DNA of 64,000 nucleotides from Microbacterium sp. CGR2 (GTDB lineage Bacteria > Actinomycetota > Actinomycetes > Actinomycetales > Microbacteriaceae): contig NZ_RBHX01000001.1 of assembly GCF_003626735.1 (NCBI RefSeq), positions 496,001-560,000 on the forward strand, read 5' to 3'. This document shows positions 1 to 64,000 of the stretch, in pieces (positions within the stretch are counted from its first letter, which is position 1; every line of letters begins with the position of its first letter). The notes beneath the pieces were generated by a model. The model did not search any database. It saw only the letters and a program-made list of their open reading frames with translations, and had not been told where the DNA came from. Position numbers and translations under genes: made by a program.

Positions 1-882
1 GACCTCACTGTGGTCAACCCGGATGTCGACCCGACGTGGCGCTTCATGACGCTCGACTGGGACGAGAAGATCCGCATGGACCCGTCCTCCCCCTCGGCGA
101 TGGCGTCATTGGTCGAGAAGAAGGCCGACTACGACGTGCTCACCGGCAACGACGCAGACGCCGATCGACACGGCATCGTCACCCCGGATGCCGGTCTGAT
201 GAACCCGAACCACTACCTCGCCGTCGCGATCGACTACCTCTTCTCGCATCGTTCGCAGTGGCCGCGTGATGCGGCCGTCGGCAAGACCCTGGTGTCGTCG
301 ATGATCATCGATCGCGTCGCCGAATCCCTCGGACGTCGACTGCTCGAGGTGCCGGTCGGGTTCAAGTGGTTCGTGCCCGGACTGCTCGACGGGTCGGTCG
401 CGTTCGGCGGCGAGGAGTCCGCCGGTGCCTCCTTCCTCCGCCACGACGGGTCGGTGTGGTCGACCGACAAGGACGGCATCCTTCTCTGCCTGCTTGCCGC
501 CGAGATCATCGCGGTGACGGGCAAGACGCCGTCCCAGCGGTACGCCGAGCTCGAGCAGGCCTTCGGATCATCTGCGTACCAGCGGGTCGATGCACCTGCG
601 ACACCCGAGCAGAAGGCGACGCTGTCGAAGCTGGCACCGGATGCGGTGACGGCGACCACCCTCGCGGGCGAGGAGATCTCGGCGAAGCTGTCGCACGCAC
701 CCGGCAACGGCGCGGCGATCGGCGGCCTCAAGGTGCAGACCGAGCATGCGTGGTTCGCCGCCCGCCCCTCCGGTACGGAAGACGTCTACAAGCTGTACGC
801 CGAGAGTCTGCGTGGCCCCGAGCATCTCGCCGAGGTGCAGGCCGAGGCCCGCGCGGTGGTGTCGGCAGCACTCGGCAGCTGA
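1..882 (+). CDS. pgm: Phosphoglucomutase (alpha-D-glucose phosphate-specific), 5' partial
   Basis: Interconverts glucose 1-phosphate and glucose 6-phosphate in the cytoplasm. The reading frame is already open at base 1, so the N-terminal half, including the catalytic serine, lies outside the window. The visible part has the metal-binding loop [10 protein letters not shown], the sugar-binding loop GGEESAGAS and the C-terminal phosphate-binding [12 protein letters not shown]. These identify the Pgm type rather than a phosphomannomutase or glucosamine mutase. It sits next to the Leloir genes, whose product glucose 1-phosphate it would feed into glycolysis, although a glycerate kinase and a LacI gene lie between on the other strand. 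Function is secure. Confidence 0.95.
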
Positions 883-909
883 ACGGAGTCGCTCGACGCT
901 CGTCGAGCC

Positions 910-973
910 GCGGCTCAGCGGGTGAAGCGCTCTGCGGGCGAAATGCGGCTCAGCGGGCGAAGCGCTCTGCGAG
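910..973. repeat. Tandem duplication of the glycerate kinase 3' end
   Basis: A 29-nt segment at 945-973 recurs at 910-938 with two mismatches, a period of 35 nt. The right copy contains the last codons and stop of the glycerate kinase gene. The left copy lies just past that stop, so the gene end was duplicated without lengthening the protein. Confidence 0.75.
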
Positions 974-2047
974 CCCGGCTCCGGCCGCATGAAGCCAGCG
1001 CGCGGGTGCGGCGAGAGAGTTCTCGGCACTGCCGGCGAGTTCGGTGAGGGAGACCGCTGCGGCGAATCCCGTGGTGTCGGCATCCGCCGTGATCCGCCCC
1101 GCGACGAGCGCCACCGGCACGCCGGCCGCCCTCGCGATATCGGACACGAAGGACGGGACCTTGCCCGCCGCCGACTGCCCGTCGAACGACCCTTCCCCGG
1201 TCACGACGACGTCGGCGTCACGCACCGCGGCATCCAGCCCCACCAGCTCGGCGACTTCGGCCGCACCAGGGGTCAGGGTCGCGCCCCACAGGTGCAGCGC
1301 GAAGCCGGCACCTCCGGCGGCTCCCGCCCCGGAGATCGTCGGGTCAGCGGGGACCAGGGCGGCAAGGCGCGCGAGGCCGGCGTCGGCTCGCGCGATGTCC
1401 TCGTGGCCGAGCCCCTTCTGGGGTCCGAACACGGCCGCCGCACCGGCGGCGCCGAGCAACGGGTTCGTGACGTCGGTGAGCACCACCGCTCCGCCATCGG
1501 GAAGGCCCCGCATCTCCTCGAGGTCGACGGACGCCAGGTCGTCCAGCCCGCGCGCACCCGGTGCGATCAGTGCGCCGGCCGCGTCGAGGAACCTGCCCCC
1601 GAGCGCGGTGAGCAGACCGACGCCGCCGTCGGTCGAGGCACTCGAGCCGATGCCGAGGGCGAGCCGGTCGACGCCGTGGTCGAGCGCGGCGACGATGGCC
1701 TGGCCGAACCCGGTCGTATCGGCATCCCAGGGGCGGCGCTCGTCGCCCAGCAGTTCGATCCCTCTCGTCGACGCGAGCTCCACCACCCCGGTGCCGTCTG
1801 CGAGGAGGAGCCAGTACGCCTCCACATCCTCACCCCGCGGTCCGGTGACGGTGACCGGCATCAGGCGCGCGGTGTCGTCGGCCGCCGCAAAAGCGGCGAC
1901 CGTGCCCTCCCCGCCATCGGCCATGGGACGCAGCACGATCTGCGAGGTCGCGGCGACGGCTCGCCACCCGGCGGCCACGGCGGATGCCGCCTCCGCCGCG
2001 GTGATGGAGCCCTTGAAGCTGTCCAGAGCGACGACGACCCGAGTCAT
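950..2047 (-). CDS. Glycerate kinase (GarK/GlxK family)
   Basis: ATP-dependent phosphorylation of D-glycerate to 2- or 3-phosphoglycerate, linking glyoxylate, glucarate or serine breakdown to glycolysis. The 365-residue length is normal for the family. The N-terminus has ALDSFKGS and the C-terminal half has the family signature GEGSFDGQSAAGKVPSF. A glycine- and alanine-rich middle is usual. The ATG start gives MTRVVVALD directly. It is transcribed on the same strand as the LacI gene upstream, 109 nt away, with a perfect palindrome between them, so that regulator could control it as well as the gal operon. The substrate isomer cannot be told from sequence. Confidence 0.9.
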   Translation of the reverse strand: MTRVVVALDSFKGSITAAEAASAVAAGWRAVAATSQIVLRPMADGGEGTVAAFAAADDTARLMPVTVTGPRGEDVEAYWLLLADGTGVVELASTRGIELLGDERRPWDADTTGFGQAIVAALDHGVDRLALGIGSSASTDGGVGLLTALGGRFLDAAGALIAPGARGLDDLASVDLEEMRGLPDGGAVVLTDVTNPLLGAAGAAAVFGPQKGLGHEDIARADAGLARLAALVPADPTISGAGAAGGAGFALHLWGATLTPGAAEVAELVGLDAAVRDADVVVTGEGSFDGQSAAGKVPSFVSDIARAAGVPVALVAGRITADADTTGFAAAVSLTELAGSAENSLAAPARWLHAAGAGLAERFAR

Positions 2048-2131
2048 GACGGCATCCGGGTCCTGGTTCGCGACACGGAGTACGGGCGGGGAACAGGAGC
2101 GTCGTCGATCACACCCGAGAGTCTAAACGGC

Positions 2132-2149
2132 CGGGTGCAGCTGCACCCG
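2132..2149. promoter_or_regulatory. 18-nt perfect palindrome between LacI gene and glycerate kinase
   Basis: CGGGTGCAGCTGCACCCG reads the same on both strands. It lies just past the LacI stop and upstream of glycerate kinase. It could be an operator for the kinase or a terminator hairpin for the LacI gene. It has no clear U-tract, which favours an operator slightly. Confidence 0.45.
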
Positions 2150-2156
2150 ACGCGCG

Positions 2157-3245
2157 TCAGCGGCGGGCGGCGCTCCGACGCTCGATGAGGTGCGTCGGGA
2201 TGATGTCCGGTACCGGATCCGCGGCGGCTCCGGCGGCTCCGGCGGCTCCGGTGGCTCCGGTGGCTCCGGTGGCTCCTGCGGCTTCGATCTCACCGACCAA
2301 CGCGTCGACGGCGGCGACCGCCAGCGCGGCGAAGTCCTGCCGGATGGTCGTCAGCGGGGGACGGTAGTTGGCGGCATCCGGCACGTCGTCGAACCCGATC
2401 ACGCCGACATCCTCCGGTACCCGCCTGCCGTTCTCCGCGAGCGCACGGATGAGTCCGAGCGCCATCTGGTCGTTCGCGCAGAAGACGGCGGAGGCCTCGT
2501 CGAGCTCGACGGCGGCGGCGAACCCGGATTCGGCCGTCCAATCGCCGCGGATCGGGGGCAGCGGTTCGATCCCGGCCGCCTCGAGCGCCGCCCGCCACCC
2601 GCGCTCGCGTTCCGCCGCGGCGAACGAGTTCTCGGGGCCCGCGAGATGTCGGACGCTCTCGTGCCCCAGTTCCAGCAGGCGCCGGGTCGCCGCGGCCGCG
2701 CCGCCCGCGTGATCGCTGTGCACCGCCCGGGACCCGTCTCCGGCCGGAGCATCGACCACGACCAGTCGCAGACCCTCCGGTCGATCGTCGGCGCGGGCCA
2801 GCGCGGACGCCTCGTTCAGCACGATGGCGCCGTCCACCCCCTGATCCTGCAACCGCACGAATGCTTCGGCCACGGATCGGCCGGCGGTGACCAGGAGCAG
2901 GGCGTACCCGCGGACCTCGGCGGCTTCGGCGGTGGCCTGCAGCATCCGCGAATTGCCGACGGTGGCGAGCGTCGTCACGACCAGGCCGATGGTCTGGGAG
3001 CGTCCGGTGCGCAGGGCGCGGGCCGCGCGGTGCGGGCGATAGCCCAACTCTGCCATCGCCTGCTCGACGCGCATCCTGGTGTCGGGATCGACCCGGGGAC
3101 TGTCGTTCACGACCCGCGACACGGTCTGTCCCGAGACGCCCGCCAACGCGGCGACGGCGGCCATCGAGACGCGACCGGTGGCGGGGCGCCCGTACGAGCG
3201 CCGCGCGCGGACCGATGGGTCGCGGCGTTCCTCCGTCATCGGCAT
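2157..3245 (-). CDS. LacI-family transcriptional repressor, probable galactose regulator
   Basis: DNA-binding repressor with an effector-sensing periplasmic-binding-like domain. The helix-turn-helix is at about residues 26-50 (VSMAAVAALAGVSGQTVSRV), followed by the hinge (RAARALRTG) and a sensor domain with GFDDVPDAANY near residue 290. Length is 362 residues. The C-terminal tail carries a run of Gly-Ala-Thr/Ala triplets encoded by a 9-nt tandem repeat. It is divergent from galT, 57 nt away, so control of galTKE is the simplest reading; control of the downstream glycerate kinase is possible. The effector is not determined by sequence. Confidence 0.88.
   Translation of the reverse strand: MPMTEERRDPSVRARRSYGRPATGRVSMAAVAALAGVSGQTVSRVVNDSPRVDPDTRMRVEQAMAELGYRPHRAARALRTGRSQTIGLVVTTLATVGNSRMLQATAEAAEVRGYALLLVTAGRSVAEAFVRLQDQGVDGAIVLNEASALARADDRPEGLRLVVVDAPAGDGSRAVHSDHAGGAAAATRRLLELGHESVRHLAGPENSFAAAERERGWRAALEAAGIEPLPPIRGDWTAESGFAAAVELDEASAVFCANDQMALGLIRALAENGRRVPEDVGVIGFDDVPDAANYRPPLTTIRQDFAALAVAAVDALVGEIEAAGATGATGATGAAGAAGAAADPVPDIIPTHLIERRSAARR
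2226..2270. repeat. 9-nt tandem repeat, five units, inside the LacI gene
   Basis: GGCTCCGGY is repeated five times in a row, with decayed flanking units. It encodes Gly-Ala-Thr/Gly-Ala-Ala near the repressor C-terminus. Gain or loss of units stays in frame. Confidence 0.85.
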
Positions 3246-3266
3246 CCTCTCGGTCTCAGCTGAATG

Positions 3267-3302
3267 TTGACGTTATCACGCTGATGCGCCTACCATGTTT
3301 AC
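3267..3302 (+). promoter_or_regulatory. galT promoter, probably giving a leaderless mRNA
   Basis: TTGACG at 3267-3272, an 18-nt spacer, then TACCAT at 3291-3296. The galT GTG begins 7 nt after the -10 box, where transcription would normally start. No ribosome-binding site precedes the GTG. Leaderless mRNAs are common in actinobacteria. Confidence 0.55.
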
Positions 3303-4525
3303 GTGAACACGCCCGATCTTCCCGCCCTTCGCGCAGAGACACTCGCCGCCGGAGTCGTCAAACGCGCCACGACACTCGCCGACGGTCGCGACCTCATCTA
3401 CTACGACGACCCCGACACCAACCTCGGCGCCGAGCGCGCGGTCGATGCCCGCATCCTCGATCCGCGACCGGGCACCGCTTCCATGCGCCTCGACATTCTC
3501 ACCGGCGACTGGATCACCGTCGCCGCGAACCGGCAGAACCGTGTCATGATGCCGAGCGCTTCCGCCGACCCGCTGGCCCCGCAGACCCCCGACAACCCGT
3601 CCGAGGTGCCGTCGCGCTATGACGTGGCCGTGTTCGAGAACCGCTCCCCGGCGTTCGGCCCGGCGCTGACCGAAGCGTTCGGCACCGTCCCGGAAGCGGC
3701 GAACCCACCCCGTGGCCTCGACGACCTCGCCGCCCTCGGCCTCGGACGCACCCGCACCTCCGTCGGCCGCTGCGAGGTCGTCTGCTTCAGCCCGGAGCAC
3801 TCCGGCTCATTCGGCACGCAGACCGTCACCCGCGCACGCACCGTGATCGAGGCCTGGGCAGACCGCACGGCCGCCCTGTCGACCATGCCCGGCATCGAGC
3901 AGATCTTCCCGTTCGAGAACCGCGGGGAAGCCATCGGAGTGACGCTCCCGCATCCGCACGGCCAGATCTACGCCTACCCGTACGTGACACCGCGGACGAC
4001 GCGCCTGCTCGACTCCATCGACCGCACGGCTCCCGACCTCTTCGCGCGCATCCTCGAGTTCGAGCAGGGATCCGAACGGGTGGTGTTCCGCGGTGAGCAC
4101 TGGACGGCCTTCGTGCCGTTCGCCGCACGCTGGCCTCTCGAAGTGCACCTGATGCCGCATCGTCAGGTTCCTGACTTCGCAGCGACGACGGATGCCGAAC
4201 GCGACGAGCTCGCTCCCCTGTACCTGCGCCTGCTGCGTGGCGTGGACGCACTGTACGACACCCCGACCCCGTACATCGCCGCCTGGCATCAGGCGCCGGT
4301 GAACGTCGGTCGCGACACGGTGCGCCTGCACCTTCAGCTCACCAGTCCCCGCCGCGCCGCGGACAAGCTGAAGTTCCTCGCCGGGTCCGAGGCCGCGATG
4401 TGGGCCTGGGCGGCTGAAGTCACCCCGGAGCAGGGCGCCGCTCGCATCCGCGAAGCGATCGAGCGCGCGTCCGCGCCCGCGACCGAGGAGTCTCCGGGCA
4501 CGTCGACCGGGCAGGAGGCCTCCGC

Positions 4526-4529
<4 letters not shown>
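3303..4529 (+). CDS. galT: Galactose-1-phosphate uridylyltransferase
   Basis: Transfers UMP from UDP-glucose to galactose 1-phosphate, the middle step of the Leloir pathway. The active-site HPHGQIYAYPY is near residue 220, and the second HIT-type region with HLMPHRQVPD follows. Length is 408 residues, slightly longer than the usual 350 because of an extended N-terminus and a polar C-terminal tail. The GTG start at 3303 is favoured because it lies just after a promoter -10 box. It overlaps galK by 4 nt (ATGA), so the two are translationally coupled. The divergent LacI gene probably represses it. Confidence 0.95.
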
Positions 4530-5734
<1,205 letters not shown>

Positions 5735-5783
5735 CAGAATGAGTGATCGAGCCGCGACGGTCATGCGGCAGGAAAGGGAAGCA

Positions 5784-6761
5784 ATGTCCTGGATCGTCAC
5801 CGGCGGCGCCGGCTACATCGGAGCCCACGTCGTCCGTGCCCTCGCCGACGCCGGCCTCACCCCTGTCGTGCTCGACGACCTCTCCAGCGGAGTCGGGACC
5901 TTCGTGCCCGAGGGCGTGCCCTTCGTGCAGGGCAGCATCCTCGACCGCGATCTCGTCGAGAAGGCGCTGCGCGAGCATGACGCGGACGGCGTGATCCACG
6001 TCGCCGGGTACAAGTACGCCGGGGTCTCCGTGCAGCGTCCACTGCACACCTACGCGCAGAACGTCGAAGGCACCAGGGTGATCCTCGAGGCGATGGAAGC
6101 CGCGGAGGTTTCGAACATCGTGTTCTCGTCGTCGGCCGCCGTGTTCGGCACGCCCGACGTGGCCCTGGTCGAAGAAGACACCGCCAAGCGGCCCGCGAGC
6201 CCCTACGGTGAATCGAAGCTCATCGGTGAATGGCTGCTGCGGGATCAGGCCGTCGCGACCGCGGACTCCGCGCATCCGCTGCGGCACACGTCTCTGCGGT
6301 ACTTCAACGTCGTCGGATCAGCCGACCCGACGGTGTACGACGTGAGCCCGCACAACCTCTTCCCCATCGTGTTCGAAGCACTGATCGCGGGCAAGACACC
6401 CAAGATCTTCGGCGACGACTACGACACCGAAGACGGCACGAACGTGCGCGACTACGTGCACGTCGGCGACATCGCGGCAGCGCACGTCGCCGCGGCCCAG
6501 CGCCTCGCCGGCGGCCAGTCGATCGAACCGGCCTACAACCTGGGTTCCGGAGACGGTCTCAGCGTGAAGCAGATCATGGACGCCGTGGCCCGCGTCACCG
6601 GCATCGACTTCGAGCCCGAGATCGGCCCGCGCCGCCCCGGCGACCCCGACCGTATCGTGGCCACCGGGGAGCTCGCGGCCCGCGACCTCGACTGGAAGAT
6701 GCGGTACTCGGTCGACGAGATGGTGCGGACGGGCTGGGAGGCGCGGCGCAACGCAGGCTGA
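5784..6761 (+). CDS. galE: UDP-glucose 4-epimerase
   Basis: NAD-dependent epimerase interconverting UDP-galactose and UDP-glucose, closing the Leloir cycle. It is an extended short-chain dehydrogenase of 325 residues with the Rossmann motif GGAGYIGAHV at residues 7-16, the SSAAVFG segment and the catalytic YGESK. The start at 5784 is chosen because GGAAAGGGAAG precedes it at good spacing and the nucleotide-binding strand begins at once. Longer upstream starts would overlap galK. It lies 49 nt after galK in the same operon. Confidence 0.95.
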   Translation: MSWIVTGGAGYIGAHVVRALADAGLTPVVLDDLSSGVGTFVPEGVPFVQGSILDRDLVEKALREHDADGVIHVAGYKYAGVSVQRPLHTYAQNVEGTRVILEAMEAAEVSNIVFSSSAAVFGTPDVALVEEDTAKRPASPYGESKLIGEWLLRDQAVATADSAHPLRHTSLRYFNVVGSADPTVYDVSPHNLFPIVFEALIAGKTPKIFGDDYDTEDGTNVRDYVHVGDIAAAHVAAAQRLAGGQSIEPAYNLGSGDGLSVKQIMDAVARVTGIDFEPEIGPRRPGDPDRIVATGELAARDLDWKMRYSVDEMVRTGWEARRNAG

Positions 6762-6781
6762 GCCGCGCTCGGCCCGTCGCG

Positions 6782-7165
6782 TCAGGCCTGCGGCAAGGCG
6801 GCGACGACGTCGATCTCGACGAGGATGTTCGCCAGTTGCGAGCCGACCGTGGTGCGCACGGGGTACGGCGCGGTGAAGAACTCCTCGTAGGCCTCGTTGA
6901 ACGCCTCGAAGTCGGCGAGGTCCTGCAGGTGCACCGTCGACTTCACCACGTCGTCCATGGTCAGGTCGTGCACGGCGAGAACCTTCTGGATGTTGCGGAG
7001 CACCTGACGAGTCTGGTCGCCGACGCTGTCGGGCACGGCATGGTCGTTCGACGCATCCTGCGGCCCGAACCCGGCGGTGTACAGGAATCCGTTCGCAACG
7101 ACCCCGTGGCTGTACGGGCCTGCGGGGTTGGGGGCGCCCTCGGCGTGGTAGCCAGTCTTCGGCAT
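6782..7165 (-). CDS. RidA/YjgF-family enamine/imine deaminase
   Basis: Small trimeric-type protein of 127 residues. Family members hydrolyse reactive enamine or imine intermediates such as 2-aminoacrylate released by PLP-dependent dehydratases. The sequence shows GPYSHGVVANGFLYTAGFGPQD at the N-terminus, but the usual C-terminal arginine in the IEIDVVAAL strand region is not obvious; the segment reads VRTTVGSQLANILVEIDVVAAL. The start at 7165 follows GAAGGGAAACACATC. It is the last gene of a minus-strand run containing an IclR regulator, an amidohydrolase and a PLP dehydratase. Clearing the enamine made by that dehydratase is its likely job here. Confidence 0.88.
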   Translation of the reverse strand: MPKTGYHAEGAPNPAGPYSHGVVANGFLYTAGFGPQDASNDHAVPDSVGDQTRQVLRNIQKVLAVHDLTMDDVVKSTVHLQDLADFEAFNEAYEEFFTAPYPVRTTVGSQLANILVEIDVVAALPQA

Positions 7166-7223
7166 GATGTGTTTCCCTTCGGTTGGTTTCGGCTGGTTTC
7201 GGACGGATTCGGGTCGGATGGGT

Positions 7224-7955
7224 CTATCCCAGTTCGCGGGAGATCTCGGCGGCGGTCTCGCGCAGCATCGGAACGCGCTGTTCGAGCTCGGCCAGGCTCT
7301 GCGCGACGCGCAATGCGGTGATGGACAGCGCCCCCACCACGCCGGCGGAGGAGACGATCGGAACGGCCACGCAGGCCACGAAGTCCTCGAACTCCGCGTC
7401 GTCCGCGGCCCAGCCCCGTCGGGCCGCCACCGCAAGGTCGGCATCGAGCGCGGTGCGGCTCGTCAGCGTGTTCGCGGTGTATCGGCGCCAGTCGCAGTCA
7501 GCCAGCACAGCATCACGTCGCTCGACGGGCAGCGCGGCGAGCACGGCCTTGCCGATACCGCTGCAGTAGGGCCGGACCGACGCCCCGACACGGGAGTACA
7601 TGCGCATCCCGCCGGCATCCTCGACCTTGTCGACGTAGACGATCTCGTCGCCGAGGAGGGCGGCGACATGCACGGTGTTGCCGACGATGCCGTGCAACCG
7701 TCGAACATGGGCGTAGGCGGCCCCGCGCAGGTCGAGCTGCTCGAGCGCCGCGCCGCCGAGCGCGGCCAGACGCATGCCGACGACGAATCGGCCGTCGGCA
7801 TGTCGGCGCACGAAACCGACCTGTTCCAGGCTCTGCAGCTCCCGGAACATCGTCGACCGATGGATCCCGAACTCCTCCGCGAGTTCGGCCACGGTGCGAG
7901 GCTCCGCGGCGACCGCGGTCAGGATGGCGGCAGCCCGCTCCACACTCTGCGACAT
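7224..7955 (-). CDS. IclR-family transcriptional regulator
   Basis: A 243-residue regulator with an N-terminal winged helix-turn-helix (TVAELAEEFGIHRSTMFRELQSLEQVGFV, about residues 18-46) and a C-terminal GAF-like effector domain containing the CSGIGKAVLAALP segment. The start at 7955 has AAGGGG upstream and lies 4 nt after the amidohydrolase stop, so it is in the same operon. By position it should sense an intermediate of the adjoining pathway and act on the divergent promoter region at 10856-10934, on this operon, or both. IclR proteins in sugar-acid pathways such as KdgR sense 2-keto-3-deoxygluconate; that role is an inference here. Confidence 0.88.
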   Translation of the reverse strand: MSQSVERAAAILTAVAAEPRTVAELAEEFGIHRSTMFRELQSLEQVGFVRRHADGRFVVGMRLAALGGAALEQLDLRGAAYAHVRRLHGIVGNTVHVAALLGDEIVYVDKVEDAGGMRMYSRVGASVRPYCSGIGKAVLAALPVERRDAVLADCDWRRYTANTLTSRTALDADLAVAARRGWAADDAEFEDFVACVAVPIVSSAGVVGALSITALRVAQSLAELEQRVPMLRETAAEISRELG

Positions 7956-7959
7956 CCGC

Positions 7960-9588
7960 TCACACCCCTTCCGTGGTGCGTCGCAGCCCGCGGCCAGGCA
8001 TCGCGCCGGTGAGCTCGCCGTCTGCGAGGACTCGAACGCCGGCGACGAACACGTCGTCGATGCCGATCGCTCGGCCTCGCGGACTCTCGTAGGTCGCCGT
8101 GTCGGTGACCGCGTCTGGGTCGACGAGCACCACATCGGCGACGGAACCGGGTACCACCGCACCACGTCGCCCCAAACCGAAGCGCCGGGCCGGCAGCGTC
8201 GACAGATGGTGCACGGCCTCGGCCCAGGTCCAGGTGCCCCGCTCGCGGACGTACCCCCGGAGGTACGCGGCGAAGGTGCCTGCGGCACGCGGATGCGGGT
8301 GGGCGCCGATGAAGATCCCGTCCGAGCCGCCCATGTGCGCCGGATGCGCGAAGATGCGGGCCAGCTCCGAGTTCGGTCGCGGGTGGCGGACGGCCATGAC
8401 GGCGCTGCACTCCAGACCGGATGCGGCGAGCACGTCGAGGGCGAAGTCCATCGGCGATGTCCGTGCCCGGTGCGCGGCGGCACGGAGCGTGAGCCCGTGC
8501 GCCCAGGCGTACTCCGGTGCCGCGATGTGAGCGAGGGTGACCATGTCGGGCCAGTCGGGCCCGAGGCTGGCACTGGCGGTGGCTCTCGCCGCGCCGGCTT
8601 CGCGCAGGACGGCACGCTGCGCGGGATCGGCGAGGACGGCAGCGGCTTCGCGCGCCGGGAGCAATGACACCTCGGGCGGCAGCAGCGGCATGCCCAGGAG
8701 CGTGCAGCCGCGGACGTACGGGTAGGCGTCGAACGTGGCATCCACTCCGGCGGCATCGAGCTCGGCGAGCTGGCCGAGCAGGATGTCGGCGTCGGCGTGG
8801 AAATGCGAGACATGCACGGCAAGAGGTGCGGCAGCTTCCGCTGCCGCACGGCGGGCTATGTCGGCCATCTCGGAGATGCCGACGGCCGTGTTCGCCTCGT
8901 ATCCTCCGCGCATGTGGGTGACATAGACACCTCCGGCGCGAGCGACGGGCACGCAGAGGTCCGCGATCTCCGCGCCATCCTGGAAGACGCCGGGGACATA
9001 GTCGAGTCCGGTGGACAGTCCCAGGGCTCCGTCGGCCATACCCCTTTCCACGAGTGCCGCCATGCGCCGCCGCTCCTCAGGCGTCGCGGGGCGGTCGGCG
9101 CGTCCGCACACCTCGAACCGCACGGTTCCCGCGGGGATCAGATACCCGGCGTTCAGCGGGGACGCGCCGTCGACGCCCTCCAGATACGCGTCGACGCCGC
9201 CGCCGCGATACGTCGGGTGCGGGCCGTTGATCGCGGCGAAGTATTCGGACGCGTACGCACCGTCACCCGGCGCATACGACACCCCGTCCTGACCGACGAT
9301 CACCGTCGTCACTCCCTGGCGAAGGAGCGTTCCGGTGACGTCGGGATCGGACAGGAGAGCGTCGGCGTGGGAGTGCGCGTCGACGAGGCCGGGAAGGACC
9401 AGGCGGCCGGATGCATCCACCACGGCATCCCCGGGCTGGAGGTCGACGTCGCCCACGCCGACCACGACTCCGGCCTCGATCGCGACGTCCGCGCGCACGA
9501 GGCCGTCCGCGCGCACGAGGCCGTCCGCGCGCACGAGGCCGTCTGCGACGACAACGGATCCGCCGCGAAGGATGGTTCGGCCTGTCAC
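7960..9588 (-). CDS. N-acyl-D-amino-acid deacylase-type amidohydrolase (candidate N-acetylglucosaminate deacetylase)
   Basis: A 542-residue metal-dependent amidohydrolase. It has an HxH metal site in VDAHSHADALL (about residue 78), GVTTVIVGQDG, the GLSTGLDYVPG segment, YVTHMRGGYE, HVSHFHADAD and a late GGSDGIFIGAHPHP. This order is that of N-acyl-D-amino-acid deacylases. The neighbours are a D-serine-dehydratase-like PLP enzyme 7 nt upstream, and 2-keto-3-deoxygluconate kinase with KDPG aldolase divergently. A simple D-amino acid route does not explain the last two; deacetylation of N-acetyl-D-glucosaminate, itself a 2-acylamino acid of D configuration, would. Near the N-terminus three 18-nt direct repeats encode Gly-Leu-Val-Arg-Ala-Asp. 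Confidence 0.82.
   Translation of the reverse strand: MTGRTILRGGSVVVADGLVRADGLVRADGLVRADVAIEAGVVVGVGDVDLQPGDAVVDASGRLVLPGLVDAHSHADALLSDPDVTGTLLRQGVTTVIVGQDGVSYAPGDGAYASEYFAAINGPHPTYRGGGVDAYLEGVDGASPLNAGYLIPAGTVRFEVCGRADRPATPEERRRMAALVERGMADGALGLSTGLDYVPGVFQDGAEIADLCVPVARAGGVYVTHMRGGYEANTAVGISEMADIARRAAAEAAAPLAVHVSHFHADADILLGQLAELDAAGVDATFDAYPYVRGCTLLGMPLLPPEVSLLPAREAAAVLADPAQRAVLREAGAARATASASLGPDWPDMVTLAHIAAPEYAWAHGLTLRAAAHRARTSPMDFALDVLAASGLECSAVMAVRHPRPNSELARIFAHPAHMGGSDGIFIGAHPHPRAAGTFAAYLRGYVRERGTWTWAEAVHHLSTLPARRFGLGRRGAVVPGSVADVVLVDPDAVTDTATYESPRGRAIGIDDVFVAGVRVLADGELTGAMPGRGLRRTTEGV
9487..9540. repeat. Three perfect 18-nt tandem repeats in the amidohydrolase gene
   Basis: GTCCGCGCGCACGAGGCC occurs at 9487-9504, 9505-9522 and 9523-9540. 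It encodes repeated Gly-Leu-Val-Arg-Ala-Asp around residues 13-34, before the catalytic domain. Copy-number change would keep the frame. Confidence 0.92.
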
Positions 9589-9595
9589 GTTCGCC

Positions 9596-10855
9596 TCAGA
9601 AATAGGTTCGGACGAGATCGATGACCAGGTCGGACTCGGCGGACTCGACGACGGGCAGCACCCGCCACTTGTCGAATGCGGTGCACGGGTGCGAAAGACC
9701 CAGCCGCACGACGGAACCGATCGGGAGCGGCTGGTCGGACCGCACGTACGAGTGCTGGTCGTTCATCGCGGACACCTGCGCGGCCAGCGAAGACCACGGC
9801 CCTGTCAACTCCGCAGCCGCCGCGCGCGGAATCGGCAGCCCCTCGTCGTAGGGGAGGTCGCGCTTGCCGCCGTCGACGAGCGCGAGCCCGGGCTCCGGGC
9901 TCGACACGACGCGAACGAGCGCATGCATCGCATTGACGAACTTCGGAGCGCCATCCACTCCGTCGCTTCCCTCGTCGAAAGGCGAGATCCCGCGGTAGAA
10001 CCCGTCGTCGTGCACGATGTAGGCGCCCGAGCGCAGCACGAACCGGGTGCGCTCATCGCGCTCCGCGTCGGCCCACACCTCCGCCACGATGTCGAAGTAG
10101 GCACTGCCGCCGGCGGTCACATACAGGTCGCCGTCGCCGTACAGCGGGGTGATTTCGGCATGCAGGTCGAGCTGCGCCATCAGATAGCTGCGCACGGCGG
10201 CGACCGTGTCCGGCGACCGGTCGTGTCCGAGGCTGCCCTCGTAACCCGCGACGCCGGCGAGTCGCAGGACCGAGGACTGCGCGATCCGTTCCGCGATACG
10301 CACACCTTCGTCGACGGTGCGCGCTCCGGTCCGGCCGCCTGCGGCACCCAGCTCCACGCACACGTCCACTGCCCGCGATGCGCCTGCGGCGAGCAGTCCG
10401 CGCTCCATCGCCTCGACGGTGACGAGGGAGTCCGCCCAGCACACGAAGCGGAACCCCGGGTCGCTCAGCTCCTCGGCCAGCCAGGCCAGGGACCGGGGGT
10501 CGACCGCAGCGTTGGCGAGCATGATCGAATCGAGTCCGAGATCGCGCCCGGTGCGGACCTGCCCCATGGTGGCGAGCGTGATGCCGAAGGCACCGGCATC
10601 CGTCTGCCGCTTCCAGAGCACGGGAGCCATGGTCGTCTTGCCGTGCGGCATGATGTCGAGCCCATGTTCCGCACACCAGCCGGCCATCGTCGCGACGTTC
10701 GCCGACATGGCCGCATCGTCGAGCGCGATGAGGGGCGTCCAGAATTCGCTGAGCCGTGGGCCGGTGGCCAGGAACTCGGCGGGCGTCATCCCGATCGCGC
10801 GTGCGGGGAGCCCCTTGTCTCTCGCTGTCAGAAGCTCATCGTCCATAACGGCCAT
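9596..10855 (-). CDS. D-serine dehydratase-like PLP enzyme (candidate D-glucosaminate ammonia-lyase)
   Basis: Fold-type III PLP enzyme of 419 residues with an alanine-racemase-like N-terminal barrel. K73 in MPHGKTTMAP is the expected PLP lysine. Near the C-terminus H389 and C391 (SHPCTAFDKW) match the His-x-Cys zinc site of eukaryotic-type D-serine dehydratases; D-threonine aldolases have His-x-Asp. A dehydratase/deaminase is therefore favoured over an aldolase. The start at 10855 has GAAGGGATCAG upstream; 10846 is an alternative. It is first in the minus-strand operon. With the divergent KDG kinase and aldolase, the natural product would be 2-keto-3-deoxygluconate plus ammonia from D-glucosaminate. 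D-serine or D-threonine deamination remains possible. Confidence 0.8.
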   Translation of the reverse strand: MAVMDDELLTARDKGLPARAIGMTPAEFLATGPRLSEFWTPLIALDDAAMSANVATMAGWCAEHGLDIMPHGKTTMAPVLWKRQTDAGAFGITLATMGQVRTGRDLGLDSIMLANAAVDPRSLAWLAEELSDPGFRFVCWADSLVTVEAMERGLLAAGASRAVDVCVELGAAGGRTGARTVDEGVRIAERIAQSSVLRLAGVAGYEGSLGHDRSPDTVAAVRSYLMAQLDLHAEITPLYGDGDLYVTAGGSAYFDIVAEVWADAERDERTRFVLRSGAYIVHDDGFYRGISPFDEGSDGVDGAPKFVNAMHALVRVVSSPEPGLALVDGGKRDLPYDEGLPIPRAAAAELTGPWSSLAAQVSAMNDQHSYVRSDQPLPIGSVVRLGLSHPCTAFDKWRVLPVVESAESDLVIDLVRTYF

Positions 10856-10934
10856 TCTGATCCCTTCCCTCGTGGTTGTGCAAATGTCGCAACCTCGGTT
10901 GCACGATACGCACACCGGTGGTCATCATGAAGAC
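10856..10934. promoter_or_regulatory. Divergent control region with nested inverted repeats
   Basis: 79 nt between the PLP enzyme and KDG kinase genes. It holds GCAACC-TC-GGTTGC at 10889-10902 and, overlapping it, GTGCAA at 10878-10883 with TTGCAC at 10899-10904. Such dyads between divergent operons suit the IclR regulator of this cluster. No clean -35/-10 pair stands out. Confidence 0.5.
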
Positions 10935-11894
10935 ATGCCGGATCGTTCTTCCCCCCGCCTGATCACCATCGGCGAGACCATGGCCCTCATCACGCCCTCC
11001 CGCGTCGAACCACTCGCCACCGCGACCGACGTGCGGTTGCTCATCGGCGGCGCGGAGTCGAACGTCGCGACACACGCCGCGCTCCTGGGCGTTCCCAGTG
11101 CCTGGGTCAGCGCCGTCGGCGACGACGCTCTGGGTGTGCGCGTCCGCGACGGCGTGGCGCAGCACGGAGTCGACGTCCAATGGGTCAGCAGCGATCCTGC
11201 TGCCCGCACCGGGGTCTATTTCAAGGACCCCGGAAACGGCGTGCTTTACTACCGGCAGGACTCCGCCGCCTCCCGCATGAGCCCGGAGAGCATCGCCGAC
11301 GTGCCCCTCGAGCAGGCCTCGGCCGTGCATATCTCCGGCATCACGCCCGCACTGTCGACCTCGTGCGCGGCACTCATCGACTCGATCATCGATCGGGTCG
11401 CGCCAGGTCCCGGCATCCTCAGTTTCGACGTCAACCACCGGGCCGCACTCTGGGCATCCGGTGAGGCGGCGCCCGCTCTGCTCAATCTGGCCCGTCGCGC
11501 CGACCTCGTGTTCGTCGGGCTGGACGAAGCCGAAGGGCTCTGGGGCACGGCCGACGCCGATGCCGTGCGCGCACTCATCCCCCAGCCCGCCCGCATCGTC
11601 GTCAAAGACGGCGATGTGGGTGCGACCGAGTTCCACCGCAGCGGCGCGGGCGGCGACACCGACCTCCACACGGATGCCGACGTGCGCACCTTCGCGCCCG
11701 CCATCCGGACCGAAGTCGTCGAAGCAGTGGGCGCCGGAGACGCTTTCGCCGCCGGATACCTCGCGGCGCTCCTCGACGGTGCCACCGCCGCCGAGCGTCT
11801 CGTCGCCGGGCATCGCCGCGCCCATCTCGTCTTGCAGTCCACCAGTGACCTCATCCCCGATGACCACGGAGATCTTCTCCCCGATGACCACTGA
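10935..11894 (+). CDS. kdgK: 2-keto-3-deoxygluconate kinase (PfkB family)
   Basis: Phosphorylates 2-keto-3-deoxygluconate (KDG) to KDPG with ATP. Length is 319 residues. The N-terminal TIGETMALITPS and GGAESNVATHAALLG and the C-terminal VGAGDAFAAGYLAALL with its catalytic aspartate are PfkB signatures of the KdgK subgroup. The usual DT before GAGD is replaced by AV. The C-terminus ends in a short Pro-Asp-Asp-His repeat. The next gene, 10 nt downstream, is KDPG aldolase, which firmly supports KDG as substrate over other sugars. It is divergent from the PLP enzyme operon, with which it shares a 79-nt control region. Confidence 0.88.
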   Translation: MPDRSSPRLITIGETMALITPSRVEPLATATDVRLLIGGAESNVATHAALLGVPSAWVSAVGDDALGVRVRDGVAQHGVDVQWVSSDPAARTGVYFKDPGNGVLYYRQDSAASRMSPESIADVPLEQASAVHISGITPALSTSCAALIDSIIDRVAPGPGILSFDVNHRAALWASGEAAPALLNLARRADLVFVGLDEAEGLWGTADADAVRALIPQPARIVVKDGDVGATEFHRSGAGGDTDLHTDADVRTFAPAIRTEVVEAVGAGDAFAAGYLAALLDGATAAERLVAGHRRAHLVLQSTSDLIPDDHGDLLPDDH

Positions 11895-11904
11895 GAGGTC
11901 AGCT

Positions 11905-12507
11905 ATGACAGACAACGCCGCTTTCGACGACATCCTCCGTGAAGCTCCGCTGATGGCCATCCTGCGCGGCATGGGCGTCGAGCGCACCCTCGCCGTGGCC
12001 ACGCGCGCCTGGGATCTGGGCATCACCGCCGTGGAGGTGCCCGTGCAGACCTCCGTCGACGTCGAGGCGCTGCGCGTCCTCGCCGCAGCGGCGCGCGAAC
12101 GCGGCCTGACGGTGGGGGCGGGCACCGTGGTGACACTCGAGCACGTTCGCCAGGCGAAGGATGCCGGAGCCGCCTTCACCGTGAGCCCCGGGTTCGACCT
12201 CGACATCGTCCGCGCCTCGCACGAGGCGGGGATGCCTTCGCTTCCCGGTGTCGCCACGGCGTCCGAGGTCCAGCAGGCGCTCGGCGCCGGGCTCACCTGG
12301 CTGAAGGCCTTCCCCGCCTCCCTGCTGGGCCCCGGCTGGTTCCCCGCGATGCGTGGTCCGTTCCCGGGCGCGAGGTTCGTCGCGACCGGGGGGATGGATT
12401 CCTCGAACGCACGAGAGTTCCTGGATGCCGGTGTTCGGGTCGTCGCCGTGGGATCCGCACTCGAAGACGAGAAGCAACTTCCCGCCCTGGCGGCGCTCAT
12501 CCGCTGA
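11905..12507 (+). CDS. eda: KDPG aldolase (2-dehydro-3-deoxy-phosphogluconate aldolase)
   Basis: Class I aldolase cleaving KDPG to pyruvate and glyceraldehyde 3-phosphate. Length is 200 residues, standard for the family. It has MAILRGM at the N-terminus, the catalytic glutamate in VEVPVQT, VGAGTV, and the Schiff-base lysine in TWLKAFPAS. GAGAGGTC precedes the ATG. It is cotranscribed with kdgK (10-nt gap) and followed by a strong terminator hairpin at 12514-12556. With kdgK it completes the lower half of a sugar-acid pathway. Confidence 0.93.
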   Translation: MTDNAAFDDILREAPLMAILRGMGVERTLAVATRAWDLGITAVEVPVQTSVDVEALRVLAAAARERGLTVGAGTVVTLEHVRQAKDAGAAFTVSPGFDLDIVRASHEAGMPSLPGVATASEVQQALGAGLTWLKAFPASLLGPGWFPAMRGPFPGARFVATGGMDSSNAREFLDAGVRVVAVGSALEDEKQLPALAALIR

Positions 12508-12513
12508 GCGGCG

Positions 12514-12556
12514 TGACCGATCCGGGACGGAGCAAGCGCCCGTCCCGGATCGGTCA
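12514..12556. terminator. Bidirectional terminator hairpin between eda and the MHS transporter
   Basis: A perfect 17-bp stem (12514-12530 with 12540-12556, arms beginning TGACCGATCC) and a 9-nt loop lie between two convergent genes. There is no long U-tract, as is common in actinobacteria. Confidence 0.85.
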
Positions 12557-12594
12557 TCGTCACGTCGATCGTCACCCGCAGTGGGTCCGCCGGC

Positions 12595-13950
12595 TCAGGC
12601 CGGCGTCTTGATGGTCGATGTCGCGGCAAGCTCGTGCAAGCGCCCGGCGCCCTCGACATCCGGTCGGACCGACGCCAGGAGCGTGGCGATCACACCGACG
12701 ATCGAGATGACCGCCGCGTAGATCACCACGGGCCAGATGGCACCACCGGCGGCGGCGACCAGCGCGACACAGATGAGCGGAGCGAGTCCGCCGCCGAGTG
12801 TGTTGGACAGCTGGTAGCCGAGGTTGACACCTGTCGTCCGCGCCTCCGGGTCGAACATCTCGACCAGCATCGTCGCCAGCGTCGCCTGCATGGCCACACC
12901 GAACACGACGAACCCCAGAATCTGGCCGAGCCAGATCAGCCACATGTTGCCCGTGTCGAAGAGCGCGAAGGCCGGGTAGACCATCGCGGCGAAGCCCAGG
13001 CATCCGATGATGTAGACGGTGCGACGGCCGATGCGATCCGAGATCGCACCCCAGAGCGGCGCGACGACGATCTGCAGCAGACCGACGATCATGGTCCCCG
13101 CGAAGCCGAACCAGACGGGCGTCTCGTGGTCGGCCAGCATGTAGGTGAGGCCGTAGGTGAGCACGACATAGCCCGCGATCGACTGCGGAAGACCGATGAG
13201 GATTCCCATGATGGCGTTCTTCGGGTGCCGGAACACCTCGACCAGCGGGTTGGCCTTCTTGCCCGCCGCAGCCACCTGCAGCGCCTGGGTCTCGGTGAAC
13301 TCCTCCGACTCCTCCAGCTGGCGCCGCAGCAGCACGGCCGCGATCGCAAGCACGATGGAGAGCACGAACGGGATGCGCCATCCCCACTCCAGGAACCACG
13401 ACTCGGGGGCGAGTCCGAGACCTGCCATGAGTCCGCCGGAGAGCACGTTCGCGATGCCCGCACCACTGATGAGGAAGGCTCCGTAGAGTCCGTGCTTGCC
13501 GGTCGGCGCGGCCTCGACGACCATCGTCGCCGCGCCGCCCATCTCGCCACCGACGAAGAATCCCTGGAACATGCGGAACGTCAGCAGGAGAAGCGGCGCC
13601 ACGATACCGATCACCTGGTCGGAGGGGATCAGGCCGATGCCCGTGGTGGCGAGACCCATGCCGATGACGGTGCTCATCAGCACCACCTTGCGGCCGACCC
13701 GGTCGCCGATGATGCCCCAGATGATGCCGCCGACCGGGCGGAGGAAGAATCCGACGGCGAAGGTGGCGAAGGAGTTCAACTGGGCGATGAGCGGATCGTT
13801 CGAGGAGAAGAACACCGCGGGGAAGACAGCCGCGGCGGCGAGGCCGTACAGGTAGTAGTCGTAGTACTCGATCAGAGTGCCGATCGAGCCACCGGCGATC
13901 GTCTTGCGCTGCCTGCGGGTCAGACCGCCCTTCGGGGTGACAGTCGTCAT
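12595..13950 (-). CDS. MFS transporter, metabolite:proton symporter (MHS) family
   Basis: A 451-residue inner-membrane transporter with about twelve membrane spans. The N-terminal GTLIEYYDYYLYG and the loop GDRVGRKVVLM place it in the MHS branch, whose members import carboxylates, betaines, shikimate or similar acids with protons. It ends convergently with the kdgK-eda pair and starts divergently from a DauR-like regulator. Uptake of the acidic substrate of the neighbouring cluster, proposed to be N-acetylglucosaminate, is the simplest role. The substrate itself cannot be read from sequence. Confidence 0.88.
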   Translation of the reverse strand: MTTVTPKGGLTRRQRKTIAGGSIGTLIEYYDYYLYGLAAAAVFPAVFFSSNDPLIAQLNSFATFAVGFFLRPVGGIIWGIIGDRVGRKVVLMSTVIGMGLATTGIGLIPSDQVIGIVAPLLLLTFRMFQGFFVGGEMGGAATMVVEAAPTGKHGLYGAFLISGAGIANVLSGGLMAGLGLAPESWFLEWGWRIPFVLSIVLAIAAVLLRRQLEESEEFTETQALQVAAAGKKANPLVEVFRHPKNAIMGILIGLPQSIAGYVVLTYGLTYMLADHETPVWFGFAGTMIVGLLQIVVAPLWGAISDRIGRRTVYIIGCLGFAAMVYPAFALFDTGNMWLIWLGQILGFVVFGVAMQATLATMLVEMFDPEARTTGVNLGYQLSNTLGGGLAPLICVALVAAAGGAIWPVVIYAAVISIVGVIATLLASVRPDVEGAGRLHELAATSTIKTPA

Positions 13951-14085
13951 CCGAGCCTCCTTGCTTCGGTCGGGCTGGGCGGGTGTGAACAGCCTCGACG
14001 ATCCTGAATGATTGTCGATAAGCTAGCAGGGAGACGAACGATCTGTCTACGCGATGAACTTTTTGTCAGATTGGATGCCGCGACG

Positions 14086-14805
14086 ATGACGACGCCGAAC
14101 ACGGAAGACCCCGGCGTGATGGCCGTGGGCGAGATCACCCCCGGGACCTTCGAAAGCGCAGAAGAGGTCCTCCGCCTGTACGGCCCCGTGATGCGAGCAC
14201 TCGCCACCGCCGCCGGACCGTCGGTCGAGGTCGTGCTCCACAACCTCGACGGTGCCGACATCGATCTGGGGCACACGATCATGGCGATCGAGAACGGTCA
14301 CGTGACCGGACGCAAGGTCGGCGGGCCGTCCACCTCCCTCGGTCTGGACGTCATGAAGCACCGACAGAAGAACCATGACGCGTTCGGCTACGCCGGATTC
14401 ACGCCAGACGGACGAGAACTTCGCTGCTCTTCGGTCTACTTCCACAACTCCGCGGGCGACATCATCGCGTCGCTGTGCATCAACGTCGACAACAGCCGAA
14501 TCCAGCAGGCGCGGAGTCTGCTGGATGCCCTGCTGCCCGCTGTCGAGCACTCCGAGACGGCACCCCGTGAGCACTTCGGCGAAGACCTCGTGTCGGTGAT
14601 GGCATCGATGATCACCGACACCATCGCCGAGATCGGGCGTCCCGTCGACCAGATGTCCAGAGACGACAAGATCGCCGTGCTCGAGCGTCTCGATCAGCGG
14701 GGTGCGACGCAGATGCGCAAGTCGGTCGAGGCGATCGCGCAGCGTCTCGGCATCTCACGGGTGACCGCGTACGCCTATCTCGAGGAGGCCCGCGCCCGCG
14801 GATGA
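14086..14805 (+). CDS. YheO/DauR-like transcriptional regulator (PAS-like plus HTH)
   Basis: A 239-residue protein with an N-terminal YheO-like PAS domain (EEVLRLYGPVMRALATAAGPSVEVVLHNL, then GHVTGRKVGGPSTSL) and a C-terminal helix-turn-helix (SVEAIAQRLGISRVTAYAYLEEAR). This architecture is that of DauR, the D-arginine catabolism regulator of Pseudomonas. No start has a good ribosome-binding site. 14086 (ATG) is taken as the first residue before conserved sequence; TTG 14071 and ATG 14008 are alternatives. It is divergent from the MHS transporter gene, which it may control in response to a D-configured amino acid or amino-sugar acid. Confidence 0.82.
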   Translation: MTTPNTEDPGVMAVGEITPGTFESAEEVLRLYGPVMRALATAAGPSVEVVLHNLDGADIDLGHTIMAIENGHVTGRKVGGPSTSLGLDVMKHRQKNHDAFGYAGFTPDGRELRCSSVYFHNSAGDIIASLCINVDNSRIQQARSLLDALLPAVEHSETAPREHFGEDLVSVMASMITDTIAEIGRPVDQMSRDDKIAVLERLDQRGATQMRKSVEAIAQRLGISRVTAYAYLEEARARG

Positions 14806-14829
14806 GGTGACCGTCCGGGCTGTCGCCTC
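14804..14829. terminator. Short hairpin between convergent regulator and transporter genes
   Basis: GAGGTGAC and GTCGCCTC pair with one G-T wobble around a 10-nt loop. It overlaps both stop codons. The stem is short and lacks a U-tract, so termination is tentative. Confidence 0.4.
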
Positions 14830-16198
14830 AGCGCACGTCTCGCGAGCGGATCGGGTACAGCCAGAAGCAGAGCCAGGCGAGCGTTGCGAAGCCGAGCGGG
14901 ACCACCGCGAGCATCAGACGGATGCCGCCGTCGACGGCATCCGGCTGCACGTCCTCGAGCCTGGCATCGAACCCGGATGCCGTCAGCACCCAGGCCGCGA
15001 CCACCGCCTGCAGCACGACCGAACCACGCACCACGAACCCGTTCACGCCGAAGTAGGCGCCTTCGCGGCGGTGGCCGGTGCGCGCGGCGTCCTCGTCGAT
15101 GATCTGTGCGAGCATCACCTCAAGCAGCTGCAGCAGACCGCCTACGCCCACACCCACTCCGACGCCGACAAGCACCGCGCCGAGGACGTCCGCCGCGAAG
15201 AGGAAGCCGAGGACCGTCACACCGCAGATGGCGACGCTCCACAGCACCGCGGTCCGCGGGCTCGTTCGTCGCACGACCGCGCTCCACAGCACGATCGAGG
15301 GGATCGCGGTGACGAAGATCGCACCGAGCAACAGGCCGGCCTGGCCCTCCGGCACCCGCAGGGAATAGCGCACGTAGAAGGGGACTGCCGCGAGGATCAC
15401 GGCGAGCGCCGTCTGGACGAACAGGGAACCGAGCACGTAGGGCACGAAGGCGCGGTTGCGGAACGTGTAGCTCAGCTGGTGACGCCAGCGCATCGCCTCG
15501 GCGGCGGCTTCCGGAGCGCGTCGCTCGATCATTCCGCCGAGGAACGACCAGCTGAACAGCACCAGACACACCCCGCTGAGCACGAGAGCCATGCCCGGCC
15601 ACCCGATGGTGCCGTAGAGCGCAGGGGCGCCGGCCGTGCCGAGCACGATGCCGAGGATCGCGAAGATCTGCCGTGGCACGTTCCCCCGGGACCGCTCCTC
15701 CGTGGTGCGGAAGATCTCGGGAAACAGCGCCGAGATGTTCAGCACCACCACCACGAAAGCCACGTCGTAGACGGCGACGATGACCAGGAACCAGACGATG
15801 AGGCCGGCCACGGGGAGGTCGGGTGGCATCCAAACCAACGCGAAGGCGACGACCAGCGGCACGACGCCGATGCCGATCCAGGGAACCCGCCGCCCCCAGG
15901 AGGTTCGCACGCGATCGGAGAGTGTTCCGACGATCGGATTCAGGATCGCATTGAGGATGCCGTGGCCGATCATCGCCGCCGCCACCCAGCCGGCGGGCAC
16001 GGCGAGATGGGAGACGTAGAAGTAGACGACGAAGGCCGAGAAGGTCTGCGACATCAACTGCGTCGGGAACCCGGAGAGACCGAACGCCATCGACTGCGCT
16101 CGCGACGGCGCAGCATCCAGTCGGCGGTCGCGTAGTCGCTCGCGCAGTCGCTCGTGCAGCGAGGTCACCGGGTGCGGCTCTGCGGGAGTCCGCTTCAC
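14828..16198 (-). CDS. MFS transporter, glycoside-pentoside-hexuronide (GPH) type
   Basis: A 456-residue polytopic membrane protein with about twelve spans. SMAFGLSGFPTQLMSQTF near residue 36, GTLSDRVRTSWGRRVPWI near residue 95 and IIDEDAARTGHRREGAYFG near residue 378 resemble cation-linked GPH sugar symporters of the MelB group. Its start overlaps the stop of the ChbG-like deacetylase gene by 4 nt, so the two are coupled. It probably imports the glycoside or amino-sugar oligosaccharide that the deacetylase processes. A run of Val-Gly repeats occurs around residue 345. Confidence 0.83.
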   Translation of the reverse strand: MKRTPAEPHPVTSLHERLRERLRDRRLDAAPSRAQSMAFGLSGFPTQLMSQTFSAFVVYFYVSHLAVPAGWVAAAMIGHGILNAILNPIVGTLSDRVRTSWGRRVPWIGIGVVPLVVAFALVWMPPDLPVAGLIVWFLVIVAVYDVAFVVVVLNISALFPEIFRTTEERSRGNVPRQIFAILGIVLGTAGAPALYGTIGWPGMALVLSGVCLVLFSWSFLGGMIERRAPEAAAEAMRWRHQLSYTFRNRAFVPYVLGSLFVQTALAVILAAVPFYVRYSLRVPEGQAGLLLGAIFVTAIPSIVLWSAVVRRTSPRTAVLWSVAICGVTVLGFLFAADVLGAVLVGVGVGVGVGGLLQLLEVMLAQIIDEDAARTGHRREGAYFGVNGFVVRGSVVLQAVVAAWVLTASGFDARLEDVQPDAVDGGIRLMLAVVPLGFATLAWLCFWLYPIRSRDVR

Positions 16199-17124
16199 TG
16201 CGGCCGGTCCCGCTGCAGTCGGCGAAGATCGCGCCAGCCCACCCGCACGAGTGACTCGTCGACCATTGTCTGGAGCACGACGGAGTCGGACAGGAGGCGC
16301 AGTTCGTATCCGCGCTTCGCTGCGCCGATGTCGACCGCGTGGCGCAGTTCCTCGTCGTCGACCATCGGATGCAGGTAGATCTCGGTGACACCCGCCGGCA
16401 CCGCCCGCAGCAGAGCGACGAAACCATCGCGGATCTGCTCGTAGCTCTCCTCGTCGGGCGTGCCTTCACCCGCGAGCTCGAAGGGATGACTCCACAGCCG
16501 GTCGATGATCTCGACGCCGAGGGAGTCTGCCACCGCGGCAGCCCCGTCGAGTTTCGCCTGGAGCGCGGGGTCGGCTCCGGTGTCGTCCATGCTGCGCGGG
16601 AGGCGGAAGGGAAGTCCGTGACGGACGGCGACGTCGAACACCTGACGCATGAAGTCCCGGCCCGTGGCCAGCCCGTAGACGGAGCCCATGTGATTGTCGA
16701 GGTGGGTCACGTCGACACCGGCGTCGAGTGCGGCCTGCAGCTGAGCGGCGATCTCGGCGGCGACGTCGTCATCGGTCGCGTTCGTTTCGACGGCGGCGAC
16801 GGCCGTCGGGAAGAAGCCGTGCTCGTCGACGAGACTCGTGCACGTGCCGGTCAGCGGACGCCAGCGGTACCGCGTCCATTCGCTGGTGAGGACCAGGTGG
16901 ACGCCGACGTCCAGGTCGGTGCGCGAGGCGGCGAACGCGAGGGCCTCCGGCGACCAGCCGCACGGGACCATGATGGTCGCCGAGTCGATACGTCCGGCGG
17001 TGAGCAGGTCGATGATGGCGGTGTTGGCGGCGTGACACATGCCGAAGTCGTCGGCATTGAGGATGATGGCGCGCGCGCCCGGTGGGAGCCCGAGTCGGTC
17101 GGCGAGATCGGAGGTGGGCGTCAT
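16195..17124 (-). CDS. ChbG/YdjC-family carbohydrate deacetylase
   Basis: A 309-residue metal-dependent deacetylase. D25 and D26 in NADDFGM, H76 in VGVHLVLTSEW, and H141 and H145 in THLDNHMG correspond to the metal and catalytic residues of the family. In E. coli ChbG removes one acetyl group from chitobiose or chitotriose so that they can induce and be degraded. Here it is coupled to a GPH transporter and follows a ROK regulator by 39 nt, consistent with an N-acetylated oligosaccharide as substrate. The cluster adjoins the proposed N-acetylglucosaminate genes, linking both to chitin-type substrates. Confidence 0.87.
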   Translation of the reverse strand: MTPTSDLADRLGLPPGARAIILNADDFGMCHAANTAIIDLLTAGRIDSATIMVPCGWSPEALAFAASRTDLDVGVHLVLTSEWTRYRWRPLTGTCTSLVDEHGFFPTAVAAVETNATDDDVAAEIAAQLQAALDAGVDVTHLDNHMGSVYGLATGRDFMRQVFDVAVRHGLPFRLPRSMDDTGADPALQAKLDGAAAVADSLGVEIIDRLWSHPFELAGEGTPDEESYEQIRDGFVALLRAVPAGVTEIYLHPMVDDEELRHAVDIGAAKRGYELRLLSDSVVLQTMVDESLVRVGWRDLRRLQRDRPQ

Positions 17125-17163
17125 CGGCGACTCCTGTCGGGTCCTGTCGGTCCTGTCGGGCGA

Positions 17164-18300
17164 TCAGCGGCCGGTGCCGGCGGACGGCGTGAGGATACGG
17201 GTGAACAGCGCGGCGCGGAGGGTGGATGCGGCCTCGCCGATGGCCCCGACCAGTGGCGCTTCGGGGCCGAACGACGAGGCGACGAACCTCAGGGGCAGTT
17301 GGGCCGCCAGGCTCTCGGCGTAGCGCTCGATGGCGTCGCGGAGAACGGGGTGGGCGGCGTCGCCGCCGAGGACGAACGCTTCAGGGTCGAGCACCAGTCC
17401 GACACTGCCCGCGACGAGCACGATGCGCTTGGCGACCTCGGCCACGAGTCGTCCGGCGGCTTCGTCCCCGCGTCCTGCGGCTTCGAGGTGGGTCAGCAGG
17501 GGAGCGTCGACGTCCAGGCCCAGCCCGAGGGCGAGGTCTCCGACCACCGCCTCGTTGACGATCGGGGCGCCGATGGGGAGCGGGGTCTGCGGCAGGTACA
17601 TCACTTCACCGGCAACGCCCGAGAAACCGCGGTGCAGCGCACCGTCGAGCACGATGCCCGCTCCGAGGGCGTCGTCGAGAACGAGGAGGGCGAAGCTGGC
17701 GAATTCGCCGCCGACTCCCGCGGTGAGCTCTGCCAAGGCTGCGAGGTTGACGTCGTTCTCGACGCGGACGGGGCAGTCGAGGGTCGCTCCGAGGGTGCCA
17801 CGGAAGGCGCCTCCGTCGGGGCCGAGGTCGTCGCGGATGCCGCCGTCGGGCGTGACGATTCCGGGGACGCCGACGACGACCAGATGCACGGGTGCGTTCG
17901 CGGGGCGGCATCCGTCGATGAGGGCCGCGATGTGTGCGACCCGGTCTTCTCCTGCGGGGAACGCCGCATGCTGTTCCGCGCGGACTGCTCCGGTGGCGTC
18001 GACGAGTGCGACGTGGGCGGCATGGTGATCGATGTGCACGGCCGCCGCGAACCCGAGCCGCGGGTGGAGTTTCACGCGCCCGGCGGCAGGTCCCCGGGTG
18101 TCGCGGTCGACCCCCGCCGCAGCGATGGCGCCGGCGCTGTCGAGCATCCGAATGACCTGAGTCACCGCGGTGCGGGAGAGTCCCGTGGCAGCCATCAGTT
18201 CGGTGCGCGTCTGGGCTCCGCTCCGTGCGAGGGACTCCAAGACTGCGCGGCCGTTCAGGGTGCGGAGCAGGCTCTGCGGTCCCGCGAGTGGTCTTGACAA
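17164..18300 (-). CDS. ROK-family transcriptional repressor
   Basis: A 378-residue NagC-type regulator. The N-terminal winged helix (RTELMAATGLSRTAVTQVIRMLDSAG) is followed by an actin-like ROK domain with VPGIVTPDGG and ENDVNLAALAEL. The usual cysteine zinc cluster of ROK proteins is missing: the segment after FSGVAGEVMYLP has no cysteines. I choose the TTG at 18300, preceded by GAGGGATCATC; an upstream ATG at 18540 would add 80 low-complexity residues. It likely controls the ChbG-like deacetylase and transporter behind it, sensing an amino sugar or its phosphate. Confidence 0.83.
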   Translation of the reverse strand: MSRPLAGPQSLLRTLNGRAVLESLARSGAQTRTELMAATGLSRTAVTQVIRMLDSAGAIAAAGVDRDTRGPAAGRVKLHPRLGFAAAVHIDHHAAHVALVDATGAVRAEQHAAFPAGEDRVAHIAALIDGCRPANAPVHLVVVGVPGIVTPDGGIRDDLGPDGGAFRGTLGATLDCPVRVENDVNLAALAELTAGVGGEFASFALLVLDDALGAGIVLDGALHRGFSGVAGEVMYLPQTPLPIGAPIVNEAVVGDLALGLGLDVDAPLLTHLEAAGRGDEAAGRLVAEVAKRIVLVAGSVGLVLDPEAFVLGGDAAHPVLRDAIERYAESLAAQLPLRFVASSFGPEAPLVGAIGEAASTLRAALFTRILTPSAGTGR

Positions 18301-18328
18301 GATGATCCCTCGGTCGACGTCTCGCCCA

Positions 18329-18368
18329 GCCTGCCACACCGGGTCGCCGGCCTGCCAGACCGGGTCGC
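18329..18368. repeat. Two 19-nt direct repeats, 21 nt apart, upstream of the ROK gene
   Basis: GCCTGCCACACCGGGTCGC at 18329-18347 and a one-mismatch copy at 18350-18368. The 21-nt period is two helical turns and the pair lies 29-68 nt before the ROK start codon. It could be a tandem operator for autoregulation. Confidence 0.55.
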
Positions 18369-18489
18369 ACACGTCGGGACTTCGCGTGGCGCGTGGGCCG
18401 TGGCGCGTGGGACGTGGGCCGAGGGCCGTGGGCGGAGGGCCGTGGCGCGTGCGACGACGTGCCGGGGGCGGACGGACGGGTACCTGGCT

Positions 18490-18609
18490 TGGCGTGCTGG
18501 GTGCGAGCGACATGCGCGGTGCGGATGGACGGGTACGCAACTGGCGTGCTGGGTGCGCGCGCGGGCGGGCGTGGGGTGCGACGTGTACCTAGCTGGCGTG
18601 CTGGGTGCG
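18490..18609. repeat. 52-nt-period repeats at the 3' end of the DUF222-HNH gene
   Basis: The core TGGCGTGCTGGGTGCG occurs exactly at 18490, 18542 and 18594, each 52 nt apart; the sequence between is diverged but shares GTAC-containing stretches. The rightmost copy encodes the last residues of the HNH protein (Arg-Thr-Gln-His-Ala-Ser-stop). The other two lie beyond its stop. G-rich sequence at about 18397-18456 adjoins them. No gene is seen between 18301 and 18588. Confidence 0.8.
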
Positions 18610-20142
18610 TGCGCGGGCGTGGTCGTGGATGTGGTCGTGGGTGTGTCGTGGTGTGCGCCAGCGTTGGTGTGGGTCCCACCAGGCGGGTCCGCGGACGGAG
18701 GGGATGCCGTTGTGCATGCGGATTTCCCACCCTGATGTGTCGAGGGTGCGGTGGTGGTGCCAGCACAACGCGACCCCGTTGTCGGTACTGGTCGGCCCGC
18801 CTCGGGCGTGCTCTTGGACATGGTGGATCTCACACCAGGATGCCGGAACATGACACCCCGGGATCAAGCATTCTTTGTCTCGGAGGGTGATCGCGCGCCT
18901 CTGGTGGACGGTGAAGATCCGTTCGGTCGATCCGATACCGATGATCCGCCCTTCCGGGTCGAACAGCACGCGCTGCACCGTGCCCCCGCAGGCGGTGTGT
19001 CGGGCGGTGCCGACGGTGACCGGGATGTCGGTGCCGTCGACGTGGGCCCACCCGCGCCCGGTCGCATAATCCTCCGCGGTGACAGACACCACGAGGGTCG
19101 GGGCGGCACCACCGAGGCGGGGCATCTCGTCGTGGCGGGCCGCGATACCGAGCGCTGCGGCGAGGGCGTCGTGCTGTTTCTGTGCGCGGGTTCTCGTGTC
19201 GACCATTCCCCCCGGGTCGCCGGCGGGAAGGTCATCGCCGGCCAACGCAGTCCGATCATCGGACCCGGCAGCATCGTCATCCGCACCGTCGCCGGAGCGT
19301 GCGAAGTGCACGCCGGGCAAGGGTGGTCCGTCGACCTTCGGGTTCAGATACGCGTCCCAGATGCGCTGCAACTGGGCGGCGACTTCGGGGAGCAGGCGCC
19401 CGCTGAGGGGGATGAGGCCATCTTTCGCGCGCCCGAGGCTGACCCCGCGGCCGCGCATCGCGATGTCTTCTGCGGGTTCGGCACCATCGGGGTCGAGATA
19501 CGCCAGGATCACCCGCGCCAACAACCGCAGATCCTCCGGCGTCGCCGCCGGCGCCACATCCGCATCCCCGTCCGCCTTATCCGCATCGGCATCGGCATCG
19601 GCATCGGCATCGGCATCGGCAGCCTGGTGGAGTCCGCGGGCGAAGTCAGCCAACTGCGCATCCGCCCGCAACCGGTCTTCCGGGCTGATCCGCCGCCCGG
19701 CCTGCAGCAACGGCCCCGTCGCCGCCAACAACCCCTCGACCCCGATCACCCCGTCCAGCAGCGCCTCCCGCAACTGCGGCCACCGGGCAGGCAACGGCGC
19801 CCCCGAGGTGAACTCCACATCCCGCTCCACGACCTTCGCCGCCCTCACCACCCGCCCCGCACCCGCAGCATCCGTGCGCACCACCCGCTGCAGCACCTCG
19901 TTCATCGACCGGCACCCGAAGCCCCCAGGAAACTCCACATCCGCCGACGCGACCGTCTCGACCACCACCGCATCCACCCGCCGCGCCACCTCACCCGCGA
20001 CCCGCAACAACTCCACCTTCTCGACATCACTCAACCCCGCCACCACCTCCGCATGCAGCACCCGGTCAAGGTCGACACTGACCTGCCCGAGGGATCCGAT
20101 GAGGTTGTCCATACCCCCTATCCAACCCACCACCACCGACAT
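18589..20142 (-). CDS. DUF222 domain HNH endonuclease (13E12-type repeat family)
   Basis: A 517-residue protein with an N-terminal DUF222 region (about residues 15-330) and a C-terminal HNH nuclease motif (CEIHHVQEHARGGPTSTDNGVALCWHHH, around residue 440). The family is multicopy in actinobacteria and includes the mycobacterial REP13E12 proteins; its biological role is not established. A (GCATCG)6 tract encodes an Asp-Ala run near residue 180. The start is uncertain: neither the ATG at 20142 nor the internal ATG ten codons later has a well-spaced ribosome-binding site. The 3' end runs into 52-nt repeats. It is divergent from an acetyltransferase gene. Confidence 0.85.
   Translation of the reverse strand: MSVVVGWIGGMDNLIGSLGQVSVDLDRVLHAEVVAGLSDVEKVELLRVAGEVARRVDAVVVETVASADVEFPGGFGCRSMNEVLQRVVRTDAAGAGRVVRAAKVVERDVEFTSGAPLPARWPQLREALLDGVIGVEGLLAATGPLLQAGRRISPEDRLRADAQLADFARGLHQAADADADADADADADKADGDADVAPAATPEDLRLLARVILAYLDPDGAEPAEDIAMRGRGVSLGRAKDGLIPLSGRLLPEVAAQLQRIWDAYLNPKVDGPPLPGVHFARSGDGADDDAAGSDDRTALAGDDLPAGDPGGMVDTRTRAQKQHDALAAALGIAARHDEMPRLGGAAPTLVVSVTAEDYATGRGWAHVDGTDIPVTVGTARHTACGGTVQRVLFDPEGRIIGIGSTERIFTVHQRRAITLRDKECLIPGCHVPASWCEIHHVQEHARGGPTSTDNGVALCWHHHRTLDTSGWEIRMHNGIPSVRGPAWWDPHQRWRTPRHTHDHIHDHARARTQHAS
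19583..19618. repeat. Hexanucleotide tract (GCATCG)6 inside the HNH gene
   Basis: Six perfect units encode alternating Asp and Ala on the minus strand. Unit loss or gain changes the protein by two residues and keeps the frame. Confidence 0.93.
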
Positions 20143-20266
20143 TCAAACCCGAAAAACCACCAGATCAGGGGAGTATTCTGGCATACTTCAGAAACCCACT
20201 AACCCTCCACAACCCACCCACAAACCCGACCCACCCACACACGCGCACCCTCACTACTCTGGACGA
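20143..20266. promoter_or_regulatory. Divergent control region, HNH gene and acetyltransferase
   Basis: A 124-nt region with lower GC than its surroundings. AGTAT-TCTGGC-ATACT at 20172-20187 is a perfect 5-bp dyad. CA-rich runs (ACCCACC-type) lie on the acetyltransferase side. No convincing -35/-10 pair was found for either gene. Confidence 0.4.
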
Positions 20267-20791
20267 ATGACAGCCGTGCAGATCCGTGACGCCGTGTCCC
20301 GCGACGCCGACGACATCGCCTCGATCCACGTGCGCTCTTGGCGCGCCGCCTACCGCGGACTCATCGACCAGGAAGTCCTCGACGCGATGTCGATCGCCGA
20401 TCGCACCGAGGGATGGCGGCGCATCATCGCCGAGCCGCTCCCCTCGACGCTCGGCCTGCTGGTCGCCGCCCGGGATGCCGCGGTCGTCGGATGGACGTCC
20501 TTCGGCTCGGGGCGTGACGATGACGGCGCAGGAGACGGCGAGGTGTACGGCATCTACGCAGATCCCGATGCGTGGTCGACCGGCGTCGGGCACGCTCTGC
20601 TCGCGGCAGCAGAGTCACGCATGACGGATGCCGGACACAGCCGCGCATACCTGTGGGTGCTCGACGGCAACGACCGCGCGGACATCTTCTACCAGCGGCA
20701 CGGCTGGGTCATCGACGGTGCGACGAGAGTCGAACAGCGCCCGGGGCTGACCCTGCCGGAGCACCGGCGGGTCAAGCTGCTCCCGCGCTGA
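20267..20791 (+). CDS. GNAT-family N-acetyltransferase
   Basis: A 174-residue single-domain acetyltransferase. The N-terminus IRDAVSRDADDIASIHVRSWRAAYRGL is typical of the RimI-like branch, and the acetyl-CoA loop is around VYGIYADPDAWSTGVGHALL with a truncated R/QxxGxG/A. The acceptor is unknown. The ATG at 20267 directly precedes the conserved first strand. Downstream, a CGCCCGC/GCGGGCG hairpin at 20818-20837 may end the transcript. Confidence 0.8.
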   Translation: MTAVQIRDAVSRDADDIASIHVRSWRAAYRGLIDQEVLDAMSIADRTEGWRRIIAEPLPSTLGLLVAARDAAVVGWTSFGSGRDDDGAGDGEVYGIYADPDAWSTGVGHALLAAAESRMTDAGHSRAYLWVLDGNDRADIFYQRHGWVIDGATRVEQRPGLTLPEHRRVKLLPR

Positions 20792-20817
20792 CCCGCCGAT
20801 GTCGCGTCAGCGCTGAT

Positions 20818-20837
20818 CGCCCGCCTTCGCGCGGGCG
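20818..20837. terminator. Hairpin after the acetyltransferase gene
   Basis: CGCCCGC and GCGGGCG pair perfectly around CTTCGC. The hairpin is flanked by GCGCTGATC-like direct repeats. It lies between two convergent genes. No U-tract follows. Confidence 0.5.
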
Positions 20838-20969
20838 CTGATCACCCGAGGCCTCGCCCGTCGCGCACCCTCGTCGGCCGCACCCTCGTCAGCCGCGCCC
20901 ACAGCCCCGCACCCTCGCCCGCCCCGCAGCTTCAACCCGCACCCCCGCGACCAAGCCCCCACCCGCGCC

Positions 20970-22421
20970 TCAGTCCAGCGCGCTCATCACGTGCTTGATC
21001 CGCGTGTAGTCGTCGAAACCGTACTGCGAGAGGTCTTTGCCATACCCGGAATGTTTGAAGCCGCCGTGCGGCATGTCGGAGACGAACGGGATGTGGGTGT
21101 TGATCCACACGCATCCGAAGTCCAGATCGCGCGAGAACCGCATCGCCCGCGCATGATCTGTCGTCCACACCGATGCGGCGAGCGCGTACGGAACGTCGTT
21201 GGCCATCTCGAGCGCCTCTTCCTCGGTGTCGAACGGCTGCACGGTGAGTACGGGCCCGAAGATCTCCCCTTGCACGACCTCGTCGTCCTGGCGCACCCCC
21301 GAGACGATCGTCGCCTCGTGGAAGTAGCCGCGCTCGCCCTGTCGGTGCCCGCCGGTCTCGATGGTCGCGTGTGCGGGGAGGCGGTCGATGAACCCCGACA
21401 CCTGAGCGAGCTGTGCGGCGCTGCTCAACGGGCCGTAGAGCACGCCGTCCTCTTCCGGGCCGCCGGTGCGCGCATCCGCCTTCGTCGTTTCCACCAGCGC
21501 CCTGACGAACTCATCATGAAGAGAGGAGTGCACGAGCACCCGGGTCGCCGCCGTGCAGTCCTGCCCGGCATTGAAGAAGGCTCCGTTGACGATGCCCTGC
21601 GCCGCCTTCTCGACCGACGCATCCGGGAACACGATCGCCGGAGCCTTGCCGCCGAGTTCCAGATGCACGCGCTTGACGTCGTTCGCGGCCGAGCGCGCGA
21701 CCGCCATCCCGGCTCGCACCGAACCCGTGATCGCGACCATCTGCGGCGTCGGATGCTCCACCAGCGCGACACCGGTGTCGCGGTCGCCCAGGACGACGTT
21801 GAAGACCCCCGTCGGTGTGTGCATGGCGACGATCTCGGCGAGCAGCAGCGTGGTGAGCGGCGTCGATTCGGCGGGCTTCAGCACCACCGTGTTGCCCGCG
21901 GCGATCGCCGGCGCGATCTTCCACACCGCCATGTTCAGCGGATAGTTCCACGGTGCGACCTGGCCGATCACGCCGACCGGCTCGCGCCGCACGAACGACG
22001 TGTGACCGGCGAGGTACTCTCCCGCCGCTCGACCTTCGAGACTTCGGGCGGCGCCGGCGAAGAACCGGAGCTGATCGATCGACTGCATGATCTCGTCGGC
22101 GACGAGGTTCGCGCGCGGCTTGCCCGTGTCGCGCGACTCGAGGTCGGCGAACTCCTCGGCGCGGGCCAGCATCTCGTCGGCGATGCGGAACAGAGCGAGT
22201 TGCCGGTCGGCGGGGGTCGTGTTGCGCCACACCGGAAAAGCAGCGGATGCCGCGGCGTAGGCAGCATCCACGTCTCCCGGCCGGGAGAGCGGGATCGCGC
22301 CGTAGGCTGCTTCGGTGACCGGGTCGATGAGCGGCATCTGCCCCGTGCCGCCGGCGGGGACGAAGCGTCCGCCGATGAAGTTCTGCAGCGGCGCGGAGTC
22401 CTTCAGGAGGGTGCTGAGCAT
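20970..22421 (-). CDS. Aldehyde dehydrogenase, gamma-aminobutyraldehyde dehydrogenase type
   Basis: NAD(P)-dependent dehydrogenase of 483 residues. Catalytic C289 (NAGQDCTAATR) and E255 (HLELGGKAP) are present, as is the cofactor segment APWNYPLNMAVWK. Similarity by eye is closest to PatD-type enzymes that oxidise 4-aminobutanal to GABA in putrescine breakdown. It is divergent from an Lrp-type regulator followed by an FAD amine oxidase of the glutamylputrescine-oxidase type. Those neighbours support a polyamine role, because the oxidase would make the aminoaldehyde this enzyme consumes. Confidence 0.88.
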   Translation of the reverse strand: MLSTLLKDSAPLQNFIGGRFVPAGGTGQMPLIDPVTEAAYGAIPLSRPGDVDAAYAAASAAFPVWRNTTPADRQLALFRIADEMLARAEEFADLESRDTGKPRANLVADEIMQSIDQLRFFAGAARSLEGRAAGEYLAGHTSFVRREPVGVIGQVAPWNYPLNMAVWKIAPAIAAGNTVVLKPAESTPLTTLLLAEIVAMHTPTGVFNVVLGDRDTGVALVEHPTPQMVAITGSVRAGMAVARSAANDVKRVHLELGGKAPAIVFPDASVEKAAQGIVNGAFFNAGQDCTAATRVLVHSSLHDEFVRALVETTKADARTGGPEEDGVLYGPLSSAAQLAQVSGFIDRLPAHATIETGGHRQGERGYFHEATIVSGVRQDDEVVQGEIFGPVLTVQPFDTEEEALEMANDVPYALAASVWTTDHARAMRFSRDLDFGCVWINTHIPFVSDMPHGGFKHSGYGKDLSQYGFDDYTRIKHVMSALD

Positions 22422-22485
22422 GGCGTCAGCGTAGCGCCGCCATCACGAATACGGAAGTCATTTCGACACCAAACAACGGAATCGG

Positions 22486-22520
22486 TTGCTTGCACGGATC
22501 ACGCCTGTCAATATCGACAT
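22486..22520 (+). promoter_or_regulatory. Probable promoter of the Lrp-type regulator, leaderless
   Basis: TTGCTT at 22486-22491, 17 nt, then CAATAT at 22509-22514, six bases before the ATG. There is no ribosome-binding site. The first transcribed base would be at or next to the start codon. Confidence 0.4.
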
Positions 22521-22988
22521 ATGAGCACGAAGCCGAAGCAGCCCGCACTGGATGACATCTCGAAGCGGATCGTCGAGCTCTTGCAGGAGGACGGCCGCCG
22601 GCCCTACGCCGAGATCGGCCGCGAGGTCGGACTCAGCGAAGCCGCGGCCCGCCAGCGCGTGCAGCGGATGACCGAGTCGGGCATCATCCAGATCGTCGCA
22701 GTCACCGACCCGATGCAACTCGGCTTCCACCGCATGTCGATGATCGGCATCCGCGTCTCCGGCGACCCGCGCGCGATCGCGGAGGAGCTCACCAAGATCG
22801 ACGAGCTGGCGTACGTCGTCGTCACCCTCGGCACTTTCGACATCCTCGTCGAAGCGGTGTGCGAAGACGACGAGCACCTGATCGACCTGATCGCCACCCG
22901 TATCCGCACCATTCCGGGAATCGCGCACACCGAGAGCCTCCTGTACGCCGGCCTCTACAAAGACCTCTACAACTGGGGCACGCGCTGA
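22521..22988 (+). CDS. Lrp/AsnC-family transcriptional regulator
   Basis: A 155-residue regulator with an N-terminal helix-turn-helix (RPYAEIGREVGLSEAAARQRVQRMTESGII, about residues 27-56) and a C-terminal RAM effector domain with GTFDILVEAVCEDDEHL. It lies between the divergent aldehyde dehydrogenase and, 25 nt downstream, the FAD amine oxidase, so it probably controls both. Lrp proteins usually bind amino acids; here a polyamine breakdown product is plausible but not shown. Confidence 0.88.
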   Translation: MSTKPKQPALDDISKRIVELLQEDGRRPYAEIGREVGLSEAAARQRVQRMTESGIIQIVAVTDPMQLGFHRMSMIGIRVSGDPRAIAEELTKIDELAYVVVTLGTFDILVEAVCEDDEHLIDLIATRIRTIPGIAHTESLLYAGLYKDLYNWGTR

Positions 22989-23013
22989 CGCGCGGCAGAC
23001 CACGGAGATCACC

Positions 23014-24417
23014 ATGGGAACCACCGTCTTCGAACGCCGCCGACCCGCGGATGCCGTCATCGAAGCCGCCCTGAAGGACACCTCTCTCGGGGTGTTCTGG
23101 CTCGAGGACGTCGCTCGGCCCGAGCATCCGCCCTTGGCCGGCCACCTGACCGCCGATCTGGTCGTGGTCGGTGGCGGGTACACCGGCCTGTGGACGGCAC
23201 TGCGCGCCAAGGAGCGCGACCCCGAGCGTCGCGTGGTGCTGCTCGAGGCGTCGCGGGTCGCGTGGGCGGCATCCGGTCGCAACGGCGGATTCTGCGAGAC
23301 GAGCCTCACCCACGGCCACGAGAACGGGGTGAGCCGCTGGCCCGAAGAGATCGACCGCCTCGAAGAGATGGGTTCGGAGAACCTCGACGGCATCGAGCAG
23401 ACCATCGCACGCTACGACATGAAGACCGACTTCGAACGCACGGGTCAGCTGGCCGTCGCGGTCGAGCCGCACCAGGTGGACTGGCTCCGCGAAGAACCCG
23501 GTTTTCTCGATCGGGATGCGGTGCGCGCCGAGGTCCACTCCGACACGTTCCTCGCCGGGGCCTGGGATCGCGACGGCTGCGCGATGGTGCACCCGGCGAA
23601 GCTGGGCCTCGAGCTCGCGCGGGTCGCGGAGGAGTTGGGCGTGGAGATCTTCGAGCACAGCCTCGTCCGCGGAATCGAGGGCGACGGATCCGGCCCGATC
23701 ACTCTGACCACGGCGGGTGGGCGGGTGACGGCGGATGCTGTCGCCCTCGCGACGAACGTGTTCCCGTCTCTCCTCAAGCGCAACCGCCTGATGACCGTCC
23801 CCGTCTACGACTACGTGCTGATGACCGAACCGCTCTCGGCGGAACAGCTCGCCTCGATCGGCTGGTCGAACCGCCAGGGCCTGGCCGACAGCGCGAATCA
23901 GTTCCACTACTACCGCCTCACCGCCGACGACCGGATCCTGTTCGGCGGCTACGACGCGGTGTATCACTACGGCGGCAAGGTCCGACCCGAATACGAAGAC
24001 CGCATGGAGAGCCACCGCAAGCTCGCCTCGCACTTCTTCACGACCTTTCCGCAGCTGGAGGGCCTGGCGTTCACACATCGCTGGGCCGGAGCGATCGATT
24101 CCTCGAGCCGGTTCTGCGCGTTCTTCGGCACCGCCCGTCGCGGCCGAGTGACCTACGCCACCGGATTCACCGGCCTCGGCGTCGGCGCGGCCCGATTCGC
24201 TGCCGATGTCATGCTCGACAAGTTGTCCGGCGAAGAAACCGAACGCACTGAGCTGCGAATGGTGCGGGAGAAGCCGATCCCCTTCCCGCCGGAGCCCGCC
24301 GCCTCTATCGGAGTGAACCTCGTGCGCGCCTCGATGGACCGGGCCGATCACAACCAGGGCAGACGCAACCTCTTCCTGAAGACGCTCGACGCCGTGGGCA
24401 TGGGGTTCGACTCGTGA
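23014..24417 (+). CDS. FAD-dependent amine oxidoreductase (glutamylputrescine oxidase-like, DAO fold)
   Basis: A 467-residue flavoprotein. The dinucleotide-binding motif VVVGGGYTGLWTAL is at residues 51-64 and the FAD contact SGRNGGFCETSLTHG follows near 88. The C-terminal ATGFTGLGVGAARFAADVML closes the FAD site. By eye it resembles PuuB-type gamma-glutamylputrescine oxidases and related amine oxidases more than amino acid oxidases. It follows the Lrp gene by 25 nt and overlaps the cupin gene by 4 nt. Oxidation of an amine to an aldehyde for the divergent dehydrogenase is the likely role; the exact amine is unknown. Confidence 0.83.
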   Translation: MGTTVFERRRPADAVIEAALKDTSLGVFWLEDVARPEHPPLAGHLTADLVVVGGGYTGLWTALRAKERDPERRVVLLEASRVAWAASGRNGGFCETSLTHGHENGVSRWPEEIDRLEEMGSENLDGIEQTIARYDMKTDFERTGQLAVAVEPHQVDWLREEPGFLDRDAVRAEVHSDTFLAGAWDRDGCAMVHPAKLGLELARVAEELGVEIFEHSLVRGIEGDGSGPITLTTAGGRVTADAVALATNVFPSLLKRNRLMTVPVYDYVLMTEPLSAEQLASIGWSNRQGLADSANQFHYYRLTADDRILFGGYDAVYHYGGKVRPEYEDRMESHRKLASHFFTTFPQLEGLAFTHRWAGAIDSSSRFCAFFGTARRGRVTYATGFTGLGVGAARFAADVMLDKLSGEETERTELRMVREKPIPFPPEPAASIGVNLVRASMDRADHNQGRRNLFLKTLDAVGMGFDS

Positions 24418-24776
24418 ACGGTGCGGCCGCCGCCGGGCTCCGACCGGGAACGGCGACGGATGCCGCAGCCCTCGACCTGGTCCACGCGCCGCTGCCGTCC
24501 GATGAGGTGATCGCCGGGACGCCGACGACGGCGACGCGCATCCTCAGCACCCTGGGCGACACCGAGATCGGCGTCTGGGAGATGACCCCCGGCACAGCAT
24601 CCGATGTCGAGGCCGACGAGGTGTTCGTCGTTCTCACCGGGCGCGCGACGATCGCGTTCGAGGACACGACCCTGCCCGCGATCGGGATCGGCCCGGGGTC
24701 GGTGGTTCGCCTGGTCGAGGGGATGCGGACGGTCTGGACCGTCACAGAGACCCTGCGGAAGGTCTACGTCGCCTGA
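24414..24776 (+). CDS. Small cupin-domain protein
   Basis: A 120-residue protein with a single cupin barrel of the EutQ-like Cupin_3 type (VWEMTPGTASDVEADEVFVVLTGRATIAFED, then IGPGSVVRLVEGMRTVWTVTE). The GTG start overlaps the oxidase stop by 4 nt, so it is coupled to it. Such cupins accompany amine oxidase genes in many actinobacteria; the biochemical role is not known. The canonical cupin histidines are missing, so metal binding is doubtful. Confidence 0.78.
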   Translation: MNGAAAAGLRPGTATDAAALDLVHAPLPSDEVIAGTPTTATRILSTLGDTEIGVWEMTPGTASDVEADEVFVVLTGRATIAFEDTTLPAIGIGPGSVVRLVEGMRTVWTVTETLRKVYVA

Positions 24777-24891
24777 CGCACCTGGCTGGCGCGGCATCCG
24801 CGGTACACCTGCCGGGCGTTTTCACGGACGTCGGCCCGGATACCCGGTTTTGGCCCGACATCCGTGACTTCTCCCGACAAGTGTGTCGGTG

Positions 24892-25890
24892 TCAACCGAG
24901 ACGCGTCACTTCGGCGTGCGGCATCCGCTCGCTCATCACCCGGACCGCCTCGGGATTGTCGTCGACGAGCACGGCGTCGCGGCCCAGCGCCGAAGCCACA
25001 GCCCCTGTGGTGCCGCTGCCCGCGAACAGGTCGAGCACGCGGTCGCCCGGTCTGCTCGACGCGGTCACGATGCGACGGAGGATGCCCTCGGGCTTCTGCG
25101 TCGGGTAGCCCGTCTTCTCGCGGCCGGTCGTGGGCACGATCGTGTGCCACCACACGTCGGTGGGCAGCTTGCCGCGCGCTGCCTTCTCGGCGGTGACGAG
25201 TCCCGGCGCCATGTACGGCTCGCGGTCGACCTCCTCCGAGTTGAAGACGTACGTCCGCGGGTTCTTCACGTAGACGAGGATCGTGTCGTGCTTCGTGGGC
25301 CAGCGACGACGGGACTTCGCGCCGTAGTCGTAGGCCCAGATCAGCTCGTTGAGGAAGCACTCGCGCCCGAACACCGCATCGAGCATCACCTTCGCGTAGT
25401 GCGCCTCGCGGTAGTCGAGGTGCAGGTACAGCGTGCCGTCATCGGCGAGGAGACGCCACGCCTCCTCCAACCGGGGCATCAGGAACACACCGTAGTCGTC
25501 GAAGCTGTCGTCGTAGGTGCGCAGCATCCCGCGGACCCGCTCGTACTCATGCCCGTGGAAACCGTGGCGGACCTCGGATGCCGCGTCGCGCTCCACATCG
25601 TCCGCCGTACGCCGCGCCGTCACCACCTGACGCTCCTGCGCGCGCCCGGTGTTGAAAGGCGGATCGAGGTAGACGAGTGTGAAGGATGCCGAGGGCAGAC
25701 TTGCGGCGACCGCGAGGTTGTCGCCCTCGAGGATCGTGACGGCGCCCGGAACCTGCGGCATGAGCGTCGGAGAATCGCGCTTCCGTCGGCCGGAATCGAC
25801 CGAATCGACCGATTCGGCCGAAGCTGCGGCAGTCGTCCGAGTTTCGGATCCGTCCGTCGACAGGTCGGTCACGGCACCCGTTGCAGCCAT
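24892..25890 (-). CDS. Site-specific DNA methyltransferase, beta class (N6-adenine or N4-cytosine), solitary
   Basis: Amino-methyltransferase of about 332 residues. The catalytic DPPF (76-79, in LVYLDPPFNTGRAQ) precedes the AdoMet motif FAGSGTTG (289-296). That order defines the beta class. No restriction gene is nearby. The first 45 residues are a low-complexity tail. The start is uncertain: ATG 25890 overlaps lplA by 22 nt; GTG 25872 would overlap it by exactly 4 nt (GTGA); ATG 25761 would start just before the conserved region. It is in an operon with lplA. It may act in gene regulation or repair marking rather than restriction. The recognition sequence cannot be predicted. Confidence 0.85.
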   Translation of the reverse strand: MAATGAVTDLSTDGSETRTTAAASAESVDSVDSGRRKRDSPTLMPQVPGAVTILEGDNLAVAASLPSASFTLVYLDPPFNTGRAQERQVVTARRTADDVERDAASEVRHGFHGHEYERVRGMLRTYDDSFDDYGVFLMPRLEEAWRLLADDGTLYLHLDYREAHYAKVMLDAVFGRECFLNELIWAYDYGAKSRRRWPTKHDTILVYVKNPRTYVFNSEEVDREPYMAPGLVTAEKAARGKLPTDVWWHTIVPTTGREKTGYPTQKPEGILRRIVTASSRPGDRVLDLFAGSGTTGAVASALGRDAVLVDDNPEAVRVMSERMPHAEVTRLG

Positions 25891-26918
25891 GCGTCGGTCG
25901 CGAACTTCGACTCCACGAGCGCTTCGGCGGCAGCGTACTCGTCGGGGGTGATCGTGCCCGCCTCCGCGTCGGTGAGCGAGCGGAACGTGTCGATGAAACG
26001 CTCGATGATCTCGGCCCGGGTGAGCCCCGTCTGGCGGCGCAGCGGGTCGACGCGCTTGGCCGCCGAGGTCGTGCCCTTGTCGCTGAGCTTCTCCCGGCCG
26101 ATACGCAGCACCTCGGTCAGCATCTGGCCGTCGATGTCGTACGAGAGGGTCGCATGGTGCAGCACTCCCCCGTTGGCGAGACGCTTCTGCGCGGCGCCGC
26201 CGATCTTTCCGGTCGGGCTGGCGATGTCGTTGAGCGGCTGGTACACCGCGTCGATCCCGAGGGAGCGCAGCGCCTGCAGCACCCAGTCGTCGAGGAACGC
26301 GTACGAGTCGGCGAACGTCATGCCGGCGACGAGGGATGCCGGAACGTACAGCGAGTAGGTGATGATCTGCCCCGCGGCCATGAGCATCGCTCCGCCACCG
26401 GAGATGCGGCGCACCACGTCGAACGAGTGTCGCGCCGCGCCCTCGGGGTCGACCTCGTTCTTGTACGACTGGAAGGATCCGATCACGACGGCCGACTCGT
26501 CCCACTCCCAGATCCGCAGGGTCGGACGGCGACGTCCTTCTCCCACGCGCGTGGTGAGCACCTCGTCGAGAGCGAGGTTCATCCGCGGAGAGACGGCGCG
26601 GTCGTGCACGATCTCCCAGTCGAAGTCGCGCCAGCCGGGAGCGGTCACCAGGGCACGGCGCACCGCGGTTCCGACGGCTTCCGGCGTGAACCCGAGCAGC
26701 TGCGCCCCCTCGGGCAGGGCGCCGCGCACGGCCGCCGCGATCGCCGTGGCATCCGCTTCCACGGGCAGCCCGTTCACCGCCGCGTTGATGTCATCGAGCG
26801 CGGTGTCGGGCTCGAGGAAGAAGTCGCCGGCGAGACGGAAGCGGGCGATCCTGTCGTCCTCCACCTCGAGGTCGACGACGACGAGCTTTCCGCCTGGGAC
26901 CTTGTATTCACCGTGCAC
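25869..26918 (-). CDS. lplA: Lipoate-protein ligase with N-terminal accessory domain
   Basis: Activates and attaches lipoate to 2-oxoacid dehydrogenases and glycine cleavage H protein. Residues 1-90 look like the LplA accessory domain (GEYKVPGGKLVVVDLEV), which in E. coli lies at the C-terminus; here it comes first. The catalytic half follows, with WEWDESAVVIGSFQSYKNEV, RRISGGGAMLM and the catalytic lysine in SPTGKIGGAAQKR. Length is 349 residues. The start is GTG at 26918. The DNA methyltransferase follows in the same operon and the DUF1684 gene precedes it by 52 nt. Confidence 0.88.
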   Translation of the reverse strand: MHGEYKVPGGKLVVVDLEVEDDRIARFRLAGDFFLEPDTALDDINAAVNGLPVEADATAIAAAVRGALPEGAQLLGFTPEAVGTAVRRALVTAPGWRDFDWEIVHDRAVSPRMNLALDEVLTTRVGEGRRRPTLRIWEWDESAVVIGSFQSYKNEVDPEGAARHSFDVVRRISGGGAMLMAAGQIITYSLYVPASLVAGMTFADSYAFLDDWVLQALRSLGIDAVYQPLNDIASPTGKIGGAAQKRLANGGVLHHATLSYDIDGQMLTEVLRIGREKLSDKGTTSAAKRVDPLRRQTGLTRAEIIERFIDTFRSLTDAEAGTITPDEYAAAEALVESKFATDAWLQRVP

Positions 26919-26970
26919 GCCTCCAGCTTAAGCCGCGCAGGGCCGGAGAGGCGGGAGGAAGGGCTGCTTC

Positions 26971-27708
26971 TCAGCCGCCGAGCACCACGACGCGCTCCCC
27001 CGCGCGTATCGGGGTCGAGTACCGGTTCTCGGCCGGCGGCAACGGGCAGATGAACTGATCGGAGAAGGCGCAGGGAGGCAGGTACGCCCGCGTGAAGTCG
27101 ATGACGGCGGAGCCGTCCGCCGTCGGCTCCTCGAGAGCGAGGAAGCGGAAGCGGTACGTCTCGAGGCCGTTTGTCCCATCGGCGAACACCGCCCGAAGGA
27201 CACCCTTCGAGTTGCGGGTCGCCGTGAGGGTGTGCGGTGCGCCCGCGAGCTCGAATCGGAACCGACCTGCGACCGCTGTCTCCCGCGTCTCGCCGTCGAC
27301 CGCGCTGACCAGCATCCGCTCCCCGGGGGTCTCCTCGAAGGTGGCGGGCAGCCGCCACCGTTCGTCGGGCGCGTAGGCGTCGATGGCCGTGAACCACTGC
27401 CGTTGCGGGCGGGCGGGGTCGAGCACGCGCAGCGCGAGCGTTCCGTGCCGGTTGAAGACCCGCAGTTCCCGCCGTCCGATGCGGATGCTCTCACCGCCCC
27501 TCAGGGTCACCGTCTCGCCGTCGATGCCGAGGTCGGTCCCCCGGATGCCGCCGTCGCCGGTCAGCGCCCAGAGCCCGGGGATGCCGTCGACCGCCGCCGG
27601 CATCGTGATGAGCCAGTTCGTCGACTCCAGCGCGGAAGGTCCGTACTCCGACCCCGCGAGACGTTCGCGCTCCGCATGCCACTCGCGCCATTCGCTCACG
27701 AAGCTCAT
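26971..27708 (-). CDS. DUF1684 domain protein
   Basis: A 245-residue protein of a conserved family without assigned function. The family hallmark YLPPCAFSDQFICPLPPAEN is near residue 210 and the N-terminus FVSEWREWHAERE is typical. No signal peptide or membrane span is seen, so it is likely cytoplasmic. It is 52 nt upstream of lplA on the same strand and could be cotranscribed. I can add no function. Confidence 0.85.
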   Translation of the reverse strand: MSFVSEWREWHAERERLAGSEYGPSALESTNWLITMPAAVDGIPGLWALTGDGGIRGTDLGIDGETVTLRGGESIRIGRRELRVFNRHGTLALRVLDPARPQRQWFTAIDAYAPDERWRLPATFEETPGERMLVSAVDGETRETAVAGRFRFELAGAPHTLTATRNSKGVLRAVFADGTNGLETYRFRFLALEEPTADGSAVIDFTRAYLPPCAFSDQFICPLPPAENRYSTPIRAGERVVVLGG

Positions 27709-27901
27709 CCGGCCCCCTCACCTCACCGCGGAATGATGATCCGAATGTAGGGCGAGCGCGCGGTCGGGCGCGCGGATGACGTCACGCGCATTCACCGCAC
27801 GTCATGCGGCGACTTCGGAGGAAACATCGCGGGCGCCCGGATGCCGTCGGCCGTCGCCGGCCGCTGCGACCAGCTCTCTTCGCGATCAGGGCTGGTCGGG
27901 G

Positions 27902-28765
27902 TCAGGGCTGGTCGCGCCGAGCGATGCGTCGATCGAGCCACGCGAGCACGTCGGCTCGCACCTCGTGCTGCTGAGTCTCGTTGAAGATCTCGTGGCGCGC
28001 GTCGGGGTAGACCAGGGTGGTGACGTCGGAGAGACCTGATCGGGTGCGGTACTCGTCGGCGAGCCTGTGCACACTGCGCGGTCCGCCGACCGGGTCGTCG
28101 CGGCCGACGAGGAGCAGCACCGGGATGTCTCGTCCGAGGTTCCTGGCGGGCCGTCCGTACAGGCGCGCGGCCTCGATCGGCCCGAACAGCTTCAGCAGCG
28201 GCACATCGGTGGTGAGCGGATCGTCACCGAACGACTGCCAGATGGCGGGATCGCGGCTCAGCCACTCGAAGCCGGTGGCGTCGAGCCCCGCCCACCGCGC
28301 GTTCAGCGGGGCGGCGTTGAGAGAACCCGGCATCCGCAGCGCCGAGCCCGAGAGGATGACGGCATCCCACGCCTCCGGGTGATCGTTGACCAGCATCTGC
28401 GCCAGGAACGAGCCCCACGAGTGGCCGAGCAGGACGAGGGGAAGATCGGGGTTCTCGTCGCGGATGATGCCTGTCAGCCGCCAGATGGCATCCTTGGCCG
28501 CACGGAGTCCACCCTTCCCGAGGCGGCCGAGCTTGGCAGGGCCACCGTGCTGGCGGATGCCGGTGCGGCCGTGACCGCGGTGATCGTCGGCGTAGACGGT
28601 ATAGCCGGCGCCGGTGAGGTCCTGCACCAGCGCCGCGTAGCGACCGGCGTGTTCGCCGACCCCGTGCAGCAGCTGGACCACGCCGCGCGGGGTCGTCGAG
28701 GCCGGGTGGACGTCATAGACGATGACGACGCCATGGGCGTCGGTGAATTCGCGGGTATCCGTCAC
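27902..28765 (-). CDS. Alpha/beta hydrolase, monoacylglycerol lipase/lysophospholipase type
   Basis: A 287-residue hydrolase with the nucleophile elbow GHSWGS (about residues 113-118), oxyanion-region LLHGVGEHAGRYAALVQDL near residue 33, catalytic aspartate in VGRDDPVGG and histidine in DARHEIFNE. The YADDHRGHGRTG segment is typical of the Hydrolase_4 group that acts on monoacylglycerols or lysophospholipids. No signal peptide. A 193-nt gap to the DUF1684 gene holds only a short direct repeat (CAGGGCTGGTCG at about 27888 and 27904). Confidence 0.85.
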   Translation of the reverse strand: MTDTREFTDAHGVVIVYDVHPASTTPRGVVQLLHGVGEHAGRYAALVQDLTGAGYTVYADDHRGHGRTGIRQHGGPAKLGRLGKGGLRAAKDAIWRLTGIIRDENPDLPLVLLGHSWGSFLAQMLVNDHPEAWDAVILSGSALRMPGSLNAAPLNARWAGLDATGFEWLSRDPAIWQSFGDDPLTTDVPLLKLFGPIEAARLYGRPARNLGRDIPVLLLVGRDDPVGGPRSVHRLADEYRTRSGLSDVTTLVYPDARHEIFNETQQHEVRADVLAWLDRRIARRDQP

Positions 28766-28799
28766 GGGGAGAGCCTACCGACGGTTGGCATGCGGCACC

Positions 28800-29537
28800 T
28801 CACCGGCCGAGCGCAGCGCAGACGGCGAGCGCGGTGGCGTGATCGGTCACCTCGTACCCTCCGACGCCGTCGGCGGCCGATCCCATGCGCACCCCGCCGG
28901 TCTCGCTCACCGCGCGTTTGGCGGAGAAGTGGATCGCGTCGACACCGATCGCCGCGAGCGCCGGGGCGCTGACGGCATCCACGCCGCTCCCTGCCATGAT
29001 CTCGATGTCGCCCTCCGCGGCGGCGACGAGCGCACGAAGGGTGTCGATGCCGCCGATGGCGGTGGATGCGCCCCCGGAGGTGAGGATGCGCCGGAGTCCG
29101 AGACCACGGGCGGCGTGCAGGGTGGCGAGGGGGTCGACGGTCATGTCGATCGCCCGATGCAGCGTGACGGATGCTCCGCTCGCGGCATCGCGCAGGCGAC
29201 TCATCGCCTCGACATCCAACAGGCCGCCGGCGTCGAGGGCGCCGATCACGACTCCCTGGGCGCCGGCCCCGATCGCGCGGCGGACATCGCGCTCGGAGAC
29301 GGCGAGCTCGTCGGCGTCGTAGTGGAAACCGCCGGCGCGGGGGCGGATCAGCACGTGCACCTCCGGTCCGTCGGCACCCGCCGCCTCGAGCGCGAGTTCG
29401 AGTGTGGCGGGTGACGGGGTGAGGCCGCCGAGGGCGAGGGCCGACGCGAGTTCGACGCGCGCGGCACCGACGTCTGCGGCGATGCGCACGCCCGCGGGGT
29501 CCTGCACGGCGATCTCCAGGGCGAGCGTTCGATTCAC
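28800..29537 (-). CDS. cutC: CutC-family protein (copper homeostasis protein)
   Basis: A 245-residue TIM-barrel protein. The conserved segments EIAVQDPAGVRIAADVGAARVEL, VLIRPRAGGFHYDADEL, VIGALDAGG, TLHRAID and ILTSGGA match the CutC family throughout. The family was linked to copper tolerance in E. coli, but its direct function is unresolved. The GTG at 29537 is chosen because the conserved strand begins two residues later; the AGAGG just before it is too close for an ideal ribosome-binding site. It is divergent from the MFS exporter unit, 68 nt away. Confidence 0.86.
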   Translation of the reverse strand: MNRTLALEIAVQDPAGVRIAADVGAARVELASALALGGLTPSPATLELALEAAGADGPEVHVLIRPRAGGFHYDADELAVSERDVRRAIGAGAQGVVIGALDAGGLLDVEAMSRLRDAASGASVTLHRAIDMTVDPLATLHAARGLGLRRILTSGGASTAIGGIDTLRALVAAAEGDIEIMAGSGVDAVSAPALAAIGVDAIHFSAKRAVSETGGVRMGSAADGVGGYEVTDHATALAVCAALGR

Positions 29538-29605
29538 CTCTCCATTGTGCCGCCCCTGGCCTCTCCCCACCTCTTCGCCGAGAGATTGGATAGCCTGGAA
29601 GAGCA

Positions 29606-29701
29606 ATGTCCGCGTCCGAAGAGAACCTGCCCCCGCTCGATGCCGAGCCCGCGGTGCATGGTGGATCGAGCGCGACGAGCGGGCGGGTGATCGAGCCATG
29701 A
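29606..29701 (+). CDS. Candidate 31-residue leader ORF coupled to the MFS exporter
   Basis: ATG at 29606 has a well-placed GGAAG upstream and opens a 31-codon frame (MSASEENLPPLDAEPAVHGG...) whose stop overlaps the exporter ATG as ATGA. The peptide is acidic, without a membrane span. The exporter start has only a weak site of its own, so translation of this frame could feed it. A sequencing or natural frameshift that split one longer N-terminus is the alternative. Coding is inferred from the ribosome-binding site and coupling only. Confidence 0.45.
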   Translation: MSASEENLPPLDAEPAVHGGSSATSGRVIEP

Positions 29702-31035
29702 GCGCCATGTTCCGCTCCTTCGCGAACGTGAACTACCGCATCTGGTTCTTCGGCGCCCTGGTGTCGAACGTCGGCGGCTGGATGCAGGCCACCGCCCAGG
29801 ACTGGGTCGTGCTGACCGAACTGACCGACAACGACGCCGCCGCCATGGGCTTCACGATGGCCCTGCAGTTCGGCCCGCCCCTGGTGCTCGTCAGCCTCAC
29901 CGGGTGGGTGGCCGACCGCTTCGATCGGCGCCACATCCTCTTCGTCACGCAGGCCGGACTTCTCGCACTGGCCGTCGCCGTCGGAGTGCTGCTGCTCGGC
30001 GGAGTGATGACGCTGCCGATGATGTTCGGCTTCGCACTCGCGTTCGGAGTCGTGAACGCGTTCGACGCTCCGGCGCGGCAGGCCTTCGTCTCCGACATGG
30101 TGTCTGCGGGCGACACCTCCAACGCCGTCGCCCTCAACTCGGCATCCTTCAACCTGGCGCGCATGATCGGCCCGGCCGTCGGTGGACTCCTGATCGTGGC
30201 CATCGGCTCCGGCTGGGTCTTCATCGTCAACGCGGCGACGTTCCTCGCGATGATCCTCGCCCTGATGCTGATGCGGCAGAGCCTGCTCGCCCCCCGCCTG
30301 AAGAACCGCAATCGAGGCGGCCTGGCGGCCGGCTTCCGGTACGTCTGGGCGCGCAGCGATCTCCGCGTCGTCTTCGTGACGGTGTTCCTCGTCGGCGCCT
30401 TCGGGATGAACTTCCCCATCTTCGCCTCGACGATGGCGATCGAATTCGGGTCGGGCGCCGACGGGTACGGCGTGCTCAGCTCCATCCTCGCGATCGGGTC
30501 TCTCGCCGGCGCCCTGCTCGCGGCCCGGCGGGACCGGGCGCGCGTGCGGGTCGTGATCCTCGCCGCCGGGGGCTTCGGCATCGCCGCGTTCGTGTCGTCC
30601 GCGATGCCGACCTATGCCTCGTACGCCGTCACGCTGATGTTCACCGGGTTCATGATCGTGACCCTGCTGACCACGGCGAACGGCTACGTGCAGATGACCA
30701 CCGACCCTGCTCTTCGCGGACGCGTGCTCGCCCTGTACATGGCGGTGATCATGGGCTCGACACCCGTCGGTGCGCCCATCGCCGGGTGGGTGGCCGACAC
30801 ATTCGGCCCTCGGGCGGCGATCATGCTCGGCGGAACTGCGGGCCTCGTCGCCTGCGCGATCGGCGCGGTCTGGGTGTTCTCCTCCGGCCGCTTGCATCGC
30901 GACGAGAACCGGCGGTTCCTGCTCACTCTCGACGAGACGCGCCCCCTCGACATCATCGACCGGCCCGACCCCATCGAATTCAGCGACGAGGCGGCCGTCA
31001 CCACACCCATCCGCACATCGAAGAAGAGCGACTGA
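29698..31035 (+). CDS. MFS transporter, DHA3/EntS-like exporter
   Basis: A 445-residue transporter with about twelve membrane spans. NYRIWFFGALVSNVGGWMQATAQDWVVL at the N-terminus, GWVADRFDRRHILFVTQ (loop 2-3) and NAFDAPARQAFVSDMV are characteristic of the MFS_3 group related to enterobactin exporter EntS. The C-terminal tail after residue 400 is polar and cytoplasmic. The substrate is unknown. The ATG overlaps the stop of the 31-codon ORF upstream. It is divergent from cutC. Confidence 0.85.
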   Translation: MSAMFRSFANVNYRIWFFGALVSNVGGWMQATAQDWVVLTELTDNDAAAMGFTMALQFGPPLVLVSLTGWVADRFDRRHILFVTQAGLLALAVAVGVLLLGGVMTLPMMFGFALAFGVVNAFDAPARQAFVSDMVSAGDTSNAVALNSASFNLARMIGPAVGGLLIVAIGSGWVFIVNAATFLAMILALMLMRQSLLAPRLKNRNRGGLAAGFRYVWARSDLRVVFVTVFLVGAFGMNFPIFASTMAIEFGSGADGYGVLSSILAIGSLAGALLAARRDRARVRVVILAAGGFGIAAFVSSAMPTYASYAVTLMFTGFMIVTLLTTANGYVQMTTDPALRGRVLALYMAVIMGSTPVGAPIAGWVADTFGPRAAIMLGGTAGLVACAIGAVWVFSSGRLHRDENRRFLLTLDETRPLDIIDRPDPIEFSDEAAVTTPIRTSKKSD

Positions 31036-31107
31036 CGCTCCCGCACGAACAACGGTGCGCTTGTCAACACCCTTTGCCGTCGGCGTCCCGGATCGTAGGG
31101 TCTTCGC

Positions 31108-31491
31108 ATGGACGAGAACATGGAAAGCACCCCGCACCCCCAGGATCCCGCTGAAGGCGCTCCCGGCGTCGACACGAGCACGGAAGACGAAGGCCACCAG
31201 GGTGGCGACGAAGGCGCCATCCAAGGCGATGCGTCCCGTGGCGAGTCGACCGGAGGGGCGATTCAGGGCGACGCCAGTTCGCACGACGGTCTGGTCGCAG
31301 ACGGTGAGGGCGGCGCCATCCAGGGAGACAGCTCCCGCGGCGAGTCCACCGGCGGCGCCATCCAGGGCAGCTCAGGCCCGGGGGACGCTCCGCTGGGCGG
31401 CCACGAGACCACCGAGAACCAGCTCGGGGCAGACAACGCCGCAGAAGAGGATTCGCTGAAGACCCTCGACCCGGACTCCCCTCCGGCCTGA
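31108..31491 (+). CDS. Acidic repetitive protein, function unknown
   Basis: A 127-residue protein, very acidic and rich in Gly, Asp, Glu and Ser. The phrase GAIQGD/S(A/S)S occurs four times, twice within GAIQGDxSRGESTGGAIQG, at about residues 36-90. No hydrophobic stretch, cysteine or known domain is visible; it is probably disordered. It is not a simple slip artefact because the repeat copies differ at synonymous positions. It stands alone between an exporter and rocD, with ATG at 31108 after GTAGGG. I do not recognise a family. Confidence 0.65.
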   Translation: MDENMESTPHPQDPAEGAPGVDTSTEDEGHQGGDEGAIQGDASRGESTGGAIQGDASSHDGLVADGEGGAIQGDSSRGESTGGAIQGSSGPGDAPLGGHETTENQLGADNAAEEDSLKTLDPDSPPA

Positions 31492-31534
31492 ACCGATTCC
31501 GAGCCGGCCCCGCCAAGGGCCGACTCGGAGGGCT

Positions 31535-32734
31535 TCAGGCTCCGAGCACGAGCTTGAGCTGCTCGACCGCCCAGTCGATCTCCGTCGCACGGATGACCAG
31601 GGGCGGTGCGATGCGGATGGTCTGGCCGTGGGTGTCTTTGACGAGCACGCCGCGCGCCAGGAGCTTCTCCGCGATCTCGCGACCGGTCCCGCGAGCGGGA
31701 TCGATGTCGACGCCGGCCCACAGCCCTGCGATGCGGATGGCCGTGACGCCGTGTCCGACGAGCGGCTGCAGCGCCTTGTCGAGGTGGGCGCCGAGGGCGC
31801 GCGCACGCTCCTGGAACTCACCCGATTCGAGCATCTCGACCACACGCAGCCCGACGGCTGCGGCGAGCGGGTTGCCGCCGAACGTCGAGCCGTGCTCGCC
31901 GGGGCGGATCACGCCGAGCACGTCCGCGTCGCCGACGACGGCGGAGACGGGAAGGATGCCGCCGCCGAGCGCCTTGCCCAGCAGATACAGGTCGGGCACG
32001 ACGCCTTCGCGATCGCACGCGAACGTCTCGCCGACGCGCCCGAGGCCGGACTGGATCTCGTCGGCGATGAACAGCACGTTCTTCTCGTCGCAGATCTCAC
32101 GGATGCGGCGGAGGTATCCCTCCGGCGGGATCACGACTCCCGCTTCGCCCTGGATCGGTTCGATGAGCACGGCCGCCGTGTCGTCGGTGATGGCGGCGGC
32201 GATCGCATCCGCATCTCCGTAGGGGACGACATCGAAACCGGGCGTGTATGGCCCGAAGTCGTCACGCGCTGACTCGTCGTCGCTGAAGCTGACGATCGTC
32301 GTCGTACGTCCGTGGAAGTTGCCGGCAGCGACGATGATGCGGGCGCGCCCGTCGGCGATCCCCTTGGACCGGTACCCCCAGGCACGGGCGACCTTGATGC
32401 CGGTCTCGACCGCTTCGGCGCCGGTGTTCATCGGCAGCACCATCTCTTTGCCCGCCAGTTTCGCGAGCTCGGCGGCGAACATCTCGAGACGATCGCTGAC
32501 GAACGCGCGGCTGACGAGCGTGACGCGGCCGAGCTGCTCGGTGAGGGCTGCGACCAGAGCCGGATGCCGGTGGCCGAAGTTCACCGCCGAGTAGGCCGAG
32601 AGCAGGTCGAGGTACCGCTTGCCCTCGACGTCGGTGAGCCAGGCGCCCTCTCCGCGGGCGATGTTCACCGGCAGCGGGTGGTAGTTGTGCGCCACGTGCG
32701 GTTCAGCCGTCACCGCTGCCGGCAGGGTCGTCAC
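31535..32734 (-). CDS. rocD: Ornithine aminotransferase
   Basis: PLP enzyme that converts L-ornithine and 2-oxoglutarate to glutamate semialdehyde and glutamate. Length is 399 residues. NTGAEAVETGIKVAR, GNFHGRTTTIVSFSDD, FIADEIQSGLGRVG and the PLP lysine in LYLLGKALGGG match ornithine-oxo-acid transaminases. The GTG at 32734 overlaps the stop of the arginine-dihydrolase-like gene by 4 nt, so both are coupled. Its product cyclises to pyrroline-5-carboxylate, which PutA, encoded 2.8 kb away, oxidises to glutamate. Confidence 0.93.
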   Translation of the reverse strand: MTTLPAAVTAEPHVAHNYHPLPVNIARGEGAWLTDVEGKRYLDLLSAYSAVNFGHRHPALVAALTEQLGRVTLVSRAFVSDRLEMFAAELAKLAGKEMVLPMNTGAEAVETGIKVARAWGYRSKGIADGRARIIVAAGNFHGRTTTIVSFSDDESARDDFGPYTPGFDVVPYGDADAIAAAITDDTAAVLIEPIQGEAGVVIPPEGYLRRIREICDEKNVLFIADEIQSGLGRVGETFACDREGVVPDLYLLGKALGGGILPVSAVVGDADVLGVIRPGEHGSTFGGNPLAAAVGLRVVEMLESGEFQERARALGAHLDKALQPLVGHGVTAIRIAGLWAGVDIDPARGTGREIAEKLLARGVLVKDTHGQTIRIAPPLVIRATEIDWAVEQLKLVLGA

Positions 32735-33624
32735 TTGGCACCGCGGAGTTCGAGCGTGCAGCACTTGATGCCGCCGCCACCGAGGAGAAGCTCGGAGAGG
32801 TCGACCATGATCGGGTTGTAGCCCCGCTCGCGCAGCTGCTGCTCGAAACCCTTCGCCCGCGGGGAGATGACCACGTTGTAGCCGTCGCTGGAGGAGTTCA
32901 GTCCGAACACCGATCCGTCTTCGTCGGAGACCAGGATCGCCTCGGGGAAGCGCTCTTCGAGGATCGCCCGGCTCGCGTCGTCGAAAGCCCCGGGGAGGTA
33001 CGCGATGTTGGCGCGCTCCGGGCCGCCGTTCTCGACGCCCTGCACCGGGTCGAGCACCGCGATCGCGGTGTCGAGGTGGTAGAACCGGGGATCGACGAGG
33101 TTCAGCGAGAGCACCTCGCGGCCGAACACCTCGCCCACCTCGCGGTGGCTGTCACCGGTCGAGCGGAATCCGGTACCGGCGAGGATCACGTCGCCGACGA
33201 GGAGGAAGTCGCCCTCACCCTCGTTGACCTCCTCGGGGATGACCGTGTCGTAGCCGGCGTCGCGGAACCAGTCGGCGAAGGCCGGGGACTCGCCCTGGCG
33301 CTCGACGAAACGGAACTTCGGGACGTAGGCGCGGCCGTCGATGAGGAACCCGCCGTTGGCGGTGTAGACCATGTCGGGGAATCCGGCGAGCGGCTCGATC
33401 AGTTCGACCGTGTGCCCGAGCTCGACGTAGAGATCGTGCAGTTTCTTCCACTGCTCGACGGCCTTGGCGGTGTCCGTGGGCTTGCTCGGCTCCATCCACG
33501 GGTTGATGGAGTAGTTCACGGTGAAGTGGGACGGCTCGCACATCAGGTAGTGGCGACGGTGCGCCGTGCGAGCGGGGCCGGCGGTCGTGGTCTCCGACGT
33601 GGTCATGGTGTTTTCGAAAGACAT
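32731..33624 (-). CDS. Guanidino-group-modifying hydrolase: arginine dihydrolase-like (often annotated dimethylargininase)
   Basis: A 297-residue enzyme of the amidinotransferase/arginine deiminase fold. Catalytic H183 (RFYHLDTA) and C288 (GGIKCCTLELR) are visible, with VYTANGG at residues 87-92 and the acidic loop EGEGDF at 136-141. The segments YLMCEPSHFTVNYSINPWME and KAVEQWKKL closely resemble, as I remember it, the N-terminal arginine dihydrolase domain of cyanobacterial AgrE/ArgZ, which turns arginine into ornithine, CO2 and two ammonia. Coupling to rocD supports ornithine as product. GAGGAGCACCC precedes the ATG. Dimethylargininase (giving citrulline) is the alternative. Confidence 0.82.
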   Translation of the reverse strand: MSFENTMTTSETTTAGPARTAHRRHYLMCEPSHFTVNYSINPWMEPSKPTDTAKAVEQWKKLHDLYVELGHTVELIEPLAGFPDMVYTANGGFLIDGRAYVPKFRFVERQGESPAFADWFRDAGYDTVIPEEVNEGEGDFLLVGDVILAGTGFRSTGDSHREVGEVFGREVLSLNLVDPRFYHLDTAIAVLDPVQGVENGGPERANIAYLPGAFDDASRAILEERFPEAILVSDEDGSVFGLNSSSDGYNVVISPRAKGFEQQLRERGYNPIMVDLSELLLGGGGIKCCTLELRGAK

Positions 33625-33747
33625 GGGTGCTCCTCGGAACAGGGCGCGGCGGACGCTGTCCAGGGGCCCGGCGGTCCTTCGACCCGCTGCTCCTTCGAGC
33701 AGGCGCGGGGAAGATGCGACTCGGGCACGCCACCGTCCATTGTGGCA

Positions 33748-33777
33748 CCCGCCCCCTGTACGTCGCCAGGGGGCGGG
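33748..33777. terminator. Hairpin terminator after the oxidoreductase operon
   Basis: CCCGCCCCCTG and CAGGGGGCGGG pair perfectly around an 8-nt loop. It lies 31 nt beyond the oxidoreductase stop on the minus strand, separating that operon from the dihydrolase-rocD unit. Confidence 0.75.
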
Positions 33778-33808
33778 CGTGAGGGGCCGGCCACGAGCGG
33801 ATTCCGCC

Positions 33809-34804
33809 TCACTCCGCGCGGACCACCACCTTGCCGACCGTGTGCCCGGCCTCGATGTGCGCGAGGGCGGCGGACGCCTTGGCGAACGGATACTCGCGCT
33901 CGATCACGGGCGCGATGCGGCCGTCTGCGGTGAGTTCGAGGAGTTTGGCGAGGATCTCCGGCCGCGGTGTGGCGACGAAGGAGCGGATACGACGCGAACC
34001 GATCGAGAGGAATCCCGCCTGGAGGATACGGGGGATCGGCCCCAGCACGCGACCTCCGTCCCCTCCTACCAGCACGATGGTGCCGCCAGGCGAGACGAGC
34101 CGCTGGAGTTCTCGCAACGGCAACCCGCCGGCGATGTCGATGATCGCGTCGAAGCGCTCCGCGGGCAGGTCGGCCAGCGGCGACTGACGGTGGTCGAACG
34201 TGCGGACGGCACCGAGGTGTTCGACGAGTCGCGCATTGCGCTCACTGCAGCTCGCCCACACCTCCGCGCCCCGAAGCGCCGCGAGCTGCACGGCGAACGT
34301 GCCGACGCCTCCGGAGGCCCCCAGCACCAGAATCCTCGACGTGCGGCCCGCGCGCAGTCCTACGCCGGCGAGGTCGAGCGCCTGCCATGCCGTGCCTCCG
34401 GCGACGGGGAGGCACGCGGCGACGGCGTGCTCGACGTCCGGCGGGATCGGCACCAGCCGCGAGGCGGGTGCCCGCACGTAGGTGGCGAGTCCACCGCCGT
34501 ACTCAAGCTCCCCGACGACGTCTTCGCCGATCTCGGCGCCGACGACGTCCCGCCCGACAGCGACGACCGTGCCGGACACCTCGATGCCCCGCACCGGATG
34601 CTTCGGCCGTGTCAGGCCGAACACGGGTCGCACGAGAAGAGGATCTCCGAGCAACAGGTGCACATCGCCGGCGTTCAGCCCGGTCGCGTGCACCCGCAAC
34701 ACCACCTCGCCCCGGCCAGGGACGGGAACAGGAATCTCTTGAAGCGTCACTCCGGCGGCGGGCCCGTAGGTGTCGCGACGCCAGGCGTTCATCATCTCGG
34801 TCAT
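33809..34804 (-). CDS. NAD(P)-dependent alcohol dehydrogenase/quinone oxidoreductase, MDR family
   Basis: A 331-residue medium-chain reductase. The catalytic domain has GRGEVVLRVHATGLNAGDVHLL and GIEVSGTVVAVG; the cofactor domain has LGASGGVGTFAVQLAALRGAEVW around residue 165. There are no zinc-ligand cysteines in the usual places, so it is a zinc-free quinone-oxidoreductase-like member, probably using NADPH. The start lies 1 nt after the XRE regulator stop, making it the last gene of the membrane protein/XRE/oxidoreductase operon. The substrate is unknown. Confidence 0.85.
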   Translation of the reverse strand: MTEMMNAWRRDTYGPAAGVTLQEIPVPVPGRGEVVLRVHATGLNAGDVHLLLGDPLLVRPVFGLTRPKHPVRGIEVSGTVVAVGRDVVGAEIGEDVVGELEYGGGLATYVRAPASRLVPIPPDVEHAVAACLPVAGGTAWQALDLAGVGLRAGRTSRILVLGASGGVGTFAVQLAALRGAEVWASCSERNARLVEHLGAVRTFDHRQSPLADLPAERFDAIIDIAGGLPLRELQRLVSPGGTIVLVGGDGGRVLGPIPRILQAGFLSIGSRRIRSFVATPRPEILAKLLELTADGRIAPVIEREYPFAKASAALAHIEAGHTVGKVVVRAE

Positions 34805-34805
34805 G

Positions 34806-35021
34806 TCAGTTCTCCGGGTACTGGAAGAGGTCGTCGAGTCCGACGCCGAAGGCGCGGGCGATCTGGAACGCGAGTTCGAGCGTGGGCGAGTAGCGCTCCT
34901 GTTCGATCGCGATGAGTGTCTGTCGGGTCACGCCGACGGTGCGGGCCAGCTCGGCCTGCGTCATCCCGGCGGACTCACGATGGGCGCGGATACGGTTGGA
35001 GACCAGTGTCGGTCTGACCAT
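34806..35021 (-). CDS. Small XRE-family HTH regulator
   Basis: A 71-residue protein that is little more than a Cro/C1-type helix-turn-helix: MTQAELARTVGVTRQTLIAIEQERYSPTLELAFQIARAFG. It resembles the YgzD/YozG group of compact regulators. Its ATG overlaps the membrane protein stop by 1 nt (TGATG), and the oxidoreductase follows after 1 nt. The two mirror-image sites around the operon promoter (35467-35484, 35514-35531) are natural candidates for autorepression. The pairing of such regulators with small membrane proteins is common, but the signal sensed is unknown. Confidence 0.87.
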   Translation of the reverse strand: MVRPTLVSNRIRAHRESAGMTQAELARTVGVTRQTLIAIEQERYSPTLELAFQIARAFGVGLDDLFQYPEN

Positions 35022-35455
35022 CAGATGAGCCCTCGGCGGTACGCGATGACGCGAGCGATGCCTCCGACGATCGCGGCGACCACGAAGCCGACGAACATCG
35101 TGGTGGCAATCCAGAACACGTCGGCACCGAAACCGCAAAGCGCGATGACGCCGAGGCCGGCGATGACGACGAAGGCCTGCTCGACGCGGCTCCCCATGCG
35201 GCCGATGTCACGATCACGGATGTCGGAACGGCCGACGCCGTCCGGGTCCTTCGCTCCCGCGATCATGCCCCAGAGGATGCTGAGAATGATGCTCGCGACG
35301 ATGCTGCCGCCGATGACCCACAGCATCAGCGGGAACCAGTCGACGGCCGTCACCGGGCCGCCGGCAGCCTGCTGCAGGACCAGTACGACATAGGCGAGGA
35401 GCGTGAGGGGGCTCACGACGAGGCCCGCCCAGGCGTTGCGTTCTTCGTAGACCAT
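35021..35455 (-). CDS. Small four-span membrane protein, partner of the XRE regulator
   Basis: A 144-residue protein with four predicted membrane spans (about residues 9-30, 40-62, 92-113 and 114-135) and a charged loop DPDGVGRSDIRDRDIGRMGSR between the second and third. ATG 35455 is chosen because GGAGG stands 5 nt upstream; an upstream in-frame start at 35485 would lie inside the promoter/operator repeat. It is first in the operon with the XRE regulator. Function is unknown; a membrane sensor or antagonist of the regulator is possible. Confidence 0.82.
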   Translation of the reverse strand: MVYEERNAWAGLVVSPLTLLAYVVLVLQQAAGGPVTAVDWFPLMLWVIGGSIVASIILSILWGMIAGAKDPDGVGRSDIRDRDIGRMGSRVEQAFVVIAGLGVIALCGFGADVFWIATTMFVGFVVAAIVGGIARVIAYRRGLI

Positions 35456-35464
35456 GATGCCTCC

Positions 35465-35533
35465 GATGTAAAAGATTGTTGACACGCTCAGAGTAGGCCT
35501 GCTGGCTCACGTGTGTCAAGAATCTTTTACATC
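35465..35533. promoter_or_regulatory. Two mirror-image operators flanking the XRE operon promoter
   Basis: TGTAAAAGATTGTTGACA at 35467-35484 and its inverse (one mismatch) at 35514-35531. With flanks, 19-nt arms pair around 29 nt. Each 18-mer is itself a dyad, TGTAAA-N6-TTGACA. On the minus strand the right site supplies a TTGACA -35 box and TACTCT follows 18 nt later; the left site falls between the transcription start and the GGAGG of the membrane protein gene. A repressor on both sites could loop the promoter. Confidence 0.7.
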
Positions 35534-35548
35534 AGAGCGGCGCGACTC

Positions 35549-38500
35549 TCAGATCACCTCACTGAAGGTCCGATCCGGGTTCCCGTAGCGGTGCGCGGTG
35601 ATCGTTATCGACTGCTCGTGCACGAACGGCAGCAGTTCGATGCGCCCGGCCGCGGTCACCTCGCCGTCGTAGACCGCGAGGTCGGGGTCCCCCTGCGTCG
35701 CCGCCGCCAGAGCTGCGTGAGCTGCAGCGACCGCATCGCGGGGGCCGACCAGACGCACCCTGTCGCTGCCCGGGTCCGACGCCGACCCGTGGGCGTCCGC
35801 CCCATTCGAGCCGGGCCCGCTCGAGTCCGGCCCGCTCGAGTCCGGCCCGCTCGAGTGCGAGTCCGAGTCGGAGACGAGTCGCCGCATCCGTCGCATCCAC
35901 TCCTCATCGCTCTCGAGGAACACCACGGCATCGAGATCACCGAGCGCGCGCCGCACCTCGGCCGGCAGCCCTGTGGGCGTCGAAAGCACGAAGTCCGCAC
36001 CGGCTCGCACGCCGGCGATCACGACCCGCAGCAGATCCTGGAGGTCGGCGTCATCGGTCGCACGGATCTCGACGGGCACCGGTCGGTAGCGCAGCAGGTT
36101 GCGTTCGACGCCCAGGTGCGACACGTCGCGCACCTGGCCGAACTCCCGATCCCAGGCGAGAGCATCCGACAGCGCCGAACGGCGCAGCCACTCGAACGCT
36201 TCGTACTCGAGCGACGGCTGAGCGGATTCGATCAGGGCGGTGATTCGCGAGTCGAGGCCACGGAGGTGCAGGGTGCTCGACGCCGCTCCCCCGGGTCGCG
36301 AACGCCAGGAACCGAGCCCGATCAGATAGTTGGGTCCGCCTGCTTTCGTGCCCGGCCCCACCGACGAACGCTTCCACCCGCCGAAGGGCTGGCGCTGCAC
36401 GATCGCGCCGGTGATCCCCCGGTTGACGTAGAGATTCCCGGCCTGCACGTGCTCCAGCCAGTGGGCGAGGTCGTCGGGGTCCTGCGTGTGCAGGCCGGCG
36501 GTCAGCCCGTAGGCGACGGCGTTCTGCAGCTGGACGGCCTTCGCGAGCGTCGGCGCATGCATCACGCCGAGCACGGGCCCGAAGAACTCCTCCATGTGGA
36601 ACCGCGACCCCGGCTGCACGTCGACGCGGACGCCGGGGCGCCAGAGTCGCCCGCTGCCGTCGTCTTCGGGGGCGAGCGATGGCTGGACCAACCACTTCTC
36701 GTCGCCTTCGAGTTGCGTCAGCGCCCAGGCGAGCTTGCCGTGCGGCTTCTCGATCACGGGACCGACCTCGGCGAGTGGGTCCGTGGGCCAGCCGACATGC
36801 AGCGAGCGCACCGCGTCCGCCAGCTGCCGGGCGAACCGCTGCGAGCGGCCCACCGGACCGACGAGGATCGCCAAGGATGCGGCGGAGCACTTCTGCCCCG
36901 CGTGACCGAACGCGCTCTTGACGAGGTCGGCGACGGCGAGATCGAGGTCCGCCGACGGGGTGATGAGGATCGCGTTCTTGCCGCTCGTCTCGGCCAGCAA
37001 CGGCAGGTCGGGTCGCCACGATCGGAACAGCGCTGCCGTGTCCCATGCCCCCGTGAGGATCACGCGATCGACGGCATCGTGGGTGATGAGCGCTCGACCG
37101 AGGTCACCTTCTTCGATGTCGACGAGGGCGAGCACGTCGCGCGGTACGCCCGCCTGCCACAGGGCCTCCGCGATGACGGCCGCGCACCGCCGGGCCTGCG
37201 GGGCCGGCTTGAAGATCACACCGGATCCGGCGGCGAGCGCGGCGAGCACTCCTCCGGCCGGGATCGCGAGAGGGAAGTTCCACGGCGGGGTGATGACGGT
37301 GACCTTCGCGGGCACGAACGCCGCACCGGCGACCGCATCCAGCTCGCGTGCTTTCGCGGCGTAGTAGCGGGCGAAGTCGACCGCCTCGCTCACCTCGACG
37401 TCGGCTTCGGCGAAGATCTTCCCCGTCTCGGATGCCGCCACCTCGATCAGTTCACCGCGGCGGGACTCGAGTGCCGCGGCCGCGCGCAGCAGTACTTCGG
37501 CGCGCTCTGCCGCGGGGCGTCCGCCCCACGCGGGGGCAGCGTCGCCGACCCCCTGGACGATGCGCTCCAGAGCGGCGGAGTCGTCGACCAGAGCTGTGGC
37601 GAGGGTGTCGTCGCCGGCGGTGGAGTCGCGGATGCTGTCGCGCACCGCCCGCGCCCAGTCCCGGTTCACGGGGAGCGCGGGGTCGCTGTCTGCGGTGTTG
37701 GTGAAGCCGGGTGCACCACCGGCATCCTCGCCGACCTCTCGCGCCGAGTAGACCGCCGTCTCGAGGTAGGCCTCGGCCCCGGTGTCGTCCGAGCCGCGGG
37801 AGATGCCGAGCACCGCCTGGGTGAGATCCGTCTCCGGCACGGGATCGACGGGTGCTGGGCGCAGCGACTCGTGCACCGGCGCCAGGCGGTTCTGCGTGCG
37901 ACGCGGGCCGATCCACAGCGACGGGTCGTTCGAGCGCTCGAAGGCGTCGAGGAAGCGATTCTGCTCGCGGGTGAACAGCGTCTCGTCGTGGTCGAGCTGG
38001 AACGCCGCCGACAGGAAGTTGTCGGCCGACGCGTTCTCTTCGAGGCGGCGCACCAGGTAGCTGATGGCGACGTCGAATTCGGCCGGCGCCACCACGGGCA
38101 CATAGAGCAGCACTTCCCCGACCTCGCGCGAGACGGCCTGCACCTGCCCCTGGGCCATTCCCAGCAGCATCTCGAACTCGATGGCCTCGCGGACACCTCG
38201 TTCACCGGCCAGCAGCCAGGCGTAGGCGATGCCGAAGAGGTTGTGACCGGCGATGCCGAGCCTGACGGCGGCGGTGTGCTCCGGGCGCAGGGCCCAGTCG
38301 AGGCAGCGCAGGTAGTTCGCGTCGGTGTCGAGCTTCGAGTCGTACGTCGCGACCGGCCAGCCGTGCAGTTGCGCCTCGACGTTCTCCATGGCGAGGTTCG
38401 CACCCTTCACCAGGCGCACTTTGATGGGTGCCCCGCCGTGCGCGACGCGGTCGTCCGCCCAGGCGGTGAGTTCCTGCAACGCGGGCAGCGCGTCGGGCAG

Positions 38501-39325
38501 GTAGGCCTGGAGCACGATCCCGGCTTTCAGCCCCTGCAGCCGCGGGTCTTCGAGGATGCGCGTGAAGACCGCGATGGTGAGGTCGAGGTCGCGGTACTCC
38601 TCCATGTCGAGGTTGATGAACGTCGTCTCCCCCAGGGCTCCCGGGCCCGTCGAAGGGCTCGCAGCGGTCAGGTAGAGCGGCATCAGCCGATCGACGACCT
38701 GATCGACAACCTCGTCGAAAGCCCACATCGAGATGTGACTCATCACGGCCGACACCTTCACCGACACGTAGTCGACGTCGGTCCGGCGGATCAGATCGTG
38801 GATGCCGTCAAGTCGGCGCTTCGCTTCGGCCTCACCCAGCACGGCTTCACCGAGGAGGTTGAGGTTCACGCGCACCGCACCGGCCCCCGGCGCAGGCGTG
38901 CGGATCTTCTCGAGCGCCGGGCCGAGCTTGGTCGGCCGCGCATCGACGATGAGATGCCCGACCATCTCGCGCAGCACCCGCCGCGCGATCGGCACGACCG
39001 GTGAAGGCAGGATCTGCGCCACACCGCCGCCGAGGCGGACAGCCGAACGGAGGTACCAGGGCAGGAACTCCGGCACGATCGGCGCGATCCGGTGCAGCTG
39101 CGCCGCTGCGGCCGACAGACTCTCGGGGCGCATCACCCCGTCGACGAAGCCCAGAGTGAACGGCAGGCCGTTCTCGTCCTGGAGCACACCGGCGAGGCGT
39201 GCAGCCGCGGGGTCGACCTCGGCCGCCGCGGCCTCGATCACCCACCGACGCGCAAGCTCGACGGCACGATCTGCAAGGGAGGAGGATGCCACGGCATCCG
39301 ACGGCGCTGACGACGACTCTGCCAT
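35549..39325 (-). CDS. putA: Bifunctional proline dehydrogenase / L-glutamate gamma-semialdehyde dehydrogenase
   Basis: Oxidises proline to pyrroline-5-carboxylate (FAD) and the resulting semialdehyde to glutamate (NAD). Length is 1258 residues. The proline dehydrogenase barrel spans about residues 60-470 (DYVSVKVSAVM, VRLVKGANLAMENVEAQ, RLGIAGHNLFGIAYAW). The aldehyde dehydrogenase spans about 550-1010 (TPPWNFPLAIPAGG, AETSGKNAILI, catalytic C813 in AGQKCSAAS). An N-terminal DNA-binding domain of the E. coli type is absent. The C-terminal extension holds a 15-nt repeat encoding Ser-Ser-Gly-Pro-Asp. Near rocD, it can complete arginine to glutamate. Its own regulator is not evident. Confidence 0.93.
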   Translation of the reverse strand: MAESSSAPSDAVASSSLADRAVELARRWVIEAAAAEVDPAAARLAGVLQDENGLPFTLGFVDGVMRPESLSAAAAQLHRIAPIVPEFLPWYLRSAVRLGGGVAQILPSPVVPIARRVLREMVGHLIVDARPTKLGPALEKIRTPAPGAGAVRVNLNLLGEAVLGEAEAKRRLDGIHDLIRRTDVDYVSVKVSAVMSHISMWAFDEVVDQVVDRLMPLYLTAASPSTGPGALGETTFINLDMEEYRDLDLTIAVFTRILEDPRLQGLKAGIVLQAYLPDALPALQELTAWADDRVAHGGAPIKVRLVKGANLAMENVEAQLHGWPVATYDSKLDTDANYLRCLDWALRPEHTAAVRLGIAGHNLFGIAYAWLLAGERGVREAIEFEMLLGMAQGQVQAVSREVGEVLLYVPVVAPAEFDVAISYLVRRLEENASADNFLSAAFQLDHDETLFTREQNRFLDAFERSNDPSLWIGPRRTQNRLAPVHESLRPAPVDPVPETDLTQAVLGISRGSDDTGAEAYLETAVYSAREVGEDAGGAPGFTNTADSDPALPVNRDWARAVRDSIRDSTAGDDTLATALVDDSAALERIVQGVGDAAPAWGGRPAAERAEVLLRAAAALESRRGELIEVAASETGKIFAEADVEVSEAVDFARYYAAKARELDAVAGAAFVPAKVTVITPPWNFPLAIPAGGVLAALAAGSGVIFKPAPQARRCAAVIAEALWQAGVPRDVLALVDIEEGDLGRALITHDAVDRVILTGAWDTAALFRSWRPDLPLLAETSGKNAILITPSADLDLAVADLVKSAFGHAGQKCSAASLAILVGPVGRSQRFARQLADAVRSLHVGWPTDPLAEVGPVIEKPHGKLAWALTQLEGDEKWLVQPSLAPEDDGSGRLWRPGVRVDVQPGSRFHMEEFFGPVLGVMHAPTLAKAVQLQNAVAYGLTAGLHTQDPDDLAHWLEHVQAGNLYVNRGITGAIVQRQPFGGWKRSSVGPGTKAGGPNYLIGLGSWRSRPGGAASSTLHLRGLDSRITALIESAQPSLEYEAFEWLRRSALSDALAWDREFGQVRDVSHLGVERNLLRYRPVPVEIRATDDADLQDLLRVVIAGVRAGADFVLSTPTGLPAEVRRALGDLDAVVFLESDEEWMRRMRRLVSDSDSHSSGPDSSGPDSSGPGSNGADAHGSASDPGSDRVRLVGPRDAVAAAHAALAAATQGDPDLAVYDGEVTAAGRIELLPFVHEQSITITAHRYGNPDRTFSEVI
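35816..35860. repeat. 15-nt tandem repeat in the putA 3' region
   Basis: CCCGCTCGAGTCCGG at 35816-35830 and 35831-35845, and a third copy at 35846-35860 with changes in its last bases. It encodes Pro-Asp-Ser-Ser-Gly units in a linker of the C-terminal extension. Confidence 0.9.
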
Positions 39326-39406
39326 GAGGTCAACCCTAAGTCGCGTTGCCCGTCATGGCGCGCAGGCGGCCCGGTTCGTGGGCGGTCGAGTCGCAGCGCC
39401 GGCGAC

Positions 39407-39997
39407 TCAGTCGACCCAGACGCTCGGCGCGGGCATTCGGACAGGCGGAAGAGCGGAGGCCGCAGCCCAGTCGTGCACCCACGGATCGATCTCCGGGAGG
39501 CCCTCCGGCTTGCCGACCGCGGCGAAGAGCTCGTCGTGGCTGACGGTGCCGCCGGTGCGGCGCAGCATCCGCGCCCGCACGATCGCTTTGGCATAGACCT
39601 CTCCGTCGACGACCGCCCGGTGCTCCATGAAGAGGGCCTTCTCGTCGTGCCCGATGAAGCGCGTCTGCACCTCGAAACGCTGCCACAGCTGCAGCGACTT
39701 CCGGAATGTGACCGTCTCGCTGGAGACGACCGCGTACCAGCCGCGTTCGTTCATCGCGGCGAAGAGGCCGGAACGGATGAGCTGGTCCCAGCGCCCCAGG
39801 TCGAACAGGGACAGATAGCGGCCGTTGTTCATGTGGCGCAGGATGTCGATGTCGGTCGGGAGCGTCGTCAGGCGGATCCTGCCGACGGCCGTCGGATCGA
39901 GCGTCTTTCCTCGTCGCACGCGGCGGCGAGCACGGAGGATCACGAGGAGGGTGCGCCAGATCACGTTCACGAGGATCGATCGTAGCCATCGATGCAC
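39407..39997 (-). CDS. Hotdog-fold acyl-CoA thioesterase-like protein
   Basis: A 196-residue protein. LTTLPTDIDILRHMNNGRYLSLFDLGRWD is the 4-hydroxybenzoyl-CoA-thioesterase-type hotdog segment, with the aspartate and the HMNN turn. An N-terminal stretch (LVNVIWRTLLVILRA) is amphipathic or membrane-associating, as in THEM6-like proteins. It probably hydrolyses acyl-CoA; no specificity can be given. It is divergent from an acetyltransferase, 103 nt away, and separate from putA by 81 nt. Confidence 0.8.
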   Translation of the reverse strand: MHRWLRSILVNVIWRTLLVILRARRRVRRGKTLDPTAVGRIRLTTLPTDIDILRHMNNGRYLSLFDLGRWDQLIRSGLFAAMNERGWYAVVSSETVTFRKSLQLWQRFEVQTRFIGHDEKALFMEHRAVVDGEVYAKAIVRARMLRRTGGTVSHDELFAAVGKPEGLPEIDPWVHDWAAASALPPVRMPAPSVWVD

Positions 39998-40100
39998 GAT
40001 CGGCGAACTTCATTGTCTGAATCCTCCAGCGGTTCGACACGGCGCAAACCGATATACCGCTCGATTTCTTGATCGCCGATGCCGCGCGTAGAGTCGCGGC

Positions 40101-40607
40101 ATGAGCGCCGAAGCCCAGCCAGAAGTCATCGTCCGTCCGGTCCGTGATGTGGATGCGGAAGCCCTCGGTCGCGTGCATGCCCAGTGCTGGCACGAGACCT
40201 ACGACCACCTGATCAGCAAGGCAGCGCTCGAGAAGGTTTCCCCTCGGCGCATGGCCGAGCTGTGGACGCACTGGGCCGCACAGGGCCCCGACTTCAAGAT
40301 GAGCGCCGCGCTCGTCGACGGTGAGATCGTCGGCTTCGCAGGCTCGGGACCGGCGCGCGACAAGGACGCCCCCGCATTCCGCGAGCTCTACTTCATCTAC
40401 CTGCTCGACGCGTGGCACTCGACCGGCATCGGTCAGAAGCTCTTCGACGCCGCCGTCGAGAAGGAAGAGCCGCTCTACCTCTGGGTCGCCGAAGACAACC
40501 CCCGCGCACACCGTTTCTACACGCGCAACGGCTTCACGCTCGACGGAGCATCGCACACCGAACCTTTCCTGGGTGAGACGCTCACCGAGGTCCGCTTCGT
40601 CCGCTGA
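40101..40607 (+). CDS. GNAT-family N-acetyltransferase
   Basis: A 168-residue acetyltransferase. IVRPVRDVDAEALGRVHAQCWHETYDHLI at the N-terminus and the acetyl-CoA region FIYLLDAWHSTGIGQKLFDAA are typical; the late NPRAHRFYTRNGF motif is well conserved. The substrate is unknown. It stands alone, convergent with the thiolase gene. Confidence 0.85.
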   Translation: MSAEAQPEVIVRPVRDVDAEALGRVHAQCWHETYDHLISKAALEKVSPRRMAELWTHWAAQGPDFKMSAALVDGEIVGFAGSGPARDKDAPAFRELYFIYLLDAWHSTGIGQKLFDAAVEKEEPLYLWVAEDNPRAHRFYTRNGFTLDGASHTEPFLGETLTEVRFVR

Positions 40608-40643
40608 TCACGGCCACGCCTTCGCTTCCGGCGGCGCGTTCTG

Positions 40644-41795
40644 TCAGAGCCGTTCGAGGATCGTCACGTTGGCGACCCCGCCGCCCTCGCACATGACCTG
40701 CAGGCCGTAGCGTCCGCCGGTGCGCTCGAGCTCATGCAGCATTGTCGTCATGAGCCGTGCGCCGGTGGCTCCGATCGGGTGACCGAGTGCGATCGCGCCA
40801 CCGTTGACGTTGACCTTCTCGTGCGGGACGTCGAGTTCGCGCATCCAGGCGAGCACCACGGAGGCGAAGGCCTCGTTGACTTCGAAGAGATCGATGTCGC
40901 CGACGATCATGCCGGCACGTTCCAGCGCGTGCCTGGTCGCCGGGATCGGTGCTGTCAGCATGAGGACCGGGTCGTCACCACGTACGGCCATGTGGTGGAT
41001 GCGGGCGCGCGGGGTGAGTCCGTGGTCTTCCACTGCCCGCGCGCTCGCGACGAGCACGGCGCTGGAGGCGTCGCTGATCTGAGATGCCACCCCCGCGGTG
41101 ATCCGACCGCCCGGCCGTAGCGGCTGCAGTCCCGCCATCCGTTCCAGCGACGTGTCACGCCGCACGCCCTCATCGTGGGCGAGACCGTTCAACGGAGCGA
41201 TCTGGCTCGCGAAGCGACCCTCATCCTGCGCGACGGCCGCCCGGCGATGACTCTCCAGGGCGAACTGCTCCATCTCGTCACGCGAGATGTCCCACCGCTC
41301 GGCGATCAGCTCCGCCCCACGGAACTGCGAGGTCTCCTGCCCCCCGTAGCGCGCCAGCCACCCCGGCGACTCAGCCTGCGGTGTCGTGAAACCGAAGGGC
41401 TCGCCGACGACCGCCGAGGAGGAGAGCGGCACTTGCGACATGTTCTGCAACCCGCCGGCGATCACGACGTCGCTCACACCGCTCATCACCGCCTGCGCCG
41501 CGAAATGCACCGCCTGCTGACTCGACCCGCACTGACGGTCGATCGTCACGCCCGGGACATGCTCGGGGAATCCGGCCACCAGCAGCGCCGTGCGGGCCAC
41601 GTTGCCGGCCTGCCCGCCGATCGCGTCGATCGTCCCGAGGATGACGTCGTCCACCACTCCCGGATCGATGCCCGTGCGTTCGACGAGGGCACTCAGGCTG
41701 TGCGCGCCGAGATCAGCCGGATGGATGCCGGAGAGCGAGCCGCCCCGCTTGCCGACCGGCGAGCGAACCGCGTCGACGATGTATGCCTCTGCCAT
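40644..41795 (-). CDS. Acetyl-CoA C-acyltransferase (thiolase)
   Basis: Last step of beta-oxidation, or acetoacetyl-CoA cleavage or synthesis. Length is 383 residues with the nucleophile C89 ([11 protein letters not shown]), H339 in [10 protein letters not shown] and the second catalytic C369 (QVMCEGGG). CAGGAGAGAGAC precedes the ATG at 41795. It is the last gene of the operon etfB-etfA-cytochrome b-thiolase (35 nt after the cytochrome stop). Chain-length preference cannot be read from sequence. Confidence 0.92.
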
Positions 41796-41830
41796 GTCTC
41801 TCTCCTGACCTCGTCTGAGGATGCTGGGTG

Positions 41831-43486
41831 TCAGCGTCCCGACACGTTGCCGAACACCTTCGCGATCGGTGCGAGCACGAGCGGCCGCGCCGCGACCCAC
41901 GCGATCGCCACCACGACCAGGGATGCGACGAACACCCAGAAGCCCGTCCAGGTGACAGCATCCTGCAACGCGTACATGTGGTTGAGGTTCCGCAGGAAGC
42001 CGGTCAGCATCACCAGCGCCACGTGGGCGATGATGAACGCCACGAAGTACAGCATGATCGGGAAGTGCAGGGCACGAGCCCACTCGACCGGATACGCCCT
42101 CGAGAGGCGCTCGGCCTTCTTCGGCCACAGGCCGGACATGCGGAAACCGGTGATCGCCGCCAGCGGTGCCGCGATGAAGACGGTGACGAAGTACGCGAGC
42201 TGCTGCAGGCTGTTGTAGTTGTTCCAGCCGTTCTCGTGCGGCCAGTCGAACGAGACGTACTGCAGTGCGGCGGACAGCGCGTTCGGGAACACCTCCCAGC
42301 TGGTCGGCACGATGCGCACCCAATGACCGGTCACGAACAGCAGCACCACGAAGGCCACGCCGTTCACCAGCCACAGGATGTCGAGCGCCTGATGGAACCA
42401 GAGGGTGAGGCTGATCTTGCCCTTCTGCTTTCCGCGGGGGGCCCAGAACACGGTCGGTCGCTTCTCGGTGCGCACCCGCAGCCCTGACCGGATGATCAGC
42501 ACGATCAGGAACATGTTGAAGAAGTGCGCCCAACCGACCCACGGCTCGAATCCCGGCTCGACCGAGATCGCCGGCTCGTACTCACCGGGGAATGCCGCGA
42601 GGAAGTCCTGCATGAACGGGACGCTCAGCAGCGTCCGGACGAACGCGATCGCGGCGGCGGCGATCAGACCGAGAGCAGCAGCTCCCACGAGGGCCGCGAT
42701 GGCCTGGGGCCACGTCGGTCGGCGGCGGTCGGATGCCGGGGCGGCGGTGTACCGGCGCGGTGCACGACCGTCCCACACGGTTCGCGTCCACGGCAGCGGC
42801 GTGTCGACGTCGGCGGCGGGTGCGTGCACCACGGCCGTCGTTCTCGGCTGAGTGGGGGCGGCAGCGGCGTCGGTTGCGGTGTCGGGTGCGGTGCCGGTTG
42901 CGGTGGTGGGTGCTGTTGCTGTCGCTGTTGCGGCATCGGTTGCGGTTGCGGTTGCGGTTGCGGTTGCGGTTGCGGTTGCGGTTGCCAGCAAACTTCCTGC
43001 GGGAGGCCAGGGCTCCCCACCCGGGACTCGGGGAAGTCCGCGGCGAGCCGACACCCGCGCCGACGACACCTCTGCCACCGAAGCCTGCGCGGTCGGGGCC
43101 TGCGCGGCAGGGGCCTGCGCCGCAGCCACCAGCACCTCCTCCGCGGCCACACGAGGGGCCGACGTCGCGGCGGCCGGAGTGGGACCGTCACCCCGGACTC
43201 CCGCATCCGCGGGGGGCCACGGCTCGCCGCCAGGAACGCGGGGCAGCCCGCGCCGCACACTCGTGGAACCTCCTCGGCCCGAGTTCGCCGGGGATGCCGG
43301 GGTCGCCGCAGCAGCGACCGATGCAGCATCCGTCGTTCCCGAAGCTACGGGGAGGGTGGCGGTGGTGGCGGTGGGGGCGGTGGCGGCGACGGAACCGTCT
43401 CCCAGGACGCCTTCCGCATCTGCGGGAGGCCAGGGCTCGCCACCGGGGACACGCGGGAGACCGCGCCTCAGCATCCGCGTCGCCAT
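41831..43486 (-). CDS. Cytochrome b/b6-like membrane protein with three [16 protein letters not shown] repeats
   Basis: A 551-residue protein. Residues 1-255 are an Ala/Thr/Pro-rich extension carrying [16 protein letters not shown] at 7-22, 78-93 and 148-163, the last followed by a Thr-Ala run. Residues 262-540 form a membrane domain with about six spans and candidate haem ligands H321, H365, H474 and H488, resembling di-haem cytochrome b subunits of formate dehydrogenase or hydrogenase. The repeats are identical in protein but differ at many synonymous bases, so the peptide is under selection. It lies 5 nt after etfA, suggesting a role in passing electrons between ETF and quinone. I know no function for the motif. 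Confidence 0.85.
42938..42985. repeat. Hexanucleotide tract (GGTTGC)8 inside the cytochrome b gene
   Basis: Eight perfect units encode alternating Thr and Ala just after the third protein motif. Slippage keeps the frame and changes only linker length. Confidence 0.95.
42998..43468 (-). repeat. Three protein-level motif repeats in the cytochrome b extension
   Basis: The 48-nt segments at 43421-43468, 43208-43255 and 42998-43045 each encode [16 protein letters not shown] without amino acid change. The nucleotide copies differ at many third positions, so this is an old repeat kept by selection and not a recent duplication. Spacing is 71 and 70 residues. Confidence 0.92.
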
Positions 43487-43491
43487 CGCGG

Positions 43492-44463
43492 CTACTTCTT
43501 CCGCGCCTCGAGCGCCGCGATGATCTGCGGGACCACGGTGAACAGGTCGCCGACGATGCCGAAGTCGGCCACATCGAAGATCGGGGCTTCGCCGTCTTTG
43601 TTGATCGCGACGATGGTCTTCGACGTCTGCATGCCGGCGCGGTGCTGGATGGCCCCGGAGATTCCGAGAGCGACATACAGTTGCGGCGACACGGACACAC
43701 CGGTCTGCCCGACCTGATACGACTGCGGGACATACCCGGCATCGACGGCTGCGCGCGAGGCGCCGATGGCCGCACCGAGGGCATCGGCGAGCTGCTCGAC
43801 GAGCGCGAACTTCTCCTTCGATGCCAGACCGCGCCCGCCAGACACCACACGAGTCGCACCGCGGAGATCCGGGCGAGAGGACGCGACCTCGACGGTCTCC
43901 ACCGGTCCGGCGGTCGCCACGACGACGCCGGACGGCGTCACCGACAGCTGCTCGACCGTCGGTGACGCGACGGCTTCCGCTCGGGCGTCGACCGCTCCCT
44001 GGCGCACCGTCACCACGAGCGTGCCGAACGTCGCGGCGGCATCGACGAGATAGGACCCGCCGTAGACGGAATGGTGGGCCACGATGCCCTCATCGTCACG
44101 CGACACACCCACGGCATCGACAGCCAAGGCACTCTTCGTGCGCACGGCGAACCGTCCCGCCACGTCGCGCCCGGTGATGGAATTCGAGACGAGGACGGCA
44201 TCCGGCCGCAGCTTCTCGAAAGCCGCCTGGAGCGCGTCGACGATGGGGACGGTGAGTGCTCCGGCATCCGCCTCCGCGGTGAGCACGACGGATGCTCCGG
44301 CCGCTGCGGCCTGCGCGACGGCACTCTCGCCACCGCCCGCCACCAGCGCGACCGGGGTGCCGATGGTCGCGGCGGCGCCGATCAGGGCGGCGGTGCTGCT
44401 CGCCACCTCGCCGGAGGGGTCGAGGTCGATGAGCACCAGGATCGGGTTCTCGAGGGAGGTCAT
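43492..44463 (-). CDS. etfA: Electron transfer flavoprotein, alpha subunit
   Basis: Holds FAD and accepts electrons from acyl-CoA and other dehydrogenases. Length is 323 residues. The C-terminal FAD domain shows [38 protein letters not shown], then [29 protein letters not shown] and [20 protein letters not shown]. It lies 1 nt after etfB and 5 nt before the cytochrome b gene. The valine operon 4 kb away encodes an acyl-CoA dehydrogenase that would be a donor. Confidence 0.96.
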
Positions 44464-44464
44464 C

Positions 44465-45241
44465 TCACACCAGCCTGTTCTGCACGAGGTACTCGACGAG
44501 TTTCTCGGCGGCGTCGCCTTCGTCGGTCATCTTCACTCCGGCGGCCCGCGGGGGTTTCTCCGACACTGCGGTCATGATCGTCCGGGGTGCCGCGCCGGGG
44601 TCGGCCGACACGTCGAGATCGGCGAGGGAGAGCACCTCGAGCGGCTTCTTCTTCGCCGCCATGATGCCCTTGAAGTTCGGGAACCGCGCGTCGGGCAGCG
44701 CTTCGGTGATCGAGATCACCGCGGGAAGCGGAGCCGAGACCTGTTGTGCGCCGGCATCCGCGGCGCGCGTACCGGAGATGCCGTCCGCGGTGATCTGCAC
44801 GGCGGTGAGCGCCGTCGCCTGCGCGAAGCCGAGGTGCTCGGCGAGCATCGCGGGGATGACGCCGCCCGAGCCGTCCGTCGACAGGTTTCCGGTGATCACC
44901 AGGTCGGGTGCGCCACGTCGGATCGCGGCGGCCAGCACCTCTGCGGTGAGTCCGAGGTCGGCGCCGACCAGCTGCTCGTCCGCGATGTGCACGGCAGATC
45001 CGGCACCGATCGCGAGCGCGCGACGCACCGATGCCGTCGAGGTCTCCGGGGCCATCGAGAGGGCCACGACCTCGGTGCCCTCGTTCTTGTCGGCGAAGCT
45101 GAGGGCGACCTCGAGGGCGCGCTCCGTGATCTCGTCGAGCACCAGGTCTCCGGCCGCACGATCGGCAAGGCCTGTCTCGAGGCTCAGCTTGCGATCGCCA
45201 TAGGTGTCCGGCACCTCTTTGACCAGGACGAAGATCTTCAT
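44465..45241 (-). CDS. etfB: Electron transfer flavoprotein, beta subunit
   Basis: Partner of EtfA, binding AMP. Length is 258 residues. [13 protein letters not shown] at the N-terminus and the recognition-loop region ([32 protein letters not shown]) are diagnostic. It is the first gene of a four-gene operon ending in thiolase. The region 45242-45380 separates it from a divergent MarR gene, which may regulate it. Confidence 0.96.
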
Positions 45242-45380
45242 CGATTGCTCCTCACGACTGCTGCAATTCTAGACGGCGATACTGAGTTTCACAGCCACTG
45301 CGACTGAGGCCCAGGGCGATGTCGACGCCGGGGCGCGCGCCGCCGCCGGGTCTCGCCCCTGCCCCCGCTACCGTGGAGTC

Positions 45381-45917
45381 GTGGTCCGATCCCGCCCGCT
45401 CCCGATGGATCCGCTCGCCGAGGCGAAGCGGCAGTGGCTCGCGCACGGCTGGACGGACGCCGCCGACGGAATGGCCGTGGTCACGTCCGTGATGCGAGCC
45501 CAGCAGCTGCTGCTCGCCCGGGTCGACGCGACCCTCAAGCCGTTCTCCCTGAGCTTCGCCCGCTATGAGGTGCTGCGCCTGCTGGCGTTCAGCCGGGCGG
45601 GCAGCCTTCCCCTGTCGAGCGTGGTCGCTCGACTCCAGGTGCACGCGACGACCGTGACGAGCACAGCCGAGCGTCTCGTGCGCGACGGCCTCATCGTGCG
45701 CGAACCGCACCCGCACGACGGGCGCGCAGCGCTTCTCACCCTCACCGATGCCGGACGCGACCTCGTCGAGCAGGCGACGGAGACTCTGAACGCCGAGGTC
45801 TTCGCTGATCCGGGACTCAGCCGCGACGACGCCGCGGAACTCGTCGCGATCGTGGCACGGATGCGGAAGAACGCGGGTGACTTCACCGACCCGCGTCCCC
45901 AGCCCGAGGCGCTCTGA
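45381..45917 (+). CDS. MarR-family transcriptional regulator
   Basis: A 178-residue regulator with the winged helix SLPLSSVVARLQVHATTVTSTAERLVRDGLIVREPHPHDGRAALLTLTDAG. The DGR wing and long flanking helices are typical. The GTG at 45381 has GGAG close upstream; ATG 45405 is an alternative. It is divergent from the etf operon and followed after 1 nt by an SRPBCC gene. It probably regulates one or both; the ligand is unknown. Confidence 0.88.
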   Translation: MVRSRPLPMDPLAEAKRQWLAHGWTDAADGMAVVTSVMRAQQLLLARVDATLKPFSLSFARYEVLRLLAFSRAGSLPLSSVVARLQVHATTVTSTAERLVRDGLIVREPHPHDGRAALLTLTDAGRDLVEQATETLNAEVFADPGLSRDDAAELVAIVARMRKNAGDFTDPRPQPEAL

Positions 45918-45918
45918 G

Positions 45919-46389
45919 GTGGCACAGTTCATCCTCGAGACGATCGTCGCTGCGCCGCCGGAAGACGTGTTCGCCGCATCGCTCGACCCCGAACTGCACC
46001 TGCGGACGATGGCCCGGTACGGCGAGACCATGGTGGAAGCGCCCGCCGGTGGCGCTTTCGCCGAGGGCTCGACCGTGACATGGCAGGCACGACACTTCGG
46101 CATCCGGTTCCACCTTCGCTCGGTGGTGTTCGACATCGATCCGCCGCGGGCGTTCTCCGACCGGCAGATCGCAGGGCCGTTCGGCGCATTCCTGCACGAG
46201 CATGCGTTCACAGAGCATCCGGTCGGTACGGTGATGCGCGACACCGTCACCTTCCGGTCGCCTCTGGGACTCATCGGGCGGATCGTCGACGCCCTGGTGA
46301 TGCGCGCATACCTGGGGCGCCTCATCGCGGAACACAATGCGGTGCTCGCCGCCGAGGTCGAGGGCCGCGGGCGTACCCTGTCGGGATGA
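45919..46389 (+). CDS. SRPBCC-family ligand-binding protein
   Basis: A 156-residue single START/Bet v 1-like domain (AQFILETIVAAPPEDVFAASLDPELHLRTM to the C-terminal helix IGRIVDALVMRAYLGRLIAEHN). Such proteins bind hydrophobic ligands or act as cyclases. The GTG at 45919 follows the MarR stop by 1 nt and the gene overlaps the next by 4 nt, so all three are cotranscribed. No catalytic assignment is possible. Confidence 0.82.
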   Translation: MAQFILETIVAAPPEDVFAASLDPELHLRTMARYGETMVEAPAGGAFAEGSTVTWQARHFGIRFHLRSVVFDIDPPRAFSDRQIAGPFGAFLHEHAFTEHPVGTVMRDTVTFRSPLGLIGRIVDALVMRAYLGRLIAEHNAVLAAEVEGRGRTLSG

Positions 46390-46832
46390 GTGAACTGCGC
46401 CTGCACACCGTCCTGGTCGGCCGCGGCCCGGGAGCGGCGATCCTGCTCAGTGACGAGCAGGTCGCGTCCCTCGGCGCCGGCAAGTCCTTCCCTGTCGTCG
46501 TCACCATCGCCGGACGCACCGCCCGCCTGCGGCTCGCACGCATGAGTGGCGAGAACATGATCGGCTTCAGCAAAGCGATCCGCACCGATCTGGACGTCGA
46601 GATCGATCACGAGGTCGACGCCGTGATCCGGGTGGACTCCGCCGAACGCACCGTCGACGAGCCGGAACAGCTCGCCGCGGCGCTCAATGCCGAGCCCGCA
46701 TTGCGCGCCGCTTTCGACGCCCTGTCGTACACGGCGCGCAAGGAGCACGCGCGCAGCATTGCCGACGCGAAACAGGAGGCGACCCGCGAGCGCCGCATCG
46801 CGAAGATCGTGGAAGGCCTCCGCGGCACGTAG
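46386..46832 (+). CDS. YdeI/OmpD-associated-family protein with DUF1905-like domain
   Basis: A 148-residue protein. The N-terminal half (LVGRGPGAAILLSDEQVASLGAGKSFPVVVTIAGRT) resembles DUF1905 and the C-terminal half (ALRAAFDALSYTARKEHARSIADAKQEATRERRIAKIVEGLR) the OmdA/YdeI helical tail. The family has no well-defined biochemistry. The ATG overlaps the SRPBCC stop by 4 nt. It is the last gene of the MarR-SRPBCC trio. Confidence 0.83.
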   Translation: MSELRLHTVLVGRGPGAAILLSDEQVASLGAGKSFPVVVTIAGRTARLRLARMSGENMIGFSKAIRTDLDVEIDHEVDAVIRVDSAERTVDEPEQLAAALNAEPALRAAFDALSYTARKEHARSIADAKQEATRERRIAKIVEGLRGT

Positions 46833-46859
46833 CTCACGCGACCTCATCGGACCGTGACC

Positions 46860-47636
46860 TCATCGGTTGACGAACTTCGGTGGCCGCTTCTCGCGGAAGG
46901 CCGACATCCCCTCTTTCTGGTCCGCTGTGTCGAAGAGGGCGGCGAACGCCTTCTTCTCGTGCGCGAGACCGTCGGACAGGGTCGTCTCCATCGCGGCATC
47001 CAGTGCGGCCTTGGCGGCGTAGACCGACGGCAGCGACCTCGACGCGATGGTCTCGGCGAGCTTCTCGGTCTCGGCGAGCAGGTCGGATGCCGGCACCACC
47101 CGCGACACCAGGCCGGAGCGCTCGGCTTCTTCGGCGCCCATGAACCTGCCCGAGAGCACGAGCTCTGCCGCCTTGTAGTAGCCGACGGCGCGGATGAGTC
47201 GCTGCGTGCCGCCCATCCCCGGAATGACGCCGAGGTTGATCTCGGGCTGCCCGAACTTCGCCGTATCGGACGCGAGGATGATGTCGCACATCATGGCGAG
47301 TTCACAGCCGCCGCCGAGGGCGAAGCCGGACACGGCGGCGATCACCGGGGTGCGCACAGCGGCGAAGTCGCTCCAGACACCGAAGTGGTCGGTCTCGAGC
47401 ATCCGGGCTGCCGACATGCCCTCCATCTCCTTGATGTCGGCGCCGGCGGCGAACGCCTTCTCTGAGCCGGTCACCACGATGGCGCCGACGCCGTCGTCGC
47501 GGTCGAAGGCGAGGGCTGCGGCCGTGACCTCTTCGGCGAGCCGGCCGTTCAAGGCATTGAGAGCCTCCGGACGATTCAGCGTGATCCAGCCGACTCGTCC
47601 GCGCTGTTCGACCAGGATCGTCTCATACTCGGTCAT
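46860..47636 (-). CDS. Enoyl-CoA hydratase
   Basis: A 258-residue crotonase. The oxyanion segment [14 protein letters not shown] and the catalytic glutamates in [13 protein letters not shown] and [14 protein letters not shown] are all present, so it is a true hydratase rather than a hydrolase. As the last gene of the mmsA-acyl-CoA dehydrogenase-mmsB operon it should hydrate methacrylyl-CoA in valine breakdown. It begins 37 nt after mmsB. Confidence 0.93.
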
Positions 47637-47668
47637 ATCGCCCTCTCCGTCGTGGTGGTGTTCAGTAT

Positions 47669-47686
47669 CTCGCTCAACGACCGGGG
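47669..47686. repeat. Partial copy of a dispersed repeat at the mmsB 3' end
   Basis: CTCGCTCAACGACCGGGG is identical to 57592-57609 inside galM. It supplies the mmsB stop codon and last few residues. Confidence 0.7.
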
Positions 47687-48576
47687 CCAGACGCTCTGCC
47701 GTCGCGGATATCCGTGATGATGCCCGAGAAATCCCGACCGGCGCCGTCGCCCGCGGCGAAGGATGCGTAGATCTGCTGGGCCAGCCGCCCCATCTGCGCG
47801 TCCGTCGAGGTCTGCTCGATCGCCTGCAGCGCGAGACCGAGATCCTTCGCCATCAGCGCCCCGGCGAATCCCGGCTGGTAGTCGCGATTCGCGGGACTGG
47901 TCGGCACCGGACCCGGAACGGGGCAGTTCGTGGTGATCGACCAGCATTGCCCGGAGGCCTGGGACACGACATCGAACAGCGCCTGGTGTTCGAGCCCGAG
48001 GCGCTCCCCCAGCACGAACGCCTCAGCGACGGCGATCTGCGAAACCGCGAGGATCATGTTGTTGCACACCTTGGCCGCCTGACCGAGCCCCGGGCCCCCG
48101 CAGTGCACGATGCGCGTGCCCATCACCTCGAGCAGCGGGAGAGCGGCGGCGAAGTCGTCGTCCGAGCCCCCGACCATGAAGGCGAGAGTGCCCTTCTCGG
48201 CGCCGACGACCCCGCCAGACACCGGGGCATCGATGTTGCGGTGCCCGGCGGCGAGCGCGAGAGCGTGAGCGGCTCTGGCCTCGTCGACGGCGATCGTGGA
48301 CGACTCGATGAACAGGGTCCCTGGCTGCGCGGCGGCGAGCAGTTCCGTCCGGTAGGCCTCGATCACATGCTTACCCGCCGGGAACATCGTGATGACGACG
48401 TCCGCGTCGGCGACGGCATCCACCCCGCTCGCTGCCACGGGGATACCGGCAGCCTGCGCAGCCTCGACGGCCGCGGGCACGAGGTCGAAACCGTGAACCT
48501 CGTGCCCCGCGGCGACGAGGTTCTTCGCCATCGGCAGGCCCATGTGACCGAGCCCGAGGAAGGCTACGCGTGTCAT
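47674..48576 (-). CDS. mmsB: 3-Hydroxyisobutyrate dehydrogenase
   Basis: NAD-dependent oxidation of 3-hydroxyisobutyrate to methylmalonate semialdehyde. Length is 300 residues. [15 protein letters not shown] is the cofactor motif, [16 protein letters not shown] the substrate motif and [22 protein letters not shown] contains the catalytic lysine. The ATG overlaps the acyl-CoA dehydrogenase stop by 4 nt. The last codons and stop lie within an 18-nt sequence that also occurs in galM (57592-57609). Confidence 0.94.
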
Positions 48577-49766
48577 GACGCACTCCGCATCGACGACGAT
48601 CCGGCGGGACGGAGCATTTCGCGCCCGACGATCAACCGCATGATCTCGTTGGTCCCCTCGAGGATCTGGTGCACTCGAAGATCGCGGACGACCCGCTCGA
48701 TGCCGTAGTCCTGCAGGTACCCGTAGCCGCCGTGCAGCTGGAGCGCGCGATTCGCGACGTCGAAGCCGGCATCGGTGGCGAAGCGTTTGGCCATGGCGCA
48801 GCGCATCGTCGCGTCTGGCGCCTGCTCGTCGACGGCCTGCGCACCGTCGCGCACCATCAGGCGCGCGGCCTGCAGGTCGGTGCGCATGTCCGCGATGGCG
48901 AACAGGATCGACTGCTTCTCGGCGAGCGGCTCCCCGAAGGCGACCCGTTCGTGCACGTACTGCACCGCCCGGTCGAGTGCCCACTGCGCCCCACCGAGGG
49001 AGCAGGCGGCGATGTTGAGCCGGCCGCCGTTGAGCGCGGACATCGCGATCGCGAACCCCCGACCCTGGTCACCCAGGAGAGCGGATGCCGGAACCCGCAC
49101 TCCGTCGAGGATGACCTGCCGGGTGGGTTGCGCGTGCCAGCCCATCTTCTTCTCGGGGGCGCCGAAACTGAGCCCGTCGGCGTCGCCGGGGACGAGGAAC
49201 GCGCTGATCCCTCGCGCACCGCTGCCGTGTTCTCCGGTCCGCGCCATCACGACGTAGACGGCGGCCTCGCCTGCCCCGGAGATGAACTGCTTGACCCCGG
49301 TGAGCACGTAATCGTCGCCGTCGCGGACCGCGCTGGTGGCGATGTTCGCCGCATCCGATCCGGCACCCGGTTCCGTGAGGCAGTACCCGCCGAACTCCTG
49401 CATCGCCGTCAGCGGAGGAAGCCATGTTCCGCGCTGCTCGTCGTCGCCGTAGGTGTCGATCATCCAGACGACCATGTTGTGGATGGAGATGTATGCGGCG
49501 ACGGCGGTGTCCCCCTTCGCCAACTCTTCGAAGATCGCGACGGTGTCGCTGCGACTGAGGCCGCTGCCGCCGAACTCCTCGCGCACGTATATACCGCCGA
49601 GGCCGAGTTCGCCGCCGCGATTGAGGGATTCGCGGGGAAACAGGTGCTTCTCGTCGCGCTCAGCGGCGTACGGGGCCAGTTCGGTCTCGGCGAACTCGCG
49701 GACGGCGTCGAGAATGGCTTCCCGCTCTTCGGCGGTGGTGGTGGTGGTGACGCTGGTGATTGTCAT
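48573..49766 (-). CDS. Acyl-CoA dehydrogenase, isobutyryl-CoA dehydrogenase type
   Basis: FAD enzyme of 397 residues, donating electrons to ETF. CLTEPGAGSDAANIATSA, the substrate-binding loop region and LQLHGGYGYLQDYGIERVVRDLRVHQILEGTNEIMR are characteristic; the catalytic glutamate is that of the EGTNEI segment. Its operon partners are those of valine breakdown, so isobutyryl-CoA is the likely substrate. The ATG at 49766 begins a Thr-rich tail; ACACGGAAATGAC upstream is a weak ribosome-binding site. Confidence 0.92.
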   Translation of the reverse strand: MTITSVTTTTTAEEREAILDAVREFAETELAPYAAERDEKHLFPRESLNRGGELGLGGIYVREEFGGSGLSRSDTVAIFEELAKGDTAVAAYISIHNMVVWMIDTYGDDEQRGTWLPPLTAMQEFGGYCLTEPGAGSDAANIATSAVRDGDDYVLTGVKQFISGAGEAAVYVVMARTGEHGSGARGISAFLVPGDADGLSFGAPEKKMGWHAQPTRQVILDGVRVPASALLGDQGRGFAIAMSALNGGRLNIAACSLGGAQWALDRAVQYVHERVAFGEPLAEKQSILFAIADMRTDLQAARLMVRDGAQAVDEQAPDATMRCAMAKRFATDAGFDVANRALQLHGGYGYLQDYGIERVVRDLRVHQILEGTNEIMRLIVGREMLRPAGSSSMRSAS

Positions 49767-49806
49767 TTCCGTGTCCTGGTTCGTGGGGATCAGCGCATCG
49801 TGAGGA

Positions 49807-51327
49807 TCAGTGCATGGTGGGGATGACGAAGCTGGCGCCAGCCGAGGGGCCCTGCGACTCTCGGAGCGAGCTGGACGGCCACCGGCTCGTGACCGTCTTG
49901 GTCTTCGTGTAGAACCGGAAGGCGTCTGCGCCGTGCTGATTGAGGTCGCCGAATCCGCTGCGTTTCCAGCCCCCGAACGTGTAGTACGCGATCGGCACCG
50001 GAATGGGGACGTTGACGCCGACCATGCCGACCTCGACCCGGGCCACGAAGTCGCGGGCCGCATCCCCGTCGCGGGTGAAGATGGCGACGCCGTTGCCGTA
50101 TTCGTGCTCGGATGCCATCCGGAGCGCTTCTTCGTAGTCGGCGGCGCGCGCGATCACCAGAACCGGACCGAAGATCTCCTCTCGGTAGATCGCCATGTCG
50201 GTGGTGACGTGGTCGAACAGCGTCGGGCCGAGGTAGAAGCCCTCCTCATAGCCGTCGACGCGGAAGCCCCGCCCGTCGGCGAGGAGGGTTGCTCCCTCGT
50301 CGATCCCCTGCTGGATGTAGCCCTCGACGCGCTCGACGGCCGCGCGGGTGACGAGCGGCCCGTAGTCGACGTCGGCGGACAGCGAGGGACCGATCCGCAG
50401 CTGCGCGACCCGCTCCACCAGCTTCGCCGCCAGCGCGTCGGCGGTCTCCTGCCCGACGGGGACGGCGACCGAGATCGCCATGCACCGCTCGCCTGCCGAA
50501 CCGTAGCCCGCGCCGATGAGAGCGTCGGCGACCTGGTCGAGGTCGGCATCCGGCATCACGATCATGTGGTTCTTGGCCCCGCCGAAGCACTGGGCACGCT
50601 TGCCGTTCGCTGCGGCCGTGGAGTAGATGTATTCGGCGATCGGCGTCGAACCGACGAACCCGATGGCCCGGATGCGGTCGTCGGCCAGCAGCGCGTCGAC
50701 GGCCTCCTTGTCGCCGTGCACGACGTTGAGCACGCCGGCGGGGAGCCCCGCCTCGAGGAACAGCTCAGCCAGGCGGACCGGCACGGAGGGATCGCGTTCG
50801 CTCGGCTTGAGGACGACCGCGTTGCCTGCGGCGAGGGCGGGACCCGCTTTCCACAACGGGATCATCGCCGGGAAGTTGAATGGCGTGATCGCCGCGACGA
50901 CCCCGAGCGGCTGACGCATCGAGTACACGTCGATCCCGGCACCGGCTCCCGTCGAGTACTCCCCTTTGAGGAGATGCGGCGCTCCCGCCGCGAACTCGAT
51001 CACCTCGAGGCCGCGCTGGATGTCACCCTTCGCGTCGTCCACGGTCTTGCCGTGCTCGCGGGACAGCAGCTCAGCGAGAGGCGTCATCTCCCGCTGCACC
51101 AGGTCGAGGAAACGAAGCAGAACCCTGGCCCGCTTCTGCGGGTTCGTCGCGGCCCATGCGACCTGGGCTGCTTCGGCGTTCGAGATCACGTTCTTGACCT
51201 CTTCGGCCGAGGCGAGCGGCACCACCGCCTGCACGGCGCCGGTGCTGGGATCGAACACGTCTGCGAAGCGACCCGAGTCAGGAGTGAGGTGCGAACCGCC
51301 CACGAAGTGCGGGATTGTGCGTGTCAT
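49807..51327 (-). CDS. mmsA: Methylmalonate-semialdehyde dehydrogenase (CoA-acylating)
   Basis: Converts methylmalonate semialdehyde to propionyl-CoA and CO2 with NAD and CoA. Length is 506 residues. TPFNFPAMIPLWKAGPALAAGN and the catalytic cysteine in GSAGERCMAISVAVPVG are specific to this ALDH subfamily, as is the C-terminal PIPVPIAYYTFGGWKRSGFGD. AAGGGACATCACACA precedes the ATG. It is first in the four-gene valine operon, preceded by a dyad at 51388-51409. Confidence 0.95.
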   Translation of the reverse strand: MTRTIPHFVGGSHLTPDSGRFADVFDPSTGAVQAVVPLASAEEVKNVISNAEAAQVAWAATNPQKRARVLLRFLDLVQREMTPLAELLSREHGKTVDDAKGDIQRGLEVIEFAAGAPHLLKGEYSTGAGAGIDVYSMRQPLGVVAAITPFNFPAMIPLWKAGPALAAGNAVVLKPSERDPSVPVRLAELFLEAGLPAGVLNVVHGDKEAVDALLADDRIRAIGFVGSTPIAEYIYSTAAANGKRAQCFGGAKNHMIVMPDADLDQVADALIGAGYGSAGERCMAISVAVPVGQETADALAAKLVERVAQLRIGPSLSADVDYGPLVTRAAVERVEGYIQQGIDEGATLLADGRGFRVDGYEEGFYLGPTLFDHVTTDMAIYREEIFGPVLVIARAADYEEALRMASEHEYGNGVAIFTRDGDAARDFVARVEVGMVGVNVPIPVPIAYYTFGGWKRSGFGDLNQHGADAFRFYTKTKTVTSRWPSSSLRESQGPSAGASFVIPTMH

Positions 51328-51387
51328 TGTGTGATGTCCCTTCGTACCGTCGTTGGCACAGTGGAAGTCTACTCCGGGATCCGAATA

Positions 51388-51409
51388 TTTACTAGGACGC
51401 CCTTCTAAA
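51388..51409. promoter_or_regulatory. Dyad operator upstream of mmsA
   Basis: TTTACTAGGAC pairs imperfectly (8 of 11) with the inverse of its right half ending in TTCTAAA. It overlaps AT-rich -10-like sequence on the minus strand. The form suits a TetR-type repressor of acyl-CoA metabolism; no such gene is in the window. Confidence 0.45.
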
Positions 51410-51589
51410 TCACGTGCGCCGACGTTCATCGCCGCCTCCGAGATGTTTGCGCCGCGTTCACCACCCGTCTATGTCGGCCGATTAGAACTGCATATGCGCG
51501 GACAGAGACTCAGACCGGATCGGGGCAGTCACAGCATCCGCGCCACGGTGAGCATCTCTTTGCTCCCGTTGCGGTGACAACACCGCGAG

Positions 51590-51617
51590 ACCCCCGCCGA
51601 ATCGGGTCGGCGGGGGT
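51590..51617 (+). terminator. Strong orphan intrinsic terminator
   Basis: An 11-bp perfect stem (ACCCCCGCCGA with TCGGCGGGGGT) and a 6-nt loop, followed by TCTCCTT. It sits between two divergent genes, where no annotated transcript ends, so it may end a small RNA or short ORF. Confidence 0.75.
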
Positions 51618-51743
51618 TCTCCTTGTCTGGCGGCCGCGGGAATCCGACGTGTCCCGGCCGAAATAGAATCGACGATGCGCCGTGACCCTGGCGCGCCCAC
51701 CACAGCGCCCGAGATCCGGGTCGCCCGTCGCAGAGGACTGCCC

Positions 51744-52328
51744 GTGTCCGAACCCATCACCGTGTCCATCCGCCGCGAAGTCGACCCCGAGAGCATCGCC
51801 GAAGCGACCGCCTGGGTGCAGACGGGGCTGAACCTCGCCGCGAAGTATCCCGGCTTCCTCGGGTCCGGCTGGGTGCGCGCCGGCGAGGACTCGCAGGTCT
51901 GGCACATGCTGTACCGGTTCGCGAACGAGGAGTCCCTCGTGGCCTGGGAGACCTCCGAGGAACGCGAGGGGTGGCTGTCGAAGGGGCAGGGCTTCGTGCG
52001 CAGCGAGCGATCGAAGCGTCGCACCGGCATCGAGGGCTGGTTCGACGAGCCGTCCACCGGCACGATCACCGTCCCGGTCGCGGATGGCACGACGACGACG
52101 GTCGCCATCGGCACCGCACCGCCGCGCTGGAAGCAGGCGGTTTCGATCTGGCTCGGGTTCTTCCCTCTCAACGTGGCCTTCACCTATGCGCTGAGCCCGG
52201 TCCCCGGGTGGGACACGCTGCCGATCTGGCTGCGCGTGCTGGGTATGACCCTCGTACTGACGCCGATCATGACCTACTGGGTGCTCCCATGGGTCACCCG
52301 GATGCTGCGAGGGTGGCTCGCGCGCTGA
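51744..52328 (+). CDS. Antibiotic biosynthesis monooxygenase (ABM) domain membrane protein
   Basis: A 194-residue protein. Residues 1-100 are an ABM-like ferredoxin fold (ITVSIRREVDPESIAEATAWVQTGLNLAAKYPGFLGSGWVRA). The C-terminal part has two membrane spans (about 134-152 and 163-186). The arrangement matches a conserved family annotated as antibiotic biosynthesis monooxygenase of unknown substrate. The GTG at 51744 has AGAGGACTGCCC upstream; an ATG 23 codons earlier is less likely. Confidence 0.82.
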   Translation: MSEPITVSIRREVDPESIAEATAWVQTGLNLAAKYPGFLGSGWVRAGEDSQVWHMLYRFANEESLVAWETSEEREGWLSKGQGFVRSERSKRRTGIEGWFDEPSTGTITVPVADGTTTTVAIGTAPPRWKQAVSIWLGFFPLNVAFTYALSPVPGWDTLPIWLRVLGMTLVLTPIMTYWVLPWVTRMLRGWLAR

Positions 52329-52385
52329 TCGAGGTCGCGTGGTGAGCGGGTCACCCCGAACGCCGCGTTCCGTCGACGCGGTGCG

Positions 52386-53156
52386 TCACGCCGGGCGCTC
52401 CCACAGCCAGGGAACGGTCTCGGTGACCTTCACGAGGCCGGCACGCTCGAGAATGGGCCGGGATGCTTCCGTCGAGTCGGAGTGGATCCAGCGGACACCC
52501 CGCGACATCATCGAACGCACCCGTGCGGCGGTGAGCGCGCGGTAGATGCCGCGACCGCGGTACTCGGGGAGAGTCGCCCCGCCCCATACGCCGGCGAACG
52601 CGGTTCCGACGACGGGTTCGATGCGCCCGGCGCTGACGATGAGTCCGTCGGCCTCCGCCACCCACACCTCGACGGATCCACCGTCGCGGTGTTGCTGGAG
52701 GATCGCGGGCAGCATGCGCTCGGCCTTGGGGTCGCCACCGAAGACCGAATCCTGCATGTCGAGCGCCGCCCGGATGCCATCGGGCGTAGTGACCTTCCGC
52801 ACCGTCACGCCGTCGGGAACCTCTGCGGCGACGAGTGTCGACGCATCGCCGAGCATCACCGACTCCGCCTCGTCGGCGACGAAGCCTGCCGCGGTCAGGG
52901 CATCCGCGAGACCGGGAGCATGATCGTGCGTTCGGGTCTTCCACTCCGCGTTGCGGATGGAATCGTCCTCCGCCAGGAGAGCGGCCACTTCGCTGACGCG
53001 CCGGACCGGATCGTCGAGCTCCTGATACGTGACGAAGAGGTGCCCGCCGTCGAATCTGGCGATCCACAGAGGGCCGCGGCGTTCGACATCGGCAGCGCCG
53101 TGCATCTCCGCTTCGGTCCGGAGTCGGGTGTCGTATTCGGCAAGCAGGTCGGACAT
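52386..53156 (-). CDS. GNAT-family N-acetyltransferase
   Basis: A 256-residue protein with the GNAT core in the C-terminal half: TAFAGVWGGATLPEYRGRGIYRALTAARVRSMMSRG holds the acetyl-CoA signature (YRGRGIYRAL), followed by the NxxSxxxxxRAGL-like SDSTEASRPILERAGL. The N-terminal half is a diverged second GNAT-like lobe. The acceptor is unknown. It lies between two unrelated genes and is probably monocistronic. Confidence 0.83.
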   Translation of the reverse strand: MSDLLAEYDTRLRTEAEMHGAADVERRGPLWIARFDGGHLFVTYQELDDPVRRVSEVAALLAEDDSIRNAEWKTRTHDHAPGLADALTAAGFVADEAESVMLGDASTLVAAEVPDGVTVRKVTTPDGIRAALDMQDSVFGGDPKAERMLPAILQQHRDGGSVEVWVAEADGLIVSAGRIEPVVGTAFAGVWGGATLPEYRGRGIYRALTAARVRSMMSRGVRWIHSDSTEASRPILERAGLVKVTETVPWLWERPA

Positions 53157-53193
53157 CGACTCAGGTTAGCGGCGGCAGCCTCGACCAGACGCG

Positions 53194-54366
53194 TCAGATC
53201 ACCCCGGCCGACGTGAACGCGATCTCCGCAGCACCCAGGAGGAGCCGATCGGCGGCGAGGGATGCCGGAAGGATGCGCAGCCCCTCCACGTTCTCCGCCA
53301 TCGCACCGGCGGCCACGGCTTCGGCGAATCCTTCCGGGTCGAGCTCCTCGAGCTGCGCGAGGAACCCGCCGAGCACCACGACAGACGGGTTGAGGATGTT
53401 CACGGCGTCCGCGATCGCCTGCGCGAGGAGCCCGCGCTGACGCAGGCTCTCCTCGCGGACGGGGTCATCGTCGGATGCTGCCGCGAGCGCGTCCGCGAGG
53501 GTCGCGTCGTCGGCGACGCCGAGTCCGAGCACGTCGAGGAGCCTGGTGCGGCTGACCTCGTCTTCGAGGACTGTCGCGCTCCCCGGGCCGACCCTGTTCT
53601 GGCCGAACTCCCCGGCGTATCCTCCGACTCCGCCGACGGGCGCGCCGTGCACGATGATCCCGCCGCCGATCCCGGACGGCCCGCCGTTGAGGTAGACGAC
53701 ATCGTTCGCACCCTCGGCCGCGCCGAACAGGTGCTCGGCGAGCGCACCCAGACTCGCGTCGTTGCCGACGGCGACCGGGAGACCGGTCGCCCTGGCGATG
53801 AGATCGCCCAGCGGAGCATCCGTCCACCCGAGGTGCGGCGCGTTGCGCACCAGACCGTCCGCGGCTCGGACGAGACCGGGGACCGCGACTCCCACGGCGA
53901 CGAGTCGCGCATCCGCCAGTGCACCCTGACGCCAGCGGTCGATGACGTCGGCCACGAGTTCGGCGACATCCGCTGCCGTCAGCACGGATGCCGATTCGAT
54001 CCGCTCGCGCACCGCGGTCGTGCGTGCAAGGTCGATCGCCGCGATCTCGACCGCATCGATCTCCGGGTTGACCGCGATCACGACGGTGTTCGGTGACGCT
54101 TCGACGACGGGCGACGGGCGGCCGACCCGACCGACTGAATCCGGCTCGCGTTCGACGACCCAGCCCTCGCTCACCAGTTCGGCGACCAGATCTGCGATCG
54201 TCGACCGATTCAACCCGGTCGCGCTCGTCAGCTGCGCGCGGGATCGGGACCCGCCCACATGCACGAGCCGCAGGACCCTGGCCAGGTTGCGCGCCCGCAC
54301 TCCGTCGCCGGACTCTCGCGGCATCGCCGTCCCGCCGACCGCGATCGAAGCATCCGTCGTCGTCAC
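53194..54366 (-). CDS. ROK-family repressor, probable XylR
   Basis: A 390-residue NagC/XylR-type repressor. The winged helix is at about residues 26-70 ([42 protein letters not shown]) and the ROK sugar-binding domain follows ([57 protein letters not shown]). The cysteine zinc motif is absent. It is divergent from xylA, and the ATGTTGT-N5-ACAACAT dyad between them is the expected operator. Xylose should be the inducer. Confidence 0.9.
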
Positions 54367-54430
54367 ATCGCCCTCGCATTCGGTTCGGCGTCCCAGTCTA
54401 GGAGGCTGGACATCGCCTTCTCCAGGTTAT

Positions 54431-54449
54431 ATGTTGTTGCTCACAACAT
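54431..54449. promoter_or_regulatory. xylA operator (ROK/XylR-type dyad)
   Basis: ATGTTGT-TGCTC-ACAACAT is a perfect 7-bp inverted repeat between the ROK gene and xylA. The AT-rich TTATAT just before it could be part of a -10 region, so binding would block xylA transcription. Confidence 0.75.
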
Positions 54450-54490
54450 TTCTGCAGCGCGCGCCGCGCGGCACTATGCGAAGGAGCATC

Positions 54491-55681
54491 ATGAGCCTCA
54501 CCCCGACCCGCGACGACAAGTTCTCGTTCGGCCTCTGGACCGTCGGCTACAACGGCGCCGACCCCTTCGGCGGGCCCACTCGTCCGGCCCTCGATGTCGT
54601 GCACGCGGTCGAGAAGCTCGCTGAGCTGGGTGCCTACGGCCTGACCTTCCACGACGACGATCTGTTCGCCTTCGGCTCCACCGACGCCGAGCGGCAGACC
54701 CAGATCGACCGCCTCAAGGGCGCACTCGACGACACCGGCCTCATCGTGCCGATGGTCACCACCAACCTCTTCAGCGCCCCCGTCTTCAAAGACGGCGGCG
54801 TCACCTCCAACGACCGTCAGGTGCGGCGTTTCGCCCTGCGTAAGGTGTCCCGCCAGCTCGACCTCGGCGCCGAACTCGGAGCCAAGACGTTCGTCATGTG
54901 GGGCGGCCGCGAGGGTGCCGAGTACGACTCGGCGAAGGACATCCGGGCAGCGCTCGAGCGCTACCGCGAGGCCGTGAACCTGCTCGGGGACTACGTCACC
55001 GACAAGGGCTACGACATCCGCTTCGCGATCGAGCCGAAGCCGAACGAGCCGCGCGGCGACATCCTCCTGCCGACGCTCGGACACGCGATCGCCTTCATCG
55101 ACTCCCTCGAGCGCCCGGAGCTCGTCGGCGTCAACCCCGAGGTCGGACACGAGCAGATGGCCGGTCTGAACTTCGCCGCCGGCATCGCCCAGGCTCTGTA
55201 CCACGGCAAGTTGTTCCACATCGACCTCAACGGCCAGCGCGGCATCAAGTACGACCAGGACCTGGTGTTCGGCCACGGCGACCTGCACAACGCGTTCGCC
55301 CTGGTCGACCTGCTCGAGAACGGCGGCCCCGGCGGGGTGCCTGCCTACGACGGCCCGCGGCACTTCGACTACAAGCCCAGCCGCACCGAAGACGAGAAGG
55401 GCGTGTGGGAGTCGGCGTCGGCGAACATGCGCACCTACCTGCTGCTGAAGGAGCGGGCGGCCGCTTTCCGCGCCGACCCCGAGGTACAGGAGGCTCTGGC
55501 CGCCGCCCGCGTCGATGAACTGACGACCCCGACCCTCAACCCGGGCGAGAGCTACGACGACTTCCTCGCCGACCGCAGCGCGTATGAGGACTTCGACGCC
55601 GACGCCTACTTCGGCGGTCACGGCTTCGGATTCGTGCGTCTGCAGCAGCTGGCGACCGAGCACCTGCTCGGCGCGCGCTGA
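54491..55681 (+). CDS. xylA: Xylose isomerase
   Basis: Converts D-xylose to D-xylulose with divalent metal. Length is 396 residues, the shorter actinobacterial class. Active-site histidine in [14 protein letters not shown], metal ligands in [18 protein letters not shown] and [19 protein letters not shown], and [15 protein letters not shown] are present. GAAGGAGCATC precedes the ATG. xylB follows 7 nt later, and a divergent ROK repressor with its operator lies upstream. Confidence 0.97.
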
Positions 55682-55688
55682 TCATCTG

Positions 55689-56999
55689 ATGGCCCTCGTT
55701 CTCGGCGTCGATTCCTCGACGCAGTCGTGCAAGGTCATCGTGGCGGATGCCGCGACCGGTGCGGTGGTGCGCACCGGCCGCGCGCCGCATCCCGACGGCA
55801 CTTCGGTCGACCCGGAGGCGTGGTGGCACGCCCTGAAGGCCGCGATCGCGGATGCCGGCGGGCTCGACGACATCGAGGCGTGGGCCATCGGCGGGCAGCA
55901 GCACGGCATGGTCGCGCTCGATGCCGAGGGGCGGGTGATCCGTGACGCGCTGCTGTGGAACGACACACGATCAGCGGATGCCGCGTCCGACCTCGTCGTC
56001 GAGTTCGGCGCCGAGACTCTGGTTCAGCGGAGCGGGCTCGTGCCCGTGGCCTCCTTCACCATCTCGAAGGTGCGCTGGCTGCGCGATCACGAGCCGGAGA
56101 ACGCTGCACGGGTCGCCGCCGTGGCCCTGCCGCACGACTGGCTCACCTGGAGGCTCCGCGGGTTCGGGCCGGTCGGGGCGGATGGGGCTTCGCGCGGGCC
56201 GATCCTCGACGAGCTCGTCACCGATCGCTCCGACGCGTCCGGTACCGGTTACTGGAACCCGGCGACCGGCGAGTACGACCGCGACCTGCTCACCGCCGCA
56301 CTCGGCCACGACGCGGTGCTCCCCCGGGTGCTCGGCGCCGATGAGTCGGTGACGGATGATGCGGGTCGGCGGGTCGCTCCTGGCGCGGGAGACAACGCCG
56401 CGGCGGCACTCGGCCTCGGCGCGGGGCCCGGTGACGTCGTCGTCTCGATCGGCACCAGCGGAACGGTCTTCGCCGTCAGCGAGACGCCGTCCGCGGATGC
56501 ATCGGGAATCATCGCGGGGTTCGCCTCTGCCGACGGGCACTTCCTCCCGCTGGTCTGCACTCTCAATGCGGCCCGCGTGCTGGACGTGACAGCGGCGCTG
56601 CTCGGGGTCGACCACGCGGAGTTGAGCCGACTCGCGCTGGCCGCGCCCGCAGGCGCTGCGGGACTCGCGCTCGTGCCGTATTTCGAAGGCGAACGCACAC
56701 CCAACCTGCCCGATGCGACCGCGACGCTGAGCGGCATGACCCTGGCGTCGACGACGCGCGAGAACCTCGCGCGCGCCGCGGTGGAAGGGATGCTGTCCGG
56801 CCTCGGCGCCGGTCTCGACGCGCTGCGAGAGAGCGGGGTACCGCTGCGGCGGGCGCTGCTGATCGGCGGAGGGGCCCAGTCGCCCGCCGTGCGAACAATC
56901 GCGCCGGAGGTCTTCGGCATCCCGGTCGAGGTGCCCGCCGCCGAGGAGTACGTCGCGCTGGGCGCTGCGCGCCAGGCGGCATCCGTGCTCTCCGACTGA
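55689..56999 (+). CDS. xylB: Xylulokinase
   Basis: FGGY kinase phosphorylating D-xylulose to xylulose 5-phosphate for the pentose phosphate pathway. Length is 436 residues, somewhat short for Xyl[15 protein letters not shown] binds ATP at the N-terminus, [11 protein letters not shown] and LLWNDTRS form the sugar site, and [17 protein letters not shown] and [27 protein letters not shown] are the later ATP motifs. It is cotranscribed with xylA. A palindromic intergenic repeat follows it. Confidence 0.95.
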
Positions 57000-57007
57000 C
57001 CTGCGTC

Positions 57008-57107
57008 CCGGTCGCAGTTGCTGTCGCCGGCGCTCCCGGCGCTTGCGTTCCGGTCGCAGTTGCTGCCGCTCGGAGGGCCGCGAGACGGCAGAAACTGCGA
57101 CCGGAAC
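57008..57107. repeat. Palindromic intergenic repeat (copy 1)
   Basis: CCGGTCGCAGTTGCTG occurs at 57008-57023 and 57050-57065. The second copy is the left arm (57047-57068) of a 22-bp inverted repeat with 57086-57107, one mismatch, loop 17 nt. The same core occurs twice at the right end of the window. It could also terminate xylB and the convergent galM. Confidence 0.85.
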
Positions 57108-57117
57108 AAACGGAGCC

Positions 57118-58095
57118 CTACACCGCCCGGATGCTCCAAGCCGCGGCGTGCGTCGCTCCCGGCGCGAGAGTCACGAGGTCGGCACCCGAGTTGAAAGCAT
57201 CCGGGGGGCACGTCATCGGCTCCACCGCGAGGCCGATCCGGTGCGTCGACGGCTCCGCGGGGGTGTCGGCGGTGTGTACCTGCACCCAGGGGCAGCGTTC
57301 GTCCCAGGTCATCGCCACTCCGGTGCCGTCATCCGTCACGAGCCGCACCTCTGCGAGACCGTCGGTGCGCTGCAGTCCAGTGAACGCGTGGTCGATGAAG
57401 ACGTCACCGATCGGGCGAGCGTTGCGGAAGTCCCACTCCGGATGCTCCGACACCGACTCGACCGCGATCGGGCTCAGCCGGTCGGGGGTGACCGTGAGGA
57501 CCTCGGATGCGGGGAGCGTGAGGGTCCACGCGTCGAGGCGTTTCGTCTCGTCGCTGCGCTCCTCGCTCAACGACCGGGAGAGGCTGCGCTCCTCGCTCAA
57601 CGACCGGGGGCCCGCCACGAGATACGGATGCGGACCGGTACCCCAGGGCGCGGCATCCGCCCCGATGTTGCGCGCGGTCACCGTCTGCGTCAGGCCATCC
57701 TCAGAGAGGCGATACTCGGTCTCGACCTCGACACGGAACGGGTATCCGGTCTGCGGCTCGATCACCGCGGCGAGCACCACCCGATCGTCGAGCACGAGAC
57801 GGTCGGAGAACTCCGTCCAGGCGAGCAGACCGTGGAGGGCCTGACCGCGCTCCGGTTCGGTCAGCGCGAGCTGGTGCTCGCTTCCCTCGAAGCGGTACCG
57901 CCCGTCGACCACCCGGTTCGGCCACGGTGCGAGCGTCGTGCCGCGGTATCCGGGGCGCACCTCATCGGCGTCGAACGGCACGACCAGGTCGCGTCCCTCG
58001 AAGGTGAGCATCCGCAGTGTGGCACCGACGCTCGCGATCGCCGCCTCGTAGCCGTGCGCGGCGAGGCGCAGCTGGCGTCCGGAACGTGGGAGCAT
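57118..58095 (-). CDS. galM: Aldose 1-epimerase
   Basis: Mutarotase interconverting alpha and beta aldoses. Length is 325 residues. GYRGTTLAPWPNRVVDGRY, HGLLAWTEF with a catalytic histidine, TGPHPYLVAG and the late catalytic glutamate in GLAVEPMTCPPDAFN are present. The ATG at 58095 overlaps the araA stop by 1 nt, so it is the last gene of the arabinose operon. Between TGPHPYLVAG and the next strand an insert encoding RSLSEERSLSRSLSEERS comes from a 30-nt tandem duplication of a dispersed repeat. Confidence 0.9.
   Translation of the reverse strand: MLPRSGRQLRLAAHGYEAAIASVGATLRMLTFEGRDLVVPFDADEVRPGYRGTTLAPWPNRVVDGRYRFEGSEHQLALTEPERGQALHGLLAWTEFSDRLVLDDRVVLAAVIEPQTGYPFRVEVETEYRLSEDGLTQTVTARNIGADAAPWGTGPHPYLVAGPRSLSEERSLSRSLSEERSDETKRLDAWTLTLPASEVLTVTPDRLSPIAVESVSEHPEWDFRNARPIGDVFIDHAFTGLQRTDGLAEVRLVTDDGTGVAMTWDERCPWVQVHTADTPAEPSTHRIGLAVEPMTCPPDAFNSGADLVTLAPGATHAAAWSIRAV
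57553..57608. repeat. Duplicated dispersed repeat inside galM
   Basis: A 26-nt sequence (GCTGCGCTCCTCGCTCAACG and 6 more) occurs at 57553-57578 and 57583-57608, 30 nt apart. It adds ten residues per copy in frame. Its right end is shared with 47669-47686 at the mmsB stop. Confidence 0.85.
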
Positions 58096-59609
58096 CACAG
58101 TCCCTGGGCGAGGCGGTAGTAGGCCTGGTTCCAGCGCACCTGCTTCTGGAACTCCGGCAGTGTCGTGCTGTCGTCGATCACGAGCAGCTCGACCTCCGCC
58201 ATCTCGGCGAAGTCGCGGAACGCCTCGATCCCCACCGCGGTCGACATGACGGTGTGGTGTGCGGCCCCCGCGGTCAGCCATGCGGCAGCGCTGGTGTTGA
58301 AGTCGGGCTGCGGCTTCCACACCGCACGCCCCACCGGCAGCTTCGGCAACGACGCCCGCGGCGGGACGTTCTCGACGACGTTGGCCGTCAGACGGAATCG
58401 GTCGCGCATGTCGCTCAGAGCCACGACCACCGCAGGCCCGGGGTCTGCCGTGAAGACCAGACGCACCGGGTCGTCCTTGCCGCCGATGCCGAGCGGGTGG
58501 ACCTCCAGCGTCGGCTTCGCGGTGGTCAGCGAGGGCGACACCTCGAGCATGTGCGCGCCCAGGATGAGCTCGTCGCCGGGAGTCATGTCGTAGGTGTAGT
58601 CCTCCATGAGGCTCGCCCCACCGGGGAGGCCGGCACCCATGACGTTCGCGATGCGGACGAGGACAGCGGTCTTCCAGTCACCCTCCGCGCCGAAACCGTA
58701 CCCTTCAGCCATCAGGCGCTGCACCGCGAGTCCGGGCAGCTGCTTCAACGCACCGAGGTCCTCGAACGACGTGGTGAAGGCGCCGAAGCCGCCCTCCTCG
58801 AGGAACGAGCGCAGGCCGAGCTCGATCGCGGCACCGTCCCGCAGCGACGAGTGCCGATCGCCGCCGACGCGGAGTTCCGCAGCCACCTCGTACAGCTCTT
58901 CGTACTCGGCCACGAGCGCGTCGATGTCGGAGTCGGATGCCGCAGCGACGGCATCCGCCAGCTCGTTCACACCCCACGTGTTCACCTGCACGCCGAACCG
59001 CAGTTCCGCCTCGGTCTTGTCACCCTCGGTGACCGCGACGAAACGCATGTTGTCGCCGAAGCGGGCGAGCTTCAGCGAACGCGACGCGGCGAGACCGGCG
59101 GCCGCCCGCTGCCAGGTGCCGAGTTCACGGCGAACCCGGGGGTCGCTGGCGTGCCCGACGATCGTCTTCCGCGGAACGCCGAGGCGCGTCTGGATGTACC
59201 CGAACTCCCGGTCGCCGTGCGCGGCCTGGTTCAGGTTCATGAAGTCGAAGTCGATGTCGGCCCAGGGCAGTTCGACATTCGCCTGCGTGTGCAGGTGCGC
59301 GAGCGGCTTCTGCAGCGCGTCGAGACCGGCGATCCACATCTTGGCGGGGCTGAACGTGTGCATCCAGGCGACGAGCCCGATCACCCGGTCGTCGGCGTTC
59401 GCCTCCAGGGCGGTGCGCTTGATGGCGGCGGCATCCGTCAGCACCGGCTTCCAGACGACCTTCACCGGCACCTCGGACGACTCATCGAGGAGACGCGCGA
59501 TCTCCTGCGACTGTTCGGCGACCTGGGCGAGAGTCTCCGGGCCGTAGAGGTGCTGGCTGCCGGTGAGGAACCAGACCTCGTAACCGTCGAGGGAGGTGGT
59601 GAGAGCCAT
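58095..59609 (-). CDS. araA: L-Arabinose isomerase
   Basis: Converts L-arabinose to L-ribulose with manganese. Length is 504 residues, normal for Ara[17 protein letters not shown] at the N-terminus, [12 protein letters not shown] and [24 protein letters not shown] are diagnostic, and the metal ligands lie in [23 protein letters not shown] and [10 protein letters not shown]. It lies 10 nt after araB, in the operon araD-araB-araA-galM. Confidence 0.97.
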
Positions 59610-59619
59610 GGTGCGCCTT

Positions 59620-61203
59620 TCAGAGGGATGTGACGGCGGCGGCCTCGATGGCGAGGCCCGCCCGGTAGCGGTCGAGGTAGGACGCGAACCCGGCGACGTC
59701 GGCCGGATCCGGATCGACGGTGGCGAGCGATGCCGCGGCGAAGACGTGCCGCGCGAGGTAGTCGCCCAGCGAGAGCTCCTCGGCGTGGGAAAGGTAGGAC
59801 GCGAGCACCGCGATCCCCCACGCCCCGCCCTCTGCAGCCAGCTCGCCCACGACGACGGGAGCGTCGAGCGCTCCGGCGAGGAATCGTTGCGCGACGCCGG
59901 CCGTGCGGAACATCCCCCCGTGCGCGAACATCCGGTCGAGGTGCACGCCCTCCGCCGCCAGCACGTGCATACCCAGGGCGAGGGTGCCGAAGACGCCGTA
60001 GAGCTGCGCGCGCATGAAGTTCGCGAGCGTGAAGGCGCTGTCCGGTGTCCGCACGAACAGCGGACGCCCTTCGGTGAGGCCCGCGATCGGCTCCCCGGCG
60101 AGGTGGTTGTAGGCGATCAGGCCCCCGGCATCCGCTTCGCCCTCGAGCGCTTCACGGAAGAGCGCGTCGAACACGGCATCGTCGCTCAGCGGCTGACCGG
60201 CCGCGACGGCGAAACGGGTGAACAGTCCCGCCCAGGCGGCGAGTTCGCTCGCGCCGTTGTTGCAGTGCACCATGGCGACGGCATCACCCGCCGGCGTGGT
60301 CACGAGATCGAGTTCGTGGTGCACCTCGGCGAGCGGATGCTCCAGGACGACCATCGCGAAGATGCTCGTCCCGGCGCTGACGTTCCCCGTACGCGGGGCT
60401 ACCGAGTTCGTCGCCACCATTCCGGTTCCCGCGTCGCCCTCGGGCGGGCAGAGAGGGATGCCGGGTCGCAGCGCACCCGTCGGATCGAGCAGTGCGGCCC
60501 CCGCGGCGGTCAGTTCGCCCGCCGCGGCTCCGGCAGGGAGCACGGTGGGAAGAAGGTCCGCGAGAGGGAGCGGCAGCCGGTCCCCGGCCTGCGCGTCGTA
60601 GGCCCGCAGCATCCGCTCGTCGTAGTCCCGTGTCGTCGAATCGATGGGGAACATGCCCGAGGCGTCGCCGACGCCGAGGACTCGTTCGCCGGTGAGCCGG
60701 TGGTGCACGTGGCCGGCGAGCGTGTTCACTGCGGCGATCTGCCCGATGTGCGGTTCGGAGTCGAGGACGGCCTGATGCAGGTGGGCGATCGACCAGCGCA
60801 GCGGGATGTTGACGCCGAAGAGATCGCCCAGCTCGGCGGATGCGGCGCCGGTGTTCGTGTTGCGCCACGTGCGGAACGGGACCAGCAGCTCGCCGCTCTG
60901 GTCGAAGGCGAGGTACCCGTGCATCATGGCCGAGATCCCGATGGCGCCGAAGGTCTCCGGACGCACGCCGTGCTGCGCCTCGGCATCCGCGGCGAGCTCG
61001 GCGTATGCCGCTTGCAGGCCCTGCCACACCTCGTCGAGATCGTAGGTCCAGAGGCCGCCCTCGAGCCGGTTCTCCCAGGCGAACGATCCGGTCGCGAGCA
61101 CCTCCGTGGCGTCGGATCCGATCAGGCAGGCCTTGATCCGGGTGGAGCCGAGCTCGATGCCCAGGCTCGTCCGGCCGTCGCGGATGTCATCGGTGCCACT
61201 CAT
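59620..61203 (-). CDS. araB: Ribulokinase (FGGY family, actinobacterial type)
   Basis: Phosphorylates L-ribulose to L-ribulose 5-phosphate. Length is 527 residues. [17 protein letters not shown] binds ATP, and [28 protein letters not shown] and [17 protein letters not shown] continue the FGGY pattern. It is distinct from the E. coli AraB in sequence, but its place between araD (4-nt overlap) and araA (10 nt) fixes the role. No anomalies. Confidence 0.92.
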
Positions 61204-61919
61204 CGCCGCGCGTCCTGACTCTGGCCGTACACGTTCTGATATCGGTCGTACAGGCTGTCGATCGCCTGCTGCGGAATCGGGATGAGCGGACCGGCTTCCC
61301 GGGCGAGGTGCACGGTGCGGGCGACGTCTTCGACCATGACCGCGGCTTTGACGGCATCCTTCGCGTCGGCTCCGATCGTGAACGGCCCGTGATTCTGCAT
61401 GAGGACCGCCCGGGAGCGGTGCCCGCTGAGCGTTTCGACGATCCCTCGCCCGATGGAGTCGTCGCCGATGATCGCGAACGGACCGACCGGAATCGGACCC
61501 CCGAACTCATCCGCCATGGCCGTGATCACGCACGGGATCTCCTCACCACGGGCGGCCCAGGCGACGGCGTAGGTCGAGTGCGTGTGCACGACACCGCCGA
61601 CATCGGGCATGTTGCGGTAGACGTAGGCATGCGCGGCGGTGTCGCTCGACGGGGAACGATCACTGCCCGGAGTGCCCGGGATGACGCCGCCGTCGAGGTC
61701 GCAGAGGATCATGTTCTCCGGGGTCAACTCGTCGTACGAGACACCCGACGGCTTGATCACGAACAGATCTGCACCCGGGACTCGTCCGGAGACGTTGCCG
61801 CCGGTCCAGACCACCAGGCCGTAGCGGACCAGCTCGCCGTGCAGGCGGGCGACGTCGGCGCGGACAGCGGCGATGGCTTCTTCGACGGCGGGGCTGAAGG
61901 TGGGGGCTTCGTTGCTCAC
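61200..61919 (-). CDS. araD: L-Ribulose-5-phosphate 4-epimerase
   Basis: Class II aldolase-type epimerase giving D-xylulose 5-phosphate. Length is 239 residues. WTGGNVSGRVPG, IKPSGVSYDELTPENM, zinc histidines in VVHTHSTYAVAWAARG and the later LMQNHGPFTIG are present. GTG at 61919 is preceded by TGAGGTCCTT. It overlaps araB by 4 nt and is the first gene of the arabinose operon, 28 nt after the start of a perfect palindromic operator. Confidence 0.95.
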   Translation of the reverse strand: MSNEAPTFSPAVEEAIAAVRADVARLHGELVRYGLVVWTGGNVSGRVPGADLFVIKPSGVSYDELTPENMILCDLDGGVIPGTPGSDRSPSSDTAAHAYVYRNMPDVGGVVHTHSTYAVAWAARGEEIPCVITAMADEFGGPIPVGPFAIIGDDSIGRGIVETLSGHRSRAVLMQNHGPFTIGADAKDAVKAAVMVEDVARTVHLAREAGPLIPIPQQAIDSLYDRYQNVYGQSQDARR

Positions 61920-61939
61920 AAGGACCTCAGGGGTTGGCT

Positions 61940-61963
61940 ACCGGTCACTGTGACCGGTCACAG
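61940..61963. promoter_or_regulatory. Arabinose-operon operator: overlapping perfect palindromes
   Basis: CTGTGACCGGTCACAG (61948-61963) is a perfect 16-nt palindrome of LacI-operator form. It overlaps ACCGGTCAC-T-GTGACCGGT (61940-61958). It lies between araD and its LacI-family regulator, both on the minus strand. Confidence 0.82.
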
Positions 61964-62011
61964 AAGTGTGTCACGCCGCCTCCTCGCCCGTCAAGGACTC
62001 GCGTGGTCCGC

Positions 62012-63052
62012 TTAGCGGGGCGGGGCGACCGAGGCGCGCGAGATCAGCACCGGTGCGACCGGCGCCAGAGCGGATGCCGCGGAGCCCGGGACTGTGGGGC
62101 CGGACCCGGCGGGGGCGACCCCACCCACGACCGCGTCGATCGCCCGGCGTGCGAGCTCGTCGAAGTCCTGTCGCACGGTGGTGAGCTTCGGCCAGTAGTA
62201 GGCGGCGTCCGGGATGTCGTCGAAGCCCACGACACTGAGGTCCGCCGGCACCGAGAGGCCGGCCTCCTGGAGCCCGCCCAGCAGCCCCAGCGCCATCTGG
62301 TCGTTCGCGGCGAACACCGCGGTCACCCCGGCAGTGCGGATGTCGGATGCCGCGGCGTAGCCCGAACCGGCCGACCAGTCGCCGACGATGACGGGCCCCG
62401 CCGGGAGCCCCCGCGCAGCGAGCTCGGCGGCGAAGCCCTCGGCGCGGGACTCCGCCTCGAGCCAGTCCGGCGGGCCGGCGAGGTGCGCGATGCGGGTGTG
62501 CCCGGCATCCGCGAGTGCGGCGACCGCCAGCCGGGCACCCGCGGCCTGATCGACCGAAAGCCCCCGTGCTCCCTGTCCCGCCGAGTGCAGCGTCACCACC
62601 GGAACCCCGATCCGCAGCGCGTCCAACGCGTGGAGGGTGCGGGCATGCGGAGCGACGACGACGATTCCCTCCACCCCCTGCGCGATGAGGTGGTCGACGG
62701 CCGAGACGACCGCCTCGGCATCCCCCGCGTCGGCGAATGCCGCGCTGACCCAGTAGCCCGACCCTCGGGCCGCGGCCTCGAGCGCCGCGATGCTGCGCGA
62801 GGGCCCGTACTGCAAGGCGTCGGAGGCCAGCACGCCGAGCGTCCGGGATCTGCGCGTACCGAGTGCCCGGGCGGCGTTGTTCATCCGATAGCCGAGTTCC
62901 GCCATCGCCGACCGCACGCGCTGTTGAGTCGCGGCGGCGACGTCCGGGTGGTCGTTGAGCACTCTCGACACCGTCTGGCGCGACACTCCGGCGAGCGCCG
63001 CGACGTCTCGTACGCCGACGGTGCGGTCCGGGGTGCTGCGCGACTCACTCAC
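62012..63052 (-). CDS. LacI-family repressor, probable arabinose regulator
   Basis: A 346-residue repressor. Helix-turn-helix VRDVAALAGVSRQTVSRVLNDHPDVAAATQQRV is at about residues 14-46, the hinge NNAARALGTRRSRTLGVLAS next, and the sensor domain ends with VGFDDIPDAAYYWPKLTTVRQDF. GTG 63052 is chosen because it sits just before the DNA-binding domain; no strong ribosome-binding site is seen. It lies upstream of araD on the same strand with a perfect palindromic operator between them. L-arabinose is the likely inducer. Confidence 0.87.
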   Translation of the reverse strand: MSESRSTPDRTVGVRDVAALAGVSRQTVSRVLNDHPDVAAATQQRVRSAMAELGYRMNNAARALGTRRSRTLGVLASDALQYGPSRSIAALEAAARGSGYWVSAAFADAGDAEAVVSAVDHLIAQGVEGIVVVAPHARTLHALDALRIGVPVVTLHSAGQGARGLSVDQAAGARLAVAALADAGHTRIAHLAGPPDWLEAESRAEGFAAELAARGLPAGPVIVGDWSAGSGYAAASDIRTAGVTAVFAANDQMALGLLGGLQEAGLSVPADLSVVGFDDIPDAAYYWPKLTTVRQDFDELARRAIDAVVGGVAPAGSGPTVPGSAASALAPVAPVLISRASVAPPR

Positions 63053-63109
63053 GCGGTTGAGTGTACGACGCCCGGCCCTTCCTACTCGTCGACGTGGCAC
63101 TCTGGTGAC

Positions 63110-63949
63110 ATGCGCATCGCTCTCACCGGATCATCGGGCAAGCTCGGCCGCGTCGTCGCTCGCGAACTGCGGTCGAACGGCCACGACGTCATCGGCATGG
63201 ACATCTCGGGCACCCGCGGGCCGGGTTTCGTCCAGGTCGATCTGACCGACTACGGCCAGGTCATCGACGCCTTCACGGCCGTCGGAGACCAGCATGACGG
63301 CGTCGACGCGGTCGTGCATCTCGGTGCGGTGCCGGCCCCCGGCATCCGGACCGACGTGGCCACCTTCCACAACAACATGCCCGCGACGTTCAACGTGTTC
63401 TGGGCGGCCGTGCGGCTCGGCATCCGTCGCGTCGTCTACGCGTCCAGCGAGACGGTGCTGGGCCTCCCGTTCGACGTGCCGCCGCCGTACGTCCCGGTCG
63501 ACGAGGACTACCCCGCGCGCCCCGAATCGGTGTACTCGCTGGTGAAGACGCTCGAGGAGCAGCTGGCCACCGAGCTCGTCCGCTGGCATCCGGACCTGTC
63601 GATCACGGCCCTGCGATTCTCGAACGTGATGAACCCGGAGGACTACGCCGAGTTCCCCTCCTTCGACGCGGATGCTCAGCGGCGCAAGTGGAACCTGTGG
63701 GGGTACATCGACGCCCGCGACGGCGCCCAGGCCGTGCAGCGTGCGCTCGAGGTGGCCGCCCCCGGGTTCGATCGGTTCATCATCGCGGCCGCCGACACGG
63801 TCATGTCACGTCCCAACGCCGAGCTGCTCGCCGAGGTCTTCCCCGACGTGCCCGTGCGGCGGGAGTTCGGTCCGAACGAGACGCTGCTGTCGATCGACAA
63901 GGCGCGGCGGATCCTCGGTTTCGACCCGCAGCACTCCTGGCGGGACTAG
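63110..63949 (+). CDS. NAD-dependent epimerase/dehydratase-family oxidoreductase
   Basis: A 279-residue extended SDR protein. The cofactor motif TGSSGKLGRVVA is at residues 6-17, the second strand has VVHLGAVPAPG, and YASSETVLG with YSLVK provides the catalytic serine, tyrosine and lysine. It resembles uronate dehydrogenases and UDP-sugar epimerase-like proteins; no specificity can be given. It is divergent from the LacI gene by 57 nt and is followed by a palindromic repeat at the window edge. Confidence 0.84.
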   Translation: MRIALTGSSGKLGRVVARELRSNGHDVIGMDISGTRGPGFVQVDLTDYGQVIDAFTAVGDQHDGVDAVVHLGAVPAPGIRTDVATFHNNMPATFNVFWAAVRLGIRRVVYASSETVLGLPFDVPPPYVPVDEDYPARPESVYSLVKTLEEQLATELVRWHPDLSITALRFSNVMNPEDYAEFPSFDADAQRRKWNLWGYIDARDGAQAVQRALEVAAPGFDRFIIAAADTVMSRPNAELLAEVFPDVPVRREFGPNETLLSIDKARRILGFDPQHSWRD

Positions 63950-63960
63950 CCTCAGGCCGT

Positions 63961-64000
63961 CCGGTCGCAGTCGGGTTCCTCCCCGTGTTCCGGTCGCAGT
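63961..64000. repeat. Palindromic intergenic repeat (copy 2, cut by the window end)
   Basis: CCGGTCGCAGT occurs at 63961-63971 and GTTCCGGTCGCAGT at 63987-64000, matching the two half-copies at 57008 and 57047. The right arm of the hairpin is outside the window. Confidence 0.8.

Follow-up and report, generated by a model that had tools for sequence, protein, structure and literature searches.

What is broken down by a locus in which a D-aminoacylase-fold deacylase and a D-serine-dehydratase-type PLP enzyme are transcribed divergently from a 2-keto-3-deoxygluconate (KDG) kinase and a KDPG aldolase? The locus belongs to Microbacterium sp. CGR2 (NZ_RBHX01000001.1, 496,001 to 560,000), and all coordinates below are positions within this 64,000-nt stretch, here called the window. 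Pfam matches bore out the presence of every gene named in a sequence-only reading of the locus, but none of the ten locus proteins scored high enough to reach the cut-off of an NCBIfam model listed. The first operon, on the minus strand, encodes the fold-type III PLP enzyme (9596..10855, PF14031), a proposed D-glucosaminate (aminoaldonate) ammonia-lyase; the amidohydrolase (7960..9588, PF07969), a proposed N-acyl-aminoaldonate deacylase; an IclR family regulator (7224..7955, PF01614/PF09339); and a RidA family protein (6782..7165, PF01042, 107 bits), a predicted enamine/imine deaminase with an OngD-like role. The second operon, on the plus strand, encodes a PfkB kinase of KDG kinase type (kdgK, 10935..11894, PF00294) and a KDPG aldolase-type enzyme (Eda, 11905..12507, PF01081, 133 bits). 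An MHS-family metabolite/H+ symporter follows on the minus strand (12595..13950; TIGR00883, 356 bits, below the cut-off of 443) and is proposed as the importer.

On balance, plp-deac-iclR-ridA and kdgK-eda, transcribed divergently, probably form one catabolic regulon. Its substrate would be an N-acylated 2-amino-2-deoxyaldonic acid, with N-acetyl-D-glucosaminate (GlcNAc1A) as the likeliest candidate. The type of pathway, deacylation and deamination of an oxidised amino sugar into central metabolism, is likely. Gene families, linkage, the common operator and the conserved catalytic residues are read directly from the sequences, and from them we infer the substrate and the following steps. Import of the acid would fall to the MHS symporter, and in relatives to an ABC importer or a gluconate symporter; the amidohydrolase would take off the acyl group. 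The PLP enzyme would act at C2/C3, eliminating first water and then ammonia, and RidA would dispose of the enamine/imine. The resulting KDG would be phosphorylated by the kinase, and the aldolase would split KDPG into pyruvate and glyceraldehyde 3-phosphate.

Linkage and regulation of the cluster genes

The PLP enzyme had matches in 95 Microbacteriaceae genomes, that of strain CGR2 included; 79 others were fetched to give 80 loci and 15 with weaker matches were left out, while 20 of the 22 matches outside the family were fetched. Genes in these loci were called by similarity to the window and Tsukamurella proteins within ~10 kb, so that absences are lower bounds. Deacylase, PLP enzyme, kdgK and eda occur together in 27 of the 80 Microbacteriaceae loci, in several gene orders, and deac-kdgK-eda-plp, plp-eda-deac and kdgK-eda-plp were seen besides the order of the window. 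A kdgK and/or eda gene lies within 6 kb of the PLP gene in 29 of the 45 loci with a window-type deacylase versus 2 of the 35 other loci (Fisher p = 3e-8, indicative only because the genomes are related). The sequence-only reading had staked itself on homologous clusters not consistently lacking kdgK and eda, and in this respect it held, though 16 of the 45 loci have neither gene linked. The four-gene linkage recurs in Tsukamurella, on an Arthrobacter plasmid and in one further actinobacterial genome. The Tsukamurella tyrosinosolvens cluster (NZ_LR134451) is annotated gene by gene as RidA, IclR, sugar kinase, alanine racemase, D-aminoacylase, KDPG aldolase and gluconate symporter, with no pathway named among the rows listed. 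By content it is the same system, and its PLP enzyme is 52% identical to that of the window, whereas gene order and transporter differ. All 11 Streptomyces loci sampled carry deacylase, PLP enzyme, IclR and RidA; kdgK is present in 10 and gntP (gluconate symporter) in 8 of them, and a linked eda in none.

Between the divergent operons lies a putative operator, a 38-bp near-palindrome (10877..10914) of the pattern TGTGC-N6-YRCAAC-N4-RTTGYR-N6-GCACA, which was found again at the same junction in relatives. With up to 3 mismatches, the sole match in the CGR2 genome was the operator itself (0 mismatches), although a reversed control pattern also gave one match; 0 matches are expected in shuffles of the window. 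At up to 4 mismatches the pattern also matched one locus without the cluster. The best NCBIfam model of the IclR protein is KdgR (NF011671, 139 bits against a cut-off of 275), and this regulator probably binds the operator and would switch both operons at once. The several conserved gene orders and the common bidirectional operator sustain the claim that deacylase, PLP enzyme, RidA, kdgK and eda are one functional unit. The linkage statistics in Microbacteriaceae and the recurrence of the operator led us to reject a chance neighbourhood.

The transporters are more variable. The MHS gene is accompanied by the gene of a DauR/YheO-type regulator (YheO-PAS/HTH_22; 14008..14805, plus strand, PF08348 and PF13309), and the two occur together in 6 of the 27 full Microbacteriaceae clusters. 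A gluconate:H+ symporter is annotated in the Tsukamurella cluster, and genes of a sugar-type ABC importer lie between plp and deac in locus L064. Such sugar-acid-type importers in other lineages agree with the pathway type. In 20 of 28 picked candidates from the flanks of other clusters, scanned with Pfam, the transporters were the sugar-type ABC set of L064, family-5 ABC proteins (L065, L068), an ABC ATPase (L111) and a PTS IIBC (L083); 4 of the 20 gave no match and the remainder formed no pattern. The other flanking genes encode a GMC oxidase and an aldehyde dehydrogenase (L055), a second PF07969 protein (L057), and HAD, LGFP, RraA and LMF1 proteins. At the far end of the window locus stand a GPH-family transporter (14828..16198, minus strand, PF13347) and a ChbG/YdjC-type carbohydrate deacetylase (16195..17124, minus strand, PF04794, 179 bits). 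Single-sequence probes, reaching ~10 kb to each side or to the contig end, found no ORF matching either of them best in 106 related actinobacterial and plasmid loci. The pair therefore falls outside the conserved unit and was rejected as part of the pathway, and the assertion that the pathway explains every gene has to be given up.

Comparison with the ong route

A published route with experimental proof follows the same gene logic (PMC9537276). The ong cluster, found in Pseudoalteromonas prydzensis and its relatives, serves oxidative chitin utilisation by converting GlcNAc1A to KDG-6-P; deacylase, PLP deaminase, RidA and KdgK are each needed for growth on GlcNAc1A, and kdgA joins the cluster in Vibrio, Klebsiella and Serratia. 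The window and ong have in common a D-aminoacylase-fold deacylase, a fold-type III PLP deaminase, RidA (OngD) and a KDG kinase placed together. Identities to the ong locus of a P. prydzensis MAG are 28% for the deacylase, 31% for the PLP enzyme and 27% each for kinase and RidA. The regulator is IclR in the window and the MurR/RpiR protein OngR in ong, and the transporter is MHS, GntP or ABC in actinobacterial clusters versus SSS (OngIT) in ong. The ong cluster includes the hexosaminidase OngA, whereas no GH20 is found among the ten window proteins. The published survey required at least four genes at >30% identity to ong genes (PMC9537276); since three of the four common proteins lie below 30%, such clusters would escape it.

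The comparison set comprised 80 ong-type loci among the matches listed, reduced to 79 deacylases after one fragmented sequence (L193) was dropped, and all trees were built with FastTree and midpoint-rooted, with no outgroup. The window deacylase has the D-aminoacylase fold with the catalytic Asp and the His-x-His motif. It does not have the Cys/His/His metal site of subtype V amidohydrolases, as Asp takes the Cys position, and the same Asp stands in 45 of 45 rows of one alignment and in all 42 kdgK- or eda-linked rows of another. At the OngB positions C97, E226, K254 and S292 it carries D101, Y230, H264 and T296, and it has no Gln at the position of Q298, a column of uncertain alignment because the insertion region differs. 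Among the matches listed, Cys97, Glu226, Lys254 and Gln298 are present in 79 of 79 ong-type deacylases and Ser292 in 76. None of the 42 kdgK- or eda-linked actinobacterial deacylases has Cys97, Glu226, Lys254 or Gln298, and 8 have Ser292. The 79 ong-type sequences among the matches listed form one clade without the window deacylase. The window group also departs from the subtype V D-aminoacylases AfDam (1m7j) and BbDam (3gip) in the Asp for the Cys ligand, the missing Lys254 and another insertion region. The window deacylase thus lacks both the specificity residues of OngB and the carboxylate-binding Lys254 common to D-aminoacylases and OngB.

The PLP enzyme has the PF14031 domain, the PLP lysine and the His-x-Cys site, which has a role in zinc binding in chicken D-serine dehydratase. 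The PLP lysine and the SHPC motif are identical in 75 of 75 ong-type enzymes among the matches listed, 11 of 11 Streptomyces enzymes and 29 of 29 kdgK-linked enzymes aligned. PF14031, the PLP lysine motif, SHPC and D-x-H are common to the D-serine dehydratase types of fold III (3gwq, D-threonine aldolases and D-3-hydroxyaspartate dehydratase). The window enzyme is 33% identical to 3gwq and differs from it in having kdgK in its genetic context. In the tree, 3gwq sides with the 75 ong-type enzymes among the matches listed, and the window enzyme is placed in the other half, outside the OngC clade, with actinobacterial and three enterobacterial plasmid enzymes. On Klebsiella and Pantoea plasmids, related PLP genes adjoin amino-acid ABC transporters with no deacylase, and so the PLP family serves other substrates too.

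Straightforward membership in ong was rejected: deacylase and PLP enzyme fall outside the OngB and OngC clades, Cys97, Lys254 and Gln298 are absent, and regulator and transporter differ. The earlier proposal of an N-acetylglucosaminate route thus keeps its gene logic, which equals that of ong, but not an OngB deacylase or a PLP enzyme of the OngC clade. The cluster looks like an actinobacterial counterpart of ong that was separately built.

Alternative substrates

Could the cluster serve another acid or another class of compound? The same pathway type acting on a different N-acylated D-2-amino-2-deoxyaldonate (N-acetyl-D-galactosaminate or another acyl form), and delivering KDGal or a related keto acid to kinase and aldolase, is a rather unlikely alternative. 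It fits a deacylase unlike OngB at Glu226, Lys254, Gln298 and around Ser290-292, a kinase whose best NCBIfam model, below its cut-off, is the bifunctional KDG/KDGal kinase, and the lack of AA10 LPMOs in most Microbacteriaceae carriers. However, the best PDB match of the kinase is the KDG kinase 1v19 (117 bits), and the aldolase is closer to the KDPG aldolases 1vlw/1wa3, its best non-engineered matches (117 bits), than to the KDPGal aldolase 2v81 (81.5 bits). Family and closest solved relatives thus point to KDG kinase and KDPG aldolase as the predicted activities, at scores below the NCBIfam cut-offs.

Still less probable is an N-acyl-D-amino acid pathway, in which the deacylase would free D-serine, D-threonine or a similar amino acid, the PLP enzyme would deaminate it and RidA would clear the imine, with kdgK-eda serving otherwise. 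What D-aminoacylases and D-serine dehydratases are known to do, as well as the family names, suggests such a pathway. A Streptomyces coelicolor D-aminoacylase (Sco4986) is reportedly active on N-acetyl-D-Phe/Trp, which would speak against the sugar-acid reading if this enzyme belongs to such a cluster. The loci of this deacylase type without kdgK and eda point the same way, and OngC is described as also deaminating D-serine and D-threonine (PMC9537276). Against it, the kdgK/eda linkage survives several rearrangements, the operator is common with the PLP operon, and both gluconate symporters and a sugar-type ABC occur among the importers. The deacylase moreover lacks Lys254, a residue described as invariant in AfDam-like, BbDam-like and OngB-like sequences (PMC9537276). 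Two unrelated back-to-back operons, one for D-amino acids and one for general KDG/KDPG use (e.g. pectin- or alginate-type sugar acids), are highly improbable: one of the two PF01081 matches in the genome lies outside the locus, so KDPG-aldolase-type genes are not confined to it, but the same partners recur in other orders and orientations in other genomes and the operator is common to both operons.

Chitin context and implications

Chitin-active LPMOs leave N-acetylglucosaminate ends. No AA10 LPMO was found in the CGR2 genome, which has three GH20 matches outside the ten-gene locus and, for GH18, a single partial match (40 bits, over the cut-off). AA10 is present in 9 of 299 Microbacteriaceae genomes. 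The full cluster was seen in 2 of these 9 (p = 0.20, no significant excess; one of the nine, G257, has a weak PLP match whose locus was left out), and a PLP relative at E <= 1e-40 in 7 of the 9 (p = 0.005). All 11 sampled Streptomyces carriers have AA10 matches, 2 to 6 each. The Streptomyces count speaks for the chitin link, the missing AA10 and the single partial GH18 match of strain CGR2 speak against it, and co-occurrence with LPMOs in Microbacteriaceae is a weak result.

For these oxidised ends, the published route is known so far from proteobacteria, with only Gammaproteobacteria and one Betaproteobacterium named (PMC9537276), yet the sampled Streptomyces carry several AA10 genes each. 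Our search of the open-access literature turned up no description of a cluster of this kind in Actinobacteria. We propose tentatively that Actinobacteria (Microbacteriaceae, Streptomyces, Tsukamurella and Arthrobacter) may have their own N-acetylglucosaminate route, assembled from enzymes that belong to the superfamilies used by ong but to other branches of them; its deacylase subgroup has Asp for the subtype V Cys ligand and would read the substrate differently. If so, oxidative chitin use in Streptomyces, where each sampled genome has several LPMO genes, would find its missing downstream part in this cluster, and an LPMO-free Microbacterium would use it to scavenge oxidised ends that other organisms leave behind. 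Many Streptomyces and Microbacterium records of "alanine racemase" and "D-aminoacylase" would then be enzymes of oxidised amino sugars, and the metal-site variant of the D-aminoacylase fold would become testable.

Linkage of the deacylase, PLP-enzyme, kinase and aldolase genes

The sequence-only reading had listed ridA, iclR, a PF07969 deacylase gene (deac), a PF14031 PLP-enzyme gene (plp), kdgK, eda, MHS and GPH transporter genes, dauR and a ChbG-type gene, and every one was found in the window at the place assigned to it. The plp and kdgK starts are divergent, back to back, across a 79-bp gap. In the host genome (3.97 Mb, 4 contigs, completeness 100), the window PLP enzyme is the sole PF14031 match, while PF01081 matches twice, once in the window aldolase. 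The nearest relatives of the PLP enzyme and of the deacylase are named Microbacterium proteins. The ChbG-type deacetylase gene (16195-17124) overlaps the GPH transporter gene (14828-16198) by 4 bp, and a ROK-family gene (PF00480, 17164-18540) adjoins the pair; the three probably form a separate oligosaccharide module.

A PLP-enzyme search of 299 genomes of the same family (E <= 1e-40) matched 95, the window's own genome counted, and 80 loci were fetched from 79 of the other 94 and screened for neighbours similar to window proteins. The deac, plp, kdgK and eda genes were all present in 27 of the 80 loci, and 2 further loci had a window-type deacylase plus just one of kdgK and eda. Where the deacylase had the window-like Asp-type metal site, kdgK and/or eda lay within 6 kb in 29 of 45 loci, as against 2 of 35 loci without such a deacylase; in 16 of the 45 neither gene was found within that distance. 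The gene order also varied. Besides the window's own arrangement, with eda-kdgK divergent from plp-deac-iclR-ridA, we observed ridA-iclR-kdgK divergent from plp-deac-eda-gntP or plp-eda-deac-gntP (gntP being the gluconate-symporter gene), ridA-iclR divergent from deac-kdgK-eda-plp, kdgK-eda-plp with MHS-dauR and deac-ridA, and plp-iclR-kdgK-eda-deac. Because the genes remain linked across so many rearrangements, it is very probable that they serve a single pathway. The transporter in the 27 full clusters was MHS with dauR in 6 and a gluconate-symporter relative in 5. Broken frames, reflecting decay or sequencing errors, were seen in L115 (a Microbacterium sp. NIBRBAC000506063 plasmid record), where the PLP, kinase and deacylase genes fall into several frames, and in L092 (genome G001), whose PLP gene is split in two.

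Related loci in the phylum and a shared putative operator

In a phylum sample of 396 genomes, 26 matched the PLP enzyme at E <= 1e-60. Other families accounted for 22 of these genomes, and 20 of the 22 were fetched as loci. One large-genome genus, taken as Streptomyces because the L128 deacylase is identical to a Streptomyces protein, matched in 11 of 11 sampled genomes. Its loci carried deac, plp, iclR and ridA in 11 of 11, kdgK in 10 and a gluconate-symporter relative in 8, with linked eda in none of the 11. The kdgK, eda and gntP genes occurred together in L114 (Tsukamurella tyrosinosolvens), whose transporter is annotated as a gluconate:H+ symporter, L118 (an Arthrobacter plasmid) and L119. 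Counting against a unit, L120-L125 had the PLP enzyme but neither deacylase nor eda, with a kinase relative in one, and L137 and L138 had a Cys-type deacylase and no kdgK. On Klebsiella variicola and Pantoea plasmids (L113, L116, L117), a related PLP enzyme is accompanied by RidA, IclR and an amino-acid ABC transporter, deacylase and kdgK both being absent; these loci are probably a D-amino acid version. The labels "alanine racemase" and "amino acid aldolase", which many records give to the PLP enzyme, mask the pathway.

A 38-bp near-palindrome, TGTGC-N6-YRCAAC-N4-RTTGYR-N6-GCACA, lies at 10877-10914, inside the plp-kdgK gap. Allowing up to 3 mismatches, its only match in the whole host genome was the site itself, with 0 mismatches; the reversed pattern, used as control, also gave 1 match, and 100 shuffles of the window gave none. 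Of 16 loci arranged like the window, 13 carry a looser core pattern, for which simple shuffling predicts about 2 matches over 361 kb; the exceptions are L065, L067 and L068. The putative operator was at the plp-kdgK junction with up to 2 mismatches in 11 of 15 relatives with the window's arrangement, and beside the PLP gene with up to 4 mismatches in 8 of 11 Streptomyces loci. In L064, plp and deac are separated by sugar-type ABC genes, and a copy precedes this insert. The window's MHS-dauR gap contains none. Given its presence in the cluster, IclR would be the candidate binder.

Comparison with the ong pathway

PMC9537276 describes a pathway for N-acetyl-D-glucosaminate (GlcNAc1A), known as ong, made up of OngB (deacylase), OngC (PLP deaminase), OngD (RidA) and KdgK; some genera also carry kdgA. 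Our comparison set took in at least 80 named ong-type loci, with 79 usable deacylases among the matches listed; in a P. prydzensis MAG of the set, genes resembling ongC, ongB, ongD and kdgK follow the expected order. In OngB numbering, all 79 usable ong-type deacylases among the matches listed have Cys97, Glu226, Lys254 and Gln298, whereas the 42 kdgK- or eda-linked actinobacterial deacylases all show Asp97 and Tyr226, with Thr or His in place of Lys254. Gln298 is absent from all 42, although that column falls within an insertion and is less certain. Ser292 is found in 76 of the 79 listed ong-type sequences and in 8 of the 42; the window deacylase has Thr, like D-aminoacylases. For PpOngB, a drop of kcat/Km to 1.3% is reported upon Ser292Thr substitution. 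In midpoint-rooted FastTree trees, the 79 ong-type deacylases among the matches listed form one clade and 75 listed ong-type PLP enzymes form one group with PDB 3gwq, the window proteins lying outside both. Since the deacylase residues differ, both trees exclude the window and identities to the ong proteins of the P. prydzensis MAG are only 27-31%, the window system is, by sequence, not a member of ong. If the proposed substrate is right, it would function in the manner of ong. Separate assembly and an old divergence with replacement of parts are both candidate origins.

The comparison also touched several filed names. The aligned piece of PDB 9g5m, entered as a Klebsiella pneumoniae N-acyl-D-amino-acid deacylase, shows 51% identity to PpOngB and shares its Ser-Ser-Ser stretch at 290-292; despite the D-acylase name, the protein may be a GlcNAc1A deacetylase. 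The structure PDB 3gwq, from Burkholderia xenovorans and named a "putative D-serine deaminase", belongs to the group of ong-type PLP enzymes and so may be a D-glucosaminate deaminase. An OngB-type deacylase with PLP enzyme and RidA is widespread in Betaproteobacteria, in many Paraburkholderia, Burkholderia, Caballeronia and Trinickia loci (among L148-L216), most of which gave no kdgK relative within 8 kb with a distant probe. Counting complete pathways, the 2022 survey named Achromobacter alone among Betaproteobacteria.

Likely substrate and its possible source

The genes noted in the sequence-only reading were confirmed, and the interpretation given to them is supported in part. We consider it rather probable that the cluster encodes a pathway for an N-acyl-aminoaldonate, GlcNAc1A being the likeliest substrate. 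Our search found no enzyme of the window's branch with a known substrate. The chief threat to the GlcNAc1A reading would be Sco4986, should it belong to this cluster: this D-aminoacylase of S. coelicolor is reportedly active on N-acetyl-D-Phe and N-acetyl-D-Trp.

An AA10 LPMO was found in 9 of the 299 Microbacteriaceae genomes, and the full cluster was seen in 2 of these 9. The Streptomyces carriers had 2 to 6 LPMO matches each (11 of 11); since LPMO and cluster both occur throughout the sampled Streptomyces, their co-occurrence says little about a link. The host genome had no AA10 match, one partial GH18 match and three GH20 matches. In Microbacterium, the acid would need to come from other organisms or from another oxidising enzyme.
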